Assembly (NCBI GenBank): GCA_006226685.1
Contig: SBGG01000020.1
Location: forward strand, 1-64,000
Reading direction: 5' to 3'
Origin: Sphingomonadales bacterium
GTDB taxonomy: Bacteria; Pseudomonadota; Alphaproteobacteria; Sphingomonadales; Sphingomonadaceae
Length of the DNA stretch: 64,000 nucleotides
Below are positions 1 through 64,000 of the stretch, piece after piece. Both the position numbers and the translations under genes were made by a program. Position 1 is the stretch's first letter; each line of letters opens with the position of its first letter. The notes under the pieces are model-generated. The model saw only the letters and a program-made list of their open reading frames with translations. It had not been told where the DNA came from and made no database searches.

Positions 1-265
1 CCAGCCCGCGCTGGTTCAGCCACAGACCGGCATAACGTATCCCCTCACGCGGGGTCATGCCCGCAACCACAGCCTCGGCATCGGCCATGCCCGGAACTTT
101 CCCGGGATGGACGAAGGACGTCACCTGAATATAACGCAGCCCCGTATCGGACAGCGCATCGATCAGCCGGATCTTCTCCTGCGTCGGTATCGGTTTCTTT
201 TCGATCTGGAAGCCTTCTCTTGGCCCCTCTTCCTTGATAAATACTCGGGTCGGCAGGTCGGTCAT
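1..265 (-). CDS. HMG-CoA lyase-like aldolase (N-terminal part only)
   Basis: Partial gene: only the first 88 codons are inside the window. The start is an ATG with an AAAGGA ribosome site about 6 bases upstream. The N-terminus contains KEEGPREGFQIE, the variant of the E-x-GPRDGLQ motif that opens the TIM barrel of hydroxymethylglutaryl-CoA lyase-like enzymes, followed by the expected T-S-F-V strand motif (VTSFVHPGKVPGM). Family members cleave HMG-CoA, citramalyl-CoA or related 3-hydroxyacyl-CoAs into an acyl-CoA and a keto acid. It is divergent from an iclR gene and close to a CoA-transferase gene, so a joint role in activating and cleaving a branched C5 or C6 diacid is possible, but the substrate cannot be read from this fragment. 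Confidence 0.8.
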   Translation of the reverse strand, partial: MTDLPTRVFIKEEGPREGFQIEKKPIPTQEKIRLIDALSDTGLRYIQVTSFVHPGKVPGMADAEAVVAGMTPREGIRYAGLWLNQRGL

Positions 266-319
266 CGCTTTTCCTTTGTGAATCCTGCATCAATTGCATA
301 CGAAATTTATTGACATTAC

Positions 320-344
320 AGACCATTGTTCTGTTAAATAGAAC
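320..344. promoter_or_regulatory. Operator-like palindrome, copy 1 (lyase/iclR intergenic)
   Basis: AGACC-N3-GTTCT-N7-AGAAC lies between the divergent lyase and iclR genes. The right part, GTTCT-GTTAAAT-AGAAC, is a near-perfect 17-bp palindrome. A TTGACA hexamer at 310-315 just to its left could be the iclR -35 element, which would put the site over the spacer and -10 region and fit autoregulation. The same three-half-site pattern recurs at six other places in the first 16.4 kb. Confidence 0.65.
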
Positions 345-377
345 AACAATATCAAAACAGGCGGGGTTTCTTACATC

Positions 378-1088
378 ATGAATTCCAAGGCAGGCGTTGC
401 CGCGGTCGATCGCGCTTTCGAAATCCTCCACGCATTCCGCCGGGACAAGCCGGTGCTGACACTGGCGGAAATTTCCCGGATCACCGGGCTGTACAAGAGC
501 ACGATCCTGCGCCTGATGGGATCGCTCGAAAAATATGGATTCGTCTGGCAGCGCGCCGACGGCAGCTATCAGCTCGGCTCCGGGCTGCTCGGCCTTTCGG
601 CGGTTTTTCAGGACGCGTTCGACCTTCGGGAATTTGTCGAGCCAATCCTGAAGGAGCTGGTTTCCCAGACCAATGAGGGCGCCTCCTTCTTCATTCGCGA
701 AGACGGGTACCAGATCTGCCTGTTCCGGATCGACGGTCGCCATACCGTCAGGGATTACAGCATCCGGCTGGGCGACCGGCGTCCGCTCAACAACGGCGCG
801 GCATCCACTGTGCTGCGCGATTTCGAGGATAACAGCATCCTCCTCACCCCCGACACGATCACGATAACCTCCATCGGTCGCGTGGACCCGGAAATGGCGG
901 CGATCGGCACCCCTGTCTATGGGAGCGGACACCGGTTGATGGGCGCGCTCACCCTTTCGGGGCCGAGCACCCGTTTTACCGATGATTATATCAATAATCT
1001 TCGTCCGATACTGATCGATGCCGCCATCCGCCTTTCGCTCAGCCTCGGCGATACGCCCGGCCACTTCGCACAGGCGCGGCCTGCCTGA
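378..1088 (+). CDS. IclR-family transcriptional regulator
   Basis: This 236-residue protein has the normal IclR length and layout. Residues about 10-75 form a winged helix-turn-helix (LTLAEISRITGLYKSTILR, then the wing ADGSYQLG). Residues about 80-230 match the GAF-like IclR effector domain, which in this family binds an aromatic or organic acid. It is divergent from the lyase gene and is the only IclR gene in the window. A palindrome in its own promoter region reappears before the gentisate operon, the TonB receptor, the lignostilbene dioxygenase, the HpaB-like gene, the MFS gene and the p-cresol-dehydrogenase-like gene. It is therefore the best candidate for the master regulator of the island. 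Whether it activates or represses cannot be decided from sequence alone. Confidence 0.9.
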   Translation: MNSKAGVAAVDRAFEILHAFRRDKPVLTLAEISRITGLYKSTILRLMGSLEKYGFVWQRADGSYQLGSGLLGLSAVFQDAFDLREFVEPILKELVSQTNEGASFFIREDGYQICLFRIDGRHTVRDYSIRLGDRRPLNNGAASTVLRDFEDNSILLTPDTITITSIGRVDPEMAAIGTPVYGSGHRLMGALTLSGPSTRFTDDYINNLRPILIDAAIRLSLSLGDTPGHFAQARPA

Positions 1089-1180
1089 CACCGGCCCGAC
1101 AAGGCCGATAGACAAGGCCCGGATAGACAGGCCCCGGAAGGCCGGTTCCGGACTGTTAAATCCGAAACCGGCACCTCCGT

Positions 1181-2416
1181 TCAAATCACGCCCCCGGCTT
1201 TCAGATCGGCAAGGGTGGAAGCGTCTTTCCCAAGTTCGCCGAAAATATCCGCATTGTCCGCGCCCAACAGCGGCGGAGCCGAACGCGCGCCCGGCTGGCC
1301 ATCGCCCAGCGTGAAACCGGGACGACATACGCGGACCGTCTCCAGCCCGGGCTGCCCCATCGGTATTTCATGGATCAGGTCGCGGGCCGCGATCTGTGGA
1401 TGGGCCAATATTTCCGGCACCGACAATATGCGCCCGGCCGGAATGCCATTGGCATTGAGCAGCGTTTCCCACTCCTCCGCGCCACGGGCGGCCAGCGCCT
1501 CGTTCAGCAGGGTGTTGAGCGCATCGCGATTGGCCTTGCGCGCCTCCCGCTCAGCAAAACGCGGATCAGTAAGCAAGTCGGTGAGCCCGGTCAGTTCGCA
1601 CAGACGTTCGAACTGTTCCTGCTTGTTCGCGGCAATGTTGATCTGACCATCGGCACATTGAAACGCACCCGAAGGGGCCGCCGTCATGTTCTGATTGCCG
1701 ATCGGCTTCGCCTCGACCCCACCGATCAGATAATTGGACACGGCCCAACCCATTGCCGAGATCGTCGCATCCAGCATCGACAGGTCGATATAGCATCCCT
1801 GCCCGGTCCGTTCCCGCCGGAACAGGGCGCTGGCGATCGCGAAGGCCGCGCCCATGCCGCCCAGCGTGTCACACAGCGGATAGCCGACCCGCAACGGCGC
1901 GGATTGCGCGTCACCGGTAACGCTCATCACGCCGGAGAGGCCCTGCACGATCTGGTCATAGGCGGGATTGCCCGACAACGGGCCTTCCTGACCGAAGCCC
2001 GAAATGGCGCAATAGACGATCGACGGACGGATCGCCTTGACCGCTTCATAACCGAAACCGAGACGTTCCATCACCCGCGGCCGGAAATTCTCCACTACCA
2101 CATCGGCGGTGGCCAGCAGCTCGCGGAACAATTCCTTGCCGCGCGGCTGCTTGAGGTCGATCGTAACCGACTTCTTCCCCGCATTCTGGGCGAGGAAGGA
2201 GGTGCCCAGCATCTGACCGTTCAGCTTCGGCGCGGCGCCGAGCTTACGGGCCAGATCGCCCCCCTGCGGGTTTTCGACCTTGATGACCTCCGCCCCCAGC
2301 ATCGCCATCTGATAGGTGGCATAGGGGCCGGACAACACATTGGTGAGGTCCAGCACCCGAACGCCGCTCAGAAGGTCCGCCGGGGGACGGCCCCGTTCGT
2401 CTTCCGTCCTGCTCAT
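1181..2416 (-). CDS. Family III CoA transferase (CaiB/BaiF type)
   Basis: The 411-residue protein has the family III CoA-transferase fold signature. The N-terminus reads GVRVLDLTNVLSGPYATYQMAMLGAEVIKVENP, followed by the E-N-F-R-P segment and the AYDQIVQGLSG and DLSMLDATISAM stretches. Such enzymes move CoA between two carboxylic acids through an aspartyl-CoA thioester; the D of DLSMLDA (one of two) lies in the expected region. It is the last gene of the minus-strand gentisate operon and its start overlaps the stop of the flavin hydroxylase (ATGA). A CoA transferase is not needed for the plain gentisate pathway. It may activate a diacid product, such as a citramalate-like acid, for the lyase at the window edge. 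The substrate is not determined. Confidence 0.88.
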   Translation of the reverse strand: MSRTEDERGRPPADLLSGVRVLDLTNVLSGPYATYQMAMLGAEVIKVENPQGGDLARKLGAAPKLNGQMLGTSFLAQNAGKKSVTIDLKQPRGKELFRELLATADVVVENFRPRVMERLGFGYEAVKAIRPSIVYCAISGFGQEGPLSGNPAYDQIVQGLSGVMSVTGDAQSAPLRVGYPLCDTLGGMGAAFAIASALFRRERTGQGCYIDLSMLDATISAMGWAVSNYLIGGVEAKPIGNQNMTAAPSGAFQCADGQINIAANKQEQFERLCELTGLTDLLTDPRFAEREARKANRDALNTLLNEALAARGAEEWETLLNANGIPAGRILSVPEILAHPQIAARDLIHEIPMGQPGLETVRVCRPGFTLGDGQPGARSAPPLLGADNADIFGELGKDASTLADLKAGGVI

Positions 2417-3609
2417 ATTTCGGTGGTCAGCACGTCGTAGCGATAGAGCCAGTCATAACGATCATTAATCGGATCGCGGCTCCATTCGCTTTCCATATAT
2501 TTGACCGCGCCTTCTTCAGTCGCCAGCGCGGATTCGTGGAAACGGGCGGTGTTTTCCTTCGCACCGCGCACCATCTTGCTGGTACGCTCGACACGCGCCT
2601 GCTCATACCGCACCAGCGCCTCGAGCGGATCGTCATATTTGTCGAGGCAGCGTCCAAGCACCACGCCGTCTTCGATCGACATCACCGCGCCCTGCGCCAG
2701 GAAGGGCAGAGTCGCATGGCAGGCGTCACCGAGCAGGGTAACCCGTCCCTTGGTCCACTGCTGCCGCGGCGGACGTTCCATGAACGCCCATTTCATCACC
2801 GTGGGTGCGGCGTGGATAAGGGCCTGCACATCCTCATGCCAGCCGGCGAAATCATTCGCGCATTCCTCGATCGACCCTTGGGTATACCAGGATTCGACCT
2901 GCCAATCGTCACGCTCGATCGTGCCGATCATGTTCATGATCTGGCCACCGCGCAGCGGATAGTTGACCATGTGGCCACCGGGGCCGATCCAGGTCCAGCC
3001 GACCATCTGCCGCATATGCTCGGGCAGGCGCTCCATCGGAATAACCGCACGCCAGGCGATCATGCCGGTGAAATTGGCTTCATCGTCCCCGAACACGCTT
3101 TTGCGAACGGTCGATTTGACACCATCGGCACCGATCAGCAGATCGCCTTCCGCCGATGCGCCGCCTTCGAAATGCAGTGTCACGCCATCGTCGCGCAAAT
3201 CGACATCGGTAACGGCCGAACCAAGGTGGATGGCATCCGGCGCGATTTCACGCACCGCATCGACCAGTGTCGCCAGCAGATCGGGGCGATAAACGGTGAG
3301 ATAGGGATAGCCATATTTCTCGATCGCCATCGATCCGAGGTCGAACATCGGCCAGGACCGGCCAGTGTTCCACAGGCGAAACTCCTTGCGCTGGGGGGCG
3401 CAGGACGCGGCCTTCAGCTTTTCGAACACGCCGAGTGCATCAAGCGCACGCGAGCCATTGGGGCTGATCTGCACGCCCGCGCCGACTTCGCCGAGTTCGC
3501 GCGCCTGTTCATAGACTTCGACATCATAGCCCCTGCGCAACAGCGACAGGGCTGCGGCCATGCCGCCAATGCCTCCACCGGCAATGAGAATCTTGGGGGA
3601 TTTGGTCAT
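2413..3609 (-). CDS. FAD-dependent aromatic hydroxylase (3-hydroxybenzoate 6-/salicylate hydroxylase type)
   Basis: This 398-residue class A flavoprotein monooxygenase carries the three usual motifs: an N-terminal GGGIGG dinucleotide fold (residues 11-16) ending in VEVYEQ, the DG motif GADGVKSTVRK mid-protein, and the GD motif LLGDACHATLPFLAQGA. The start was set at the internal ATG that follows GGAG by 7 bases; the open frame extends 17 codons further without a better site. Members hydroxylate benzoate-type substrates with NAD(P)H and O2. Because the operon encodes gentisate cleavage, the likely product is gentisate or an alkyl-gentisate, made from a 3-hydroxybenzoate or salicylate. It lies 79 bases downstream of the gentisate dioxygenase gene and overlaps the CoA-transferase start by 4 bases. 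Confidence 0.85.
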   Translation of the reverse strand: MTKSPKILIAGGGIGGMAAALSLLRRGYDVEVYEQARELGEVGAGVQISPNGSRALDALGVFEKLKAASCAPQRKEFRLWNTGRSWPMFDLGSMAIEKYGYPYLTVYRPDLLATLVDAVREIAPDAIHLGSAVTDVDLRDDGVTLHFEGGASAEGDLLIGADGVKSTVRKSVFGDDEANFTGMIAWRAVIPMERLPEHMRQMVGWTWIGPGGHMVNYPLRGGQIMNMIGTIERDDWQVESWYTQGSIEECANDFAGWHEDVQALIHAAPTVMKWAFMERPPRQQWTKGRVTLLGDACHATLPFLAQGAVMSIEDGVVLGRCLDKYDDPLEALVRYEQARVERTSKMVRGAKENTARFHESALATEEGAVKYMESEWSRDPINDRYDWLYRYDVLTTEI

Positions 3610-3688
3610 GACATGCTCCGATAAAAATGGGGAATGATGGAAAGGCCGGCCCCGATGCACGAGCGTGCGGCCCTTTCCCTGTGTGCGG

Positions 3689-4636
3689 TCATAAAGTCTC
3701 GGTCCTCAGCCAGCCGAACTTCTCGAAGACCGGGGCGTCGGTAACGCGCAGGAGAACCGTCTCCTCCGTCGCGCGGTGCCGGTAAGGGCGCCATGCGGGC
3801 ACGGCGACGGTATCGCCAAACGCCCAGGGCAGCGTCTCACCGTCAATTTCGCTCTCACCGCCGCCGCGCACGACCGCGAAGATGCTGTTGGCCGTGGTCC
3901 GCAGCATTTCCGTCGACCCGCCAGCGGGAATGCGGATCATCTCAAGACCGATGCTGTCGAGCTTTTCCGGTCCGAGTTCGACCGAAACGGGCTTGCCGGG
4001 GCCAACCCGCTCCTGCTCCGCGTCGAGTGCCGCCAGCGTGTCTTTCCACGCAAAGGCGATAGGCGCCGTCTCCAGCACCTCGACCTCAGGTTCGAGCCCC
4101 TGCGGATGCGGCTCGTAGAACATCGGCTCCAGCAGATGAACCAGCGGAACGTCGAGAAAGTCCATCCAGTAGCAATCGACATCGCCACTATTGGCGTGGG
4201 AGTGCCAGGCCCAGCTGGGCGTCAGCAGCACATCGCCCGGCCGCATTTCGACCTGCTTGCCGTCAACGACCGTATAGGTGCCCTCCCCTTCCAATATCAG
4301 GCGCAGCGCGTTCGGGGTATGACGATGCGCGCGCGCAACCTCCCCCGGACGGATCATCTGATAGGCGGCAACGATGGTCCGCACCGTCGAATAGATATTC
4401 CCTTCGACCGGGTTGAACATCGTGAGGTTGCGCCGCTCGGCCTGGGTCGTATCGACCAGCCGACCGGCACGATCCAATATCGGCTTCACATCGGCATAAT
4501 GCCAGACATGCGGCAGGAAATTGCGCCGGGGCTCGGGCCAGAGCGCCGGGAATTTCCGGTGCCAGCCTCCCTCCATGTTGAGATCGGCGAAGTCCTTGTA
4601 CAGGGCCTCCAGCGAATCGGTGGCTGTGTCCGTCAT
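3689..4636 (-). CDS. Gentisate 1,2-dioxygenase (bicupin)
   Basis: The 315-residue protein has two cupin halves. The first holds the iron-ligand motif AHRHTPNALR (H104 and H106) and GDVLLTPSWAWHSH (H145 and H147). The second half (about 190-310) is the degenerate cupin typical of gentisate and 1-hydroxy-2-naphthoate dioxygenases. The enzyme opens the ring of gentisate between C1 and C2 with Fe(II) and O2, giving maleylpyruvate. The chosen ATG lies one base after the stop of the preceding hydrolase gene (TGA-C-ATG), which points to translational coupling; the open frame extends 10 codons further upstream. It is slightly shorter than the usual 340-350 residues. A related salicylate or alkyl-gentisate dioxygenase activity cannot be excluded. 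Confidence 0.88.
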   Translation of the reverse strand: MTDTATDSLEALYKDFADLNMEGGWHRKFPALWPEPRRNFLPHVWHYADVKPILDRAGRLVDTTQAERRNLTMFNPVEGNIYSTVRTIVAAYQMIRPGEVARAHRHTPNALRLILEGEGTYTVVDGKQVEMRPGDVLLTPSWAWHSHANSGDVDCYWMDFLDVPLVHLLEPMFYEPHPQGLEPEVEVLETAPIAFAWKDTLAALDAEQERVGPGKPVSVELGPEKLDSIGLEMIRIPAGGSTEMLRTTANSIFAVVRGGGESEIDGETLPWAFGDTVAVPAWRPYRHRATEETVLLRVTDAPVFEKFGWLRTETL

Positions 4637-4637
4637 G

Positions 4638-5528
4638 TCAGTTCTGCTTGATGATCGGCGGAACATAGGGCTGAGCGAATACTTCGGTCATACCGAGATC
4701 GCCCTGCACCACCGGAACCTTCATCTCGCCGATATTGTCGATGGTGATACGGATGGTATCGCCCGCCACCACCGGACCGACGCCTTCGGGCGTTCCGGTC
4801 GCGATGATGTCGCCCGGATAGAGCGTCATCACGGCCGAGGCGGTTTCGATCATACCAGGAATGTCGAGCACCAGATCGCGCGTATTGGCCGACTGGCGCA
4901 GTTCGTCATTGACCCACAGCTTCATGTTGAGCTCGGCCGGGTTCGGAATCTCGTCGGCGGTCACGATCCACGGGCCGACCGGGCAGAAGCTGTCATAGGC
5001 CTTGCGGAACACGCGCTCCTCGCGACCGCGCACCACCATGTCGAGCAGGCAGGCATAGCCGAACACCGCTTCGCGCCAGTCTTCGCGCTTCAGCCCGCGC
5101 ACTTCCTTGCCGATGATGATCGCCAGCTCGCTCTCATGATGCACCTCCCGCCCCGGCACCTGCGGCAGCACCACCGGATCGCTGGGACCGGAAAGCGACG
5201 AATTGGGCTTCAGGAAGAAACCCTGATTGGTCGCGCGGTATCCCGCCTGCATCTCGCGCCCATGGGCGTGATAATTGACGGGGTAGGCGATCACCTTGTT
5301 GGGCCAGGGCACCGGCGTTTCCAGCCGGACCTCGCTCAGCGGCTTGCGCGGGGCGGTGGCAAGCGCCGCCTCGATCTTCGGCCGCAGCGCCTCGAAATCG
5401 CGAATCAGGCGGACCGAACCCATTGCGGGCCATTCCCCGGCGTCCACCCCACACACATCGGTGATGTCGGCAACCTCCTGATCCAGAACCAGACCGATCT
5501 TCCCGCCATCAAACCTTGCCAGCCGCAT
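4638..5528 (-). CDS. Fumarylacetoacetase-family hydrolase (maleyl-/fumarylpyruvate hydrolase)
   Basis: This 296-residue protein has an N-terminal cap and a C-terminal FAH fold. HHESELAIIIGKEV supplies the metal-binding glutamates, and YPGDIIATGTPEGVGPV is the standard C-terminal motif. It is the first gene of the gentisate operon, with a good AGGTGAGG site before the ATG. In such operons this family hydrolyses maleylpyruvate or fumarylpyruvate to pyruvate plus maleate or fumarate. No separate glutathione-dependent maleylpyruvate isomerase gene is visible here, so either the isomerase is elsewhere or this enzyme acts directly on maleylpyruvate, as known for some gentisate clusters. Confidence 0.87.
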   Translation of the reverse strand: MRLARFDGGKIGLVLDQEVADITDVCGVDAGEWPAMGSVRLIRDFEALRPKIEAALATAPRKPLSEVRLETPVPWPNKVIAYPVNYHAHGREMQAGYRATNQGFFLKPNSSLSGPSDPVVLPQVPGREVHHESELAIIIGKEVRGLKREDWREAVFGYACLLDMVVRGREERVFRKAYDSFCPVGPWIVTADEIPNPAELNMKLWVNDELRQSANTRDLVLDIPGMIETASAVMTLYPGDIIATGTPEGVGPVVAGDTIRITIDNIGEMKVPVVQGDLGMTEVFAQPYVPPIIKQN

Positions 5529-5552
5529 ACCTCACCTTTCATTCCATCTAAC

Positions 5553-5577
5553 AGAATAATGTTCTGTTATTAGCGCA
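5553..5577 (-). promoter_or_regulatory. Operator-like palindrome, copy 2 (gentisate operon promoter)
   Basis: On the plus strand it reads AGAAT-AAT-GTTCT, followed 7 bases on by a poor third half-site. AACAGAA/TTCTGTT (5550-5568) is a perfect 7-bp inverted repeat. It lies 25-49 bases before the hydrolase ATG. On the minus strand a TTGATT ... N17 ... TAATAA pair sits immediately upstream, so the site would begin just after the -10 element. Confidence 0.6.
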
Positions 5578-5711
5578 TGACGAAAATGAAATCAAATGTA
5601 TTCATGCACGTTCGAACCGAGTTTTTTGTCGGGCGAGACCGCGTCGAAACCGATCCGATTGCCCCCCTTACCGAAACGACAGATCCCTTTGCCGAACCGG
5701 TCCGACATCCT

Positions 5712-5752
5712 AAAAAACGCGAAACGCGGGCGACCATCAGACCACCCGCGTT
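5712..5752 (-). terminator. Rho-independent terminator after the TonB receptor
   Basis: A perfect 8-bp stem, AACGCGGG/CCCGCGTT (5723-5730 with 5745-5752), is followed on the minus strand by a run of six T within ten bases. It lies 72 bases past the receptor stop codon and would also insulate the gentisate promoter. Confidence 0.7.
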
Positions 5753-5823
5753 CCGTTCACGCTTATGATGGAACGGCGGACCGACCGACACTCCGGTTCG
5801 ATCGCCGTCTCATCGCATTGTCC

Positions 5824-8145
5824 TTAGAAATGGACCCGGAAACGGGCGCCATAAGTACGGGGCGGCGCAATATCATTGCCGTTATAGTTGGCGATGAACG
5901 GATATTGCTGTGTGCCGTTATAAACGGCCTTGTCGCCAATGTTACGCATGAAGAGCTGGATCGAGTAGCGATCATCCGGCGCGCGATAGGTCAGGCTGGC
6001 ATTGAACAGCGCATATCCCTTGGCCCGCGCGTTTTCGACGAATTCGGCGCTCAGCCAGCGCGAAGACGCGAAGCTCATGTCCGGCGAGAACTCGATTTCC
6101 GCACCGCTGGCCAGATCGAACGTGTGGCTGTAGCTGACCGTGCCCGACCATTTCGGCGTACGGGGAAGCTGGAAGCCATCGCAATTGATCGTCCAGTAAC
6201 CGACCTGGGCATTGCCGTTCGGAACCGCGTTGACGAGACAGGTCGTCGTCGGATCGGGGCTGCTGGTCTTGTAGCTGTAGTAAGTGAAATCCTTATACTT
6301 GCTATCGGTATATTCGACCGCGACACGGAAGCTGTCGGCACGGGTCGGACGCAGGGTCATATCGACGCTCGCACCCTTGGCAACAGCCTTACCCGCGTTG
6401 AACAGCGACGACACCTGCGCACCGCCACGATCGAGCTGCGAGAAATTTTCCTGACGATCGCGATAATCCATGTAGAACAGCTCTGCGTTGAGCTGCAGCA
6501 TGTTGCCGAAGAAGCGGTTCTTCGACCCGATCGTATAGGCGGTCACGTCTTCCGGCTTATAGGGATCGATATCCGCATTGGACTGACCACCCGACTTGAA
6601 GCCGGTCACAACGCTCGCATAGAGCATGCTCTGCGGCGCCACGTCAAATTCGACACCAACCTTATAGTTGACGCGATTCGCCTTGTACTTGCCGTTCACA
6701 TTGGTTCCGGCAGACGTCAGAAGTTCGCAGGATCCTCCCGGGCCGCTGCCGCCGGTCAGGCAGGCGAGGCTACCGGCCAATGCATAGCGATGCCCGTCAA
6801 CCTTCTTGGTTTCATTGGTGTAACGCAGACCACCGGTCACGCGGAGCGTGTCGGTCAGCGAATAGGTCAGTTCACCAAAGGCGGCATAGGCGCGGGTATT
6901 GAGGTCCGCGATGAAAGCGGTGTCGGAAACGAAGCCCAGGCTGACAGTGTTATAGCTGTCCTGATCCTCGTTGAAGAAATATCCACCGAGCACCCACTTC
7001 ACCTTGTCGTCGGCGTGACCGAGACGAACCTCAAGGGTCTGCGCGTCCGAGGTGGACGGCTTTCCGGTGAAATAGTTGGTGGTGCTGAAATAGAGCGCCG
7101 GCATGGCAAGCGAATCATTGCTCACCCGCTGATAGGCCGGAATGACCGTCAGCACTGCAGGGCCAAGATCCCAGTCGAGATGACCGTTGACGCCCCAGAC
7201 GGTGACATCCTGATAGGTCAGGCTGGTATCGAGCGGGTAGATACCCGGAGGCGCAGTCACCTGCGAGATCAGGTCATTGAGGCTGTCATTGATCGAGGTC
7301 CAGCGATCGGACGGAATGATCGGCTGCGAATTGACGAGCCCCGGCGCGCTCGGCGCGGTCGGTGCATAAACCACCTTGCCCGGACCACGACCACCCAGAT
7401 GCTGATAGTTCATACCCAGACGCAGGGTGACATCATCGGTCGGCTCGGCCTTGAACTGCAGGCGGAACGAGTGATGCTTGTCGTCATCCGTACCGTCGCT
7501 GATATAGCCATCGCGCGACACGCCCTGATAGGAAGCGCGAATCGCGGCATTCTCGCCAACGGGGATGTTGATCGCGCCTTCCGCGCTGAACCCGTTATAA
7601 TTCTGAAAACCAGCGCTCGCATAGCCTTCGAACCTACCGAGCTTGGGCTGGACCGGAATGATGTTGAGCGCGCCGCCGGTGGCGTTACGGCCATAGAGCG
7701 TGCCCTGCGGCCCCTTCAGCACTTCGACGCGTTCCAAGTCGAAGAAGGTGCCGGCGACATATTGCGAACGCGCGGCGAACACGCCATCATAATTCTGCGC
7801 AACGGCCGAGTTGCTGTAGGACGTCGTCGAAAAATCGCCCGCGCCGCGGATATAGACCTGCAGAGCACTCCCCCCCTGAGTGATCTGAACGCCCGGTGCG
7901 ATACGCGCAATATCGGTAGCCTGTACGACACCCGCCTTGGCCAGCGTATCGGCCGAAAGCACGTCGATCGACACGGCCGCCTTCTGGGCACTTTCACGAC
8001 GGAACTGCGCGGTGACGACGATTTCCTGGATACCAGCAGTGCTGGAGGCCGATTCGTCATCGGACTGGGCAAACGCACCCGCAGGCATCATCGCGCAGCT
8101 GGCGACGCCCAACAAAAATTTCGTCAAGGAAGCGTTGTGACGCAT
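5824..8145 (-). CDS. TonB-dependent outer-membrane receptor (no STN domain)
   Basis: The 773-residue protein begins with a clear signal peptide ending at AGAFAQ (about residue 27). It continues with a plug domain (IQEIVVTAQFRRESAQKAAVSI, then VEVLKGPQGTLYGRNATGGALNI) and a large beta-barrel finishing in an aromatic residue (RVHF), as expected for outer-membrane insertion. The start was chosen at the ATG behind GGGGAGGA; a further upstream start would spoil the signal peptide. Sphingomonads use such receptors for aromatic or plant-derived substrates as well as iron. Its position between the gentisate operon and the lignostilbene dioxygenase, and its own operator copy, suggest uptake of the aromatic substrate of this island. 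The ligand is not readable from the sequence. Confidence 0.92.
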   Translation of the reverse strand: MRHNASLTKFLLGVASCAMMPAGAFAQSDDESASSTAGIQEIVVTAQFRRESAQKAAVSIDVLSADTLAKAGVVQATDIARIAPGVQITQGGSALQVYIRGAGDFSTTSYSNSAVAQNYDGVFAARSQYVAGTFFDLERVEVLKGPQGTLYGRNATGGALNIIPVQPKLGRFEGYASAGFQNYNGFSAEGAINIPVGENAAIRASYQGVSRDGYISDGTDDDKHHSFRLQFKAEPTDDVTLRLGMNYQHLGGRGPGKVVYAPTAPSAPGLVNSQPIIPSDRWTSINDSLNDLISQVTAPPGIYPLDTSLTYQDVTVWGVNGHLDWDLGPAVLTVIPAYQRVSNDSLAMPALYFSTTNYFTGKPSTSDAQTLEVRLGHADDKVKWVLGGYFFNEDQDSYNTVSLGFVSDTAFIADLNTRAYAAFGELTYSLTDTLRVTGGLRYTNETKKVDGHRYALAGSLACLTGGSGPGGSCELLTSAGTNVNGKYKANRVNYKVGVEFDVAPQSMLYASVVTGFKSGGQSNADIDPYKPEDVTAYTIGSKNRFFGNMLQLNAELFYMDYRDRQENFSQLDRGGAQVSSLFNAGKAVAKGASVDMTLRPTRADSFRVAVEYTDSKYKDFTYYSYKTSSPDPTTTCLVNAVPNGNAQVGYWTINCDGFQLPRTPKWSGTVSYSHTFDLASGAEIEFSPDMSFASSRWLSAEFVENARAKGYALFNASLTYRAPDDRYSIQLFMRNIGDKAVYNGTQQYPFIANYNGNDIAPPRTYGARFRVHF

Positions 8146-8213
8146 AAATATCCTCCCCAAAACACACATAGAGAGGCACCTCCGCTTTGCGCTTGGAGGG
8201 CCCCTTAGAAATC

Positions 8214-8238
8214 GTTCTCTTGAACAGAACGGTGTTCT
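8214..8238 (-). promoter_or_regulatory. Operator-like palindrome, copy 3 (TonB receptor promoter)
   Basis: GTTCT-N7-AGAAC-N3-GTTCT: all three half-sites are perfect. On the minus strand TTGACA (8266-8261), 17 bases and TAAAAA precede it directly, so the operator would overlap the transcription start. It lies 69 bases before the receptor start codon. Confidence 0.7.
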
Positions 8239-8386
8239 TTTTAATCGAGGATAGTGAACTTGTCAACAAAGCTCATATTCCGCCCGCTGCTTCCGCCTCC
8301 CGCCGGTTCGACGTCAAACCCGCACCAATGGAGAAATCATGTGGATTTCAGCAACGGAACACTGGACTCGCAGGCAAATTTAATTT

Positions 8387-8411
8387 AGAACATCGTTCTG
8401 TTCTTAGGAAT
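8387..8411 (+). promoter_or_regulatory. Operator-like palindrome, copy 4 (lignostilbene dioxygenase promoter)
   Basis: AGAAC-N3-GTTCT-N7-GGAAT: two perfect half-sites and one with two mismatches, ending 73 bases before the dioxygenase ATG. The 339-base gap between the divergent receptor and dioxygenase genes holds this copy and copy 3; no other gene is seen there. Confidence 0.65.
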
Positions 8412-8484
8412 GATCCTTGGAGCGGCATAGAGATTTCAGCGCCGAATATGAACCATGGCAGCTGTTCGGCTTTAGGAGATATTC

Positions 8485-9957
8485 ATGACGACTTTTCCTG
8501 ACGTGCCCGCCTTCACCGGCTTCAACACCCCGTCCCGGGTCGAGGCCAATGTCGAAGATCTCAACGTGCACGGCACCATCCCCCCGGAAATGGACGGCAC
8601 CTTCTATCGCGTGCAGCCCGAACATCAGTTCCCGCCCAAGCTGGGTGACGACATCGCCTTTAACGGCGACGGCATGATTTCGATGTTCCGGTTCAAGAAC
8701 GGCAAGGTGAATTTCACTCAGCGCTGGGCCAAGACCGACAAGTGGAAGCTGGAAAATGCCGCCGGAAAGGCTCTGTTCGGCGCCTATCGCAACCCGCTGA
8801 CCGATGACGAATCGGTTAAGGGCAAGATTCGCGGCACCGCCAACACCAATGCCTATATTCATGGCGGACGCCTTTATGCGCTGAAGGAAGATTCGCCGCC
8901 GCTGGTGATGGACGCGATGACCCTGGAAACGCAGGGCTACACCGATTTCGACGGCAAGATGAAGGGCGAAACCTTCACCGCCCATCCGAAGACCGATCCG
9001 GCGAACGGCAATCTTTGTGGTTTCGGCTATGCCTCCAAGGGCGTGCTGACCCGCGACATGACCTATTATGAGATCAGCCCCGAGGGCGAACTGCTCTATG
9101 ATGTGTGGTTCGAGGTTCCCTATTATTGCATGATGCATGATTTCGCGATCACGCCCGATTATGCGTTGTTCACCGTCATGCCGATGACCAGCAGCTGGGA
9201 ACGGCTTCAGGCCGGGAAGCCGCATTTCGGTTTCGACACCTCGATGCCGACCTATCTCGCGGTGATGCCGCGCAAGCCGGGCACGACCGCCGAGGATATT
9301 CGCTGGTTCAAGGGCGGCAACTGCTTCACCGCCCATGTGATGAACGCCTATCAGGACGGCACCAAGCTGACCCTCGACCTGCCGGTCGCGGCCAACAACA
9401 TGATGCCCTTCTTCCCCGATATCAACGACGCGCCGTTCGATCCGGTCGCGGGCAGCACCTATCTTTCCCGCTGGACGGTCGACCTCAGCCAGAATGAGGA
9501 AGAGTATAAGCAGGAACGCCTGTCGGACATGATCGGCGAATTCCCGAAGATCGACGATCGCTTCACGGGCCAGAAAAACCGCTATGGCTGGATGGTCGTG
9601 ATCGATCCGTCGCAGCCGGTCGAACTCAAGGGCGGCAGCGCCGGCGGCTGGGTGATGAACACGCTCGGCTTCGTCGATCTCGAAACCGGCACGGAACAGA
9701 AATATTGGGTCGGGCCGGTGTCGAGCATTCAGGAGCCTTGCTTCGTTCCGCGCTCGCCCGATGCGGCCGAAGGCGATGGCTGGATCGTCATGGTCTGCAA
9801 CCGCCTCGAAATGCGCGGCAGCGACCTGTTGATCTTTGACGCGCTCGAAATCGCCAAAGGTCCGATCGCGACGATCAACATCCCCGTCCGCCTGCGCTTC
9901 GGCCTGCACGGCAACTGGGCCGACGCGTCGCAGATCCACGCGCTCGAAAACGCCTGA
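8485..9957 (+). CDS. Lignostilbene-type alpha,beta-dioxygenase (carotenoid oxygenase family)
   Basis: This 490-residue protein has the length of bacterial lignostilbene dioxygenases. The four iron-ligand histidines are in place: H167 (TAHPK), H218 (MMHDF), H284 (TAHVM) and H475 (GLHGN). F59, Y101 and K134, the residues recalled from NOV1/LSD structures as binding the 4-hydroxyphenyl end of the substrate, are present at exactly these positions. The family splits the central double bond of 4-hydroxystilbenes, or of isoeugenol-type styrenes, with O2, giving aldehydes such as vanillin or 4-hydroxybenzaldehyde. A good GGAGA site precedes the ATG. An aldehyde dehydrogenase gene follows on the opposite strand and could consume the product. 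Confidence 0.92.
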   Translation: MTTFPDVPAFTGFNTPSRVEANVEDLNVHGTIPPEMDGTFYRVQPEHQFPPKLGDDIAFNGDGMISMFRFKNGKVNFTQRWAKTDKWKLENAAGKALFGAYRNPLTDDESVKGKIRGTANTNAYIHGGRLYALKEDSPPLVMDAMTLETQGYTDFDGKMKGETFTAHPKTDPANGNLCGFGYASKGVLTRDMTYYEISPEGELLYDVWFEVPYYCMMHDFAITPDYALFTVMPMTSSWERLQAGKPHFGFDTSMPTYLAVMPRKPGTTAEDIRWFKGGNCFTAHVMNAYQDGTKLTLDLPVAANNMMPFFPDINDAPFDPVAGSTYLSRWTVDLSQNEEEYKQERLSDMIGEFPKIDDRFTGQKNRYGWMVVIDPSQPVELKGGSAGGWVMNTLGFVDLETGTEQKYWVGPVSSIQEPCFVPRSPDAAEGDGWIVMVCNRLEMRGSDLLIFDALEIAKGPIATINIPVRLRFGLHGNWADASQIHALENA

Positions 9958-9965
9958 TCCCGGTC

Positions 9966-9990
9966 GATGCGCGGCCCGTAGCCGCGCATC
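9966..9990 (+). other. Perfect 10-bp stem-loop
   Basis: GATGCGCGGC and GCCGCGCATC flank a 5-base loop, 9 bases after the dioxygenase stop codon. There is no T-run. It probably protects the 3' end of the transcript ahead of the true terminator 20 bases further on. Confidence 0.55.
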
Positions 9991-10011
9991 ACATGAACAT
10001 AACATCCCCTG

Positions 10012-10043
10012 AAGGCCGGACCGCTGCGTCCGGCCTTTTTTTT
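10012..10043 (+). terminator. Rho-independent terminator of the lignostilbene dioxygenase gene
   Basis: AAGGCCGGAC/GTCCGGCCTT, a 10-bp perfect stem with a 6-base loop, is followed by eight T. This is a textbook intrinsic terminator 55 bases after the stop codon. Confidence 0.9.
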
Positions 10044-10091
10044 GCCGTGGCGCCCCACCGCCTTCACCGCATGCGCACCGCCCGCCCGCAC

Positions 10092-10118
10092 AAAAAAGGA
10101 GGGCGCAAAGGCCCTCCT
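10092..10118 (-). terminator. Rho-independent terminator of the aldehyde dehydrogenase gene
   Basis: AGGAGGGC/GCCCTCCT stem with a GCAAAG loop; six A on the plus strand become a U-run on the minus strand. It lies 26 bases beyond the dehydrogenase stop. Confidence 0.8.
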
Positions 10119-10143
10119 CTCTTATTTTACAATGTCCGGCCGA

Positions 10144-11541
10144 TCAGATCGGATAATGGCCGGGCTGGGTTTCCATCGTGATCCAGCGCAGCTCGGTAAA
10201 GCTGTCGATCCCGGCCTTGCCACCGAAACGGCCATAGCCGGAGGCACCCACGCCGCCGAAAGGCATCTGCGCTTCGTCATGCACCGTCGGACCGTTGATA
10301 TGACAAATGCCCGATTTGATCCGGCGCGCCACGCGCAGCCCCCGCGCCGCATCGCGGGTGAAGACCGCCGCCGACAGGCCATATTCGGTATCATTGGCCA
10401 GCCGGATCGCATCCTCCTCATCCTTCGCGCGGATCATCGCGACCACCGGACCGAAACTTTCGTCGCGATAGAGGTTCATTGCGCTGGTCACGCCGGCCAC
10501 CACCGTCGCGGGCATCAGCACGCTGTCAGCCGGGCCGCCGGTCAGAATTGCCGCGCCCTTGGCCGCAGCATCCTCGATCAGGCTGTTCACATGGTTCACC
10601 GTCTTGCGGTCGACCACCGCACCGAGCGGAGTCTTGCCCTCGCGCGGATCGCCAGTCGCCATGCCGCGCACCTTCTCCGCAAACTTCGCGACAAACGCAT
10701 CCGCGACCGCATCGACGACGATGATCCGTTCGGTCGACATGCAGATCTGCCCCTGGTTCATGAACGCACCAAAGGCCGCCGCCTTCACCGCCTCATCCAG
10801 ATCGGCGTCATCCAGCACCAGGAACGGCGCCTTGCCGCCCAGTTCGAGCAGGCAGGGCTTCAGGTTATCCGCCGCGCGCCGCGCAATGATCTTGCCGACA
10901 TGGGTGGAACCGGTGAAATTGATCCGCTTCACCCCCGAATGATCGATCAGCGCGCCGACAATCTCCCCCGCATCCTGCGGCGCATTGGTGACGACATTGA
11001 CGACGCCTTCGGGGAAACCCGCTTCGGCAAAGGATTCGATGATGAGCGCATGGGTCCGCGGGCACAATTCGCTGGCTTTCAGGATCACGCTGTTACCGCA
11101 GGCCAGCGGCACCGCGATCGCCCGCACACCGAGAATGACCGGTGCATTCCACGGCGCAATGCCGAGGATCACCCCGACCGGCTCGCGCAGCGCCATGGCG
11201 AGGCACCCCGGCTTGTCGGACGGGATCACCTCGCCGCCGATCTGCGTGGTCAGCGCCGCCGCCTCGCGGATCATCGAGGACGCAAGACCGATATTGAACA
11301 TCGCCCAGCCGCGCGTGGCGCCGATCTCGCCGATCATCGCCGCGACAATCTCTTCCGCCTTGGCGTCGAGCGCATCGGCCGCCTGCATCAGCTTCGCGCG
11401 GCGAGCATTGGGACCGAGCGCGGCCCATTGCGGAAAAGCCGCTGTGGCGCGATCGGCTACCGCATTCGCTTCTTCCACCGTCATCGCGACCGCGTGCGAC
11501 GCGACCTCTCCAGTCAGCGGATCCAGTCTTTCAAACTCCAT
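10144..11541 (-). CDS. NAD(P)+-dependent aldehyde dehydrogenase (vanillin/benzaldehyde type)
   Basis: The 465-residue protein has the full ALDH fold: PWNAP in the Rossmann domain, FTGSTHVG as cofactor-binding loop, general base E233 (LLELGGKAPF) and nucleophile C267 (NQGQICMSTER). The start follows AGAGGA by 7 bases. The motif style NQGQICMST resembles vanillin and salicylaldehyde dehydrogenases. It stands next to the lignostilbene dioxygenase, so oxidation of a hydroxybenzaldehyde cleavage product to the benzoate is the most economical role. It lies 122 bases downstream of a tetR gene on the same strand. No island operator copy is visible in front of it, so TetR control is possible. Confidence 0.88.
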   Translation of the reverse strand: MEFERLDPLTGEVASHAVAMTVEEANAVADRATAAFPQWAALGPNARRAKLMQAADALDAKAEEIVAAMIGEIGATRGWAMFNIGLASSMIREAAALTTQIGGEVIPSDKPGCLAMALREPVGVILGIAPWNAPVILGVRAIAVPLACGNSVILKASELCPRTHALIIESFAEAGFPEGVVNVVTNAPQDAGEIVGALIDHSGVKRINFTGSTHVGKIIARRAADNLKPCLLELGGKAPFLVLDDADLDEAVKAAAFGAFMNQGQICMSTERIIVVDAVADAFVAKFAEKVRGMATGDPREGKTPLGAVVDRKTVNHVNSLIEDAAAKGAAILTGGPADSVLMPATVVAGVTSAMNLYRDESFGPVVAMIRAKDEEDAIRLANDTEYGLSAAVFTRDAARGLRVARRIKSGICHINGPTVHDEAQMPFGGVGASGYGRFGGKAGIDSFTELRWITMETQPGHYPI

Positions 11542-11663
11542 TGCACATCCTCTTCTTCGCGATTGCATCGATAAGGCCCCTTATCCGGGAACCGGGCGGG
11601 TGTGTCTCCACAGGCGCGGCTACTCCCGCTTCGGACCGGACGGCCCGGAATCGGAAAAGGGGG

Positions 11664-12299
11664 TCATCCCTGGGTCAGCCCGGAACTGACGAGATCGGCG
11701 AGGGTCGCTCCGGCCTCCTCCCAGTTCAACGTGCTGATGTCGAAATTCATGGCGTCGGCCAGTCGGTCGGCGCGCATCTGAGTATAGATATAGGAGCCGA
11801 ATACGAGGTTCATCGCGAGGAAGAAGCGCTGTTCCTCCATATCCGGCAGCGCCCTGCGGAACAGGTCGGTAACCCGGGCGCGGACCGGCATGACGATCGA
11901 CCGCGCAATGGCGCGCGCTTCCTCGGAGGGGTCGGTCAGCGCCAGACAATAGATCAGGTGGCTGCGGCGGACATTGCCATCGCCTCCGCTCTTGCCGAAA
12001 GCGGAACAGAAAAAGGCTTCGGCGATCGACCGGACCGACAGGTCGCCGCTCCGTTCCAACACATCGAAACGCTCATTCTGGGCAGAATGAACCGGATCGA
12101 AATGCCGCTGGAAAACCTCGCTGAACAGGTCCTTCTTGCCCTTCCAGTTCCGGGTCAGGGAAGCAAGGCTGGTCCCGGCCTTCGCGGCGATCGCCCGTAT
12201 CGTGCAGCGATCATAGCCATGGGCGATAAACTGATCGTCTGCGGCTTCGAGAAACCGTTGCCGGCTGGAATTTTCGCGCGGAGATACCGGATCGCTCAC
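11664..12299 (-). CDS. TetR/AcrR-family regulator
   Basis: This 211-residue protein has an N-terminal TetR helix-turn-helix (residues about 13-58: FLEAADDQFIAHGY, then TIRAIAAKAGTSLASLTRNWKGKKDLF) and a helical C-terminal ligand domain. The gene begins with GTG behind AAGGGA. It lies upstream of the aldehyde dehydrogenase gene on the same strand, so it may control that gene and itself. The 258 bases between this gene and the HpaB-like gene show no gene and no copy of the island palindrome. The effector is unknown. Confidence 0.87.
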   Translation of the reverse strand: MSDPVSPRENSSRQRFLEAADDQFIAHGYDRCTIRAIAAKAGTSLASLTRNWKGKKDLFSEVFQRHFDPVHSAQNERFDVLERSGDLSVRSIAEAFFCSAFGKSGGDGNVRRSHLIYCLALTDPSEEARAIARSIVMPVRARVTDLFRRALPDMEEQRFFLAMNLVFGSYIYTQMRADRLADAMNFDISTLNWEEAGATLADLVSSGLTQG

Positions 12300-12557
12300 C
12301 TTCTGTCCCTTCTGCTTTCAGACATCCGGCGTTTCGACCAGCAGCGGACGGCGGTCAACCGTCGAACCGAACGACATGACCGCCCGCCCGCTTCACGATG
12401 CGCCCCTGTCCACCCGTCAGGACGGGCATGGCTGGGGAGGAAAGCGCAACCCCGCCACATGTCCGCCGCCGCCAATCGCAAAGCCGTCCGTCTTCCGACG
12501 GCTGCTTCGCGGCCATTTTACGCGGCGGACCGGACAGTGGCGGCTCGTCCATCAGGA

Positions 12558-14006
12558 TCAGTCGGGAAGTATGCCCGACTTCTGCATGAACTCACGTACC
12601 TGACCCCATTCGCCATCGCGCTGGGCAATCATATGGTCGCCGATGCGGGCGCGGGTCTGGCTGGTGAGATAGAACATCTCATATAGTTCGACACGGCTGC
12701 CAAGGGCGGACCCGGCAAAGTCCCACGCCATGCGCATGATCCGCGCACGATCCTCGGCGGCCATGCCATTGGAACCGGGCAGATATTTGCGCAGCAGGTC
12801 ACCGATTTCCGGGTTCTCGAACAGCGCCAGCGACGGCGTACAGAGCAGGTTGTGCGAACCGATGGCCCGGATGATCTGGTTCACGCGGGTCATCCAGCCC
12901 GGCATCACGCACCGCAGCACCGAAAGGTCGCGATGCGGGAAGACCGCCCCGGCGCCCCAGTCATGCGCCCGCTCTTCGGCCGCGATGATCGCCGACCGGG
13001 TGAGCGAGAGATAGCTGTGAATCTCGCCGAGCTGCACCGCAACGTCCGGCGCATGCAGGCTGTTGGTCACCTTCGCGATGCTGGAGCACAGGTCATAGGC
13101 GAACTCCAGCTTGACCATCGCGCGGATCGCGGTCTGCTGCAGCGTGTTGCCGGGCGACACGCCCGCGTTCAGATTATTGTAGACGTTGAGGTCACCTTCA
13201 CAGAACAGACGCTCATAGGGCACTTCGACATCGTCGAAGATCACAAACGCATCCTGCTCGTCAAAGCGCGAGGAGAAAGGCGCGTCCGCCACGCTGGCAT
13301 CGACGCCATAATGGTCGCGGCAGATCTGGATCACGCCCTTGGTGTTCACCGGGATCGAGAAGATCAGCGCATATTCCTCGGCTCCCGACGGGATCGGCGC
13401 GGACGAATAGACATAAAGCTCATCGGCAAGCGGCCCCAGCGTCGCCAGCACCTTGCCGCCACGCACGATCACGCCATTCTCATTACGACCGACCACACGC
13501 AGGGTCAGGTCGGAGTTCATGCCGGCCAGCGGCGGCGCGCTCTTGTCGATATTGGCGTGGACAATCGTGTGGGTCATCGACAGATCGCCGTCGATCACTT
13601 CGCGGTGGAAGTTCCTCAGACGCTCATACCCTTCGGGCTTGCCCTTCGCCCAGATGTCGGCGCGCGCGGTATGGCCGGAAAGCACCACGTTCACATAGTC
13701 GGGCGTGCGGCCCAGCATACCATTGGAATAACGCGAGAGACGCTCCAGACCCCGGTGGCGGATCTTCAGATCCTCCTTGGACTTGGGGAGCATCAGGCTG
13801 ACGTTCATCTTCTCCCCGGACTTTTCCGGGTCATCGACCAGACATTCGTCAGCATATTCATTTTGCCAGTCGAAATAACCGGCCATACCATCGACCGAAC
13901 CGGCCAGACGGGAATCGGTCGCAACATCGACCTTGCCTTCACCGAGCCAGACGGCACGGTCATCCTTCAGACCATCCTTATATTGTGCACCAGTACGAAC
14001 TGCCAT
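12558..14006 (-). CDS. HpaB-type FADH2-dependent phenol monooxygenase, oxygenase component
   Basis: This 482-residue protein belongs to the 4-hydroxyphenylacetate 3-monooxygenase large-subunit family (acyl-CoA-dehydrogenase-like fold). R100, Y104 (GRTPDYVN) and H146 (MTHTIV) correspond to the phenol-binding Arg100, Tyr104 and His142 of the structurally known enzyme. VVRGGKVLATLGPLADELYVY is a typical family stretch. The start is the ATG after GGGAGAAG; the open frame extends 18 codons further. Such oxygenases hydroxylate a 4-hydroxyphenyl ring ortho to the OH and need FADH2 from a separate reductase (HpaC). No reductase gene is seen in the window. An operator copy lies in its promoter, so it belongs to the island regulon. 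Confidence 0.88.
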   Translation of the reverse strand: MAVRTGAQYKDGLKDDRAVWLGEGKVDVATDSRLAGSVDGMAGYFDWQNEYADECLVDDPEKSGEKMNVSLMLPKSKEDLKIRHRGLERLSRYSNGMLGRTPDYVNVVLSGHTARADIWAKGKPEGYERLRNFHREVIDGDLSMTHTIVHANIDKSAPPLAGMNSDLTLRVVGRNENGVIVRGGKVLATLGPLADELYVYSSAPIPSGAEEYALIFSIPVNTKGVIQICRDHYGVDASVADAPFSSRFDEQDAFVIFDDVEVPYERLFCEGDLNVYNNLNAGVSPGNTLQQTAIRAMVKLEFAYDLCSSIAKVTNSLHAPDVAVQLGEIHSYLSLTRSAIIAAEERAHDWGAGAVFPHRDLSVLRCVMPGWMTRVNQIIRAIGSHNLLCTPSLALFENPEIGDLLRKYLPGSNGMAAEDRARIMRMAWDFAGSALGSRVELYEMFYLTSQTRARIGDHMIAQRDGEWGQVREFMQKSGILPD

Positions 14007-14075
14007 GTCATCTTCTCCCAAATTGAAAACGCGTGTATTCACGATTCGGAGAGGGCGCAAGTAAAATATAACGAC

Positions 14076-14092
14076 GTTCTATCAATCAGAAC
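14076..14092 (-). promoter_or_regulatory. Operator-like palindrome, copy 5 (HpaB-like gene promoter)
   Basis: GTTCT-ATCAATC-AGAAC: two perfect half-sites in the N7 arrangement; the third half-site is not conserved. On the minus strand a TATATT hexamer follows, so this copy may cover the -35 region rather than the start site. Confidence 0.6.
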
Positions 14093-14136
14093 ATTTTTGC
14101 CGCGAGCGATTGACACGGGTTGGGAAGGAAAATAAA

Positions 14137-14161
14137 GGAACACTGTTCTGCTATAAAGAAC
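14137..14161 (+). promoter_or_regulatory. Operator-like palindrome, copy 6 (MFS gene promoter)
   Basis: GGAAC-N3-GTTCT-N7-AGAAC, one mismatch in three half-sites. A perfect TTGACA -35 element (14110-14115) lies 21 bases upstream, with an AT-rich -10 region directly before the site. This is the same arrangement as at the TonB receptor promoter. Confidence 0.7.
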
Positions 14162-14239
14162 AATCCCCGACATGACGGGTAGCAGAAGCGCGAACAGGGC
14201 CGCCTGCCCTGACCAATATACGGTATTGAGGAGTAGGTA

Positions 14240-15541
14240 ATGGCGGGAGAGGATCGGGTTTCGATCGAGCATATACGGCGACTGGCACGAATGAACATCG
14301 CCGCCGGCTTCCTGATCTGGGGTATAGCGCTGGCCGGCGTGTCGATGATGATGCCGATCATGTACAACACCATATCGCAGGATATGGGGTGGACCGTCAC
14401 CCAGACCACCAGCTTCATGGCGATTAAATCCGCGGTTTCCGCTGTGGGTGGTTTGTTCGCGGGCGGCCTGTTCGTGAAATTCGGGCTGAAGCGGGTGTTC
14501 CTGCCGTCGGTCATCGTCGTCGGTGTCGCGACTTCCCTGCTCTATTTCGTCAACAATCTTCCGGTCTATTACGGCCTCGCCGCGATCTCCGGTTTTTGCT
14601 CGATCCTCTGCCTGATCGCGATTCAGGTGACGCTCGCACGCTGGTATTCGGCCAGCCTCGGGCGCGTCACCGGCTTCGCCATGCTCGGCGGCGCATTTGC
14701 CGGCGCGGTCGTGCCGATGGCGACCACTTTTGGCCTGCAACATTTCGGCTGGCATGCGACGGCCGCGATCGCCGGCATCATCGTTCTGGTCTTCCTGACG
14801 CTTGCAGCCATTTTCCTCGTCCATGAAACGCCCGAAGCCTATGGCTATACCGCCGAAGAGCTTGATTCCGGTCACACCGGCAGCGGCAAACCCGCCCCCG
14901 GCAAGGCCGTCGACAAGGGTCCGGAGTTTTCCGAAATCGTGCGGACCAGGCAGTTCGCGCTGCTGATCATCGCGGCCGGTCTGTCCGGCGTCATCAGCAA
15001 CGGCGTCAACGAATATATTCCCCTGTTCGTCGAACGGAACACCAACCTCGGCGCCTATGCGGCGGCACTCGGCTTCACTGTCGTCCTCGTCATTTCCGGC
15101 CTCGGCAAGATCCTGTTCGGCTGGATATTCGATCGTTTCTCGACCCGTGGTGTTGCCCTGTGCTGGGCCGTTTGCGGTATCGCGGTACTGCTCACCTTCC
15201 CGGTCGCAGGCATGACGACCTTCCTGCTGTTCACCATCGTGCGCGGCGTCTCTCACGGCGGCGTGATGGTGCAGGCTCCGGTGCTTTCAAGGCATATTTA
15301 CGGTGTGAAGACCCTGCCCCAGATCATATCCCTGCTCAACGCAACCTTCCATCTGGGCGCGTCGGCCGGCATCGCCCTGATCGGTCTGGGCGTCGACTTC
15401 ACCGGCGGGTTCACCGTACCCTTCATCGCGGTCGCCGTCGTCGCCTTCCTGACCGCACTGCTCGCCCTGAAGTTCGATCCCAAATATTGGGTCGGCTATG
15501 TTGCCAAGGGTGCGCCGTGCAAGACATCAGCGGGCTCCTGA
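14240..15541 (+). CDS. MFS transporter, aromatic-acid type
   Basis: This 433-residue protein has about twelve hydrophobic segments in two groups of six, separated by a charged loop near residues 205-235 (HTGSGKPAPGKAVDKGPEF). GGLFVKFGLKRVFLPS is an A-motif-like cytoplasmic loop after TM2. The ATG follows GAGGAG. The carrier probably moves an organic or aromatic acid across the inner membrane. It shares a divergent control region with the HpaB-like gene and carries its own operator copy. Its 3' end overlaps the start of the TauE-like permease by 25 bases, so the two are co-transcribed. Confidence 0.87.
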   Translation: MAGEDRVSIEHIRRLARMNIAAGFLIWGIALAGVSMMMPIMYNTISQDMGWTVTQTTSFMAIKSAVSAVGGLFAGGLFVKFGLKRVFLPSVIVVGVATSLLYFVNNLPVYYGLAAISGFCSILCLIAIQVTLARWYSASLGRVTGFAMLGGAFAGAVVPMATTFGLQHFGWHATAAIAGIIVLVFLTLAAIFLVHETPEAYGYTAEELDSGHTGSGKPAPGKAVDKGPEFSEIVRTRQFALLIIAAGLSGVISNGVNEYIPLFVERNTNLGAYAAALGFTVVLVISGLGKILFGWIFDRFSTRGVALCWAVCGIAVLLTFPVAGMTTFLLFTIVRGVSHGGVMVQAPVLSRHIYGVKTLPQIISLLNATFHLGASAGIALIGLGVDFTGGFTVPFIAVAVVAFLTALLALKFDPKYWVGYVAKGAPCKTSAGS

Positions 15542-16269
15542 TCCTCGGCGCGGCGAGCTTCGCCGCGTCGCTTATCAGCGCCTGTTTCTCGGTCGGCGGC
15601 GGTTATGTCCTGTTCGGCGCGACCTCATGGATCCTGCCGCTGCCCAGTGCGATTGCCCTGCAGTCGGTCCTGTCCTTCGGGTCGCTCCTTTCCCGCACCC
15701 ATGCTTTCTGGTCGGACATAGACTGGCCGATCGTGCGCAGTTTCACTGCCGGTTCCGTGCTGGGGGTGGGTCTGGGGCTCTGGCTGTTCACCCGTGCACC
15801 GGAAGACCTGCTCGCGCTGTTGCTCGGCCTTTTGCTGCTGGTGCTGGCATGGGCGCCGCCGGTCCACTGGAAGGTCTCTCCGGGCAAATCCTTCTTTTCT
15901 GTCGGTATAGCCCATGCAGTCGTCGGCACGGTTTTCGGCCTGGGCACCATATTGCAGCCGGCACTGCTGCGTACCGCCCTGCCGCGCACGGTGATCGTCG
16001 GTACTTTTTCGACCTGCATCATCCTGCTGGAAGTGCTGCGAACGGCAGGCTATTTCTCGACCGGGTTCGATTATGGTGATTATATTTCCGCGATCGTGGT
16101 GGCGACCCTCACCGGCCTTGTCGGCACCTATGTCGGCAAACATATGACGCCCGCGATTCCCGAACCGGTGTTCCGGCTGGTTCTGCGCCTGTTCATATCC
16201 TTTCTCGGCCTGCGCTTTCTGTACAAGGCTATGGTCGCATGGGGCGTAACCATGGGGATATTGGCATAA
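15517..16269 (+). CDS. TauE/SafE-family membrane permease
   Basis: The 250-residue protein has about eight hydrophobic segments in two similar halves, the pattern of TauE/SafE anion exporters (ISACFSVGGGYVLFGATSWILPLP near the start, TVFGLGTILQPALLRTALP near the middle). The GTG start lies inside the MFS gene and has AAGGG at a good distance; the frame is open far upstream, but only because it runs antiphase through the MFS gene. Known relatives carry sulfite, sulfoacetate or other small organic anions. Its coupling to the MFS gene suggests export or uptake of an acid intermediate of the island. Confidence 0.83.
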   Translation: MQDISGLLILGAASFAASLISACFSVGGGYVLFGATSWILPLPSAIALQSVLSFGSLLSRTHAFWSDIDWPIVRSFTAGSVLGVGLGLWLFTRAPEDLLALLLGLLLLVLAWAPPVHWKVSPGKSFFSVGIAHAVVGTVFGLGTILQPALLRTALPRTVIVGTFSTCIILLEVLRTAGYFSTGFDYGDYISAIVVATLTGLVGTYVGKHMTPAIPEPVFRLVLRLFISFLGLRFLYKAMVAWGVTMGILA

Positions 16270-16315
16270 GCTGCCTTTGACGTTGACAGCCCGACATCAG
16301 TTCCATAGGAATTTC

Positions 16316-16340
16316 AGAATATCGATCTGTCAGATAGAAT
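16316..16340 (+). promoter_or_regulatory. Degenerate operator-like site, copy 7 (flavoprotein gene)
   Basis: AGAAT-N3-GATCT-N7-AGAAT: each half-site has one mismatch to AGAAC or GTTCT but the 3- and 7-base spacings are exact. It lies 51 bases before the flavoprotein ATG. Confidence 0.45.
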
Positions 16341-16391
16341 ATGCGGCACGGTCCACACCGAAAGCCGCGAAAGAGTTTATCAGGAGTGGTT

Positions 16392-17930
16392 ATGGCCTCT
16401 TTGCTTCCGCACAATGTCAGCGACGCCTCTTTTCGCAAGGCGCTGACCGAATTTCGCTCGATCCTGGGCAACCAATGGGTGCTGGACAGCGAGGAAGACC
16501 GGCTCAGCTATCTCGACCCCTATGCGATGGGCGACGGCAGCAACCATGACTGCTCCGCCATTCTGGCCCCCTCCTCGACCGAGGAAGTGCAGGCGATCGT
16601 GCGCGCGGCCAACACCCATAAGATTCCTCTCTGGCCGTTCGGGCGCGGCAAGAATCTGGGCTATGGCGGATCTTCGCCCAAGGAACGCGGCGACGTTATC
16701 CTCGACCTCAGCCGGATGAACAAGATCATCACTGTCGACGAGCAACAGGCAAACTGCCTGCTGGAACCGGGCGTCGGCTATTTCGACCTGTTCCGGCACC
16801 TCAAGGAAAACAAGATCCCGCTGTGGATGTCGGTTCCCGGCAACAGCTGGGGCAGCGTGATCGGCAACGCGCTGGACCGCGGCATCGGCTACACCCCTTA
16901 TGGCGACCATTGCGAGCAGATCTGCGGCATGGAAGTCGTCCTGCCCAATGGAGATGTTATTCGCACCGGCATGGGCGCGATGGAGAATTCCGCCTCCTGG
17001 CAGGCCTATAAATATGGCTTCGGCCCGAGCTGGGACCAGATGTTCATGCAATCCAATTTCGGCATCGTCACCAAGGCGGGCCTGTGGTTGCAGCCGGAAC
17101 CCGAAATGACGGCCAAGATCGAACTCGCCCTCCCCAAATTCGAGGATGCGGAATGGGCGATCGATATTCTCACCGATCTGCGGCGCCGCGATGTCATTCA
17201 GCATAATATCGTGTTCGGCACGCCGGTCCGGGCCGCGTCCGTCATGTCTCAGCGGGCCGACTGGTATGAAGGCGAGGGCGCGCTGCCCGATGCGGTCAGC
17301 GAAGAGATGATGAAAAAGCTCGGCCTCGGCTGGTGGAACGCAAAAATCAATCTGTTCGGCCATGAAGGCGTGGTCACGGCGCAGATCGACCTGATCCGCA
17401 AGCTGTTCGAACCGAAAATGGGCCGGGAACTGAAATTTCAGACCTGGCGCAAGGGCGATCCCGAGGAACAGTCGGCGCAGGGCATTCCCACGACCATGGG
17501 CCTGCAATGCGTCAACTGGTATGGCGGTCGCGGCGGCCATCTGAGCTTTGCGCCTGTCCTCCCCGCCGACGGCAAGCTTGCCTTCGCCTATGCGAAGAAG
17601 ATCAAGGCCTATTATGAGGAAATCGGGCAGGATTATTATGCCAGCTTCACCATCGGCCGCCGCCACATCAACAATGTCAGCCTGATCCTCTATAATCGCG
17701 ACGACCCGGCGATGGTCGAGCGGGCGGACAAGCTGTATCGCCATCTTCTGGCCGAAGCCGCCAGTCAGGGTTTCGCCGAATATCGCGGCCATATCTCCTA
17801 TATGGATGCGGTTGCGGAAACCTATAATTTCGGGGGCAATGCGCTGCGCACGCTCAACAATCGCGTCAAGGCATGCCTCGATCCCAATAATATCATAGCG
17901 CCGGGCCGCAACGGTATCGGCAGCCGTTAA
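16392..17930 (+). CDS. VAO/PCMH-family FAD oxidoreductase (4-cresol dehydrogenase / eugenol hydroxylase flavoprotein type)
   Basis: This 512-residue protein has an N-terminal PP-loop FAD-binding domain (WPFGRGKNLGYGGSSP, then SVPGNSWGSVIGNALDRGIGYTPYGDH) and the C-terminal cap domain of vanillyl-alcohol-oxidase-type enzymes. H383 in GGHLSFAPV is the likely position of covalent FAD attachment; 4-cresol dehydrogenase uses a tyrosine and vanillyl-alcohol oxidase a histidine, so this protein looks VAO-like there, although I could not align it formally. Family members oxidise the benzylic carbon of p-alkylphenols through a quinone methide. The next gene encodes a c-type cytochrome, so electrons probably pass to cytochrome c rather than O2. 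ATG after AGGAG. Confidence 0.87.
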   Translation: MASLLPHNVSDASFRKALTEFRSILGNQWVLDSEEDRLSYLDPYAMGDGSNHDCSAILAPSSTEEVQAIVRAANTHKIPLWPFGRGKNLGYGGSSPKERGDVILDLSRMNKIITVDEQQANCLLEPGVGYFDLFRHLKENKIPLWMSVPGNSWGSVIGNALDRGIGYTPYGDHCEQICGMEVVLPNGDVIRTGMGAMENSASWQAYKYGFGPSWDQMFMQSNFGIVTKAGLWLQPEPEMTAKIELALPKFEDAEWAIDILTDLRRRDVIQHNIVFGTPVRAASVMSQRADWYEGEGALPDAVSEEMMKKLGLGWWNAKINLFGHEGVVTAQIDLIRKLFEPKMGRELKFQTWRKGDPEEQSAQGIPTTMGLQCVNWYGGRGGHLSFAPVLPADGKLAFAYAKKIKAYYEEIGQDYYASFTIGRRHINNVSLILYNRDDPAMVERADKLYRHLLAEAASQGFAEYRGHISYMDAVAETYNFGGNALRTLNNRVKACLDPNNIIAPGRNGIGSR

Positions 17931-17953
17931 GGCACCCGAGGAGAGGAAAGGGC

Positions 17954-18379
17954 ATGACGATGCGAAATCGATTTTCCATTGCCGGCATCGCACCGGGCGT
18001 GCTGATCGCCGGACTGGCGGGCGCGATCGCGCTCGCGGGCTGTTCCGGCGGCGCCGATCCGATACCGGAGGCGCGCGCCGAGACGGCCTCGCCGATCACC
18101 ACGGCCACATTCGGTCTGGGCTCAAAAAATGAGGGCGAACGGCTTTACGGGCAGGAATGCGCGATCTGCCATGTCGGCAAGGCCACCGGCACGATGATGC
18201 TGGGCCGCCGCCTCGGCAAGGATCAGGCGGAACTGCACAAGCGCACCGACCTCGATCCCGATTTCGTGAAGGCGGTGGTCCGTAACGGCCTCGTCAACAT
18301 GCCGCCCTTTTCGCGCGTCGAAGTGACCGACAGCGAGCTAGACAAGATCGCCGCATGGCTGGCCCGGAAGGACCGCTGA
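17954..18379 (+). CDS. c-type cytochrome, lipoprotein (PchC-like partner)
   Basis: The 141-residue protein has a lipoprotein signal ending in LAGC (C30), one haem-binding CAICH (C69, C72, H73) and a probable axial methionine M116 in NMPPF. This layout matches the small cytochrome subunit of 4-cresol dehydrogenase and eugenol hydroxylase, but here with a lipid anchor. It follows the flavoprotein gene by 23 bases behind a strong AGGAGAGG site and would accept its electrons in the periplasm. Its TGA stop overlaps the ATG of the next gene by one base. Confidence 0.88.
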   Translation: MTMRNRFSIAGIAPGVLIAGLAGAIALAGCSGGADPIPEARAETASPITTATFGLGSKNEGERLYGQECAICHVGKATGTMMLGRRLGKDQAELHKRTDLDPDFVKAVVRNGLVNMPPFSRVEVTDSELDKIAAWLARKDR

Positions 18380-18858
18380 TGCTCGATCGCCGCCATCTCC
18401 TCAAATATGCGGCGGCCCTGCCGCTGACCCAGCTTGTCGGGGTTAACGCGCTATCGGCGGCGGATGGCACCGCGCCGATGCGGTTCATCGTCGACACCCG
18501 CCTGCCGGACGCCGCCCACCTGATCGAACAGGCACGGCGCGGAGGCCATCCGGTCCTCGATCCCGAGGGCGAAATCATCCGGCTGATGCTGCGCCCGTCC
18601 GATCCGCTGACCGCCCATGTAGGGTCGCTGCTCGGCCTGACCGGCTATTCCGATTTCATCCTCGCTCAGGACGCGCTGCGCGCCATGGCGCGACCGATGC
18701 GCTATGCGGCCCGGATCGATGGAACGGGACGACACATGCTGTTCGACCGGGAAGGCAGAAACGGCAAAAGCCGCACCGACACCGCAATCGCCACGCTGTT
18801 CGATCCCGCCGCCCTCATCCGCCCGTCCCATGCCACCAGTTTCGTCTGGCTTACCTGA
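18379..18858 (+). CDS. Small exported protein with twin-arginine signal, unknown function
   Basis: The 159-residue protein starts LDRRHLLKYAAALPLTQLVG, a plausible Tat signal with an AxA-like cleavage site near residue 28. The mature part has mixed charge and no cysteine pair, haem motif or membrane segment. I do not recognise the family. The start overlaps the cytochrome stop by one base (TGATG), so it is translated together with the cytochrome. A Tat signal suggests export in folded state, possibly with a cofactor or as a companion of the flavoprotein/cytochrome pair. A maturation or docking role is inference only. Confidence 0.75.
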   Translation: MLDRRHLLKYAAALPLTQLVGVNALSAADGTAPMRFIVDTRLPDAAHLIEQARRGGHPVLDPEGEIIRLMLRPSDPLTAHVGSLLGLTGYSDFILAQDALRAMARPMRYAARIDGTGRHMLFDREGRNGKSRTDTAIATLFDPAALIRPSHATSFVWLT

Positions 18859-18915
18859 CCCCTTTGAACCACGCGCGCTAAAGGGCTGCGGGGTTTTCCA
18901 ATGGAAGATCTTATC

Positions 18916-20532
18916 GTGAGCAATGTACAGTTCGACTATATCGTCATCGGCGGAGGGTCCGCCGGATCGGTGCTGGCCAACCGCCTGAGCGCGGACCCCA
19001 CCAACCGGGTTCTGTTGCTGGAAGCCGGGGGCGAGGCCAACCATCCCTATGTACGGATGCCGCTGGGCTTTCTGCAGGCACTGCGCAACCCGGAACTGGC
19101 CTGGCATTTCCATTCGGAAGCCGAACCGCATGTCAACGGACAGAAATTCATCCTGCCGCGCGGCAAGATGCTGGGCGGCTCGTCCTCGATCAACGGCACG
19201 GTGCATTTTCGCGGGCACCCGACCGATTTCGACGATTGGGCGGCGGCAGGCTGCACCGGCTGGGATTATGAGAGCGTCCTTCCCTATTTCAAACGGTCGG
19301 AAGATCACTGGACCGGCGGCAACAGGTGGCGCGGCAAGGGCGGCCCTATCAGCGTGCAGCCGGTCGATGTCTCGCGCCTGATGGCCGAGGAGGTGCGGGC
19401 TTCGGCCGCACTGCAGGGTTTCCCTTATAATCCCGATTATGACGGCGAGAGCAATGAAGGCTGCGCCGATGTGCAGGTCGCGCTGAAGAACGGCAGCCGG
19501 TGCGGATCGGCCCGTGCCTATCTCGACCCGATCCGCAAACGGACCAATCTTTCGATCATGACCAAGGCGCTGGTCAACCGCATCCTGTTCGACGGCAAGC
19601 GCGCGTCCGGTGTCGAATTCGAGCAGAACGGCACCGTAAAAACCGCGACCGCCGCGCGTGAAATCATCCTGAGCGCGGGCACCTATGGCTCGCCGCAGAT
19701 ATTGATGCTGTCGGGCGTCGGCCCCGGCGGCGACCTGTCGGCACAGGGCATCGGCCTCGTCCAAGACCTGCCCGGCGTCGGCCGGAATTTGCAGGAGCAT
19801 GTGCGCCTCGCCCATCAATATGATGCGGAACCGAAGCCGGAAAACAGCTTCGCACGCGAACTGCGTTTCGACCGCGCGGCTTTCTCGTTCCTGCGCTGGT
19901 ATCTGACCGGCACCGGCAAATTCGCCAACCAGATTGCGGCGGCCTGCATCCTCGCCCGGTCGGAAGAGGGGCTGCGCCGTCCCGACCTCCAGATCATGGT
20001 CAGCCCGGTGCGCGTGGACGCCAATATCTGGTTCCCCGGCATCAGCAAGCCGAAGAAGGACTGTTTCTACAACTCCATCTGCCTGCTGCGCCCGGAAAGC
20101 CGGGGCGCGGTCACGCTACGCGATGCCGATCCGCGGTCGGCGCCGCGCATTCAGCTCAACCTGCTGCAGAATGAGAATGACTGGGCCACCCTGAAAAAGG
20201 GCCTCGCCCTCTCTCGCCGGATATTTTCCGACGGGCCGGTATCGGAAATCGTCACCGAGGAAATCGTGCCCGGCGCCGATATCCGCACCGACGAACAACT
20301 CGACGCGATGAAGGCGCAGCTGACCGGCGTGGTTCACCATCCGGTCGGCACCTGCTCCATGGGCACGGGACCGGAAGCGGTGGTCGATCCCCAACTGCGC
20401 GTGCGCGGCATAGAAGGGCTACGCGTGGCCGATGCCTCGGTGATGCCATTACTCGTCGGCGCCAACACCAACGCGGCTGCGGTCATGATCGGCGAAAAAG
20501 CGTCCGACATGATCCTCGGCAAAACCATCTGA
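18916..20532 (+). CDS. GMC-family FAD oxidoreductase (alcohol/choline dehydrogenase-like)
   Basis: This 538-residue GMC flavoprotein starts with the ADP-binding GGGSAGSVLANRLS. It has the GMC signature GKMLGGSSSINGTVHFRG, the second signature SAGTYGSPQILMLSGVG and the catalytic histidine motif VHHPVGTCSMG. The GTG start has GGAAG 8 bases upstream; an in-frame ATG at 18901 is the alternative. Relatives oxidise primary alcohols to aldehydes. It lies between the alkylphenol-oxidising pair and a second aldehyde dehydrogenase, so oxidation of an aryl alcohol made by the flavoprotein fits the order alcohol, aldehyde, acid. Confidence 0.88.
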   Translation: MSNVQFDYIVIGGGSAGSVLANRLSADPTNRVLLLEAGGEANHPYVRMPLGFLQALRNPELAWHFHSEAEPHVNGQKFILPRGKMLGGSSSINGTVHFRGHPTDFDDWAAAGCTGWDYESVLPYFKRSEDHWTGGNRWRGKGGPISVQPVDVSRLMAEEVRASAALQGFPYNPDYDGESNEGCADVQVALKNGSRCGSARAYLDPIRKRTNLSIMTKALVNRILFDGKRASGVEFEQNGTVKTATAAREIILSAGTYGSPQILMLSGVGPGGDLSAQGIGLVQDLPGVGRNLQEHVRLAHQYDAEPKPENSFARELRFDRAAFSFLRWYLTGTGKFANQIAAACILARSEEGLRRPDLQIMVSPVRVDANIWFPGISKPKKDCFYNSICLLRPESRGAVTLRDADPRSAPRIQLNLLQNENDWATLKKGLALSRRIFSDGPVSEIVTEEIVPGADIRTDEQLDAMKAQLTGVVHHPVGTCSMGTGPEAVVDPQLRVRGIEGLRVADASVMPLLVGANTNAAAVMIGEKASDMILGKTI

Positions 20533-20543
20533 GGAGAGAGACT

Positions 20544-22040
20544 ATGGCGGACATGACAGAACGAACCGCATTGTTCGATCAGGCGCGCCAACAGGCGAAG
20601 AGCCTGTCCGGGCATTTCATCAATGGCCGGTGGGAACAGCAGGATGGCGAGACGATCGCTGTCATCAATCCGGCCGACGAGAGCGTGATCGGCGGCATCG
20701 CGGCGGGCGGCACGGCGGAAATCGACCGGGCGGTGACAACCGCGCGCCAGACGTTCGAAAGCCCAGCCTGGGCGAACATGCCCGCGGCCCAGCGCGAACG
20801 GCTGCTGCTCCGCCTCGCGGATCTGATCGAGGCCCGGCAGGACGAGATCGCGGCGCTGGAAACGCTGGACAATGGCATGCCGTTCATGGTGTCGCGCATG
20901 ATGGCTGTGGCCGGAGCGGTCAGCGCGATCCGCTATAATGCGGGCTGGCCGCGTCGCCTGACCGGCGAGGAAACGCCGGTTTCGGTGCCGGGTAACTGGC
21001 ATGGCTATACCACCCATGACCCGCTGGGCGTTGCCGGGCTGATCGTGCCGTGGAACGCCCCGTTCGCGATCACCTGCTCCAAGGTATCGGCGGCGCTGGC
21101 CGCCGGGTGCACGGTCGTCCTGAAACCCGCCGAGCTGGCGCCGCTTACCGGCCTGTTGCTGGCCGAACTGGTGAGTGAAGCCGGTTTTCCGGACGGCTGC
21201 ATGAACGTGGTAACCGGCCTCGGGTCCGAAGCGGGCGCGGCGCTGGTCGATCATCCCGGCATCGACAAGATTTCGTTCACCGGATCGACCGCGACAGGCC
21301 AGCATATCCTGCGCCAGAGCGCCGGATCGCTGAAACGCGTATCGCTCGAACTGGGCGGCAAGTCGGCGGTTATGGTCTTTTCCGACGCCGATCTCGAAAA
21401 GGCAATCCCCGCGGTCGCCATGGGCATTTTCGGCAATAGCGGGCAGGTCTGCGCGGCGGGATCACGCCTGTTCCTGCACGAGGCAATCTTCGACAAGTTC
21501 ACCGCAGGCCTTGCCGCCTTCGCGGAAAAGCTGGTCGTCGGTGACGGGATGCGGGACGGCGTCAATCTGGGGCCGCTCATCTCCGCCGGACAGAAGAACA
21601 AGGTGATGGGCTATATTGAGGCCGGAAAGGCCGAAGGCGCAACCTTGCTGACGGGCGGCACCGCCCCTTCCTCCCCGGGCTTTTTCGTCAACCCCACCAT
21701 CTTTATCGACGCCAATCCCGACATGCGCATCGTACGGGAAGAAATTTTCGGTCCGGTGCTCAGCGTCATGCGCTTTTCCGATGATGATTTCGATACGCTC
21801 GCCCGCAAGGCGAATGACAGCGTATATGGCCTGTCCGCCTATGTGTGGACGCGCAACCTCGCCTCCGCCCATGAAATGGCGAAACGTCTGCGGTCCGGGT
21901 CGGTCAAAATCAACGGCGCGGGTATGGAATTCGCCCTGCCCTTCGGCGGCTTCCGCCAGTCCGGCATCGGGCGCGAAAATGGCCGCGAGGGCGTGACCGC
22001 CTTTACAGAAACCAAGGCGGTGATGGTCGGCTGGGGCTGA
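20544..22040 (+). CDS. NAD(P)+-dependent aldehyde dehydrogenase
   Basis: This 498-residue classic ALDH has PWNAPF in the cofactor domain, FTGSTATGQ, general base E269 (LELGGKSAVMV) and nucleophile C303 (SGQVCAAGS). The start is an ATG behind GAGGAGAG, 11 bases after the GMC stop, so it is the last gene of the flavoprotein operon. It probably turns the aldehyde from the GMC enzyme into a carboxylate. It differs from the aldehyde dehydrogenase at 10144 in length and active-site surroundings, so the two are not recent duplicates. Confidence 0.9.
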   Translation: MADMTERTALFDQARQQAKSLSGHFINGRWEQQDGETIAVINPADESVIGGIAAGGTAEIDRAVTTARQTFESPAWANMPAAQRERLLLRLADLIEARQDEIAALETLDNGMPFMVSRMMAVAGAVSAIRYNAGWPRRLTGEETPVSVPGNWHGYTTHDPLGVAGLIVPWNAPFAITCSKVSAALAAGCTVVLKPAELAPLTGLLLAELVSEAGFPDGCMNVVTGLGSEAGAALVDHPGIDKISFTGSTATGQHILRQSAGSLKRVSLELGGKSAVMVFSDADLEKAIPAVAMGIFGNSGQVCAAGSRLFLHEAIFDKFTAGLAAFAEKLVVGDGMRDGVNLGPLISAGQKNKVMGYIEAGKAEGATLLTGGTAPSSPGFFVNPTIFIDANPDMRIVREEIFGPVLSVMRFSDDDFDTLARKANDSVYGLSAYVWTRNLASAHEMAKRLRSGSVKINGAGMEFALPFGGFRQSGIGRENGREGVTAFTETKAVMVGWG

Positions 22041-22050
22041 CCCACCATGC

Positions 22051-22089
22051 GGGAGGGAAAGATGCATCAGCCTGATTTCCCTCCCTTTT
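22051..22089 (+). terminator. Rho-independent terminator after the aldehyde dehydrogenase
   Basis: GGGAGGGAAA/TTTCCCTCCC, a perfect 10-bp stem with a 15-base loop, is followed by four T. It starts 10 bases past the stop codon and closes the flavoprotein operon. The rest of the 367-base gap up to 22407 holds only the promoter described next. Confidence 0.8.
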
Positions 22090-22316
22090 CCAAAACAAAC
22101 CGACTCACATGGCCATTATTGCGGCCTCGCTTCGGCCTGACCGGTATCCGATCCACCGGTCATCCTTTTGCATGCAGAATTGCGGCCACTCCGGCCAAAT
22201 GCGTGCCGGCATCTTTCCTCCCCCTTCCTGATCCCGCCTCAACCGCTGGGGGAGGTGTACAAAGAACGTAGTGGCGCGAACCGCAGAAAATGCCAGAATG
22301 CAGCCATTATGGCCGA

Positions 22317-22345
22317 TTGACGGACATCGGCAGACATTGTCTAAT
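22317..22345 (+). promoter_or_regulatory. Sigma70-type promoter for the molybdenum hydroxylase genes
   Basis: TTGACG, 17 bases, TCTAAT: one mismatch to each consensus hexamer. Transcription would start near 22352, about 55 bases before the ATG. No island palindrome is nearby, so these two genes are probably outside the regulon. Confidence 0.6.
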
Positions 22346-22407
22346 ATCGGCTCTGCTGGTCCCGCGAACCGGGGAAGGGATCCAGGCGCGAAAGGGGAAC
22401 CTCGTTA

Positions 22408-22890
22408 ATGGCTTATGATCTCATGATAAACGGCCAGCCCAGACGGGTGAGCGCCACCGAGGACAAACCCCTGCTTTGGGTATTGCGCGAGGATCTCGAC
22501 ATGCCCGGCACGAAATTTGGCTGTGGCGCGGGTCTGTGCGGCGCATGCACCGTGCATGTCGACGGCATGGCGATGCGATCCTGTCAGCTGCCCATCGCCG
22601 AGGCGGTGGGCAAGACAATCACGACGATCGAACATGTCGCCTCCACCCCGCAGGGCAAGGCGATCAGCGAAAGCTGGGTGGCGCTGGACGTGCCGCAATG
22701 CGGCTATTGCCAGGCAGGCCAGATCATGTCGGCCACGGCCCTCCTCAGCGAAAATCCGCAACCCAGCGATGAAGAAATAGAATCGGCGATGAGCGGCAAT
22801 ATCTGCCGCTGCGCCACCTATACCCGCATCCGCTCCGCCATTCGTCAGGCTGCGGGTATCGATGCGAAGGAGGTCCGCCATGCAGGCTGA
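22408..22890 (+). CDS. Isoquinoline 1-oxidoreductase-type subunit with two [2Fe-2S] clusters
   Basis: The 160-residue protein is the small subunit of a xanthine-oxidase-family enzyme. Its ferredoxin-like N-terminus holds [17 protein letters not shown] plus a following cysteine, and the helical C-terminal domain holds [10 protein letters not shown] and ICRCATY; together these bind two [2Fe-2S] clusters. It passes electrons from the molybdenum subunit encoded next, whose start it overlaps by 11 bases. There is no FAD subunit, as expected for the IorAB-type two-subunit enzymes. Confidence 0.9.
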
Positions 22891-25054
22891 GCTCGATCGC
22901 CGCTTCTTCCTGAAGGCAACGCTGCTGGCGGGCGGCACGCTCGCGCTGGATCTGTCGGTTCCGCTGGCCCGCGCGGCGGGTGGTGCCCCGGCCGTGCTGA
23001 ACGCTTTCATCCGCATCGCCCCGGACAATATCGTGACCATCGGCGCAAAGAACCCCGAAATCGGTCAGGGCGTGCGCACCATGTTGCCGATGCTGATCGC
23101 CGAGGAACTGGACGTGGACTGGGCCCAGGTGCGCATAGAGCAGACCATTGCCGACCAGAAAATCTATGGCCCCCAGGTCGCGGGCGGCAGCCGCTCTACC
23201 CCGACCAACTGGTTGCCGCTGCGCAGGGTCGGCGCCGCCGCCCGCGCAATGCTGGTGGAAGCAGCCGCGCACCAATGGGGTGTCGAGGCTTCCACCCTCA
23301 CCACCGGTTCCGGCAAGGTCTTCCACAAGGCCAGCGGCCGCAGCATCCCCTATGCCGAGCTTGCCCCGACCGCCGCGACGCTACCCGCGCCGGATCCCGA
23401 GAAGGTCGCGCTGAAACCCGATACGGCGTTCACGATCATCGGTCATTCCAAAATGGGCGTGGATACCCCGGCCATCGTTTCCGGCAAGCCGCTTTTCGGC
23501 ATCGACACGACCATGCCGGGCATGGTCTATGCCGCGATCGAAATCTGTCCGATGTTCGGCGGCACGCTCAAATCCCATGCGCAGGGACTGGAAAAGAGCA
23601 TGGCCGGCGTCATCGCGACAGTGCCCCTGAACAGCGGCTATGACCCCAAGGGCCCGGCGGACGCGGTCGCCATTGTCGCCAATAGCTGGTGGACCGCCAA
23701 TCAGGCGCGGGAAGCGCTCGCTGCCGAGTGGAATCCGCCCGCCCAGGGGCTTCAGAGCACCGAAGGCTATGAAAAGGCCGCGGCGATGACGCTGGAACAG
23801 CCCCCCCAGCAATCGCTGTTCCAGTCGGGCGATGTGGACGCGGCGCTGAAAGGCGCGGCGAAGACCATCAGCGCCACCTATGGCTATCCGTTCCTCGCCC
23901 ATGGCACGCTGGAACCGATGAACTGCACCGCGCTCTACACCGATGGAAAGATCGAGCTGTGGGCGCCGACGCAGCGCCCCGAAGGCGGCCGCGACGAGAT
24001 TGCCGAGGCGCTCGGCCTGCCGCGGGAAGCGATCCTCATCCACATGACCCGGATTGGCGGCGGCTTTGGCCGCAGGCTGCTCAACGATTATATGGTGCAG
24101 GTCGCGCAGATCGCGAAGGCGCTGCCCGGTCGTCCGGTCAAGATGATCTACAACCGCACCGACGACATCAGGCATGATTTCTACCGCCCTGCCGGTTGGC
24201 ACAAGCTGACCGCCGGGCTGGACGACAAGGGCAGGCTGATCGCCCTGCGCGATCATTTCGTCTCCTTCGGCACGGACGGCCGACCGATCCGCGCGGCGGA
24301 GATGAGTCCGCAGGAACCGCCTGCCCGCCTTATCGATCATGTCGATTACGGCATGTCGCTGCTCGAAACGACGATGCCGACCGGCTGGCTGCGCGCGCCG
24401 ACATCCAACGCAATGGCCTTTACCTTCCAGTCTTTCCTCGACGAGGTTGCGGCGGCTGCCAAAACCGACCTGCCGGACCTGATGCGGACCATATTGGGCG
24501 AAGCGCGGAAACTCCCCGGTGAGGGACGCAACCCGCCCTTCGACACCGGTCGCGCCCATGCGGTGATCGACAAAGTCTGTGCCATGGCGGGCTGGGGCAA
24601 AGCCGGCGCGCCCAAGGGACGGGGCTTCGGCTTTTACTTCAGCCATATGGGCTATTTCGCCGAAGTGGTGGACATCAGCGTTACCGACGGCATCGTCAAG
24701 GTCGACAAGGTCTGGGTCGCGGGCGATGTCGGCCGCCATGTGATCAACCCGATCAATGCGGTCAATCAGGTGGAAGGATCGGTCATCGACGGTCTGGGGC
24801 AGGCGCTAGCCGGGCAGAAAATCGAACTGGTCGACGGCGCGGTGGTGCAAAGCAATTTTCACGACTTCCCGTTGCAGCGCATCGATGCCCGCCCGGCGAT
24901 CGAAACCGCCTTCGTCCTGTCGGACAATGACCCCACCGGTCTTGGCGAACCGGCCCTGCCCCCGGTGATCCCGGCGCTCGTCAATGCGATCTTCGCCGCG
25001 ACCGGCAAGCGTGTCCGCTCGCTGCCGATCACGACAGATATGCTTACGGCCTGA
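22880..25054 (+). CDS. Isoquinoline 1-oxidoreductase-type molybdopterin subunit
   Basis: The 724-residue protein starts with a twin-arginine signal ([15 protein letters not shown]), then the xanthine-dehydrogenase molybdenum-binding fold ([46 protein letters not shown] with the catalytic Glu of GLGEP). IorB-type subunits are periplasmic and oxidise N-heterocycles or aldehydes with water as the oxygen source. AAGGAGG precedes the ATG. The substrate is open: an aldehyde of the neighbouring pathway or an N-heteroaromatic are both possible. No MoCo-sulfuration (XdhC-like) gene is in the window. Confidence 0.9.
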
Positions 25055-25153
25055 ATATACGGACCGGCATCGGCTTGGGTGGAACGCCCGCCCGGTGCCG
25101 GTGCCGGTTTTCAGGAACGCCGGATGTCGGAAATGGAGGGCACCCGGCGACTG

Positions 25154-25861
25154 TCAGATATGGACAAGATGGGCGACGGCATCCGCAGTTTCGCTGCTGG
25201 TATCCCCCTGCCGCACGATGCGTCCGCCCTGCATCGCCGAATAAAGATCGGCAAGACGCCAGGCAAAGTCCAGATATTGTTCGACGACAAGGATGGTCAT
25301 GCCCATTTCGGTGCGGACATGGCGCAGCGCCGCCTCAATCTGAGCAACGACATTAGGCTGAATCCCCTCGGTCGGTTCATCCAGCAACAACAGGCGCGGA
25401 TCGCCCGCAAGCGCCCGGCCGATGGCAAGCTGCTGTTGCTCGCCACCGGAAAGCAGGCCGCCCTTGCGATGGCGTATCTGCGCCAGCTTGGGAAACAGGT
25501 CAAAGATGAAATCGGGGATCGCCTTCTTGCCATCACGCCGGGCGGCAAGGCCGGAGAGGAGATTCTCCTCGACCGTCAGGAACGGGAAAACATGTCGTCC
25601 CTGCGGTACGATGGCGATGCCGGCGCGGGCGCGCTGATGCGTCGACAGGCGGGTGATGTCCTTCCCGTCAAACAATATCCGCCCTGTCAACGCCGGACGC
25701 AGGCCCATGATCGTGCTGAGCAGCGTCGTCTTGCCTACGCCATTGCGGCCGATAAGCGCGGTCGCCTTGCCCCGGGGCAGAGCGAAATCCACGTCCCACA
25801 ATATGCGGCTCTGGCCATAGCCGCTCGACACGCCGTCAAGGCTGAGCAGATCGCCGCTCAT
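25154..25861 (-). CDS. urtE: Urea ABC transporter ATP-binding protein UrtE
   Basis: This 235-residue ABC ATPase of the branched-chain amino acid (LivF) type has Walker A GRNGVGKTT, Q-loop IVPQGRHVFP, signature LSGGEQQQLAIGRAL and Walker B LLLLDEPTEGIQPNVV. EPTEGIQPN is characteristic of UrtE. It is the last gene of the five-gene minus-strand operon and its ATG overlaps the urtD stop (ATGA). With UrtD it drives uptake of urea or short amides across the inner membrane. Confidence 0.93.
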   Translation of the reverse strand: MSGDLLSLDGVSSGYGQSRILWDVDFALPRGKATALIGRNGVGKTTLLSTIMGLRPALTGRILFDGKDITRLSTHQRARAGIAIVPQGRHVFPFLTVEENLLSGLAARRDGKKAIPDFIFDLFPKLAQIRHRKGGLLSGGEQQQLAIGRALAGDPRLLLLDEPTEGIQPNVVAQIEAALRHVRTEMGMTILVVEQYLDFAWRLADLYSAMQGGRIVRQGDTSSETADAVAHLVHI

Positions 25862-26619
25862 GCCGCATGCCCCAGATAGACCGCCGCGACTTCGGCATTC
25901 TGACGAATGGAGGCGACATCGCCCTGCGCAAGAAACTTGCCCTGATGCATCACCGTCACCGTGGCGTTCAACTGTTCGACGAAGCTCATATCATGATCGA
26001 TCACCAGCACCGTGCGGCTATCGCCGAGACTGTGGATCAACTCGGCAGTGCGCCGCGTCTCGGCCGGTCCCATGCCCGCCGTCGGCTCGTCGAGCAGGAT
26101 CAGTTCCGCGCCGGTCGCGATCACCATGCCGATCTCCAGCCATTGCTTCTGCCCATGGGCGAGCGGCCCGGCCTCGCGGTGACGGCAATCGGCAAGGCCC
26201 ACCATCTCCAATATCCGGTCCACGGTTTCTCGCTCGGCGGCGGGAATGCCGAAACCAAGATTGCGCCACCAGCGCCGGTCCCGGCGCGCGGCGAGCGCGA
26301 CATTATCCTCCACCGTCAGGCCGGACAGAATGCCGGGTGCCTGAAATTTGCGGCAGATACCGCGCCCGACAATCGCCTGTTCGGGAAGCTGGCTGATGTC
26401 CTCACCACGGAACACCACCCGCCCCGCGCTCGGGCGGACCCGGCCAATAATGGTATCACATAGCGTCGACTTGCCCGCGCCATTGGGACCGATGACGACG
26501 CGCGTCTCCCCCTTTTGCAGGGTCATGCTGAACCCGTCGAGCGCCTTGAACCCGCCATAATCGATCGTGACCCCATCAACGGCGAGCAGCAGATCCCGCG
26601 TGCTATCGTCCATTTTCAT
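25858..26619 (-). CDS. urtD: Urea ABC transporter ATP-binding protein UrtD
   Basis: This 253-residue LivG-type ATPase has Walker A GPNGAGKST, the GRGICRKFQAP Q-loop segment of UrtD, the signature region LAHGQKQWLEIGM (degenerate LSGGQ, normal for UrtD) and Walker B ELILLDEPTAGMGPAET. The chosen ATG overlaps the urtC stop codon by four bases; the open frame extends 34 codons into urtC without a ribosome site. It pairs with UrtE. Confidence 0.92.
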   Translation of the reverse strand: MKMDDSTRDLLLAVDGVTIDYGGFKALDGFSMTLQKGETRVVIGPNGAGKSTLCDTIIGRVRPSAGRVVFRGEDISQLPEQAIVGRGICRKFQAPGILSGLTVEDNVALAARRDRRWWRNLGFGIPAAERETVDRILEMVGLADCRHREAGPLAHGQKQWLEIGMVIATGAELILLDEPTAGMGPAETRRTAELIHSLGDSRTVLVIDHDMSFVEQLNATVTVMHQGKFLAQGDVASIRQNAEVAAVYLGHAA

Positions 26620-27698
26620 CGCCCGCGAACCTTTTCGATCAGAGCCGTGGTCGCCCCGGCCAGCCCGCGCGGCATCAGGGTAACAACAACGATGAAGAGC
26701 AGACCCATCAGATAGAGCCACAATTCGGGAAAGGCGCTCGACACCCTGTCACGGGCAATGTTGATGAGCAGCGCGCCGACAATCGCCCCGGCGAGACTGT
26801 AACGCCCGCCGACCGCAACCCAGATCACCATCTCGATCGATGGCACCACGCCGACCATTGCGGGCGAAATCACCCCGGCATGCAGTGTGAACAATGCACC
26901 CGCCAGCGCCGCGAGGAGCGCCGACAGGGTGAAGGCGGCAACCTTGATCGGGGTGGGGCTGTAACCGAGAAAGCGCATGCGATTCTCTCCATCGCGCGTC
27001 GCGCGCAACAGCACGCCGAAGCGCGAGCCGAGCAACAGCTTCAACCCGAGAAAGGCAAGGCACAATAGCGCCAGCGTGATCCAGTAAAGCCCGAACACTA
27101 CCGAGGGCCGGGTCAGGCCGAACCCGAACAGGCTGGAAAACTGGGTAAGGCCGTTAAAGCCGCCGGTCACATCCTGACGGCTGATGAGCAAGGTCGCGAA
27201 GGCCAGCGCCAGCGCCTGACTGATAAGCGCGAAATAGGTGCCGCCGACACGCCGGTGGAACACCGCCCAGCAGAACAGGCCGGCCAGCAAGGCGGGCACG
27301 ATCAACAACGCCGCGACCGCGAACCACGGGCTGGCGAACGGTTCCCACCACCAGGGCAGCGCCTCGCGTCCGCTCCACAGCATGAAATCGGGTATCTCGC
27401 CCTGCGGCAGATCGACCAGCTTCATGTGCATCGCCAGCGCATAGCCGCCAAGGCCGAAGAACACGCCATGGCCAAGGCTCAATATGCCGCCATGCCCCCA
27501 GATCAGCACAAGCCCGAGGGCGAGGATCGCCATCGCCATGAAGCGGGCCAGCAGGTTGAGATCATAGGTGGAAAGCAACCAGGGCGCGACAATGGCGAGG
27601 CCGAGCAACGCCCAGGGCACTATCTTCTGCGCGACGGCCATCGCATCGCGTGGTGCGGTCGCCTGCGGCAGAGCTTCGGACAGAACGGCCTCAGACAT
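26616..27698 (-). CDS. urtC: Urea ABC transporter permease UrtC
   Basis: The 360-residue LivM-type permease has about ten hydrophobic segments. YALAMHMKL, then a loop holding the FMLWSG stretch, and the conserved block SRFGVLLRATRDGENRMRFLGY (EAA-like coupling loop for the ATPases) are visible. The start is inside the last codons of urtB (8-base overlap), with GAGGAG upstream. Together with UrtB it forms the membrane channel. Confidence 0.92.
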   Translation of the reverse strand: MSEAVLSEALPQATAPRDAMAVAQKIVPWALLGLAIVAPWLLSTYDLNLLARFMAMAILALGLVLIWGHGGILSLGHGVFFGLGGYALAMHMKLVDLPQGEIPDFMLWSGREALPWWWEPFASPWFAVAALLIVPALLAGLFCWAVFHRRVGGTYFALISQALALAFATLLISRQDVTGGFNGLTQFSSLFGFGLTRPSVVFGLYWITLALLCLAFLGLKLLLGSRFGVLLRATRDGENRMRFLGYSPTPIKVAAFTLSALLAALAGALFTLHAGVISPAMVGVVPSIEMVIWVAVGGRYSLAGAIVGALLINIARDRVSSAFPELWLYLMGLLFIVVVTLMPRGLAGATTALIEKVRGR

Positions 27699-28584
27699 CG
27701 AGCGCGCGGCTCCTCACCGCTACCACGCCCTGCGGGCGGACCTGCAGGAACAGGATGACGAGCACCAGCATCAGCATCTGCGCGATCGAGACATCGACGA
27801 AAATCTGCGCCAGCGCGGTGAACAGACCAAGGATCAGCGCCGCAACGCTGGTTCCGGTCAGGCTGCCCAGACCGCCCATCACGACGACGAGGAAAGCGGG
27901 AACAATATAGACCTGCCCGGCATTGGGCGTGACCGGCCCGAGCAGCGCCAGCAAGACGCCCGCCACCCCGGCGACACCGGAGCCGACGCAAAAGACGATC
28001 AGCTCCACCGCCCGCACATTGATGCCGGTCGCGCTCGCCATCATCCGGTCCTGATTGACCGCGCGGATGTCGAGCCCCACCCGCGTGCGGTCGAGCAACG
28101 CTGCAATACCGCCGAGGACGAGGATGGTCATGACGATGATGAGCAAGCGCGCCGAGGGAATGACGACGCCCGCCAGGGTGAAGCTGCCCGACAGCCAGTC
28201 GGGTGCGCGCACCTCCACCCCGATCGGACCGAACAGATCGCGCGCCGCCTGTTGCAGGATCAGGCTGAGGCCCCATGTGGCCAGCAGCGTGTCGAGCGGC
28301 CGATCGGCAAGACGACGGATCAGGCCCATATGGACCAGCGCGCCGATCGCCGCCGTCCCCAGAAAGGCGACCGGCAGGGCGGCGATAATGCCGAAGCCGC
28401 CGGGCACGACCATCAGCGTCAGCCAGGCGAGATAGCCGCCCAGCATCAGCATCTCGCCATGCGCCATGTTGATGACCCGCATCAGGCCGAAGCTGAGCGC
28501 CAGCCCCACGGCCGCCAGCAGATAGAGCGAAGCCACCGAAAGGCCGTTGAACAACTGCGGGAGGAGAAGCGCCGCGCTATCCAT
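27691..28584 (-). CDS. urtB: Urea ABC transporter permease UrtB
   Basis: The 297-residue LivH-type permease has about eight hydrophobic segments. It contains LFNGLSVASLYLLAAVGLAL, VINMAHGEMLMLGGY and the coupling loop TRVGLDIRAVNQDRMMASATGIN. It lies 33 bases downstream of urtA. The absence of the long N-terminal extension seen in some UrtB proteins makes this a short form. Confidence 0.92.
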   Translation of the reverse strand: MDSAALLLPQLFNGLSVASLYLLAAVGLALSFGLMRVINMAHGEMLMLGGYLAWLTLMVVPGGFGIIAALPVAFLGTAAIGALVHMGLIRRLADRPLDTLLATWGLSLILQQAARDLFGPIGVEVRAPDWLSGSFTLAGVVIPSARLLIIVMTILVLGGIAALLDRTRVGLDIRAVNQDRMMASATGINVRAVELIVFCVGSGVAGVAGVLLALLGPVTPNAGQVYIVPAFLVVVMGGLGSLTGTSVAALILGLFTALAQIFVDVSIAQMLMLVLVILFLQVRPQGVVAVRSRALDV

Positions 28585-28617
28585 GGTCAGAACCTGTCAT
28601 CTCGACCGCCGCGCACC

Positions 28618-29838
28618 TTACAGCTTGCAGCTCTTGCCGGGGAAGGCGAGCGGATCATAGGGTTCGGGCTGAATATCCGCGCCCGAATCCGCGATGATCT
28701 CAAACTGACCATCGGCCTTCAGCTTGCCGATATAAGCCTTCTGCACCAGACTCTGGTTGGCCGCGAAGGCAACCGGCCCCATCGGCGTATCGAAGGAACC
28801 GAGCGTCACCGCCGCTTTGCGGACCGCCGCCGGATCGAAACTCTTCGCCTTTTCGACCGCCGCCTTCCAGGCGTAAACGTCGAGATAGCCATGCACCATC
28901 GGATCGGTGATCGCCGCATCCGCACCATATTTGGCGCGATAGGCGGCGATGAACTTGTCATTATCGGCCAGCTTCAGGCTCTGAAAATAGTTCCAGCTCG
29001 CAAAGCTGCCCTCGACCAGCGCGGTGCCCATCGCCTTGGCCTCCTGCTCGCCGATGGAGAAGGACATGACCGGCATTTTCGCGGGCGACATGCCTGCCGC
29101 CTGCATCTGCTTGAAGAAGGCGACATTGCTGTCCCCGTTCAACGTATTGATGATGATGTCCGGTCTGGCCTGCTGAATCTTCGCGATCACGCCCGAGAAA
29201 TCGGTGCCGCCCAGCGGGACATAGGCCTCGCCCAGCACCTTCATTCCACCCTTCTCAATATGTTTTTTGAGGATCAGGTTCGCGGTGCGCGGATAGACAT
29301 AATCCGAACCGATCAGGAAATAGCTTTTATGCCCCTGCTCGACCGCCCATTTGAGCGCGGGCAGCGCTTGCTGGTTGGGCTGAGCGCCGGAATACATGAT
29401 GTTGGGCGAGCATTCATTGCCCTCGAACTGCACCGGATACCAGAGCAGGTTGCCGGTCCGTTCGAACACCGGCAGCATCGCCTTGCGGCTGGCCGACGTC
29501 CAGCCGCCGAACACGGTGGCCACGCCATTATCCTCGATCAGTTTCGATGCTTTCTGGGCGAAGGTCGACGGATCGGAGGCGCCATCCTCGACCAGCGCGG
29601 TGATTTTCTTGCCGAGTACGCCGCCCGCAGCGTTGATCTCGTCAATCGCCAGCATCTCGGCATTTTTCACGGTGATCTCGCTGATCGCCATCGTGCCGGT
29701 CAGCGATTGCAGCACGCCGACGGAAACGGCATCACCAGCCGCACCCGCATCGGCGGATTTCTCGCCGGAGCAGGCGCCGAGCGCGAGCGCACTGGCCATG
29801 CAGGCAAAAGCCAGCAGTCGCGAACGGACAACAACCAT
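28618..29838 (-). CDS. urtA: Urea ABC transporter substrate-binding lipoprotein UrtA
   Basis: The 406-residue protein begins with a lipoprotein signal (LALGACSG) and contains the UrtA hallmarks VFGGWTSASRKAMLPVFE, LLWYPVQFEGNECSPN and YSGAQPNQQALPA. UrtA binds urea in the periplasm and delivers it to UrtBC. The ATG used lies behind GGAGG; four codons upstream another ATG exists. The upstream region holds a 12-base palindrome CGTCA-TT-TGACG at 29930-29941, of unknown meaning. No urease genes are in the window, so urea use depends on genes elsewhere; short amides are alternative ligands. Confidence 0.92.
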   Translation of the reverse strand: MVVVRSRLLAFACMASALALGACSGEKSADAGAAGDAVSVGVLQSLTGTMAISEITVKNAEMLAIDEINAAGGVLGKKITALVEDGASDPSTFAQKASKLIEDNGVATVFGGWTSASRKAMLPVFERTGNLLWYPVQFEGNECSPNIMYSGAQPNQQALPALKWAVEQGHKSYFLIGSDYVYPRTANLILKKHIEKGGMKVLGEAYVPLGGTDFSGVIAKIQQARPDIIINTLNGDSNVAFFKQMQAAGMSPAKMPVMSFSIGEQEAKAMGTALVEGSFASWNYFQSLKLADNDKFIAAYRAKYGADAAITDPMVHGYLDVYAWKAAVEKAKSFDPAAVRKAAVTLGSFDTPMGPVAFAANQSLVQKAYIGKLKADGQFEIIADSGADIQPEPYDPLAFPGKSCKL

Positions 29839-30049
29839 CAAAACCTCCATTTTACGAGCAGCGGAGACAGCCAGAAGCCCCCCGATTTTCGCTGTTAAAG
29901 CTAAGGAAAACGTCCCGTCGTCCGATATGCGTCATTTGACGTAGGCTGAGCGGCCGCAAAACAGCTACTATGCCCTATCGGAACGGGAGCAATGCGCGAA
30001 AATCCGTTTAATCCGAGACAAGAACGCGGTTGGGAAAGAGGCGATTCCA

Positions 30050-30967
30050 ATGCAGACAGATGCTGGATTTTGCAGCGCACCATCGCCATCAAAGGCGGCA
30101 GAAAAGGCTCCATCACCCGAAGGGCGGGCGGATGGCCGCCTTGCGCGGCTGTGGCAGGCCATCTCCGGCAACAGGATCGTCGCGATCGCAAAACGCGAAC
30201 CGCTGATTCCGTTCCTGATGGCCGGGGCGTTGATCTTCGCCGGCTATTATTTCTCCAAACAGCAGCGCAGCAACCCGATCCGCTATACGGCCGAGACGGA
30301 AAAGCAGCTTGTCGAGGAATTTGAGGCGGTGTCCGGCCGCAAGGCCGAAGCCAGGGACCGCGAGCGGCTTCGCGACGATTTCATCGCCGACGAATTGATG
30401 TTCCGCGAGGCGGTAGACCGCAGCATGTACCTCACCGACCCGGCGGCGCGTGAACGGATGATCGACCGGATGCGCTATCTGGTTGTGGGGGACCCCGCCG
30501 AACCGACCGAACAGCAGCTTGTCGATTATTACGCATCCCATGCGGATATTTATCAGACCGAACCCGGTATCAGCTTCAGTCAGGTCTTTTTCGCCAGCCA
30601 CCCGGAAAACGGTCCGGCGCTGCTGGCGCAGCTGAACCGGGGCGAAAGCATCGGCGGCGATGATTTCTGGCTGGGCCGGGAATTTCCCAACTATGGGCAC
30701 AGCATGATCCGCGGCATGTTCGGCCAGCAATTTCTGAAGGAACTGGAGGACAGCCAGACCGGCCAGTGGCTCGGCCCGATCCGCAGCGCGCGGGGATGGC
30801 ATTTCATACGCAAGACCGGTGTCAGCGCGCCGATCAGAATTCCCTATGCGGATGCCCGCATGCAGGTAAAACAGGATTATATTCTCGCCGGCACCCAGGC
30901 GGCGCTGGACAAGGAGATAGCGAAGCTGAAGGAAAAATATGATGTCGATGTCGAAGTCGCGGATTGA
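30050..30967 (+). CDS. PpiC-type peptidyl-prolyl cis-trans isomerase, membrane anchored
   Basis: The 305-residue protein has a cytoplasmic N-terminus, one transmembrane helix at about residues 52-68 (PLIPFLMAGALIFAGYYF) and a periplasmic parvulin-like domain: helical SurA-like segment (RLRDDFIADELMFREA), then ISFSQVFFA ... GQQFLKEL ... WLGPIRSARGWHFIRKTG. RBS AGAGG. It is the first of three same-strand genes (isomerase, HupE/UreJ protein, TPR-sulfotransferase). Acting as a foldase for a periplasmic or outer-membrane client of this set is plausible but unproven. Confidence 0.83.
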   Translation: MQTDAGFCSAPSPSKAAEKAPSPEGRADGRLARLWQAISGNRIVAIAKREPLIPFLMAGALIFAGYYFSKQQRSNPIRYTAETEKQLVEEFEAVSGRKAEARDRERLRDDFIADELMFREAVDRSMYLTDPAARERMIDRMRYLVVGDPAEPTEQQLVDYYASHADIYQTEPGISFSQVFFASHPENGPALLAQLNRGESIGGDDFWLGREFPNYGHSMIRGMFGQQFLKELEDSQTGQWLGPIRSARGWHFIRKTGVSAPIRIPYADARMQVKQDYILAGTQAALDKEIAKLKEKYDVDVEVAD

Positions 30968-31034
30968 GGCGATTTTGGAACGGACGCACTTTACCGTCGG
31001 CTCTGAAATCACCGGCATGAAGGAAATTCCGGTC

Positions 31035-32048
31035 ATGGCGCGTTCCGGCCTGTTCCGGATCGGCGCGGCGCTGGCCCTCCTCCTTTTCGCCGTCGGGCTG
31101 TTTTCGGCACCCGCGCGCGCCGACATATTCCGCGCCGCCGAATTCACACTCGTCAACGGTCAGGAAGCGACCAGCTTCGAGTTCACCGCCTCCATTCCCT
31201 ATACGTCCGACAACGGGCAGGCCCCGGTCTGGCCCGACGGCTGTACCCAGACATCGACAGCGCGACACCTGATCGGCACCCGCGTCCAATATGCCTACAG
31301 CTTCCGGTGCGACCATATGCTGCGCACGACGGATCAGATCCAGACCCCCTGGCAGGTCGACGGCGCCAGCTTCATTTCCAATGTGATGGGCGTGCAGAAC
31401 AGCCGCTCCCTCACCGGCGGAGAAGAGGGCGTCACCATTCCGGTCGGCAACGCCTTTTCCGGTGCCCGGCCGCTGGCGGAGATCGGCTATGACTATCTGG
31501 TTCAGGGCGTGTTGCATATCTGGATGGGCTGGGATCACCTCGCTTTCGTGCTGTGCCTGTGCATGATCGCGGGCGGCCGCAAGCTGCTCGGCCTGATTAC
31601 CGCCTTCACCATCGGCCACTCGGTTTCGCTGGCCCTCGCCTTCTTCGAACTGGTCCATATTCCGGTCCCGCCGGTCGAAGCGATCATCGCCCTGTCGATC
31701 GCCTTCATGGCGCGGGAGGCGCTGACGCTGAAAGAGGAAGACGACCGCGCCTTTCACCGGCAGATGGCGATCGTGGTCGCATTCGGCCTGCTGCATGGGC
31801 TGGGCTTTGCCAGCGCCCTGGGCGAACTGGGGGTCCAGTCGGCTGAGCGTGTACCCGCCCTGATCTTCTTCAACCTCGGCGTCGAAACCGGACAGATCAT
31901 TTTCGTCGGCGGCATCACCCTGTTGATGGCGATGCTGCGGTCCGTCTCCCTCGCAACGCCCGTCCGGGCCGCCGCCATGTACGGCGTCGGCATTATCGGT
32001 TGCTTCTGGATGGTCGAGCGCATCATCGGGTTCAGCGTGCAGGCATGA
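31035..32048 (+). CDS. HupE/UreJ-family membrane protein
   Basis: The 337-residue protein has a signal peptide (ending SAPARA, about residue 29), a periplasmic domain of about 120 residues with two cysteines, then the HupE/UreJ_2 membrane domain with about six segments. This domain carries VLHIWMGWDHLAFVLCL, FTIGHSVSLALA and LLHGLGFASALGELG, whose histidines are the presumed metal ligands. Start chosen at the ATG behind AAGGAA, although the frame opens 32 codons earlier inside the isomerase gene. Relatives are linked to nickel or copper handling. Its stop overlaps the sulfotransferase start (ATGA). Confidence 0.85.
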   Translation: MARSGLFRIGAALALLLFAVGLFSAPARADIFRAAEFTLVNGQEATSFEFTASIPYTSDNGQAPVWPDGCTQTSTARHLIGTRVQYAYSFRCDHMLRTTDQIQTPWQVDGASFISNVMGVQNSRSLTGGEEGVTIPVGNAFSGARPLAEIGYDYLVQGVLHIWMGWDHLAFVLCLCMIAGGRKLLGLITAFTIGHSVSLALAFFELVHIPVPPVEAIIALSIAFMAREALTLKEEDDRAFHRQMAIVVAFGLLHGLGFASALGELGVQSAERVPALIFFNLGVETGQIIFVGGITLLMAMLRSVSLATPVRAAAMYGVGIIGCFWMVERIIGFSVQA

Positions 32049-33622
32049 GCATCACCACATTAATCCGCGAAGCGCGGCAGGCGCTTTCACAGGGCGATCT
32101 CCAGCGCAGCGCCGTGGCGGCGGGCGAAGCGGCGAAACGCGCACCCGACAATGCCGAAGCGAAATTCCTGATCGCGATGACGTTGGCCGAGGCGGGCCGC
32201 GTTCAGGTTGCGATACAGGCGCTGGAAGATGCCATCGCCGCCGACCCCGGCAAGGCCGAATATCATGCGCAGATGGCGCGATTGCTGACTCTGGTCCGGC
32301 GCGAGCGGGCCGCGCGGACCGCCGCCGATGCCGCCCGGTCGCTGAGCGAGAACAGCGACGCACTGACCCTCGATACCATCGGGTGCGTCTATGCCCGGCT
32401 GAGCGATCATGAGGCGGCCCTGCCCCTGTTCGAGCGCGCGGTGGCCCTCGCCCCCGGATCCGTCAGCTTCCGTTTCAACCTTGCCAGCAGCCTGGGCTTT
32501 TTCGGCAAGACGCAGGAAGCCGAAACCCAATATGAGGCCATAGTCGCGCTCGATCCTGGGTTCGGACGCGCGCATCTGGGCCTGTCCGGCCTGCGCCGCC
32601 AAACGCCCGAGGCCAATCATGTTACCCGGCTCGAACAGGCGTTGAAAGCCAGCGATGACCCGGTGGAGGCGCTGCGCATTCATTATGCTGCGGCCAAGGA
32701 ATATGAGGATCTGGGCGATTATGAAAAAAGCTTCGCCCACCTTTCCACCGCCAATGCGCACCATAAGAAACGGCGCGGTTTCGATCTCACCGCCGACCGG
32801 GCCAATGTAGCGGCGGTCATCGAGTGCTTTTCGGACCCGGCCCGCTTCAGCGGCCCGAGCATGATCACAGACGGACCGATTTTCATCGTCGGCATGCCCC
32901 GCACCGGCACGACTTTGGTCGATTCCATCCTTTCCGCCCATCGCGACGTGCAATCGGCGGGCGAACTGCAGGCGATGCCGCTCGCGATCAAGCGGATCGC
33001 GGGCACCCGGTCGCGCCTGATTCTCGACACCGAAACGATCGCAGCGGCAGCCCGCCACTCGCCGCAAATGGTGGGGCAGGATTATCTGGCCCGCGCCCGC
33101 CAGCATAGCGGCGCGGAAAGCGGTATCTTCACCGACAAGCTACCGCTCAACTTCCTCTATATCGGCTATATCGCCCGCGCTTTGCCCCATGCCAAAATCG
33201 TCTGCCTGCGACGCAACCCGATGGATACGGTGTGGAGCAATTACAAGAATCTGTTCGCCACGGGCTCCAGCTATTATGGCTGGTCCTATGACCTGATGGA
33301 TACGGCCGGCTATTATGCGTTGTTCGACCGCACCATGGCCTTCTGGCGGGAACGCTTCCCCGGTCGGGTGCTGGAGCTAGGCTATGAGGCGCTGATCGCC
33401 GATCAGGAGGGCGAGACACGGCGCCTGCTCGATCATTGCGGCCTGAGCTGGGACGAAAACTGCCTCAAATTCTATGAGACCACCTCCGCCGTGGCGACCC
33501 CCAGCGCGCAACAGGTGCGCAACCCGCTCAATGCGCGGTCGGTCGGCAAATGGCACGCCTATGCCCACCATCTGGAACCGGTGCGGGCATGGTTCGCCAC
33601 GCAGGGAATCGCCACCGACTGA
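32045..33622 (+). CDS. TPR-repeat sulfotransferase-domain protein
   Basis: This 525-residue protein has two parts. Residues about 1-250 are helical TPR repeats (AKFLIAMTLAEAGRVQVAIQALEDAIAADPG and similar). Residues about 275-500 are a sulfotransferase domain with the PAPS-binding loop GPIFIVGMPRTGTTLVDSILSAH and the second motif KIVCLRRNPMDTVWSNYK. It probably transfers sulfate from PAPS to a protein tyrosine or a glycan; fusions of this type are common in sphingomonads with unknown acceptors. The ATG overlaps the HupE-like stop, so translation is coupled. Confidence 0.88.
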   Translation: MSITTLIREARQALSQGDLQRSAVAAGEAAKRAPDNAEAKFLIAMTLAEAGRVQVAIQALEDAIAADPGKAEYHAQMARLLTLVRRERAARTAADAARSLSENSDALTLDTIGCVYARLSDHEAALPLFERAVALAPGSVSFRFNLASSLGFFGKTQEAETQYEAIVALDPGFGRAHLGLSGLRRQTPEANHVTRLEQALKASDDPVEALRIHYAAAKEYEDLGDYEKSFAHLSTANAHHKKRRGFDLTADRANVAAVIECFSDPARFSGPSMITDGPIFIVGMPRTGTTLVDSILSAHRDVQSAGELQAMPLAIKRIAGTRSRLILDTETIAAAARHSPQMVGQDYLARARQHSGAESGIFTDKLPLNFLYIGYIARALPHAKIVCLRRNPMDTVWSNYKNLFATGSSYYGWSYDLMDTAGYYALFDRTMAFWRERFPGRVLELGYEALIADQEGETRRLLDHCGLSWDENCLKFYETTSAVATPSAQQVRNPLNARSVGKWHAYAHHLEPVRAWFATQGIATD

Positions 33623-33661
33623 CCCGCTCGCGCCCTGCCCGGCGGATGGAACTCCCGTTCG

Positions 33662-34660
33662 TCAGGCGGCGGCCGCAACCTCCCGCGCCGCCTCCATCGC
33701 AATGGCGAAGGAGCGTTTGCGCGCGGCCTGATCGTGAATCATCGCACTGACGATCACCTCGTCCACCCGTGTACGCCGAACGAATGCGCCGAGATCGCGC
33801 ACCACATCCTCCTTCGTGCCGATGCTGGATGCGCTCAGATGGCCCGCAAGAATCGCCAGCCCCTGCGGCGGCAGGCTGTCGCGATAGCCGGGGACCGGCG
33901 GCGGCAGGCGGCCGGGCCGTCCGGTCCGCAGCGCGATCACCGATTGCATCATCGACGTGGCGATGGTTTGCGCCTCTTCATGGCTGTCGGCCGCGAAGAT
34001 GTTGAACCCGGCCATCGTATAGGGTTCGCGAAGCTGCGCCGATGGGCGAAAATCGCGACGGTAGATATGCAGTGCCTCGTCCAGCGCATCGGGTGCGAAA
34101 TGGGATGCGAAGGCATAAGGCAGGCCCAAAGCGGCGGCGAGTTGCGCCCCGTAGAGGCTCGATCCCAATATCCAGATCGGCACATCGGCGCCCGCGCCCG
34201 GCGTGGCGATAAACCCGGCCCGCTCATCCCCGGCGAAATAGGCCTGTAATTCCATGATATCCTGCGGGAACTGCTCTGCCCCGCCCGCCAGTGTCCGCCG
34301 CAGCGCCCGCGCCACCTGCTGATCCGATCCCGGCGCCCGGCCGAGCCCCAGATCGACCCGTCCGGGGAACAGAGCGTCCAGCGTGCCGAACTGCTCGGCG
34401 ATCGCCAGCGGCGCATGATTGGGCAGCATGATGCCGCCCGCGCCGATGCGGATGCGGTGCGTCGCTGCGCCGACATGGGCAAGCACCACCGATGTCGCCG
34501 CCGACGCGATGCCGGGCATCCCATGATGTTCCGCCGTCCAGTAGCGATAATAGCCCAGATGTTCGGCATGGGCGGCAAGATCGGCGGCGCGCGCCAGCGC
34601 TTCACCTATGGTGCCGCCCTGAAGGACGGGCACGAGATCGAGGAGAGAGAGTTTTACCAT
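33662..34660 (-). CDS. LLM-class flavin-dependent oxidoreductase (luciferase-like)
   Basis: This 332-residue protein has the luciferase-like TIM barrel: [10 protein letters not shown] at the N-terminus, [31 protein letters not shown] and [39 protein letters not shown]. These are hallmarks of the YhbW-like subgroup with the MsnO8-type signature. It uses reduced FMN and O2 on an unknown substrate. It is convergent with the sulfotransferase gene. The start was placed at the ATG nearest the conserved region; two further in-frame ATGs lie 9 and 30 bases upstream. Confidence 0.87.
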
Positions 34661-34715
34661 CGGCCCCATATGGGAAGGGAACCGCCCCACTTCACCCCCC
34701 GATCGTCAGGCCGGG

Positions 34716-35126
34716 TCAGGCGTAACGTTTCGCCGTCTCGCGGATCAGCGCGATCATGTTGGGAACGCCCTGCGTCCGGTTTGAGGAAAGCTGGTTTTTG
34801 AGGTCGAACGGCGCCAGCGCGCCCTCAATATCGATTGCGCCGATTTCCGCCGGGCCACGATCCTGCACCGCATGCAGCACCAGCGCGATGATCCCCTTGG
34901 TGATCGCCGCATTACTGTCCGCCAGAAAATGCAGCCGCCCGTCATCCAGCACCGTGGGATAGACCCAGACCGCAGCCGAGCATCCCCGCACCAGCGTCGC
35001 ATCGGTCTTCAGCGCATCCGGCATCGGCTCCAGCGCCTTGCCGAGATCGATCAGCAGGCGATAGCGGTCATCGGCGTCGAGAAATTCATATTCCTCGTAA
35101 ATGTCGGAAAGCGATCGATCGGTCAT
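34716..35126 (-). CDS. sufE: SufE-family sulfur acceptor protein
   Basis: The 136-residue protein has the SufE fold, with the sulfur-accepting cysteine in LVRGCSAAVWVYP, a D-R-Y-R-L-L-I-D-L-G-K segment near the start and a C-terminal NMIALIRETAKRYA helix. SufE takes persulfide sulfur from the cysteine desulfurase SufS and passes it to the SufBCD scaffold. No other suf gene is nearby. The start was set at the first ATG before the conserved region; the ribosome site is weak. Confidence 0.87.
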   Translation of the reverse strand: MTDRSLSDIYEEYEFLDADDRYRLLIDLGKALEPMPDALKTDATLVRGCSAAVWVYPTVLDDGRLHFLADSNAAITKGIIALVLHAVQDRGPAEIGAIDIEGALAPFDLKNQLSSNRTQGVPNMIALIRETAKRYA

Positions 35127-35232
35127 GCGCGGGGCTATAGAACATTGGGCGGAAAGGTGGGAACCGGTTTTTCGTAAAAGCCGCATCCCGGATCCGCGCG
35201 CGCCTCCATCGCGGCAAAGCGGAAATACAATG

Positions 35233-35260
35233 GGGAGAGGATGGGGGGATATCCTCTCCC
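35233..35260 (-). terminator. Stem-loop at the 3' end of the psp gene group
   Basis: GGGAGAGGAT/ATCCTCTCCC is a perfect 10-bp stem with an 8-base loop, 20 bases past the last psp gene on the minus strand. There is no U-run, so it is either a weak terminator or an mRNA 3' end stabiliser. Confidence 0.45.
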
Positions 35261-35280
35261 AGTAAACGTGAGACGAGGCC

Positions 35281-35509
35281 TCAGCCCTGATCCCGCAGCT
35301 TCTCGAATTCGCGTTCGAGCGCGACCGTGCTGTCGGTCGCCAGCCGCTCCAGCACCGCCACCCGTTCCTTCAGGCCCCTGACCTCATCGCGCAAATTCTG
35401 CACCTCGGCTTCAGAGGAAGCGGTGGCGGGCGATCGGCCATATCTGGCCGTCGATGCGCCCCAGCACCACCAGCGCAACGATCATCACCACCATTTCGAA
35501 CGGGTTCAT
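35281..35509 (-). pseudogene. Small PspB-like membrane/coiled-coil gene, frameshifted
   Basis: The start ATG at 35509 has an excellent GGAGACAGGGG site and encodes MNPFEMVVMIVALVVLG, a membrane helix, but this frame stops at 35411 after 32 codons. The neighbouring frame (to 35281) encodes an intact coiled-coil tail (VQNLRDEVRGLKERVAVLERLA ... LEREFEKLRDQ). Removing one G from a G4 run (35459-35462 as CCCC on the plus strand) fuses both into a 75-residue protein of normal PspB-like layout. It is therefore either a true frameshift, a slippage site or a base-calling error. It lies downstream of pspC on the same strand. Confidence 0.65.
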
Positions 35510-35547
35510 CCCCTGTCTCCCGACATCTTATATCCTGCCCCATCAAT

Positions 35548-35567
35548 GCCGGGCGCGATCGCCCGGC
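35548..35567 (-). other. Perfect stem-loop between pspC and the small psp-like gene
   Basis: GCCGGGCG-CGAT-CGCCCGGC, an 8-bp stem with a 4-base loop, 11 bases after the pspC stop. No U-run follows. It could dampen or process the transcript between the two genes. Confidence 0.4.
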
Positions 35568-35577
35568 GACGACTCAC

Positions 35578-35958
35578 TCAGCGCAGCGAGTCGATTTCCC
35601 GCGCCAGCCGCGTGTTCGAACTGGTGTAATGCACCTCTATGTCCGACAAACGGCGATCAATGTCGCGAAAACGGGAACGGACCTCGCGGGCGCTGCGCCC
35701 CGGATTGGCGCGAACCCCCTGCCAGAATTTCGCATCCTCGGCATTGTCATACAGGCCGCGCGGCTTCGGCTCGGCCAGCCAGGCGGCGATGAAATAAGCG
35801 ACCAGCGTCCACGGAAACCCGCCCATGATGGTCAGCACGATCGCGCCGACCCGAACCCAGGTCACGTCGATGCCGGTATAATCGGCAAGACCGGAGCAGA
35901 CGCCCATCCACTTGGCATTCTGCTTGTCGAGATAATATTTGGTGCGGCTCGCGCTCAT
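35578..35958 (-). CDS. pspC: Phage-shock protein C (PspC-domain membrane protein)
   Basis: The 126-residue protein has the PspC domain at residues about 8-65: YYLDKQNAKWMGVCSGLADYTGID followed by a membrane segment (VGAIVLTIMGGFPWTLVAYFIAAWLA). A charged helical tail of about 55 residues follows. PspC senses inner-membrane or secretin stress and, with PspB, binds PspA. The start is one base from the pspB stop, which indicates coupled translation. Confidence 0.93.
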   Translation of the reverse strand: MSASRTKYYLDKQNAKWMGVCSGLADYTGIDVTWVRVGAIVLTIMGGFPWTLVAYFIAAWLAEPKPRGLYDNAEDAKFWQGVRANPGRSAREVRSRFRDIDRRLSDIEVHYTSSNTRLAREIDSLR

Positions 35959-35959
35959 G

Positions 35960-36241
35960 TCAGTTGCTCCTACGATAGCTGGCGGGATCGATGTCGGGGC
36001 CGGCGTCGGCCGATCCCCGGCGGGGCGAAAATTCGGGATGGTCGGCGGCGATGATGCGCTCGATGGTCATCAGGCGCTCTTCCAGCCGCCGGGCCGTGTC
36101 ATTGAGGCTGTCGAGCAATATCTCGTCCTCGCTGGTCAGGCCGGAAGCCGTCTTCCACTTGGTGATATAATGCATGATCAGCCAGGGCAGCCCGAGAAAC
36201 AGGATGCCGATGGCCATGACCGGGACCAATATGTCTTCCAC
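35960..36241 (-). CDS. pspB: Phage-shock protein B
   Basis: The 93-residue protein has an N-terminal membrane helix (VPVMAIGILFLGLPWLIMHYI) followed by a helix with a heptad-like pattern (LLDSLNDTARRLEERLMTIERII). This is the PspB layout, with an extra disordered tail of about 20 residues. It lies 3 bases downstream of pspA. It partners PspC in releasing PspF from PspA inhibition under membrane stress. Confidence 0.9.
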   Translation of the reverse strand: MEDILVPVMAIGILFLGLPWLIMHYITKWKTASGLTSEDEILLDSLNDTARRLEERLMTIERIIAADHPEFSPRRGSADAGPDIDPASYRRSN

Positions 36242-36244
36242 GGC

Positions 36245-36967
36245 TTATCCTTCCGCCTTGTCGTCATCGCCCTTCGGCGTGGCGATGGAAGCGGAGGACG
36301 GAACGGAACCGGCGGCCTTCGCCTTCAGCGCGGCGAGCTCGGCCTCGACCTTGTCCCCCATATGCAGTTCGGCGATCTCTTCCTCCAGGCTTTTGGACCG
36401 CGTGCCCATCGCCATCGATTCGGCATGTCCCTCGGCCAGATCGACGCGACGTTCGAGCATTTCGAAGCGGGCAAAGGCCTCGCGGGTACGTTCGCCCGCA
36501 TACATTTCGCGCAGGCGGATGCGATTTTGCGCACCCTCCATACGCTTCACCAGACTGTTCTGGCGGGTACGGGCCTCCTGCAACTTCGCCTGCAGCTTGG
36601 CGATATCCTCTTCGGCGGCCAGCAGCGCATCATCCAGTTCGGCGATCTCGCCTTCCAGCTGCGCGGCCATGTCGGCAGCCTTCTGCTTTTCGACCAGCGC
36701 GGCCTTGGCGAGGTCTTCCCGGTCCTTGGACAGGGCCAGCGCGGCCTTTTCGGTCCAGCCTACCTGCGCGGCTTCCAGCTTGCCGATGGTGCGGCGCATT
36801 TCTTTCTGGTCGGCGATGGTCCGCGCGGCCGAGGCCCGCACCTCCACCAGAGTTTCCTCCATTTCGAGGATAATCATGCGGATCATCTTCGCCGGATCTT
36901 CCGCGCGATCGAGCATGTCGGTCACATTGGCGGCGATGATGTCGCGGGTACGGGAAAAAATGCCCAT
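36245..36967 (-). CDS. pspA: Phage-shock protein A (PspA/IM30 family)
   Basis: The 240-residue, almost wholly helical protein starts MGIFSRTRDIIAANVTDMLDRAEDP, the amphipathic helix of PspA, followed by the DP-x-K-M-I-R motif and long coiled coils to about residue 215. PspA binds and stabilises the inner membrane and in resting cells inhibits the activator PspF. It is the first psp structural gene after the TonB-domain gene; no separate sigma54 promoter was found directly before it. Confidence 0.95.
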   Translation of the reverse strand: MGIFSRTRDIIAANVTDMLDRAEDPAKMIRMIILEMEETLVEVRASAARTIADQKEMRRTIGKLEAAQVGWTEKAALALSKDREDLAKAALVEKQKAADMAAQLEGEIAELDDALLAAEEDIAKLQAKLQEARTRQNSLVKRMEGAQNRIRLREMYAGERTREAFARFEMLERRVDLAEGHAESMAMGTRSKSLEEEIAELHMGDKVEAELAALKAKAAGSVPSSASIATPKGDDDKAEG

Positions 36968-37006
36968 GTCCGTGTTACTCCTTCATTCGTCCTATCATCT
37001 CGTTTG

Positions 37007-37047
37007 CCGGGGCGAAGCGCAAGGGACGCTTATACACTTCGCCCCGG
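37007..37047 (-). other. Long stem-loop between the TonB-domain gene and pspA
   Basis: CCGGGGCGAAG/CTTCGCCCCGG forms a perfect 11-bp stem around a 19-base loop, 9 bases after the TonB-domain stop codon. There is no U-run. It may attenuate read-through into pspA or stabilise the processed mRNA ends. Confidence 0.5.
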
Positions 37048-37056
37048 TCACGACGC

Positions 37057-37536
37057 TCAGATGTCGGGCTGCTGAGCGGCGATCCTGTTTGCAAGCATCA
37101 CGCGATTTTCATCCCGCCAGGCGAGAACGGCGCGACCGGCCTCGCCCTGCATTTCCGGGGTCACGGTCCGGTTGAAACCAAGCACCATGGCAATGGTGCG
37201 GGTCTTTCCGGTCGCCGGATAGGAGGCAACATGCGCGGTACGCAGTGCTTCGCGGTCGAATATGCTGATACCACTCGACCGGACGAGATCGGCCGCCACG
37301 ACCTTGCCGTCGGCACCGACGGTCACGGCGACGGTTGCAATGCCCTTGCGGAAATCATCCTTGCCCTGCGGCAGGCGCAGCGTCTGGTCGATGCTATGTT
37401 CCACCTGCGTGCGGAAATCGGCGGTGCCGGTTTCGGCGCGAACCGTGGAAACGGTGGCGAAAGTGGCCGCAACGGCCAGAAACCCTGCGGTCAGGTTGGT
37501 CAAGGTGCTCGAAGCGAAAATCGAATGGCTGGTCAT
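37057..37536 (-). CDS. Exported TonB C-terminal-domain protein
   Basis: The 159-residue protein has a signal peptide (LTAGFLAVAATFATVSTVRAE) and a TonB-like C-terminal domain (KGIATVAVTVGADGKVVAADLVRSSGISIFDREALRTA). It lacks the usual N-terminal membrane anchor and proline-rich linker of energy-transducing TonB. It therefore probably acts in the periplasm as a binding module rather than as an energy transducer. The start has AGGGGAAG upstream. It is the first gene after a sigma54 promoter and is followed by pspA, pspB and pspC, so it looks like a member of this organism's Psp response. Confidence 0.82.
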   Translation of the reverse strand: MTSHSIFASSTLTNLTAGFLAVAATFATVSTVRAETGTADFRTQVEHSIDQTLRLPQGKDDFRKGIATVAVTVGADGKVVAADLVRSSGISIFDREALRTAHVASYPATGKTRTIAMVLGFNRTVTPEMQGEAGRAVLAWRDENRVMLANRIAAQQPDI

Positions 37537-37604
37537 GATGTCTTCCCCTGAAATTTCAAACTCGTCGGCGCGGCGCCCTGTGCGTCGGCCCATGCCCAAT
37601 GAAT

Positions 37605-37620
37605 TGCAGGAGGCGTGCCA
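37605..37620 (-). promoter_or_regulatory. Sigma54 promoter of the psp operon
   Basis: On the minus strand TGGCACG-CCTC-CTGCA matches the -24/-12 consensus TGGCACG-N4-TTGCA with a single mismatch and correct spacing. Transcription would start near 37593, leaving a leader of about 57 bases before the TonB-domain gene. The divergent neighbour is the sigma54 activator PspF, which fits. PspF-binding sites are expected between 37621 and 37723 but were not identified. Confidence 0.8.
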
Positions 37621-37723
37621 ATTTTGAAAAACAGCTTGTTTTCGCCATTTTCTCAAAATCAGGCCAGTCATCTTCAACATATTATTTGCCAATAAATGGC
37701 ATTTTTTGCTAAATATTAGCGCC

Positions 37724-38758
37724 ATGGACAGACAGAGCATTATCGGCCAATCCAGCCCCTTTCTCGACGCGATCGAACTGGCCGGACGCGCCGCCACTCT
37801 CGACCGGCCGGTGCTGGTGATCGGCGAACGCGGCACCGGCAAGGAACTGATCGCCCAGCGCCTGCACCATCTTTCCACCCGCTGGGACAAGCCGCTCGTC
37901 GTGATGAACTGTGCCGCACTGCCCGAAACGCTGATCGAGACGGAACTGTTCGGCCATGAGGCAGGGGCCTTCACCGGCGCGACGCGAGCGCGCGCCGGGC
38001 GGTTCGAGGAAGCGGACGGCGGCACGCTCTTTCTTGATGAACTCGGCACCCTGTCCATGGCTGCACAGGAAAGATTGCTGCGCGTGATCGAATATGGCGA
38101 AGTGACGCGCATCGGCGCATCGCGTCCGCTTTCCGTCAATGTACGCATCGTCGCGGCCACCAATGAGAATCTTCCTCGCGCCGCCGCCGAAAACCGGTTT
38201 CGTGCCGATCTGCTCGACCGGCTGTCGTTCGAAGTCATCACCTTGCCGCCGCTGCGGGCGCGGGAAGAAGATATAGCGGTACTGGCCGAATATTTCGGGC
38301 GACGCATGGCCTCGGAAATCGGCTGGATCGGCTGGCCCGGCTTCTCCGCCGAAGTGATGGCGGCGCTGGAGGCCTATAGCTGGCCCGGCAATGTACGCGA
38401 ACTGCGCAATGTAGTGGAACGCGCCGTCTATCGCTGGACCGACGAGACCCGCCCGATCGGCACAATCACGCTCGACCCGTTCGAATCGCCCTGGGCGCCG
38501 GTTAAAGGGGAAGGAGCCACCGCACCATCGGACGCTCCCCCCTCCTCCGATCCTTCAACGCCCGCCGCCCTGCCCCCACCCCTCCCCGAAACCGGCGATT
38601 TGCGCGCGGCAGTCGCTACCTTTGAACGCACATTGGTCGAGCGGGCACTGGAGCAGCATCGCCACAACCAACGCGCGGCAGCAAAGGCGCTGAACCTGAG
38701 CTACGACCAGTTCCGCCACTGCCTGCGCAAGCATGGGTTGCTCGGCACCGCGCGATAG
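37724..38758 (+). CDS. pspF: Psp operon transcriptional activator PspF (sigma54 enhancer-binding)
   Basis: The 344-residue protein has an AAA+ domain starting almost at the N-terminus, with no receiver or sensor domain, as is typical of PspF. Walker A is GERGTGKE, the sigma54-contact loop is GAFTGA, Walker B is GGTLFLDELG, and the arginine-finger region and SWPGNVREL are present. A proline-rich linker (about 258-295) leads to a Fis-type helix-turn-helix at the end. ATG start; an in-frame TTG 18 bases upstream is less likely. It is divergent from the psp operon it should activate. Confidence 0.93.
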   Translation: MDRQSIIGQSSPFLDAIELAGRAATLDRPVLVIGERGTGKELIAQRLHHLSTRWDKPLVVMNCAALPETLIETELFGHEAGAFTGATRARAGRFEEADGGTLFLDELGTLSMAAQERLLRVIEYGEVTRIGASRPLSVNVRIVAATNENLPRAAAENRFRADLLDRLSFEVITLPPLRAREEDIAVLAEYFGRRMASEIGWIGWPGFSAEVMAALEAYSWPGNVRELRNVVERAVYRWTDETRPIGTITLDPFESPWAPVKGEGATAPSDAPPSSDPSTPAALPPPLPETGDLRAAVATFERTLVERALEQHRHNQRAAAKALNLSYDQFRHCLRKHGLLGTAR

Positions 38759-38897
38759 GGATGGCCGACACCGCCCCCCTCCCGCATTTTCTACAATTGC
38801 CTGTTGCATGGTCATGTCCGCTTGCTAAATGCGGAGGACCCTTCCGGTTGCCACGCATTGGTCGACTGTGCCCCTATTCAAGCAAGAGGATGGACTT

Positions 38898-39509
38898 ATG
38901 GCTTTCACACTCCCCGCTCTTCCCTATGCGAAGGACGCCTTTGGCGACCTCATCAGCGCCGAGACCTTTGATTATCACCATGGCAAGCACCACAATGCCT
39001 ATGTGGTGAAGGCGAACGAACTGGTCGCGGCCGACGCTGCGCTTCAGGGCAAGTCGCTCGTCGAACTCGTCAAAACCGCCAAGGGCGGCCTGTTCAATCA
39101 GGTCGGTCAGATCTGGAACCACAGCTTCTACTGGCTGTGCCTGTCGCCCGTGAAGAAAGAACCCACCGGCAAGCTCAAGGACATGATCGACGCCGATTTC
39201 GGCTCGGTCGATGCGCTGATCGAGCAGTTGAAGGCCGCAGCCGTCGGTCATTTCGGCAGCGGCTGGGCCGCGCTGAACCTGGAAGGCGGCAAGCTGGTCG
39301 TCACCTCCTATCATGATGCCGATTGCCCCGTCGCCCATGGCGCGACGCCGCTGCTGATCCTCGATGTGTGGGAACATGCCTATTATATCGATTATCGCAA
39401 TGCGCGCCCCAACTATGCCGACGCGATCCTGAAGAACGCGATCGACTGGGATTTCGTCGCTCAGAATCTGGACGGCGAAGGCGCCAGCCGCGCCGATCAG
39501 GCCGCCTGA
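38898..39509 (+). CDS. sodB: Iron-type superoxide dismutase
   Basis: The 203-residue Fe/Mn superoxide dismutase has metal ligands in FDYHHGKHHNAYV, in QIWNHSFYW and in DVWEHAYYIDYRN. The residues around the active site (FGSGWAALN) are of the iron type. It removes superoxide in the cytoplasm, often under the same stresses that induce psp. AGAGGA precedes the ATG; the frame is open for 23 further codons upstream. Confidence 0.95.
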   Translation: MAFTLPALPYAKDAFGDLISAETFDYHHGKHHNAYVVKANELVAADAALQGKSLVELVKTAKGGLFNQVGQIWNHSFYWLCLSPVKKEPTGKLKDMIDADFGSVDALIEQLKAAAVGHFGSGWAALNLEGGKLVVTSYHDADCPVAHGATPLLILDVWEHAYYIDYRNARPNYADAILKNAIDWDFVAQNLDGEGASRADQAA

Positions 39510-39540
39510 TCGATCGGACTATCACCCGATAGCATGAGGA

Positions 39541-39569
39541 AAGGCCGCTCCCGGCCGGGGCGGCCTTTT
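39541..39569 (+). terminator. Rho-independent terminator of sodB
   Basis: AAGGCCGC/GCGGCCTT, an 8-bp stem with an 11-base GC-rich loop, followed by TTTTCCTTT. It begins 31 bases after the stop codon. Confidence 0.85.
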
Positions 39570-39707
39570 CCTTTACGGACAGAGCCCCTGTCCGGCTTTG
39601 ACTGAATCCTGATCGCGGTTCAGCTTTCAATTCGATAGCATTTTTCGAGTCGCCGACTGGTTTCGGGCGACCTTAAAATGCCCATATTTTGACGGGAGAA
39701 AGAAGCG

Positions 39708-39914
39708 ATGAAGAGCTTCACATTCACCTTCACCGCGGATGAGGTGGAAATTCTGGTCGATGCCCTCGACGCCGATATGGAAGGCTATGAGGATTCGGTG
39801 AAGGACGCCCGCGCCAACGGCAATCGCGCGGATGTCGCGACCTTCTCCGAAGCGGCCGCCCGGATCAAGGCCGTGCGCGACCGGATCAAGGCCGAAATCG
39901 GCGACGAAGACTGA
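39708..39914 (+). CDS. Small acidic helical protein, unknown function
   Basis: The 68-residue protein starts with a beta-like segment (MKSFTFTFTADEVEILVDAL) and continues as an acidic helix ending IKAEIGDED. Ribosome site GGGAG and a terminator right after the stop make it a convincing independent gene. No membrane helix or cysteine. I do not recognise a domain; similar small acidic proteins are common and unannotated in sphingomonads. Confidence 0.7.
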   Translation: MKSFTFTFTADEVEILVDALDADMEGYEDSVKDARANGNRADVATFSEAAARIKAVRDRIKAEIGDED

Positions 39915-39923
39915 ACAATCAGG

Positions 39924-39952
39924 AAGCCGGGCCGGAAAGCCGCCCGGCTTTT
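39924..39952 (+). terminator. Rho-independent terminator of the small acidic protein gene
   Basis: AAGCCGGGC/GCCCGGCTT, a perfect 9-bp stem with a loop of about 9 bases, followed by TTTT. Confidence 0.8.
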
Positions 39953-40253
39953 CCTATATGACCCGTCCTATACGCACCGTTACCGGTTTGGCCGGGCCCT
40001 GTTTTGATCATATCGTGATCGCAGGCGGCGACTTCATTTTACAGCATTAGGACCAATCGGCATTCAGAAGATGACGAGCCGAAAATGGTGATTTTGCGTA
40101 ATCCGGAGCGGAGCGTACTCAAGGTACGTGAGCACCGGAAGCGCGCGAAAGCGCCATTTGCAGGCCGTCAGGGCTAAATGTCGATCCGTCCTAAGCCATA
40201 GGGTGATTTCCGCACCTTGCCCTGGCCCGTTTCGCCCTAAATCATCGGGCCAT
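39953..40253. other. Gene-free stretch with a dispersed-repeat-like sequence
   Basis: No open frame here has a ribosome site or protein-like composition. The part from about 40070 to 40200 resembles the intergenic filler found in many sphingomonad genomes, and its end (40178-40197) recurs in inverted orientation at 60098-60117. Confidence 0.4.
40178..40197 (+). repeat. Short dispersed repeat, copy A
   Basis: Its 20 bases match the reverse complement of 60098-60117 with one difference (core ATGTCGATCCGTCCTA). Both copies are intergenic. Confidence 0.55.
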
Positions 40254-40910
40254 TCACCCTTGCGGCGGATCGCCCTGCGCGGCGGCGTCATCGACCGTTT
40301 CGCCCTTTTCGAGCCGCAATCCATGCTTCAACAGCATCGGCACATTGGCGGCGGCGAACAGAAAGGAAACCAGCGTCACGCCCCACACCTTCACCGCCAG
40401 CCAGCTGTCGAAACTCATCGTCGCACGCATGATTTCATTCGCGATCGCCATGCCGATAAAGAAAAAGGCCCAGTTACGCGACAACTTGCGCCAACCTTCC
40501 TCTGAAAGCCCGTCATAGGCCGCCTGCAGCAGATATTTGAGCAAGGGCTTGCCCTTCGCCAGCCCGCCCAGCAGCAGAGCGGCGAAAAAGCCGTAGATGA
40601 TCGTCGGCTTGGCCTGAATGAAGCGCTCATCATGAAAATAGATGGTGAGGCCACCGAAGAAGATCACCAAAATCGCCGATAGCCACAGCATCGGCGACAC
40701 ATGACCCAGCTTCACCTTGGACACCAGCACCGCCAACGCGATCGCCACCATGAAAGCGCCGGTGCCGAAAATCACGCCGTAAAATTTATAGGCAAGGAAG
40801 AAGACCAGCAAAGGCCCGAAATCGAGCGCAAGGCTGAGATTGCCGCCATGCGCCGGTTTTTGCCCGGAAGCAGGCGCCGCTTCGGCCGCCGGAGCATTGT
40901 TCTCAGGCAT
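40254..40910 (-). CDS. yciB: Inner-membrane-spanning protein YciB/IspZ (septation protein A family)
   Basis: The 218-residue protein has about five membrane helices with the family stretches LDFGPLLVFFLAYKFYG, KPTIIYGFFAALLLGG, and KLSRNWAFFFIGMAIANEIM. A charged N-terminal tail of about 25 residues and an acidic C-terminal tail are added. The family links envelope synthesis and cell division. GGGGAG precedes the ATG, which overlaps the ftsY end by 8 bases, so it is the last gene of the dapF-mtaB-ftsY-yciB run. Confidence 0.9.
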   Translation of the reverse strand: MPENNAPAAEAAPASGQKPAHGGNLSLALDFGPLLVFFLAYKFYGVIFGTGAFMVAIALAVLVSKVKLGHVSPMLWLSAILVIFFGGLTIYFHDERFIQAKPTIIYGFFAALLLGGLAKGKPLLKYLLQAAYDGLSEEGWRKLSRNWAFFFIGMAIANEIMRATMSFDSWLAVKVWGVTLVSFLFAAANVPMLLKHGLRLEKGETVDDAAAQGDPPQG

Positions 40911-41835
40911 AAGCACTCCCCGCAATTGCCTTCGCCATGTCCGTCGCATCGAACGGGCGCAGATCGTCCACCCCCTCGCCGATGCCGATCGCATGGATGG
41001 GCAAACCATATTTTTCCGCCGCCGCGACCAGCATGCCGCCGCGCGCAGTGCCATCGAGCTTGGTCATTACCAGTCCGGTGACCTGCGCGACATCGCGGAA
41101 CACCTCGATCTGGCTGAGCGCATTATTGCCGGTGGTCGCATCGAGCACCAGCACCACATCATGCGGGCTGGCCGGATCGAGCCTGCCCAGCACCCGGCGG
41201 ATCTTGGCCAGCTCGTCCATCAGTTCAGTCCGGTTCTGGAGCCGCCCGGCGGTATCGACGATCAATATGTCGATGCCCTGCTCGGTCGCCTGCTGCACCG
41301 CCGAAAAGGCAAGGCCCGCCGCATCGCCGCCTTCCTTGCCGGACACGATCGGCACGCCGATACGATCGGCCCAGACCTTGAGCTGCCCGATGGCGGCGGC
41401 GCGGAACGTATCCCCGGCGGCCAGCATCACACTCTTGCCCTGCTCCTGAAAGCGCTTGGCGAGCTTGGCGATGGTCGTGGTCTTGCCCGATCCGTTGACG
41501 CCGATGACAAGAATCACCTGCGGTCGCGCGTCCTTATATTCCAGCGGTTTCGCCACCGGCTTCAATACCTTCTCGACCTCGTCGGCGATCACCTCGCGCA
41601 GATATTCCTCGGTGATCATCTTGCTGTGCCGCGTATCGGCCAGCCGGTCGCGAATGCGCACCGCCATCGCCGGACCGAGATCGGAGACGATCAACGCCTC
41701 CTCAATCTCATCCAGCGTCTGTTCGTCGAGGGGCTTGGCGAACAGGCCGCCAATATTTTCGCCCAGCTTTTCGGATGTGCGCTTGAGGCCGCCGAACAGC
41801 CTTTCACGCCAGCTTTTTGGTGCGGAATCGCTCAT
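40903..41835 (-). CDS. ftsY: Signal recognition particle receptor FtsY
   Basis: The 310-residue SRP-GTPase has an N domain (about 1-95) and a G domain with P-loop GVNGSGKTTTIAKLA, DTAGRLQNRTELM, and TKLDGTARGG. The acidic A domain of E. coli FtsY is missing, as in most alphaproteobacteria. It docks the Ffh-ribosome complex at the membrane; ffh itself lies 5.3 kb away in this window. The ATG overlaps the mtaB stop (ATGA). Confidence 0.96.
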   Translation of the reverse strand: MSDSAPKSWRERLFGGLKRTSEKLGENIGGLFAKPLDEQTLDEIEEALIVSDLGPAMAVRIRDRLADTRHSKMITEEYLREVIADEVEKVLKPVAKPLEYKDARPQVILVIGVNGSGKTTTIAKLAKRFQEQGKSVMLAAGDTFRAAAIGQLKVWADRIGVPIVSGKEGGDAAGLAFSAVQQATEQGIDILIVDTAGRLQNRTELMDELAKIRRVLGRLDPASPHDVVLVLDATTGNNALSQIEVFRDVAQVTGLVMTKLDGTARGGMLVAAAEKYGLPIHAIGIGEGVDDLRPFDATDMAKAIAGSAYA

Positions 41836-43091
41836 AACCCGGTCTCTTGCGCGATCAGCGCGCCTTTCTCAACCCCGGCGATGCGGACCGGGACGATTTC
41901 CCCCCGCGAAACGGGGTGAGCGAGCCGTACCGGCGCGAAATTTTCGGCATGGCCATGGCCGCCATCGCCCTCGGCCAGCACACTTTGCCATGTCCCGACG
42001 AGCGAGGCGAGCCAGCGCACACGATTATCGGCGCAGGCCTCGCGCAACCGCGCCGCCCGGCGCTTGATCGCGGCGGGCTCCACCTGCGGCATGCGCGCAG
42101 CGGGCGTGCCGCTGCGCGGGCTATAGGGAAAGATATGGCCATGAACGATATGGCAATCGCGCACGAGGGCAAGGCTGTTGTCCGCCATATCATCGGTCTC
42201 CGTCGGGAAGCCCGCAATGATGTCGGCGCCGATGCTGATCTCCGGTCGGGCATCAAGCAGCCGTTCGACGATGCGCACCGCCTGCGCGCGACTGTGGCGC
42301 CGCTTCATCCGTTTCAGGATCATGTCGTCGCCCGCCTGCAAGGACAGGTGGAGATGCGGCATCACCCGCGGCTCCTGCGTCACCAGCGCGAACAACCTGT
42401 CATCTATCTCCACGCTGTCGAGTGAGGACAGGCGCAGGCGCGGCAGCCCCGGCACATGGGTCAGAATGCGTTCGACCAGCCCGCCCAGCGTCGGCGCGCC
42501 CGGCAAATCCGGGCCATAGCTCGTCACATCGACGCCGGTCAGCACGATTTCGCGATAACCCTCATCCACCAGCGCCTTCACCCGGTCGATCACCGCCCCC
42601 GCCGGGACAGAGCGACTGTTCCCCCGGCCATAAGGAATGATGCAGAAGGTGCAGCGATGATCGCAGCCATTCTGCACCTCGACAAAGGCGCGGGCATGAT
42701 CGGCAAAAGCCGTAGCGAGGTGGGGGCTGTGCTCCCGCACCGCCATGATGTCGGCGACGCGAACCTTCCGGTCCGGTTCAAGGGCCATCACGGGCAGGAA
42801 GGATACCGCCTCCATCTTCTCGCGATTGCCGATTATCCGATCCACCTCGGGCATCGCCGCGAACATCGCCGGGTCGGTTTGCGCGGCGCACCCCGTCACG
42901 ACGATGCGTGCGTCCGGCCGCTCCCGCCTCGCGCGGCGGATCGCCTGCCGCGCCTGCCGTACCGCCTCGCCGGTCACCGCACAGCTGTTGACGATGATGA
43001 GGTCGTCCTGATCCGCCGCCAGGTGCCGCATCGCCTCGCTCTCGGCGATATTGAGGCGACAGCCGAAGGTCAGGATGTCAGGCCCCGCCAT
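41832..43091 (-). CDS. mtaB: tRNA t6A37 methylthiotransferase MtaB
   Basis: This 419-residue radical-SAM methylthiotransferase has N-terminal cluster cysteines in TFGCRLN, VNSCAVTG and VTGCAAQ, and the radical-SAM CxxxCxxC in NGCDHRCTFCIIPYGRG. A C-terminal TRAM-like part is reduced. It adds a methylthio group to t6A at position 37 of tRNAs that read ANN codons. It starts 5 bases after dapF and overlaps ftsY. Confidence 0.93.
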   Translation of the reverse strand: MAGPDILTFGCRLNIAESEAMRHLAADQDDLIIVNSCAVTGEAVRQARQAIRRARRERPDARIVVTGCAAQTDPAMFAAMPEVDRIIGNREKMEAVSFLPVMALEPDRKVRVADIMAVREHSPHLATAFADHARAFVEVQNGCDHRCTFCIIPYGRGNSRSVPAGAVIDRVKALVDEGYREIVLTGVDVTSYGPDLPGAPTLGGLVERILTHVPGLPRLRLSSLDSVEIDDRLFALVTQEPRVMPHLHLSLQAGDDMILKRMKRRHSRAQAVRIVERLLDARPEISIGADIIAGFPTETDDMADNSLALVRDCHIVHGHIFPYSPRSGTPAARMPQVEPAAIKRRAARLREACADNRVRWLASLVGTWQSVLAEGDGGHGHAENFAPVRLAHPVSRGEIVPVRIAGVEKGALIAQETGL

Positions 43092-43096
43092 GGCGT

Positions 43097-43897
43097 TCAG
43101 AAGCTCTCCCAGTCGGCCTCGCCGGAAAAGACGAAGGTCGCCGGGCCGGTCATGTGGATCGTTCCGCCCGGCGCCCAGTCAATCACCAGATCGCCGCCCG
43201 GCAGGCTGACCGTCACCGGTCCCTGCGCAAGGCCCCGGCGCACAGCGGCCACGGCGGTGGCGCAGGCGCCGGTGCCGCAGGCGCGGGTCAGGCCCGCCCC
43301 ACGCTCCCACACGATCAGCCGGATATGATGCGGATCGATGATCTGCGCAAAATTGACGTTCACCCGCTCGGGGAACAGCGGATCGGTTTCGATCAGCGCA
43401 CCGAGCCGCGCGCTGTCCACCGCGTCCAGATTATCGACGAAGAAGATCACATGCGGATTGCCGACATTGACGGCAGCCGGCGGCGGCAGATCCTCCCAGC
43501 TGGCCGGCATGGAAAGCGTATCCATCGCATAGGCAAGCGGGATCGCATCCCAGTCGAAGCGCGGCGCGCCCATATCGACACTCGCCCCGTCGCCCGACAA
43601 TTGCGCGTCGAGCAATCCTGCCTGCGTCTCGATGGTCACGCCATGGCCGACGAATAACGGCACGCAGCGCGTCGCATTGCCACAGGCGGCGACTTCCGAC
43701 CCGTCGGCGTTGAAGATGCGCATCCCAACATCGGCGCGCTCCGAGGGGCCGATGACGATCAACTGGTCGCAGCCTATGCCGGTATGCCGGTCGGCAATCG
43801 CGCGAGCGCGCGCTTCCGTCATCGGGACCGGCGCCGCACGCGCATCGATCACGACGAAATCATTGCCGAGTCCGTGCATTTTACTGAATGTGCCCAT
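43097..43897 (-). CDS. dapF: Diaminopimelate epimerase
   Basis: The 266-residue protein starts MGTFSKMHGLGNDFVVID, the DapF signature. The two catalytic cysteines are in EVAACGNATRC and RACGTGACAT. It converts LL- to meso-diaminopimelate for peptidoglycan and lysine. The ATG before the signature was chosen over one 23 codons upstream, which would add an unrelated extension. Confidence 0.95.
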   Translation of the reverse strand: MGTFSKMHGLGNDFVVIDARAAPVPMTEARARAIADRHTGIGCDQLIVIGPSERADVGMRIFNADGSEVAACGNATRCVPLFVGHGVTIETQAGLLDAQLSGDGASVDMGAPRFDWDAIPLAYAMDTLSMPASWEDLPPPAAVNVGNPHVIFFVDNLDAVDSARLGALIETDPLFPERVNVNFAQIIDPHHIRLIVWERGAGLTRACGTGACATAVAAVRRGLAQGPVTVSLPGGDLVIDWAPGGTIHMTGPATFVFSGEADWESF

Positions 43898-43993
43898 GGC
43901 CGCGCATTTAGGCGCTGGTTGCCCGAAAGTCCATGGGGCGAACCGCCCGCCCCGGCCGAGGTCCATGGTGCATGCCTCCCTGGGACCGCCGCG

Positions 43994-45664
43994 CTATCCG
44001 GAGTGAGAAAGCCGCGCCGTCGGCGCTCCCCCGGCATTGGCAGGCAAAGCCTCAGCGGACCGGCTATCAGCGCGCGGAGCATTGGCCTGAGGCGGCAGAA
44101 GCAGATTGCGTTCCGTCAAAAGGGCCCGCACCTGCCCGATCGACATGATCGGCCCGAACAACGGCCCCAGCCCATGAGCGCAGCCCAGCTCCTTGACCCG
44201 TTTCCCGACATCCAGACCCTCTATCCCATCCACGACCACCGGCAGCGCCAGATGATCGGCCAGACGCATGATGGCACCGATTATCGACAGATTTTCCTCA
44301 ATCTGATCGAGCGAGGAGAGATAGCCCCGACTGATCCTGATCCGGTCGACCGGCAAATCCTTAAGGCGGGCGGGCGAACAATAGACCGTACCGAAATCGT
44401 CCAGCGCGATCCGTATTCCCTGATTTTTCAGCGACCCCAATAGGGGCTGACCGATATCGAGATGTTCGAGCAAAGCCCGCTCGCCGATCCTGAGTTCCAG
44501 CCTGTTGGCGACGAACCCGGTTTCGACCAGCAGCTTGCAGACCTTCTGGCTGAGCCACTGGTCCTTCAGCTGGACAAGCGAAACGGGGGCCGACAGGATG
44601 AGGGACGGGTCCCAGTTTCTCGCCTCCTCGAAAGCGCGCTGCATCACCGTAAGCGACAATTCGCCTACCAGCCCGTTTTCTTCGGCAAATGGTGCGAACA
44701 GGGCCGGGGGGATCACCCCTTCGACCGGATGATTCCAATAGGACAATATGTCGAAACCGACGATCCGACCGTCGGAAAGATCGATTTGCGGTTCATAATG
44801 GGGCAAGAATTCTCCCTTCCGGATCCCCTGCCGGATCCCGGCCTCCAGCGCATGGCGGAACCGGAATTCGCGTTCCATCGAGGCATCAAACCAGGCGTGA
44901 CCGTTGCGCCCCCGCTTCTTGGCCCAATACATGGCTATGTCGGCCTGCTTCAACAACATGCCGATATCATCGACGCCCGAATCCGACCGGGCAATCCCGA
45001 TCGAGGCGCCGACCCGGAAATGCAGGCCGTTCTCGACGATCGGTTCTGTCATTCCCTTCACCAATTGCCCGGCAAGAGCATCGACATGATCGGGCAGACG
45101 CGGGTCGAACAGAAGCGCGCAGGCGAATTCATCCCCCCCCAGACGCGCCGTCATCGCCGATACCGGCATGACCGCCTTGATCCGACGGGCAGCGGTGATG
45201 AGCACCTGATCCCCGGCATCATGACCATGCACATCGTTGACCGACTTGAAATGATCGAGGTCGAGCAGGAGAATCGCGACCGACTGATGCGTTGGTTCGG
45301 CCTGAGCGAGCATTTCCGTCGCCTTCTCCACAAAAGAGCGGCGATTGAGGCAGCCGGTGAGCGAATCGGTTTCCGCAAGGATACGCGCACGCTCCTCTGT
45401 CTCGCGCCGTTGCCGCAGCTCGATCTCAAGATCGCGATAGCGGCGCCAGCCGAACAGGATGAGCGCGATGTTGAGAAGAAGTGCGGTCAGCAACAGTTGT
45501 TCGACATTGGGCCCGACACCGGTGAGATAGCGGACAACCGCCATCATGGCCGATCCACCGGTCCAGATGAACATCACGATAGCGGCAATCACGACGCTGC
45601 CGGTTATGAGCTCCTGATGAACGCCACGGGAATCGAAATTTTTTATCGCGCTTGACGCCATCAT
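43994..45664 (-). CDS. GGDEF/EAL protein with degenerate EAL domain
   Basis: The 556-residue protein has two membrane helices (about 22-45 and 55-75), a GGDEF domain with intact GGDEF at 176-180, and an EAL domain. The inhibitory RxxD site before GGDEF is missing (MPVS instead). In the EAL half nearly every catalytic motif is changed: EAL is DIL (about 305-307), DDFGTGYSS is DDFGTVYCSP, the K-I-D-x-x-F motif is R-I-S-x-G-Y, and the AEG motif is VDG. It is probably an active cyclic-di-GMP synthase whose EAL domain can only bind or signal. The start is the first of two adjacent ATGs (45664 or 45661); the frame is open 11 codons further upstream. Confidence 0.88.
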   Translation of the reverse strand: MMASSAIKNFDSRGVHQELITGSVVIAAIVMFIWTGGSAMMAVVRYLTGVGPNVEQLLLTALLLNIALILFGWRRYRDLEIELRQRRETEERARILAETDSLTGCLNRRSFVEKATEMLAQAEPTHQSVAILLLDLDHFKSVNDVHGHDAGDQVLITAARRIKAVMPVSAMTARLGGDEFACALLFDPRLPDHVDALAGQLVKGMTEPIVENGLHFRVGASIGIARSDSGVDDIGMLLKQADIAMYWAKKRGRNGHAWFDASMEREFRFRHALEAGIRQGIRKGEFLPHYEPQIDLSDGRIVGFDILSYWNHPVEGVIPPALFAPFAEENGLVGELSLTVMQRAFEEARNWDPSLILSAPVSLVQLKDQWLSQKVCKLLVETGFVANRLELRIGERALLEHLDIGQPLLGSLKNQGIRIALDDFGTVYCSPARLKDLPVDRIRISRGYLSSLDQIEENLSIIGAIMRLADHLALPVVVDGIEGLDVGKRVKELGCAHGLGPLFGPIMSIGQVRALLTERNLLLPPQANAPRADSRSAEALPANAGGAPTARLSHSG

Positions 45665-45829
45665 CTTGTCTCTCACCGCGATGCAGAGGCGCGGCACCCT
45701 TCCTCAGCTGGCGCAGCTTGCCGGAAAGCGCTTGATAAAAGGTTTATGAGTTCATAAAAATCCTGCCGCCCTCTATCATTTCCCGCCTCATGCCTCTCCG
45801 CCCGGATTCCTGCGTGCCCTTGCCGCCGG

Positions 45830-46867
45830 TCACTCCCCAAGCGCCAGATGGTCATCCCGGCTCAAAACGGTCTTGCCGTCTCGCAGCAACCGCGCCGAAG
45901 CCCGATAGCGCCCCATGGCAAAACCACCTCCCTCCGCCCGCTTGCCGACAAAGGACCAGCGCACTGCCTCGTCGCGGTCGATCCCAACTTCCCTGCCCGC
46001 CAGCACCGAACCATCGGGAGCCGATATCGACAGACGCACCCTGTCCCCCCGACGCAAACCGATCAGCCGAACATAATAGACGAAGGCGGACGATGCAGAG
46101 GAGGGCGTTGAAATCATTTCATTCTCAATCGCCTCGACCGTTACCGGCCGATCGGCAAAACCGGCATTGAGAAACTGGCTCTCCCTATAGGCAAGTATGT
46201 CCGCCGCCGTCGCGGACCAGAGCGGCCGGCCGCCGCCTGCGCCGCACCCATTATCCGGAAGATCGGGCGCAAAGGGATCGACAATGCGCCCCTCATGCCG
46301 CACCGACAGGTGGAGATGCGGAAATTCGGTATTGCCCGACAAGCCTACAAGACCGAGCCGATCGCCGCTTTTCACCACCTGCCCGGGCACCACCGCGATC
46401 GTCCCGCGCGCCATGTGGCAATATTGCATTTCCCACCCGCCCGGGGCCTCGATCAACACACCGTTACCGCATTCTCTGCCCTTTACGGAGGACATGTCGC
46501 CGCCCTCAATCAGCCGGTCCTCCATATCGTTGCGGATCGCCCGCACCACCCCGCCCGCCGCCGCGACCACCATAACGCCCCGCCGCTGCGCCGCCAGCGT
46601 GGCGAGGCGGAAATCCGTACCCTTATGCCCGTCATAACTGCGCGGACCGCAGCGATAATCCTTCGCCCCCGCCCCGGCATCATGATCGACATATTGCTGG
46701 ATGAAACATTCCGTGCCGAAACGACATTGGAGTGGCAGGGCAAGGCTGGGCGGCACAGGCACCTCTGCTTCACCCGGAACCGGCCCCGCACCGCCCAGCA
46801 GGAACAACGGCAGCGCACGCAAAGCCACCATGCGCGACATCGAAACGACCGGGACGATTTTTGCCAT
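45830..46867 (-). CDS. M23-family metallopeptidase (LytM-type), exported
   Basis: The 345-residue protein has a signal peptide (ALRALPLFLLGGAGPVPG), then an M23 domain with the zinc motifs HKGTDFRL and HLHLS, and a C-terminal domain of about 120 residues of beta character. It has six cysteines in the periplasmic part, which could form disulfides. Such enzymes cut peptidoglycan cross-links or activate amidases. The start is uncertain: 46867, 46840 and 46831 are all possible and none has a strong ribosome site. Confidence 0.8.
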   Translation of the reverse strand: MAKIVPVVSMSRMVALRALPLFLLGGAGPVPGEAEVPVPPSLALPLQCRFGTECFIQQYVDHDAGAGAKDYRCGPRSYDGHKGTDFRLATLAAQRRGVMVVAAAGGVVRAIRNDMEDRLIEGGDMSSVKGRECGNGVLIEAPGGWEMQYCHMARGTIAVVPGQVVKSGDRLGLVGLSGNTEFPHLHLSVRHEGRIVDPFAPDLPDNGCGAGGGRPLWSATAADILAYRESQFLNAGFADRPVTVEAIENEMISTPSSASSAFVYYVRLIGLRRGDRVRLSISAPDGSVLAGREVGIDRDEAVRWSFVGKRAEGGGFAMGRYRASARLLRDGKTVLSRDDHLALGE

Positions 46868-47175
46868 GACGGCGATTATGCCGCTGCCCGGGCGGCGGCG
46901 CAATGGCCGCCCACCCCCCGCCCCCTCGCCCGATCCCGCCTGCCCGGTCGCTTGAAGCTTGCTTTCCGGCCGCCTTTCGCCTAGAGGCGGCCCTGCAATC
47001 GGGCGGCTCCGGCCGGTCGACACCCTGATGATATCCATGGTCTTGGCATGATTTAAACCATGTCTTCAATGGTCCAAGGATCAACGCTGGCCGGCGAGGT
47101 TTCGCCCGCCGGCGTGTTCGTCGTTACGGGTAATGCATGGATTTTCGCGGATTTTCCGCAGGGTTTGAGGTGGTA
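46868..47175. other. Divergent promoter region of the peptidase and ffh
   Basis: The 308-base gap separates the minus-strand peptidase and the plus-strand ffh operon. It contains no credible gene. I could not assign a convincing promoter or SRP RNA gene in it; the last 12 bases hold the ffh ribosome site (GAGGTGG). Confidence 0.4.
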
Positions 47176-48663
47176 ATGTTCGAGTCCCTGAGCGATCGCC
47201 TGAACGGTGTGTTCGACAAGCTTCGCGGTCGCGGCGCGCTGACCGAGGAAGATGTCCGCACCGCGATGCGCGAAGTGCGAGTCGCGCTGCTGGAAGCCGA
47301 CGTTGCGCTTCCCGTGGTGCGCGAATTCGTCGACCGTGCGACCGATCGCGCGGTGGGCAGCGACGTGCTGCGCTCGGTCACCCCAGGGCAGATGGTCGTT
47401 AAGATCGTCTCCGACACGCTGACAGAATTTCTCGGCGCGGAGAGCAGCGATCTGATGATCGACGTGACCCCGCCCGCCATCATCATGATGGTCGGTCTTC
47501 AGGGGTCCGGTAAAACCACCACCACCGCCAAGATCGCGAAGCGCCTGAAGGAAAAAGAGCGCAAGAAGGTGCTGATGGCGTCGCTCGACGTCAATCGCCC
47601 GGCCGCGCAGGAACAGCTCGCCATCCTCGGCACGCAGGCGGACATCGCGACATTGCCGATTGTGCCGGGCCAACAGCCGGTGGATATCGCGAAGCGGGCG
47701 ATGCAGGCGGCAAAGCTTCAGGGCTTTGACGTGCTGATGCTCGATACGGCGGGCCGGCTCCATGTCGATCAGGCGCTGATGGAGGAGATGAAGGCTGTCG
47801 CCGCCGTCTCCGACCCGCAGGAAATCCTGCTGGTGGTCGACAGCCTGACCGGTCAGGACGCGGTCAACGTCGCGAAGAATTTCACCGAGCAGGTGCCGCT
47901 GACCGGTGTCGTCCTCACCCGTATGGACGGCGATGCGCGCGGCGGTGCGGCGCTGTCGATGCGGTTCGTCACCGGCGCGCCGATCAAGTTCGCGGGCACC
48001 GGCGAAAAGCTGGACGCGATCGAACCGTTCCACCCGTCGCGCGTCGCCAACCGCATTCTCGGCATGGGCGATGTCGTCAGCCTCGTCGAGCGCGCGGCAG
48101 AGGTCATCGACGCCGAAGAAGCCGACAAAATCGCCAAGAAAATGGCGAAGGGTCAGTTCGACATGAACGACCTGCGGATGCAGCTTCGCCAGATGCAGCA
48201 AATGGGTGGTCTCGGCGCGCTTGCGGGCATGATCCCCGGCCTGAAGAAGGCGCAGGCGGCAATGGCCGCGAGCGGAGCCAATGAGAAAACCTTGCTGCAT
48301 CTCGATGCGATGATCGGATCGATGACGCCGAAGGAACGGGAAAAACCCGGCGTTATCAATGCCAAGCGCAAGATCCGCATCGCCAAGGGCAGCGGCACCA
48401 CGGTGCAGGAAGTCAATCGCCTCCTGAAAATGCATCAGGAAATGGAAACGGCGATGAAGAAAATCCGCAAGATGGGCGGTCTGGGCGGTCTCGCCAAAAT
48501 GTTCATGGGCGGTGGCATGGGCGGCGCGAAAGGCGGTGGCCTCGGCAACCTGCTCGGCGGTGGCGGCGGCCTGCCCCCCGGTCTGGGCGGAGGCGCCAAT
48601 CTTCCGGGACTGGGCGGCGACATGCCGAAACTGCCCCCCGGCCTCGACAAGTTCCGCAAGTAA
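47176..48663 (+). CDS. ffh: Signal recognition particle protein Ffh
   Basis: The 495-residue SRP54 GTPase has an N domain, a G domain (GLQGSGKTTTTAKIAK, DTAGRLHVDQ, TRMDGDARGGAALS) and a methionine-rich M domain (from about 320: QFDMNDLRMQLRQMQQMGG). The C-terminal 60 residues are Gly/Pro-rich (GGGMGGAKGGG, GGGGGLPPG), longer than in E. coli. It binds 4.5S RNA and signal sequences of nascent membrane proteins. The ATG after GAGGTGG was chosen; the frame opens 13 codons earlier. Confidence 0.96.
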   Translation: MFESLSDRLNGVFDKLRGRGALTEEDVRTAMREVRVALLEADVALPVVREFVDRATDRAVGSDVLRSVTPGQMVVKIVSDTLTEFLGAESSDLMIDVTPPAIIMMVGLQGSGKTTTTAKIAKRLKEKERKKVLMASLDVNRPAAQEQLAILGTQADIATLPIVPGQQPVDIAKRAMQAAKLQGFDVLMLDTAGRLHVDQALMEEMKAVAAVSDPQEILLVVDSLTGQDAVNVAKNFTEQVPLTGVVLTRMDGDARGGAALSMRFVTGAPIKFAGTGEKLDAIEPFHPSRVANRILGMGDVVSLVERAAEVIDAEEADKIAKKMAKGQFDMNDLRMQLRQMQQMGGLGALAGMIPGLKKAQAAMAASGANEKTLLHLDAMIGSMTPKEREKPGVINAKRKIRIAKGSGTTVQEVNRLLKMHQEMETAMKKIRKMGGLGGLAKMFMGGGMGGAKGGGLGNLLGGGGGLPPGLGGGANLPGLGGDMPKLPPGLDKFRK

Positions 48664-48717
48664 TTAACACAGCATTTCAACATTTTAAGAAGTTCAGAAA
48701 GGTAAGGTCAGAAATCT

Positions 48718-49167
48718 ATGGCAACCAGCATTCGTCTTTCCCGTGGTGGTTCGAAGAAGCGTCCCTATTATCGCATCGTTGTCGCCGACAGCCGCGCTCC
48801 GCGTGACGGCAAGTTCATCGAACGCATCGGCAGCTACAACCCGCTGCTCGCCAAGACCGATGAAAAGCGCGTCGTGCTCGATACCGAGCGTGCGAAATAT
48901 TGGGTTGAGCAGGGCGCACAGCCGACCGACCGCGTCGCCCGTTTCCTCGACGCCGCGGGCGTGAAGGAACGCGCCACCCGCAACAACCCGCAGAAGGCGG
49001 AGCCGGGCCAGAAGGCCAAGGATCGCGCCGAAGAGAAGGCAGAGAAGCTGGCCGCTGCCGAGGAAGCCGCGAAGGAAGCCGCTGCTGCCGCCGCTGCTCC
49101 GGCTGAAGAAGCTCCCGCCGAGGAAGCTCCGGCCGCTGAAGCCAGCGAAGAGCAGGCCGAAGGCTGA
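48718..49167 (+). CDS. rpsP: 30S ribosomal protein S16 with Ala/Glu-rich tail
   Basis: Residues 1-80 are standard bS16 ([22 protein letters not shown] and the following GSYNPL). Residues about 95-149 are a Lys/Glu/Ala-rich tail ([21 protein letters not shown], then EEAPAEE repeats), a common alphaproteobacterial extension that lies outside the ribosome core. It lies 54 bases downstream of ffh, with AGAAAGGT upstream. Confidence 0.95.
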
Positions 49168-49175
49168 ACCTGAAC

Positions 49176-49694
49176 GTGACGACTCCCGCCACGCCCGCCG
49201 GGGACCGGCCGGTCATTCTGGCCGCCATTATCGGCGCGCATGGCGTGACGGGGGAAGTGCGGCTGAAGCTGTTCGGCGAGGGACCGGACAGCCTGAAGCT
49301 CTACAAGACGCTGGATGCCGATGGCCGCACCCTGACATTGAAGTCGGTGCGGCCCGGTTCCAACGGCGCGGTCGCGCGCTTTGCCGAACTGACGAACCGC
49401 AATGAGGCCGAGGCCCTGCGCGGGGTTCAGCTCACCGTGCCGCGTTCGTCCCTGGCCCCGCTTGCCGAGGGCGAATATTATCATGTCGATCTGATCGGCT
49501 TGCCCTGCTTCTCCGACGCCGGGGAAGAACTGGGGTCTATCATCGCGGTCGAGAATTTCGGCGCGGGCGACATCATCGAAATCGAACATCGGACACCCGA
49601 TGAGAAGCAGAAACCCAAACGCTTCATGGTGCCGATTCACGCCGCGACCATCGGGGAAAGCCGGGCGACGATCGACTCCGCCTTCGTGCAATGA
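49176..49694 (+). CDS. rimM: Ribosome maturation factor RimM
   Basis: The 172-residue protein has a RimM N-terminal domain ([22 protein letters not shown]) and a PRC-barrel C-terminal domain ([23 protein letters not shown]). It helps 30S head assembly near S19. GTG start 8 bases after rpsP. Its stop overlaps the trmD start by four bases. Confidence 0.95.
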
Positions 49695-50395
49695 GTTTCG
49701 CCGCGCAGATCCTGACCCTTTACCCGGAAATGTTCCCCGGACCGCTCGGCGTCAGCCTTGCCGGGCGGGCGCTTGCCGAAGGGATATGGTCGTGCGCCCC
49801 GATCCAGATTCGCGATTTCGCGGCGGACAGGCACCGCACCGTCGACGATACGCCGGCGGGAGGCGGCGCGGGCATGGTGCTGCGCTGCGACGTGCTGGGC
49901 AAGGCGGTCGATGCCGCGATGGCGCGCGCGCCCGGCCTGCCCGTCGTCGCGATGACCCCGCGCGGCCGCCCGATCACGCAGGAGCGCGTGCGGGAACTCG
50001 CTTCTGGCCCCGGAATCACCCTGCTTTGCGGACGGTTCGAAGGCTTTGACGAGCGGCTGTTTGAGGCCCGCCCGATGATCGAACAGGTCAGCATGGGCGA
50101 CATCATCCTTTCCGGCGGGGAAATGGGCGCGCTGATGTTGCTCGACGCTTGCATTCGCCTGCTTCCCGGTGTAATGGGCGCGGCTTCGAGCGGAGACGAG
50201 GAAAGCTTCGAAAGCGGCCTCCTCGAATATCCGCATTATACCCGACCGGTAGAATGGGAGGGGCGCACGATCCCTGAAGTGTTGCGATCGGGGGATCATG
50301 CGAAGATCGCCGCCTGGCGGAAACAAAGGGCGGAGGATGATACACGGTTACGCAGGCCGGACCTTTGGGAGCGCCATGGGGGCGTTCGGGACTGA
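49691..50395 (+). CDS. trmD: tRNA (guanine37-N1)-methyltransferase TrmD
   Basis: The 234-residue SPOUT methyltransferase has [14 protein letters not shown] at the start, the [15 protein letters not shown] loop and the knot motifs [14 protein letters not shown] and [15 protein letters not shown]. It methylates G37 of tRNAs to prevent frameshifting. It overlaps rimM (ATGA). Confidence 0.96.
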
Positions 50396-50437
50396 CCTGC
50401 CTCTGGCGCGCGACATGAGACGAAGGAAGAAGGTCAT

Positions 50438-50806
50438 ATGAACCTCATTCAGCAGATCGAGGCCGAGGAAATCGCCAAGGCCGCCAAGGAAATCCCCGCG
50501 TTCCGCGCCGGTGACACGCTGCGCGTCGGCGTGAAGGTCGTCGAAGGCGAACGCACCCGTATTCAGAATTTCGAAGGCGTCTGCATCGCCCGCTCCAACA
50601 AGGGCATGGGCAGCAACTTCACCGTGCGCAAGATCTCGTTCGGTGAAGGCGTGGAGCGCGTTTTCCCGCTTTATTCGCCGAACGTCGACAGCATCACCGT
50701 TGTCCGCAAGGGCATCGTGCGCCGCGCCAAGCTCTATTATCTGCGTGGCCGCACCGGCAAGCGCGCTCGCATCGCCGAGCGTCGCGACACCCGCTCGGAA
50801 GGCTGA
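50438..50806 (+). CDS. rplS: 50S ribosomal protein L19
   Basis: The 122-residue bL19 contains [26 protein letters not shown] and [34 protein letters not shown], all family hallmarks. It is the last gene of the ffh-rpsP-rimM-trmD-rplS block, with an AAGGAAGAAGG site before the ATG. Confidence 0.96.
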
Positions 50807-50833
50807 TCGCCCTTTAACAGCGACCAAATTCAG

Positions 50834-50874
50834 ACAGGCGTGCCTGTGCCATCATGGCCGGGCGCGCCTGTTTT
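50834..50874 (+). terminator. Rho-independent terminator after rplS
   Basis: ACAGGCG pairs with CGCCTGT around a long GC-rich loop (which can extend the stem by GCC/GGC), followed by TTTT. It starts 27 bases after rplS. Confidence 0.65.
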
Positions 50875-50964
50875 CGTTGTGCGCCTGCAACAAAAGCGTA
50901 GCCGAATCGCCACCATGTCGTAACGCCCGCAGGATAGAGACCCGGTGCAGACGGGGGTCTGCAT

Positions 50965-51852
50965 ATGAATCCTATGGACGTATTGGTAAAGGAAAGCGGC
51001 GCCGGAGCGCCCATTGAGACGGGAACCCGCATTCCCGACTGGCTGAACCTGCCGGAACCCAAGAGCTTTCGGCCCAAGCTCAGATATCGGACAGTCTGGA
51101 TTTCCGACCTGCATCTCGGCACATCGGGATGCAATGCGGCGATGCTGCTGGATTTCCTGAGCTCAATCGAATGCGAAACACTCTACCTTGTCGGCGACAT
51201 CATAGACGGCTGGCGGCTGCGCAAGGGCTGGTACTGGCCCGATGGTCATAATGAGGTCATCCGCCGCATCCTGAAAATGGCGCACAAGGGCACCCGCGTC
51301 ATCTACATCACCGGCAATCATGACGAGATGCTGCGCGATTATGCCGGGCTCGGCTTCGGCGGCATCGACCTCTCCAATGAGGCGATTCACCTGACCGCCG
51401 ACGGGCGCCGCCTGCTGGTGGTGCATGGCGACGCCTATGACGGCGTGGTGCTTTACGCCAAGTGGCTCGCCTTTCTGGGCGATCAGGCCTATTATCTGAT
51501 GCTGAAGGCGAACCGCTGGTTCAATCGCGCGCGCAAGGCGCTGGGCATGCCCTATTGGTCGCTCTCCGCCTATCTCAAGCGCCGGGTCAAGAATGCCGTC
51601 CAGTTCATCTGCGACTTTGAAGAAGCGGTCGCGCATGAGGCAACCCATCGCGGCCTCGACGGCGTGGTCTGCGGCCATATCCACAGCGCCGAAATCCGGC
51701 AGATCGGTGCCATCACCTATTATAATGACGGCGACTGGGTGGAAAGCTGCACCGCCCTGACCGAAGACGAGCTGGGCGAGATGCGCATTCTCGACTGGGC
51801 AGAATATCTGCGCGACGAGGCACGACAGGTGCAGGCCACCACCGCGTCCTGA
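50965..51852 (+). CDS. PlcP/LpxH-like metallophosphoesterase
   Basis: The 295-residue calcineurin-like phosphoesterase has all metal motifs: WISDLHLG, LVGDIIDGW, ITGNHDE, VVHGDAYD and VCGHIHSAE. Such sequences are often labelled UDP-2,3-diacylglucosamine pyrophosphatase (LpxH). However, sphingomonads typically replace lipid A by glycosphingolipids, and the next gene encodes a GT4 glycosyltransferase. That pairing matches the plcP-agt module in which PlcP acts as a phospholipase C during phosphate limitation. ATG start at 50965; a second ATG lies three codons on. The product is probably at the cytoplasmic face of the inner membrane. No clear Pho box was seen upstream. Confidence 0.72.
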   Translation: MNPMDVLVKESGAGAPIETGTRIPDWLNLPEPKSFRPKLRYRTVWISDLHLGTSGCNAAMLLDFLSSIECETLYLVGDIIDGWRLRKGWYWPDGHNEVIRRILKMAHKGTRVIYITGNHDEMLRDYAGLGFGGIDLSNEAIHLTADGRRLLVVHGDAYDGVVLYAKWLAFLGDQAYYLMLKANRWFNRARKALGMPYWSLSAYLKRRVKNAVQFICDFEEAVAHEATHRGLDGVVCGHIHSAEIRQIGAITYYNDGDWVESCTALTEDELGEMRILDWAEYLRDEARQVQATTAS

Positions 51853-51875
51853 CCCAGATTGACGAGGAAGCATCG

Positions 51876-52958
51876 ATGAGGATCGCCATCGCCACCGACG
51901 CGTGGGAACCCCAGGTGAACGGCGTCGTGCGCACGCTGCGCATGACCATCGATCAGCTCGAACAGCGCGGCCATGCGATCGGCATGGTGACGCCGGATCG
52001 CTTCCTGACCGTGCCGATGCCCGGCTATAGCGAGATTCGCCTTGCCGTCGCCCCGCGCGGCGGCACCCGCCGCCTGCTTAACGGCTTTGCGCCCGATGTC
52101 GTCCATATCGTGACCGAAGGGCCGATCGGCTGGGCCGCGCGGCGCTGGTGCATGGACAGAAAAGTGGCCTTCACCACCGCCTTTCACACCCGCTTTCCCG
52201 ATTATGCGGCGGTGCGCACGGGCTTTTCAGCGGACTGGTTCTGGCCGGTGATGCGGCGTTTCCACCGCCCGTCTTCGGCCGTATTCGTTTCGACCCGCCG
52301 CCTGCGCGACGAACTATCCTATCGCGGCATCGGCGAAGGACGCCTCTGGTCGCGAGGTATCGACACGGCATTGTTTCATCCGGACGGACCGGTTCACCCC
52401 GCCATGGCCAACCTGCCACGCCCGATCCTGCTCTCGGTCGGCCGGGTGGCGGCGGAGAAGAATCTGGAAGCGTTTCTCGGTGCTGAAATGCCCGGCACCA
52501 AGGTGATTGTGGGCGATGGCCCGACCCTGCCCTTCCTCAAAAATCATTATCCGCAGGCTGTCTTTCTCGGTGCGCTGAGCGGAGAGGAACTCGCCTCCAC
52601 CTATCGTGCCGCCGACGCCTTTGTGTTCCCCAGTCTCACCGACACTTTCGGACTGGTAATGATCGAGGCACTGGCCTGCGGCCTGCCCGTCGCCGGTTTC
52701 CCCGTGCCGGGTCCGCTGGACATTATCGGCGCGAACGGCCGCGGACCGGAGAGCGCATTGGCGGCCCCGGTCGGCGTTCTCTATGACGATCTGACGGCCG
52801 CCATTGATGGCGCCCTGCGCCTCGATCGCGGTACCGCCGCCGATTATGGACGCAGTTTCCAATGGTCGCGCTGCACCGACCAGTTCGAGGCGGGGTTGCA
52901 TCATGCCAGGGAGGGGATGGCACACCTCCCCGCTCCGTATAAACAAGGCGCGCTCTGA
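51876..52958 (+). CDS. GT4-family glycosyltransferase (Agt/MgtA-like)
   Basis: The 360-residue GT-B enzyme has an N-terminal acceptor domain (ATDAWEPQVNGVVRTLRMTIDQL) and a C-terminal nucleotide-sugar domain (LLSVGRVAAEKNLEAFL; FVFPSLTDTFGLVMIEALACGLPVAGFPVPGP, with the E-x7-E motif). Relatives transfer mannose, glucose or glucuronate to lipids. It lies 23 bases downstream of the phosphoesterase gene, so the two form an operon. If the first gene is PlcP, this one would glycosylate the diacylglycerol it produces. Confidence 0.85.
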   Translation: MRIAIATDAWEPQVNGVVRTLRMTIDQLEQRGHAIGMVTPDRFLTVPMPGYSEIRLAVAPRGGTRRLLNGFAPDVVHIVTEGPIGWAARRWCMDRKVAFTTAFHTRFPDYAAVRTGFSADWFWPVMRRFHRPSSAVFVSTRRLRDELSYRGIGEGRLWSRGIDTALFHPDGPVHPAMANLPRPILLSVGRVAAEKNLEAFLGAEMPGTKVIVGDGPTLPFLKNHYPQAVFLGALSGEELASTYRAADAFVFPSLTDTFGLVMIEALACGLPVAGFPVPGPLDIIGANGRGPESALAAPVGVLYDDLTAAIDGALRLDRGTAADYGRSFQWSRCTDQFEAGLHHAREGMAHLPAPYKQGAL

Positions 52959-53266
52959 AATGCGCGCCGCCTTTATCGGCGGGCATCCCCGATAAATCGC
53001 AAAGCTTTCATTTCCCGTTCATCCATAGCTGCTATTGAGTTCGGCGTCGCTTCCGCCTCTCCCCCCTTGGCGGTAAGTGATTCCCTGAACCTTGGCCCCG
53101 TCGTTGAGCTTGCTCCGACGGGGTTTTCTTTGGCCCGAAGAATGCGCGCACCGCTCTCGGGCTTTACTCCGGGGCCCATGAAACAGCCGGTTTCCCCCCA
53201 AATCTCATGCGCTTCATTTTATCGTGACCTTCGGGACGTGAAACGGCTCATTTCACTCGAAATCAT
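52959..53266. other. Gene-free stretch with hairpin and imperfect repeat
   Basis: No credible gene. It contains a strong terminator-like hairpin (next entry) and an imperfect direct repeat: GAAACAGCCGGTTTC near 53180 and GAAACGGCTCATTTC near 53240, each followed by a CAAATC- or GAAATC-like run. It runs directly into the inverted-repeat element at 53267. Confidence 0.4.
53096..53130 (+). terminator. Terminator-like hairpin downstream of the glycosyltransferase
   Basis: CCCCGTCG/CGACGGGG is a perfect 8-bp stem with a 12-base loop, followed by TTTTCTTT. It lies 138 bases after the stop codon, which is far for a simple terminator, so it could also end a small RNA starting in the gap. Confidence 0.65.
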
Positions 53267-53417
53267 TAGGGTCAGGCCCCATTACTGGCGCCGTTGAGGC
53301 GTCCAAATGGCGATGTTATCGGGCCGAATGGCCCGCTGGGAAGGCTGGTTGCCTTTCCAAGGGCAATTGGGTTCAAGAGGGAAGCCATTTCGGTGCCAGT
53401 AATGGGGCCTGCCCCTA
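53267..53417. repeat. MITE-like element with 23-bp terminal inverted repeats
   Basis: The ends (53267-53289 and 53395-53417) are inverted copies with 22 of 23 bases identical (core CAGGCCCCATTACTGGC). The interior of 105 bases has no gene but contains the perfect hairpin CGGGCC-GAAT-GGCCCG and a second stem GGAAGGC/GCCTTTCC. No target-site duplication is evident. The right terminal repeat ends in the TAG stop codon of eda. This is the build of a miniature inverted-repeat element or a REP-type element mobilised in trans. Confidence 0.55.
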
Positions 53418-54032
53418 CGGCCCGCGCAACGCACAAGCCGCCCGCGCCATCGCCTCGATCGCTGCCGGATCGACCGCCCCTTTGGGCACGACCCAGCTTC
53501 CGCCAACACAGGTCACGAAAGGCTGCGCCAGCCATTCGGCAGCATTCGTCTCACTGATCCCGCCGGTCGGGCAGAAACGCGCTTCGTAAAAGGGCGCGGC
53601 CAGCGCCTTCAGCGCTGATATGCCCCCGCTGGTGGCCGCCGGAAAGAATTTGAAGCGGGAAAGACCCAGATCCATGCCACGCATGATGTCGCCCGCCGTC
53701 GCCACGCCGGGAAGATACGGCACCTGCGCGGCGAGAACCTCCCGCGCGAGACCGCCTGTGAGGCCGGGGCTGACGATGAAGCGCGCGCCCGCTTCCAGCG
53801 CGGCATCGAGCTGGCCGAGATTGACGACCGTGCCCGCGCCGACCACCGCGCCTTCGACCTGTGCCATTTCGCGCATCACATCGAGTGCGGCAGGCGTGCG
53901 CAACGTCACCTCCAGCGCCCGCAGGCCACCTGCGACCAGTGCCCGCGCGATCGGCACCGCATCTTCGACCCGGTCCACCACCAGCACCGGGATGACCGGC
54001 GCGAGTTCCATCACCTCATCGACCGTCATCAT
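53415..54032 (-). CDS. eda: KDPG aldolase (2-dehydro-3-deoxyphosphogluconate aldolase)
   Basis: The 205-residue TIM-barrel class I aldolase has [15 protein letters not shown] with the catalytic Glu, the GAGTV segment and the Schiff-base lysine in [11 protein letters not shown]. It splits KDPG to pyruvate and glyceraldehyde-3-phosphate in the Entner-Doudoroff pathway. The ATG overlaps the edd stop. Its own stop codon TAG is formed by the last three bases of the inverted-repeat element, so the C-terminus (ALRGP) may have been trimmed or replaced by the insertion. Confidence 0.93.
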
Positions 54033-55876
54033 CCGATTGCTCCTTCGTTCAATTCCCGCTCCATCGCCGCCAGCATCGCCGAAGCGCCACGTTCCGCCTC
54101 GTCGCAGGTCGCGCGCATCATCGCGAACAGCTCACGCCCGGTGTCGCAGGGCGGTGGCGGCGCAGGAACCGCCTTGCGCGCGGCCCACTCCTCTGCGTCC
54201 ACCAACGCCTCCAGCCTGCCGGTCGCAGCGCACACCCGCACCACATCGCCATCGCGCAACAGGCTGAGCGGCCCACCGCCCTTTGCCTCGGGCGAAACAT
54301 GGATAGCGGCGGGAACCTTGCCGGATGCGCCGGACATGCGCCCGTCGGTCACCAGCGCGACCCGAAACCCCCTGTCCTGCAACACGCCCAGCGGCGGGGT
54401 CAGCTTGTGCAGTTCCGGCATCCCATTGGCGCGCGGCCCCTGAAAGCGGACGACAACGATCACATCGCGATCCAGCTCCCCGGCCCTGAATGCGGCCAGC
54501 ACCTGATTCTGATCGGAGAATATGTGGGCCGGAGCCTCGATCGTCCACCGGCTCTCGTCAACCGCGCTGGTCTTCATCACGCAGCGTCCGAGATTGCCCT
54601 GAAGCAATTTCATGCCGCCATCCCCGCTGAACGGGTCGGCGACCGGGCGCAGCATTGCCGGATCGCGCGGAGCGGCAAGCGGTTCCGCCCAGACCAGCGC
54701 CTCATCCACCAGTTCGGGCGTCCGTACATAGTCGGTCATGTCGGAACGCGCGACCGTCAGCAGGTCGCGGTGCAGCAGACCATTATCGAGGAGTTCGCCG
54801 ATCACATAACCGATGCCGCCCGCCGCGTGGAAATGGTTCACATCCCCCGCGCCATTGGGATAGACGCGGGCAAGCAGCGGGATCACCTCCGACAGTTCAG
54901 CAAGATCGGTCCAGTCGATCACCATCCCGGCCGCACGGGCAATGGCGGGCAGGTGGATCGCGTGATTGGTCGACCCGCCGGTCGCGAGCAGACCGATGGC
55001 GGCGTTCACGATCGCCTTTTCGTCGACGCAATGGCCCAGCGGACGGTAATCATCGCCGTCCCAGCCGATCGCCGCCAGCCGATGCACCGCCGCCCGCGTC
55101 AGCTCCTGCCGCAATTTCGTGCCGGGATTGATGAAGGCCGCACCCGGCATATGCAGGCCCATCATCTCCATCATCATCTGGTTGCTGTTGGCGGTCCCGT
55201 AAAAAGTGCAGGTGCCCGCGCCATGGTAGCTGGCCGCCTCGGCATCGAGCAATTCCTTCTCGCCGACTTTCCCTTCGGCATAGAGCTGGCGCACGCGCAC
55301 CTTTTCCTTGTTGGCGAGGCCAGAGGGCATCGGCCCCGCCGGGATCAGGATCGCGGGCAGATGGCCGAACCGCAGCGCCCCGATCAGCAGGCCCGGCACG
55401 ATCTTGTCGCAAATGCCGAGCAGCGCGACCCCTTCGAACATCGCATGGCTGAGCGAAACCGCCGTCGCCATCGCGATTACGTCGCGGGAAAAGAGCGAGA
55501 GGTCCATTCCCGCCTGCCCCTGGGTCACGCCGTCGCACATCGCCGGAACGCCGCCCGCGACCTGCGCGGTGGCGCCCACTTCGCGCGCGGCGATCTTGAT
55601 CGCCTCGGGATAGCGGCCATAGGGCTGATGCGCGGAAAGCATGTCATTATAGGCGGTGACGATGCCGATATTCATCGCCCCGCCCGCGCGGATCGCGGGC
55701 TTGTCATCCCCGGCGGCGGCAAAGCCATGGGCAAGATTGCCGCAACTGAGCTGATCCCGGTTGGTCCCCGCATCACGGCCGCGTTCGATCAGGTTGAGAT
55801 AGCTGTGCCGCATCGGCGCGCTACGCTCGATGATCCGTCGCGTCACGCGCTCGACGACGGGATGCAGATCACTCAT
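54029..55876 (-). CDS. edd: 6-phosphogluconate dehydratase
   Basis: The 615-residue IlvD/Edd-family dehydratase has cluster-binding cysteine contexts [21 protein letters not shown] and [15 protein letters not shown], and the C-terminal motif [19 protein letters not shown]. It makes KDPG from 6-phosphogluconate. The ATG lies inside the end of zwf (8-base overlap) with GGAG upstream. Together with zwf and eda it forms a complete oxidation-to-cleavage route. Confidence 0.95.
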
Positions 55877-57335
55877 ACCAGCTTGCTCCATCCCGCTCGA
55901 TCAGCGCGATCGCGGAGGACGGCCCCCAGTTCCCGGCGGCATAGGAAGCCACCTTCATCCCGGCCTCCTGCCACCCGGCGATGATCGAATCGATCCATTG
56001 CCACTGCGCCTCCACCTCGTCGCGACGGACGAACAGGGTCGGATCGCCTTCCAGCAAATCGAGCAGCAACCGCTCATAAGCAATGCGCCGTCGCTGCCCC
56101 TCGAATGCGGCGGTCAGCGATACGTCGAGGCCGACCTCGCGCAATTTCACCCCGCCCCGATCCAGCCCCGGCTCCTTCGCCATGACCAGCAGGCGGATAT
56201 TCTCCTGCGGCTGCAGCCGGATGATGAGGGTATTGGGCTCCAGCCCCGAGCTGAACCGGCTGCGGCGGAAAATCGAATGGGCGACCGGCTTGAACTGGAT
56301 CAATATCTCGCTGTGCCGCGTCGGCATGCGCTTCCCTGTGCGCAGGTAGAAGGGCACACCCGACCAGCGCCAATTGTCGATATGCGCCTTCAACGCGACG
56401 AACGTCTCCGTGTCGGAAGGCTTGCCCAGTTCATCGGCATAACCGCGCACAATCTCGCCATTGACCGCGCCGGCGCTATATTGGCCGCGCACGCTGAACG
56501 TCTTGGCCTGCTCCCCGTCCATCGGGCGCAGCGAGCGTAGCACCTTCACCTTCTCGTCGCGCACTGCGGTCGAATCGAACCGCGCGGGCGGTTCCATCGC
56601 GATGATCGAGAGAATCTGCAGCATATGGTTCTGCACCATGTCGCGCAGCGCGCCGACGCCGTCATAATAGGAAACGCGCCCTTCCAGCCCTACCGTTTCC
56701 CCCACGGTGATCTGGACATGATCGATATGATTGGCATTCCACAGCGGCTCGAACAGCATGTTGCCGAAGCGCAGCGCGATCAGATTCTGAACCGTTTCCT
56801 TGCCGAGATAATGATCGACACGGAAAATACGCTCCTCGTCGAACAGCGCACCGATCGCATCGTTCACCTCGATCGAGGAAGCGAGATCATGGCCGATCGG
56901 CTTTTCCATCGCGATACGCGTGGTCCCGTTGACCAGCCCCGCCCCGGCCAGGCTGACGGCGGTCGGCGCGAACAGCGACGGCGGGGTCGAAAGATAGACC
57001 GCGATACCCTTGTCTTCCCGTCCCCTCACCCGCTCGGCCAGCGCGGCGAACTGCTCGCTATTACCCGCCTCGACCGCGCAATAGATGATCCGCTCGGTCA
57101 ATCGCCGCGCGCTATCCGCATTATAGCGATCCTCACCGATGAAATTGCGCAGGCAATCGTCCACTTCCTGACGGAAGCCGCCATCATCACGGTGCGACCG
57201 GCCCGACGCCACCACCAGGAAATCATCGGGCAGCAACCCGTCTTCCTGCAGATTATACAATGAAGGGAAGAGCATCCTTCCCGCCAGATCGCCTGTCGCG
57301 CCGAAAAGAATGAGGGTGGAGGATCTTTCGGTCAC
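55869..57335 (-). CDS. zwf: Glucose-6-phosphate 1-dehydrogenase
   Basis: The 488-residue protein has [20 protein letters not shown] (NADP-binding), the catalytic [14 protein letters not shown] and the RYxDGVG-like loop [17 protein letters not shown]. It oxidises glucose-6-phosphate. It is first in the zwf-edd-eda operon, 165 bases downstream of gcrA on the same strand. A 6-phosphogluconolactonase gene, which sits between zwf and edd in many relatives, is absent here. Confidence 0.95.
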
Positions 57336-57500
57336 ATCGGGCTCCCCGGATCACGCCTTGCAGGAAACGCAAACGCCGAGCACCCACGCTTCCCCGCTAT
57401 TTGTGCAACAGCGAGAGAAAAGACGCAACTGTCGTGAACAGAGGTGGTCGGGCGCGACCCGGCGCGCCCTTCCAACCGAAGGTCTGTGCTTCGTCCCGAA

Positions 57501-58196
57501 TCAGCGGACGCGCGGACCGCCGAAAGGCAGCGGCGGCGGCGGGCGGCGGGTACCGCGCGGCAACTGCGCCTGATAGGCCCGGCCGCAATGCTCGACGCAA
57601 TAGGGGAAACCCGGATTTACCTTTTCGCCGCAGAAATGAAAATCCGGTTCGCCCGGATGGCCCATCGGCCATTTGCAGATCTTCTCGGTCAGGTCGAGCA
57701 GACTGGTCTTGTCCGCAATTTCGGGGCTCGGCTTGGCCGGTACCAGACGACGCGGCGGCGCGGGCGGAATCGGCGCCTGCTGATCGCCCGGTCCCTGACG
57801 CAGGAAGCCGCCCGGCCCCACCGAAACGATGCGCGGCTGAGGCGACGGGGTTGCCTGCGGCTGCGACTGCTGCGGCGCAACCTCGGGCTGAGGCGCGGCG
57901 ACAGGAGCGGCGGGACGCGACGGAGCGGCAGCCACCGACGGCGCGGCGGGGGTCTCGGCCTCTTTCGGCGCGACGGGCGCGGGCTTGCGGCTCACGGCTT
58001 TCTTGCGCGGCGCTTCATTAGCCTTGACGGGCGACGGACGCGATTGCAGGCCAAGACGATGGGCCTTGCCGATCACCGCATTGCGGCTGACCCCGCCCAG
58101 TTCTTCGGCGATCTGGCTGGCGGTCATGCCCTTTTCCCACATGCCCTTAAGTTGGTCTATCCGTTCATCGGTCCAGGACAAAATCTGCTCCATCAT
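57501..58196 (-). CDS. gcrA: GcrA cell-cycle regulator
   Basis: The 231-residue protein has the N-terminal DNA-binding domain of GcrA (LSWTDERIDQLKGMWEKGMTASQIAEELGGVSRNAVIGKAHRLGL). A low-complexity Ala/Pro/Gln linker (about 60-160) follows, then a C-terminal sigma70-interacting part with cysteines and histidines (ICKWPMGHPGEPDFHFCG, then YCVEHC). GcrA binds GANTC sites according to CcrM methylation and recruits sigma70-polymerase. The start is ATG 58196 or the adjacent ATG 58193. The linker is longer than in Caulobacter. Confidence 0.93.
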   Translation of the reverse strand: MMEQILSWTDERIDQLKGMWEKGMTASQIAEELGGVSRNAVIGKAHRLGLQSRPSPVKANEAPRKKAVSRKPAPVAPKEAETPAAPSVAAAPSRPAAPVAAPQPEVAPQQSQPQATPSPQPRIVSVGPGGFLRQGPGDQQAPIPPAPPRRLVPAKPSPEIADKTSLLDLTEKICKWPMGHPGEPDFHFCGEKVNPGFPYCVEHCGRAYQAQLPRGTRRPPPPLPFGGPRVR

Positions 58197-58376
58197 CTTG
58201 CGCGGCTGACCTCGGGAATCGGCCAGCATCGGGACTCGCAATGCGCTTTTGTGCCATATGGCGGCTGAACCGCGTGAATTCAACCGTCGCGCGCCGTGTT
58301 GCTTGCGGCGATCCGCCAATAGCCTTCAGCCATTTGCACTTGCCCGTATCGGGCGCAACCGATAGTCGATCTGCGC

Positions 58377-59225
58377 ATGAACGACCAGAATAAACCGACG
58401 CGCGCGCCGCTTCCTGCTATCACCCTGCCTGAACCGGGCGTACCGCGCATCCGCAACGTCAACTGGGCGGGGATGCAGGCGCTGTATATGAAGGAAGTCC
58501 GCCGGTTCATGAAGGTGCAGCTTCAGACCGTCTGGGCCCCGGCCGTCACCACCCTGCTGTTTCTCGTCATCTTCACCGTCGCGCTGGGCGGACAGAAGCG
58601 TTCCGTTCTGGGCGTACCCTTTGCCGATTTCATCGCGCCCGGCCTCATCATGATGGGCATGATCCAGAATGCCTTCGCCAATTCGAGCTTTTCCTTCCTC
58701 TCGGGCAAGATTCAGGGGACCATCGTCGATTATCTGATGCCGCCCATTTCGACGGCGGAATTGCTGACCGCGCTGGTTGGGGCGGCAATGACCCGCGCCT
58801 TCCTGCTGGGCTGCACCATTTCGCTGGCCATCGCCCTGTGGCCGGGCGTCGACCTGTTCCCGCGCCACCCCTGGGCGATACTGGCTTTCGGCCTGCTCGG
58901 TACGATGTTCGTGAGCTTCCTCGGCGTGCTCACTTCGATCTGGGCGGAAAAATTCGATCATGCCGCCGCCGTCACCAATTTCGTGATCGCGCCGCTGTCG
59001 CTGCTTTCCGGCACCTTTTATTCGATCGAGCGCCTCTCCCCCTTCTTTCAGGGGATCAGCCACGCCAACCCCTTCTTCTATGCCATATCGGGCTTTCGCT
59101 ATGGCTTTCTCTCCGCCGCCGATACGGAGATAGCGCGCGGACTGATCGTGCTGACGCTGCTCAACGCGGCGCTTGCCGGGCTGTGCTATGTGCTACTGCG
59201 CAAGGGCTGGAAAATCCGCCCCTGA
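58377..59225 (+). CDS. ABC-2 type transporter permease
   Basis: The 282-residue permease has a 45-residue cytoplasmic start, then six hydrophobic segments with the ABC2 signature near LSLLSGTFYSIERLSPFFQGISHANPFFYAISGFRYGF. It resembles YadH-type permeases that work with a separate ATPase. No ATPase gene is adjacent: gcrA is divergent on one side and hspQ convergent on the other. The substrate is unknown; the start ATG lies 180 bases from the gcrA start. Confidence 0.88.
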   Translation: MNDQNKPTRAPLPAITLPEPGVPRIRNVNWAGMQALYMKEVRRFMKVQLQTVWAPAVTTLLFLVIFTVALGGQKRSVLGVPFADFIAPGLIMMGMIQNAFANSSFSFLSGKIQGTIVDYLMPPISTAELLTALVGAAMTRAFLLGCTISLAIALWPGVDLFPRHPWAILAFGLLGTMFVSFLGVLTSIWAEKFDHAAAVTNFVIAPLSLLSGTFYSIERLSPFFQGISHANPFFYAISGFRYGFLSAADTEIARGLIVLTLLNAALAGLCYVLLRKGWKIRP

Positions 59226-59274
59226 CCGATAACCGGCATCCGCTCCGGAAGCCTGCTCCCGGATCGGCCTCCCG

Positions 59275-59655
59275 TCAGTGGCGATAAAGCGGGCGCAGAT
59301 CATAACGCCCGTCATGATAGGGGCCGAACAGGCCCGCTATCGCCGGATGATCGACCGGCTCATCGCTGTCGTCAGACACCAGATTTTGCTGCCCGGCATA
59401 GGCGACATAGCTGCCATCGGCATTTTCGGCGAGCAGATGATAGAAAGGCTGCTCGCGAGCCGGGCGCACATCTTCAGGAATCGACTCATACCATTCCTCG
59501 CTGTTGGCGAAGACCGGATCGACATCGAACACCACCCCGCGGAAACCGAACAGCCGGTGGCGAACCACATCGCCGATGCTGAACCGGGCATGGGCCACGG
59601 CCGGCGCGGCAAGCGCGGAATTGCGGGAGGATGCGTTGATCATGATATGTCTCAT
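59275..59655 (-). CDS. hspQ: Heat shock protein HspQ
   Basis: The 126-residue protein carries the HspQ/YccV hemimethylated-DNA-binding-like domain: ARFSIGDVVRHRLFGFRGVVFDVDPVFANSEEWY, and then the AREQPFYHLLAE and YVAYAGQQNL stretches. HspQ is a small beta-barrel adaptor that modulates Lon specificity. The start could be this ATG or the one four codons later (59643); GAGGTC lies just upstream of the first. Confidence 0.88.
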   Translation of the reverse strand: MRHIMINASSRNSALAAPAVAHARFSIGDVVRHRLFGFRGVVFDVDPVFANSEEWYESIPEDVRPAREQPFYHLLAENADGSYVAYAGQQNLVSDDSDEPVDHPAIAGLFGPYHDGRYDLRPLYRH

Positions 59656-59800
59656 GACCTCAATGTAGGAAATGTCGAACCCCATACAAGAAAAATAGCC
59701 ATTGCCGACTTGGCAAAGCCATTCCGGTCCGTTAATGGCCGCGGCTCGACCCATGCATATGGGACAATCGGAGCCAGCGGTTCCGATCCTGTACCGGCCC

Positions 59801-59890
<90 letters not shown>

Positions 59891-60222
59891 TTTACACCGC
59901 TTTCTGTCTCCAACACACTTCCGCATGGCATCCGCGAAGTGATCAGTCAGGGCGAACGGCAGCGGTATGAGGTGCATGATTATATCGCCGTCGCCTCTGA
60001 CGCCTTAAACCATCCACCCGCGACCATGGGAAATACGCGGCCTCTGGTTGAACGCCTGCATCGCTGTCGCTCTGGACTTGATCAAATTCGCTCGCACGGC
60101 CTAGGACGGATCGACATCATCACCGGGAGGCGTTGCATTGAATTACCTTCAAGCGGGGGCCGGGCACACCCACTTCAATCTCCCTCGCTCCTCGATCGAT
60201 TAGGACGTCAGGACCAGCCAGA
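59891..60222. other. Gap between tRNA-Ser and the FecA-type receptor gene
   Basis: No gene with a ribosome site is visible. Within this 332-base stretch, 60098-60117 repeats the intergenic motif of 40178-40197. The promoter of the receptor gene must lie here, but no clear sigma70 or ECF promoter could be assigned. Confidence 0.4.
60098..60117 (-). repeat. Short dispersed repeat, copy B
   Basis: Inverted copy of 40178-40197 with 19 of 20 identical bases, 106 bases before the receptor start codon. Confidence 0.55.
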
Positions 60223-62748
60223 TTGCGCCTTCCTTTCCCTTCTTCTCTGCTTGCCCCACTTATCGCCTGCTCCTGCTGTGTCGACGCCGCATGCGCGCGT
60301 GAAGTAACGATCGACATTCCTTCCCAGCCGCTGACAGGAGCAATCAGCGCCCTTGGCCGTCAGGCGAAGGTCGAGATCATGCTCAATGCCCCGGGTCTGG
60401 AAACGCGCCGGACCCGAGCCGTTAGAGGGCGATTGTCGGTCAGTCAGGCCCTTGTGCGCCTGTGTCGCGGAATGAACGTGACGGTGAAACAGATTACTCC
60501 CGACCTCTATCTGGTAACGACCGGCCCGCCGCCCCGACCCGCAACAAAGGCGCCGGCCATGGCGGATGAACCTCAGGCCATCATGGTAACCGCGCGGCGC
60601 AGGCCCGAACGGGAGGAAGACGTACCGCTCAGCGTGTCGAATTTTTCCGAAGCAGCGCTTCAGCGCGCATCGGTACACACATTGAGCGACCTGGCGCGCC
60701 TCACGCCCGGTTTCGTCGCGACCGAGCAGGCCTCCAGTGCGACCCCCCTGCTGGTATCGCGGGGGCAGCGACGCGCGCTCGGTGACGAGAACCGCCTCCC
60801 CTCTGTCGTCTATCAGGATGAGGTTCCCCTGCCGAATCAGGCGGCGCTGTCACCGCTTTACGACATTGCCTCGATAGAGATTCTGCGTGGTCCGCAGGGC
60901 ACCCTGTTCGGCCGTAACGCGACCAGCGGCGCGGTGCTGATCCGGACCGCGCAGCCGGGCAACGGCACGCCCGCTTATCTGGAAACCGATATAGGCAACC
61001 GGGGGCTGACCCGTCTGGAGGGAGCGGTCGAACTCCCTGCCAGCGGCCCCTTGTCCCTGCGCCTCTCCGGCCAGCGTTTACGGCGGGATGGCTATACCCG
61101 GCTTGCCTCTGGAGGGAGAGCGGACGGCGCCCATAGCGACGCCCTGCGGACGACGATCAGATTTGCGCCGGACGGCCTTTTCCGGTCAACGCTGAGCTTT
61201 GACATGCTCAACGCCAATGAAACGGGAGCGGCGCTCATTCTGGTCGGCGCCTATGATACAGGCGGTGCGCGCACGACCGAAAATGCCCCCTGGTATGATT
61301 GTGGCACGGGCGCCTGCGACATCGACAGCTATTACAAGGCACAGCAAAATCTGGGCCGACGCACCTCTCAGGCCGGGCTGGCGCCGATATTCGAACGGCG
61401 ATTTCGCAGCCTGACCAGCCTTATCGAATATGGTGATGATACCCTGTTGGTGCGTAATATCGTGGGTTGGCGATCCACCCATTTATTCTCAACCCTGGAT
61501 GGAGACGGCACGCCGCTCCGGATCAACGATTCCGTTACCCGATCCAATTTGCGCCAGTGGAGCGAGGAATTGCAGGTGCAGGGCAGATGGGGCGCCGCAC
61601 GCTATATCGGCGGAATATTCTACCTGAACAATGCCCCGGCCGGAGCCATGGGGCAGGAAATGGCCCGCTTCGTTCGCCCCGATAACCCGGCCTATTATAT
61701 CTCCAACTATCAAACCTTCCGCAGCGCGGCCGTTTTCGGTCAGGTCACCCTGCCCCTGGGGCACGATATGAGCGCCGATCTCGGCCTGCGCTACACCGCC
61801 GAGCGGATCAGCGGCTGTTCGCTGAGTTCGACAGAGGTACAGCCGCTTTCCAGACAAGCCTGCCTTGATAATGGAGGCAGCGCCGCGCGCGCCAGTTCCC
61901 GCCGCCTGACATGGACGGCGGCGCTGTCGAAAAAGCTGGGAGCCCATAACCTCTATCTCACCTCCAGACGGGCCTTCCGCTCGGGCGGTTATAACAGCCC
62001 CAGGCTGGGCGGCTCGCTCACGCCGTTCCAGACCTTCAAGCCGGAAACGCTGACAGATCTGGAGCTTGGTCTCAAAGGGCGCTGGCAAACCCCCGGACTG
62101 GTGGGAAGCTATACGGTGGCGGCTTATGCGGGCCTCTACGCCAATATTCAGCGCCCCCTGTTTCCAGAGCAGGATTTTGACGGGGACAATGATCCCGCCA
62201 CCGATCCGATCAACCTCTATATCAACAGCGGCCGGGCGCGCATCACCGGAATCGATGGAGAGCTGGCGCTCATTATCGGGTCTGCCACCCATATCAACGC
62301 CGGTGCATCGTGGATCGACGCCCGCTATACCGGAACCATGGCGCCACCGCTGCTCGCCCCGCTGCTGGGTGACGACCCGCTTCACAATCGCTTTTCCTAT
62401 ACCCCGCGCTTCAGTGCGACCGTTTCCATCACACACAAAATCACCCTAAGGGATGGTTCGGGAAGCATCGATCTGAACGCGGATTACAGCCATGTCAGCA
62501 GCACCCGCTTTACCGAGCGCACCAACGATCCGTTCGGCACGCAACCGGCCCATGGCCTGCTCGGGGCTTCGATCACCTGGCATCGGATCGGGGGGCGGCC
62601 GCTGGATATGCAGATATGGGGACGTAACCTCACCGACCGTTTCTACGCCAGCGGCGGGGGCACCCTCAACCCTGCGTTTACGGCCGCCACCATCATCCCC
62701 GGGCCACCTCGCACATTCGGGTTACGCATACGCTATAGCTTCGAATAG
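60223..62748 (+). CDS. TonB-dependent receptor with FecA-type STN signalling domain
   Basis: The 841-residue protein has a signal peptide (to about residue 26), a secretin/TonB N-terminal domain (STN, about 28-105: VTIDIPSQPLTGAISALGRQ), the plug (IMVTARRRPEREEDVPLSV; IEILRGPQGTLFGRNATSGAVLI) and a barrel that ends RIRYSFE, with penultimate F. The STN domain marks receptors that signal to an anti-sigma factor, and fecR plus a sigma gene follow on the opposite strand. The start codon is TTG behind AGGACC; no ATG or GTG precedes the signal peptide. The ligand may be a siderophore or an oligosaccharide. Confidence 0.9.
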   Translation: MRLPFPSSLLAPLIACSCCVDAACAREVTIDIPSQPLTGAISALGRQAKVEIMLNAPGLETRRTRAVRGRLSVSQALVRLCRGMNVTVKQITPDLYLVTTGPPPRPATKAPAMADEPQAIMVTARRRPEREEDVPLSVSNFSEAALQRASVHTLSDLARLTPGFVATEQASSATPLLVSRGQRRALGDENRLPSVVYQDEVPLPNQAALSPLYDIASIEILRGPQGTLFGRNATSGAVLIRTAQPGNGTPAYLETDIGNRGLTRLEGAVELPASGPLSLRLSGQRLRRDGYTRLASGGRADGAHSDALRTTIRFAPDGLFRSTLSFDMLNANETGAALILVGAYDTGGARTTENAPWYDCGTGACDIDSYYKAQQNLGRRTSQAGLAPIFERRFRSLTSLIEYGDDTLLVRNIVGWRSTHLFSTLDGDGTPLRINDSVTRSNLRQWSEELQVQGRWGAARYIGGIFYLNNAPAGAMGQEMARFVRPDNPAYYISNYQTFRSAAVFGQVTLPLGHDMSADLGLRYTAERISGCSLSSTEVQPLSRQACLDNGGSAARASSRRLTWTAALSKKLGAHNLYLTSRRAFRSGGYNSPRLGGSLTPFQTFKPETLTDLELGLKGRWQTPGLVGSYTVAAYAGLYANIQRPLFPEQDFDGDNDPATDPINLYINSGRARITGIDGELALIIGSATHINAGASWIDARYTGTMAPPLLAPLLGDDPLHNRFSYTPRFSATVSITHKITLRDGSGSIDLNADYSHVSSTRFTERTNDPFGTQPAHGLLGASITWHRIGGRPLDMQIWGRNLTDRFYASGGGTLNPAFTAATIIPGPPRTFGLRIRYSFE

Positions 62749-62775
62749 CCGGCCCACCCTGCAATCATCGCTCCG

Positions 62776-63798
62776 TCACGGCGCGGTCAGTTCCACGCTG
62801 GCCAAATTCTCCTTGCCGATGCGGGCGATACCCGCCACCTCAAGGCTCTGCAGAAAACCGCGCGTCGCACCCAGACGGAAGCTGCCGCTGATCGGATAGC
62901 GGGCGATCCGGGAACTGACGATGACGATCTTCTGCGTGCTGTAGCGATTCATTTCCGCAACGGCGTTTTCCAGCGGAGCGCGATCGAAATTGATCATACC
63001 GGTACGCCAGCCGAGTTCACGCTCGGCATCGACCGGCTCGGTGCTGAATTGCCCGTTTCGCCACACGAGCCGCCGTCCTGGCGCCAGTATCGCCGATTGC
63101 GCCGTATCCCCGCCCACCGCTGGCATGTCGACACGGACCTTGCCATGGACCAGAATCACGGCAACGGCACCCTCCCTCTCCCGCACCGAAAAGGCGGTTC
63201 CGAGCGCGGTGACCTTCACCCCATTGGCCATGACGGTGAACGGCTTTTGCGGATTTTTCGCCACGTCGAAATAGGCCTCGCCCTGCTGCAGCAGAACGCT
63301 GCGCCGGGTGTCGGACTCGCGGATCGACAGGTCCGACGCCGTATTGGCGGTAATGGTCGAACCATCGACCATACGGAATGTCATTTGCTGCCCCACATCG
63401 GTGGAGAGGGCCCGGCTGTTGGTGCCCGCCATCAGGGTGGGCGGGTTCGGCGCCCGGCCCAGTTGATGATAAGCGAGCCCGCCCGCCACGACCAGCAGAA
63501 CAGCGGCCGCAGCCGCCAGGGGGCGCAACCAGCCATGGCGCGGTCGCCGATTGGCGAGCGCCCTCTCCCGAATCGTCAGGATGCGTGGGTCCGAGCGCAT
63601 CGCACCCGCCTGCCTCCATTCCCGCTCGACCCGCGCCCAGGCAAGGCGATGCGCCTCATCGCGTGCATACCAATTATCGAAATCCGCATAGTCCTGCGCC
63701 GTCGCCCGGGAGGAACGCAACAGGCTGAAATAAACGGCGGCCGAGGCCTCGACCGAATCGACCTGCTCCAGCGCATGGGGATCGAAAGACTTGCTCAT
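62776..63798 (-). CDS. FecR-type anti-sigma factor
   Basis: The 340-residue protein has a cytoplasmic domain (about 1-90, with WYARDEAHRLAWARVEREW, the FecR N-terminal DUF4880 motif), one membrane helix (about 93-112: LRPLAAAAAVLLVVAGGLAY) and a periplasmic FecR domain (RMVDGSTITANTASDLSI; EAYFDVAKNPQKPFTV; TALGTAFSVRERE). A C-terminal STN-like segment follows. It would sense the loaded receptor and control the sigma factor. It overlaps the sigma gene by 4 bases and is convergent with the receptor gene, 27 bases away. Confidence 0.92.
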   Translation of the reverse strand: MSKSFDPHALEQVDSVEASAAVYFSLLRSSRATAQDYADFDNWYARDEAHRLAWARVEREWRQAGAMRSDPRILTIRERALANRRPRHGWLRPLAAAAAVLLVVAGGLAYHQLGRAPNPPTLMAGTNSRALSTDVGQQMTFRMVDGSTITANTASDLSIRESDTRRSVLLQQGEAYFDVAKNPQKPFTVMANGVKVTALGTAFSVREREGAVAVILVHGKVRVDMPAVGGDTAQSAILAPGRRLVWRNGQFSTEPVDAERELGWRTGMINFDRAPLENAVAEMNRYSTQKIVIVSSRIARYPISGSFRLGATRGFLQSLEVAGIARIGKENLASVELTAP

Positions 63799-64000
63799 GG
63801 CAGATCTCTCTCGGCCAGAAACCGCATAGCTTTCATGATGTGGCGGCCCACAGCGCTTACCGAAATGCCGAGATGGTCGCTGATCGCACCATAGGACATT
63901 TCCTCGAATCGGTGCAGCACAAAACTATCGCGGGTCAGTTCGGGCATCTCCTCCAGAGCCGCGATGAGGCGCTCCACATCCTCACGGCCATGCAATACAC
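63795..64000 (-). CDS. ECF sigma factor, FecI type (C-terminal part)
   Basis: Only about 68 C-terminal residues lie in the window; the rest is beyond 64000. The visible part is region 4: LEEMPELTRDSFVLHRFEEMSYGAISDHLGISVSAVGRHIMKAMRFL, matching the helix-turn-helix of FecI-like factors. Its stop overlaps the fecR start (ATGA). With FecR and the STN receptor it would form a cell-surface signalling system. Confidence 0.88.
   Translation of the reverse strand, partial: VLHGREDVERLIAALEEMPELTRDSFVLHRFEEMSYGAISDHLGISVSAVGRHIMKAMRFLAERDLP

Follow-up and report, generated by a model that had tools for sequence, protein, structure and literature searches.

A candidate Tat-escort family for the signal-less flavoproteins of VAO/PCMH dehydrogenases coupled to a cytochrome

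How would a flavoprotein in which no export signal is seen come to work with a cytochrome that is predicted to be an exported lipoprotein, and has the small Tat-signal protein encoded directly after the two anything to do with it? The questions are raised by an operon of three genes in the window, the whole 64,000-nucleotide stretch of Sphingomonadales DNA analysed here, all features given below being on its + strand. The first gene (16392..17930) encodes an FAD-dependent flavoprotein of 512 aa without a visible N-terminal signal, the second (17954..18379) a c-type cytochrome and predicted lipoprotein of 141 aa, and the third (18379..18858) a Tat-signal protein of 159 aa, the proposed export escort. 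Both the flavoprotein-cytochrome pair and the coupled Tat-type protein had been claimed in the initial annotation, and both are confirmed, the pair by its open reading frames and Pfam domains and the coupling by a single-base overlap between the cytochrome TGA (18377-18379) and the third-gene ATG (18379-18381). An alternative in-frame ATG upstream, at 18355, would lengthen the third product to 167 aa. A GMC oxidoreductase gene (18901..20532; Pfam GMC_oxred_N/C) is a conserved neighbour, also adjoining the triplet in L003, L004, L005, L006, L007 and L009, and the flavoprotein and cytochrome genes in L010.

The flavoprotein has the features of the VAO/PCMH family: FAD_binding_4 (E 1.7e-30), a C-terminal domain (FAD-oxidase_C, E 4e-7) and full-length similarity to VAO, EUGO and PCMH. 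Its best PDB match is 8s7t (E 4.2e-135), with 4-allylsyringol and eugenol oxidases next and then PCMH. His383 (codon 17538..17540) aligns with His387 of the best matches, the residue bonded to FAD in VAD (PMC7617285), and from that alignment a His-linked FAD in a dehydrogenase is plausible here. The VAO-like histidine for FAD in a dehydrogenase setting, to which attention had been drawn at the outset, is supported, though it has a precedent in VAD of Marinicaulis flavus, the closest solved relative, which has dehydrogenase activity and the FAD-linking histidine at the same position (PMC7617285). At the flavin-N5 loop, where Pro151 is found in wild-type VAD, the window has Asn151 (codon 16842..16844); VAD with the P151N change is still a dehydrogenase, and Asn151 is compatible with such an activity. 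The main text of the VAD paper has neither ‘signal peptide’ nor ‘periplasm’ among its words (PMC7617285).

With a CXXCH lipoprotein gene adjoining that of the flavoprotein, the pair has the make-up of a PCMH-type flavocytochrome. The cytochrome matches Cytochrome_CBB3 (E 1.9e-13), and an LAGC lipobox, with Cys30 at 18041..18043, and a CAICH haem-binding motif (residues 69-73, 18158..18172) can be read in its sequence. Its being a lipoprotein had been put forward as noteworthy. Actually it is usual: BpfB is reported to have a Sec/SPII signal, and PchCF and PcmIG to follow the same pattern (PMC12724174).

The N-terminus of the third protein is MLDRRHLLKYAAALPLTQLVGVNALSAAD, by eye a Tat-type signal (predicted at 18379..18462, with RR as residues 4-5 and cleavage guessed at about 27-28). 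The Pfam TAT_signal model reaches it at E 0.051, scoring 14 bits where the cut-off is 22.7, and matches 21 of 62 family members at E 0.1 or better. Signal peptides were here assigned by an RR/KR and hydrophobicity rule of our own rather than by SignalP. Among 154 distinct family members, all matches to a profile of the mature part, the motif precedes that part as RR in 148 and as KR in five, the remaining one being cut by a contig end, as against 33 of 270 stretches of random background; the profile seeds were themselves chosen by the RR/KR rule, so that this count is not independent of selection. A twin-arginine signal on a small partner, as expected of a hitchhiker pair, is thus near-universal in the set. 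Could the shared signal be all that links these proteins? With RR and the next 24 residues cut away from each of 160 candidates, 133 of the mature parts, including that of the window, were still joined in one phmmer-linked group at E 1e-3, and for these a false linkage through the signal was rejected.

To what, then, does the mature part belong? The window protein has no NCBIfam match and in Pfam just the sub-threshold Tat signal, and for the 62 members the matches in both collections are to Tat-signal models, including NCBIfam formate_TAT (six members); the others, set aside as candidates for a named family, are weak, scattered and confined to one or two members each, the best being FAD-SLDH at 0.0029 in one member. 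The early remark that the protein is of no known family stands for these two collections. The PDB sequence search is in keeping, with a best E of 0.28 for the protein and of 0.0081 for the family profile, the latter to a Tat signal peptide. An AlphaFold2 model (mean pLDDT 80.0, pTM 0.73) gives the mature part strands and helices. In VIA-align it is best matched by a ribose-binding protein, of which one lobe aligns (7qsq_C, Z 6.1, 3.4 A over 102 residues). Unrelated rows score nearly as high, a Z of such size being common without true kinship, and the best Foldseek E is 0.069; a fold assignment on such values was rejected as too weak.

Is the third gene then a local peculiarity, as had been supposed? 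It is not. From 234 loci, 229 flavoprotein genes with flanks were drawn, matches of <430 residues or flanks of <650/850 bases being excluded. Near-copies remain among them (L084/L212, and SYK-6 from two collections), and therefore 68 clusters at 70% identity were also used. The scan of genome contigs with a single protein as query gave no match; that with the flavoprotein alignment contributes the best 80 of 567 confirmed stretches. An adjacent CXXCH cytochrome gene is present at 166 of the 229, and at 139 of these 166 there is also an adjacent third-gene homologue by profile. The other 27 comprise ten with a Tat-type signal on the flavoprotein itself, seven with only another adjacent Tat-like ORF, unrelated or very distant, and ten with neither; at 70% identity the 48 clusters with a cytochrome split into 35 with the third gene, two with the own signal, five with another Tat-like ORF and six with none. 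Tested against the mature profile (13-row set), Tat-like neighbours at distant loci gave E values of 5.7e-6 (L026), 1.4e-4 (L025) and 5.6e-4 (L196), and weaker ones 0.081 (L182), 0.13 (L160), 0.19 (L019), 0.27 (L023) and 0.83 (L024). L019, counted among the ten with neither arrangement, has an RR-starting neighbour that fails the hydrophobicity rule; the adjacent Tat-like ORF of L089 looks doubtful, and the ‘third’ gene of L159 is apparently a frame at its cytochrome gene. A crude rule of RR plus a hydrophobic stretch, confined to RR and one strand so that KR signals and divergent copies fall outside it, finds an adjacent Tat-like ORF at 86 of 107 non-edge flavoprotein-cytochrome genes and in 8 of 107 comparable antisense windows, so that the adjacency exceeds chance.

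Conversely, does the third gene occur mostly without the pair, which would count against the coupling first proposed? That check was run on 397 genomes and brought no refutation: among the matches listed, 81 of 86 strong ones (rows up to E 1.3e-8, many weaker rows being longer open frames) adjoin a VAO/PCMH-family flavoprotein gene. Five of the 86, again among the matches listed, have no flavoprotein in the surrounding stretch, and two of these adjoin TonB receptors; the idea that orphan third genes in G034 and G117 escort the unescorted pairs of the same genomes was set aside as no more than weakly suggestive. The third gene stands beside the flavoprotein gene in several gene orders, three times divergently transcribed. 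At twelve Paraburkholderia and three Caballeronia loci the flavoprotein and third genes are present, but the flanks examined show no cytochrome gene on the same strand, and on these loci the third gene appears to track the flavoprotein rather than the cytochrome. Seven actinobacterial relatives (L271, L273-L275, L277-L279) have neither an adjacent cytochrome nor, by profile, a third gene.

What of flavoproteins that carry a signal of their own? By our signal rule eleven have an N-terminal Tat-type signal, and beside all eleven the third gene is absent. Own signal and third gene together occur at 0 of the 229 flavoprotein genes, i.e., wherever the partner is present the would-be cargo is signal-less. 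Fisher's test for this exclusivity gives 2.5e-9 over all genes and 0.069 over the 70% clusters. The eleven are one supported clade; the own-signal state arose once on the tree, and the swap is therefore one event. Because the flavoproteins of this clade are longer by only some 30 residues, the mature domain of the third protein seems dispensable on a tagged flavoprotein. An independent-pairs test of cytochrome against export route had six pairs and a median p of 0.625. L073 and L074, at first taken as further own-signal flavoproteins, were dropped as spurious, their RR being only 12 residues before the domain (>14 required).

The initial annotation offered no mechanism. The reading that we favour, at a probability of roughly three in four, makes the third protein an escort of the Tat hitchhiker kind, taking the folded, signal-less flavoprotein to the periplasm, a role that we infer from genomes. 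The flavoprotein, having no export signal, would fold around FAD in the cytoplasm and there be bound by the small alpha/beta domain of the third protein, whose twin-arginine signal would take the complex through the Tat translocase (TatC is encoded in the source genome, E 1.8e-72). In the periplasm the signal would be cut off, the escort released, and the flavoprotein would dock on the cytochrome, itself exported separately and anchored by its lipid, and pass to it the electrons from phenol oxidation. More widely, there is probably a widespread and as yet unnamed Tat-escort family, with a mature domain unlike those of known escorts. Its members would export flavoproteins that have no signal and belong to VAO/PCMH dehydrogenases coupled to a cytochrome, and in the course of evolution a short Tat signal on the flavoprotein could take their place.

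Might the flavoprotein travel by the signal peptide of its cytochrome, the third protein being an independent periplasmic accessory such as a stability or electron-transfer subunit? With a signal of its own such an accessory would be exported in any case. However, chains pass through Sec unfolded and receive their haem on the outside, so that a folded FAD protein would not readily ride on the cytochrome. The proposal also leaves unexplained both the Tat-type signal of the third protein and its absence beside own-signal flavoproteins, and the Paraburkholderia loci retain the third gene although no cytochrome gene adjoins it; despite the published suggestion that the BpfB signal guides BpfAB to the periplasm (PMC12724174), we regard it as unlikely.

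The operon coupling and small size would also suit a maturation factor that helps, in the periplasm, to attach FAD or to assemble the flavoprotein with the cytochrome. Yet VAD produced in E. coli contains FAD and works with a dye acceptor (PMC7617285), and purified BpfAB is active (PMC12724174), a third protein going unmentioned in what either paper relates of this, and the own-signal clade lives without the third gene, which together make this role very unlikely. That the third protein is a ligand-binding or sensing protein of the periplasm tied to the pathway is hardly probable at all: the ribose-binding lobe as best structural match and the two orphans beside TonB receptors speak for it, but the former is at a Z often reached without kinship, few positions beyond the signal are conserved in alignment A2 of the third proteins, and the tie of the gene is to the flavoprotein. 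As to earlier work favouring the escort, no title or abstract tying VAO/PCMH flavoproteins to a Tat escort was found in a search outside which most subscription journals lie; one review, PMC12224317, contains both ‘vanillyl alcohol oxidase’ and ‘twin-arginine’.

If the escort reading is true, it would explain how untagged, folded phenol-oxidising flavoenzymes cross the inner membrane. PCMH has been known as periplasmic since 1985 (Hopper, cited in PMC12724174), its flavoprotein having no predicted signal peptide, and an export step would be supplied for enzymes of that type. For a large class of enzymes that oxidise lignin, cresols and bisphenols, export would become testable by one deletion, and periplasmic use in other hosts would require the third gene or a grafted Tat signal. 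A new protein family would join the known Tat escorts.

How does it compare with these? MelC1, the caddie of Streptomyces tyrosinase, is likewise small, bears a Tat signal and carries an enzyme that has none. Its cargo is, however, a copper enzyme and its mature part is unrelated, the third-protein family profile meeting MelC only within the signal region (E 0.071). Gluconate_2-dh3, the Pfam name for the family of the FAD glucose dehydrogenase (FAD-GDH) gamma subunit, has no match to the window protein (E 1 or better) or to the 62 members (E 0.1 or better), though the two may be distantly homologous. That subunit, the Tat hitchhiker for an FAD subunit working with a cytochrome, is nonetheless similar in being small (168 aa), bearing a Tat signal and being made with an FAD and a cytochrome subunit, and is regarded as required for folding and secretion of the former (PMC6719666). 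It differs in its cargo, a GMC enzyme with a 3Fe-4S cluster, co-crystallised with gamma, and in its mature part of five alpha-helices (PMC6719666). The predicted model of the third protein is, in contrast, alpha/beta, having strands as well as helices.

Among the flavoenzymes, VAD and eugenol oxidase are closer to that of the window than PchF is, and its putative FAD-linking residue is a histidine where PCMH has a tyrosine. The P. putida p-cresol methylhydroxylase operon has one further, functionally uncharacterised gene, pchX. PchF/PchC are like the window's pair in uniting a signal-less flavoprotein with an exported cytochrome, and are periplasmic (PMC12724174). A flavoprotein-cytochrome pair is also what BpfAB, the bisphenol F hydroxylase of Sphingobium yanoikuyae DN12, has in common with the window, and a plasmid of another strain, SJTF8 (L018), has two flavoprotein-cytochrome-third gene-hydrolase clusters of the same layout, with a flavoprotein 41% identical to that of the window. 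In DN12 itself orf5018 is the cytochrome and orf5016 is bpfD1, while orf5017 goes unmentioned in the main text of that 2025 paper (PMC12724174), which credits the cytochrome's signal peptide with the localization of this PCMH relative.

In the window, a flavoprotein of 512 aa (16392-17930), a cytochrome c lipoprotein of 141 aa (17954-18379) and a Tat-signal protein of 159 aa (18379-18858) are encoded on the + strand, the start codon of the third gene having one base in common with the cytochrome stop codon. What is the third protein for? Sequence comparison suggests, with a probability of roughly three in four, that it is a Tat hitchhiker escort of the flavoprotein: through its own Tat signal it would carry the signal-less flavoprotein out in trans. 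The set is flanked 5′ by MFS transporter and TauE-type genes and 3′ by genes of a GMC oxidoreductase and of an aldehyde dehydrogenase; the order flavoprotein, cytochrome, third gene, GMC, aldehyde dehydrogenase is kept on two Novosphingobium plasmids (loci L003 and L004), where an MFS gene is also upstream. About 3.5 kb downstream in the window (22408-25054, + strand) a [2Fe-2S] subunit with no obvious signal is encoded together with a molybdopterin-binding subunit that has a Tat-like start; the two are likely a second Tat hitchhiker pair, of a kind already known from aldehyde oxidoreductases.

Searched as a single sequence, the third protein had matches in 8 of the 397 family genomes, one of these being the genome of the window. 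Flavoprotein and cytochrome of the family are present at every one of loci L001-L015 except L002, L008 and L011, L008 having a family flavoprotein without cytochrome, and at L010 and L013 the third gene was found only after reading the frames. On annotated plasmids an RR motif also starts a ‘hypothetical protein’ adjoining ten other family flavoproteins. With the signal removed, 133 of 160 candidates, including that of the window, join one group on their mature parts. The mature-part profile detects 154 distinct copies, preceded by RR in 148 and KR in 5, with 1 truncated by a contig edge, a count not independent of selection because the profile seeds were chosen by the same motif; the RR pattern occurs in 33 of 270 random 57-residue stretches from flavoprotein frames. 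AlphaFold2, given 62 unchanged sequences, predicts a small alpha/beta domain C-terminal to the signal region (mean pLDDT 80.0, pTM 0.73), for which structure searches gave no confident fold match.

Association could be counted with 129 regions around flavoprotein matches and 80 named loci (the best 80 of 567 confirmed stretches). The count covers 229 flavoprotein genes, near-copies kept, or 68 clusters at 70% identity. A CXXCH gene adjoins 166 of the 229; with these the third gene was recognised by profile in 139, a Tat-type signal on the flavoprotein in 10, only some other adjacent Tat-like ORF in 7 and none in 10, the corresponding figures for the 63 without adjacent CXXCH gene being 25, 1, 4 and 33. 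By 70% clusters they are 35, 2, 5 and 6 with cytochrome (n=48), and 3, 1, 2 and 14 without (n=20). Viewed from the third gene, 81 of 86 strong profile matches (E up to 1.3e-8; 397 genomes) are beside a family flavoprotein: 75 at <3 kb from a listed one, 5 more with one in the fetched region, and 1, in L148, adjoining a second flavoprotein. The remaining five, with no flavoprotein in the fetched stretch, are in genomes G034, G117, G338, G251 and G371; a contig of 4.4 kb has the G371 copy at its end. A Tat-like ORF was present at 8/107 on the antisense strand, as against 86/107 on the sense strand. Under an RR-only, same-strand rule the Tat ORF is 3′ of the cytochrome gene in only 66 of 86 cases; other placements are before the flavoprotein gene, between the two genes, directly after the flavoprotein gene, or divergent, as are the third-gene copies of L086, L145 and L215. 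Sphingobium sp. SYK-6 has three separate flavoprotein-cytochrome-third gene sets, at ~1.21, 3.00 and 4.09 Mb (L073, L082/L208, L105/L226). At L281, L282, L284, L185 and L186 two flavoprotein-cytochrome pairs stand in tandem with one third gene between both, as if a single escort were serving two enzymes. At L288 and L289 a third-gene homologue directly adjoins a TonB-dependent receptor gene, with no flavoprotein within the fetched 8 kb.

Is it the cytochrome or the flavoprotein that the third gene accompanies? Flavoprotein and third gene are together at twelve Paraburkholderia loci (L255-L258, L260, L262-L264, L266-L269) and three of Caballeronia (L022, L261, L276), in whose fetched flanks no same-strand cytochrome gene was found; the third gene therefore tracks the flavoprotein. 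Seven actinobacterial relatives have no adjacent cytochrome and, by profile, no third gene, and several sphingomonad relatives (e.g., L120, L127, L138, L143) are also without both. There are, too, flavoprotein-cytochrome pairs with neither third-gene homologue nor Tat-type signal on the flavoprotein (L084/L212, L085, L088, L090, L206, L216, L241, L244, and probably L089).

Eleven flavoproteins (L159, L163, L164, L167, L171, L172, L174, L176, L178, L179, L180) have an N-terminal Tat-type signal of their own, such as MSTEISRRGVLVGSTLLGASAAISPLAHA in L163, and 10 of them have an adjacent cytochrome gene, upstream. None of the 11 has the third gene, and third gene and own signal occur together in 0 of the 229. 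Since these flavoproteins without the third gene gain only a short extension, the most economical interpretation is that the export signal would be provided in trans by the third protein. In a quick tree the 11 are a single clade (SH-aLRT 100) whose neighbours are cytochrome-coupled members, mostly with a separate Tat ORF, and the swap is one evolutionary event. Exclusivity of third gene versus own signal has p 2.5e-9 for all genes and 0.069 on 70% clusters; an independent-pairs test of cytochrome versus export route gave a median p of 0.625, from only 6 pairs.

The window flavoprotein is a VAO/PCMH family member. Among solved structures it comes closest to chains 8s7n-8s7w (E 4e-135 to 7e-134), followed by 4-allylsyringol and eugenol oxidases (E 3e-125 to 1e-120) and, third, p-cresol methylhydroxylase (E 6e-110). 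These 8s7 chains are presumably the vanillyl alcohol dehydrogenase (VAD) structures of PMC7617285, as three compared chains vary at position 151 like the mutants of that paper. In VAD, His387 carries the FAD, and oxygen does not support turnover by the wild-type enzyme; the mutant P151N is still a dehydrogenase (PMC7617285). H383 of the window flavoprotein aligns with His387, and at the Pro151 position, in the flavin-N5 loop, it has Asn (codon 16842-16844), a natural counterpart of P151N. The initial annotation's suggestion of a VAO-like FAD link in a dehydrogenase thus appears a fair reading. Such attachment in a dehydrogenase is not new, having been previously described.

As to known systems, MelC1 is the caddie protein of Streptomyces tyrosinase, the P. 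putida operon for p-cresol methylhydroxylase presumably includes pchX, and Gluconate_2-dh3 is what we take to be the Pfam name for the FAD-GDH gamma subunit family. At L018, a plasmid of another strain of the species with bisphenol F hydroxylase (BpfAB), the third gene is at the position between the cytochrome gene and the bpfD1 counterpart. The BpfA flavoprotein is described as without predicted signal, its export being credited to the signal of the cytochrome, and the gene numbering in that report implies one ORF, absent from the main text, that separates the cytochrome gene from bpfD1 (PMC12724174); we infer that this skipped ORF is the third gene seen in L018. Tat hitchhiking has precedents in hydrogenases and formate dehydrogenases (PMC10924467), PaoABC (PMC4273604) and FAD-glucose dehydrogenase (PMC6719666). 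The hitchhiker of the last is a five-helix arrangement (PMC6719666), whereas the third protein is predicted to be alpha/beta.
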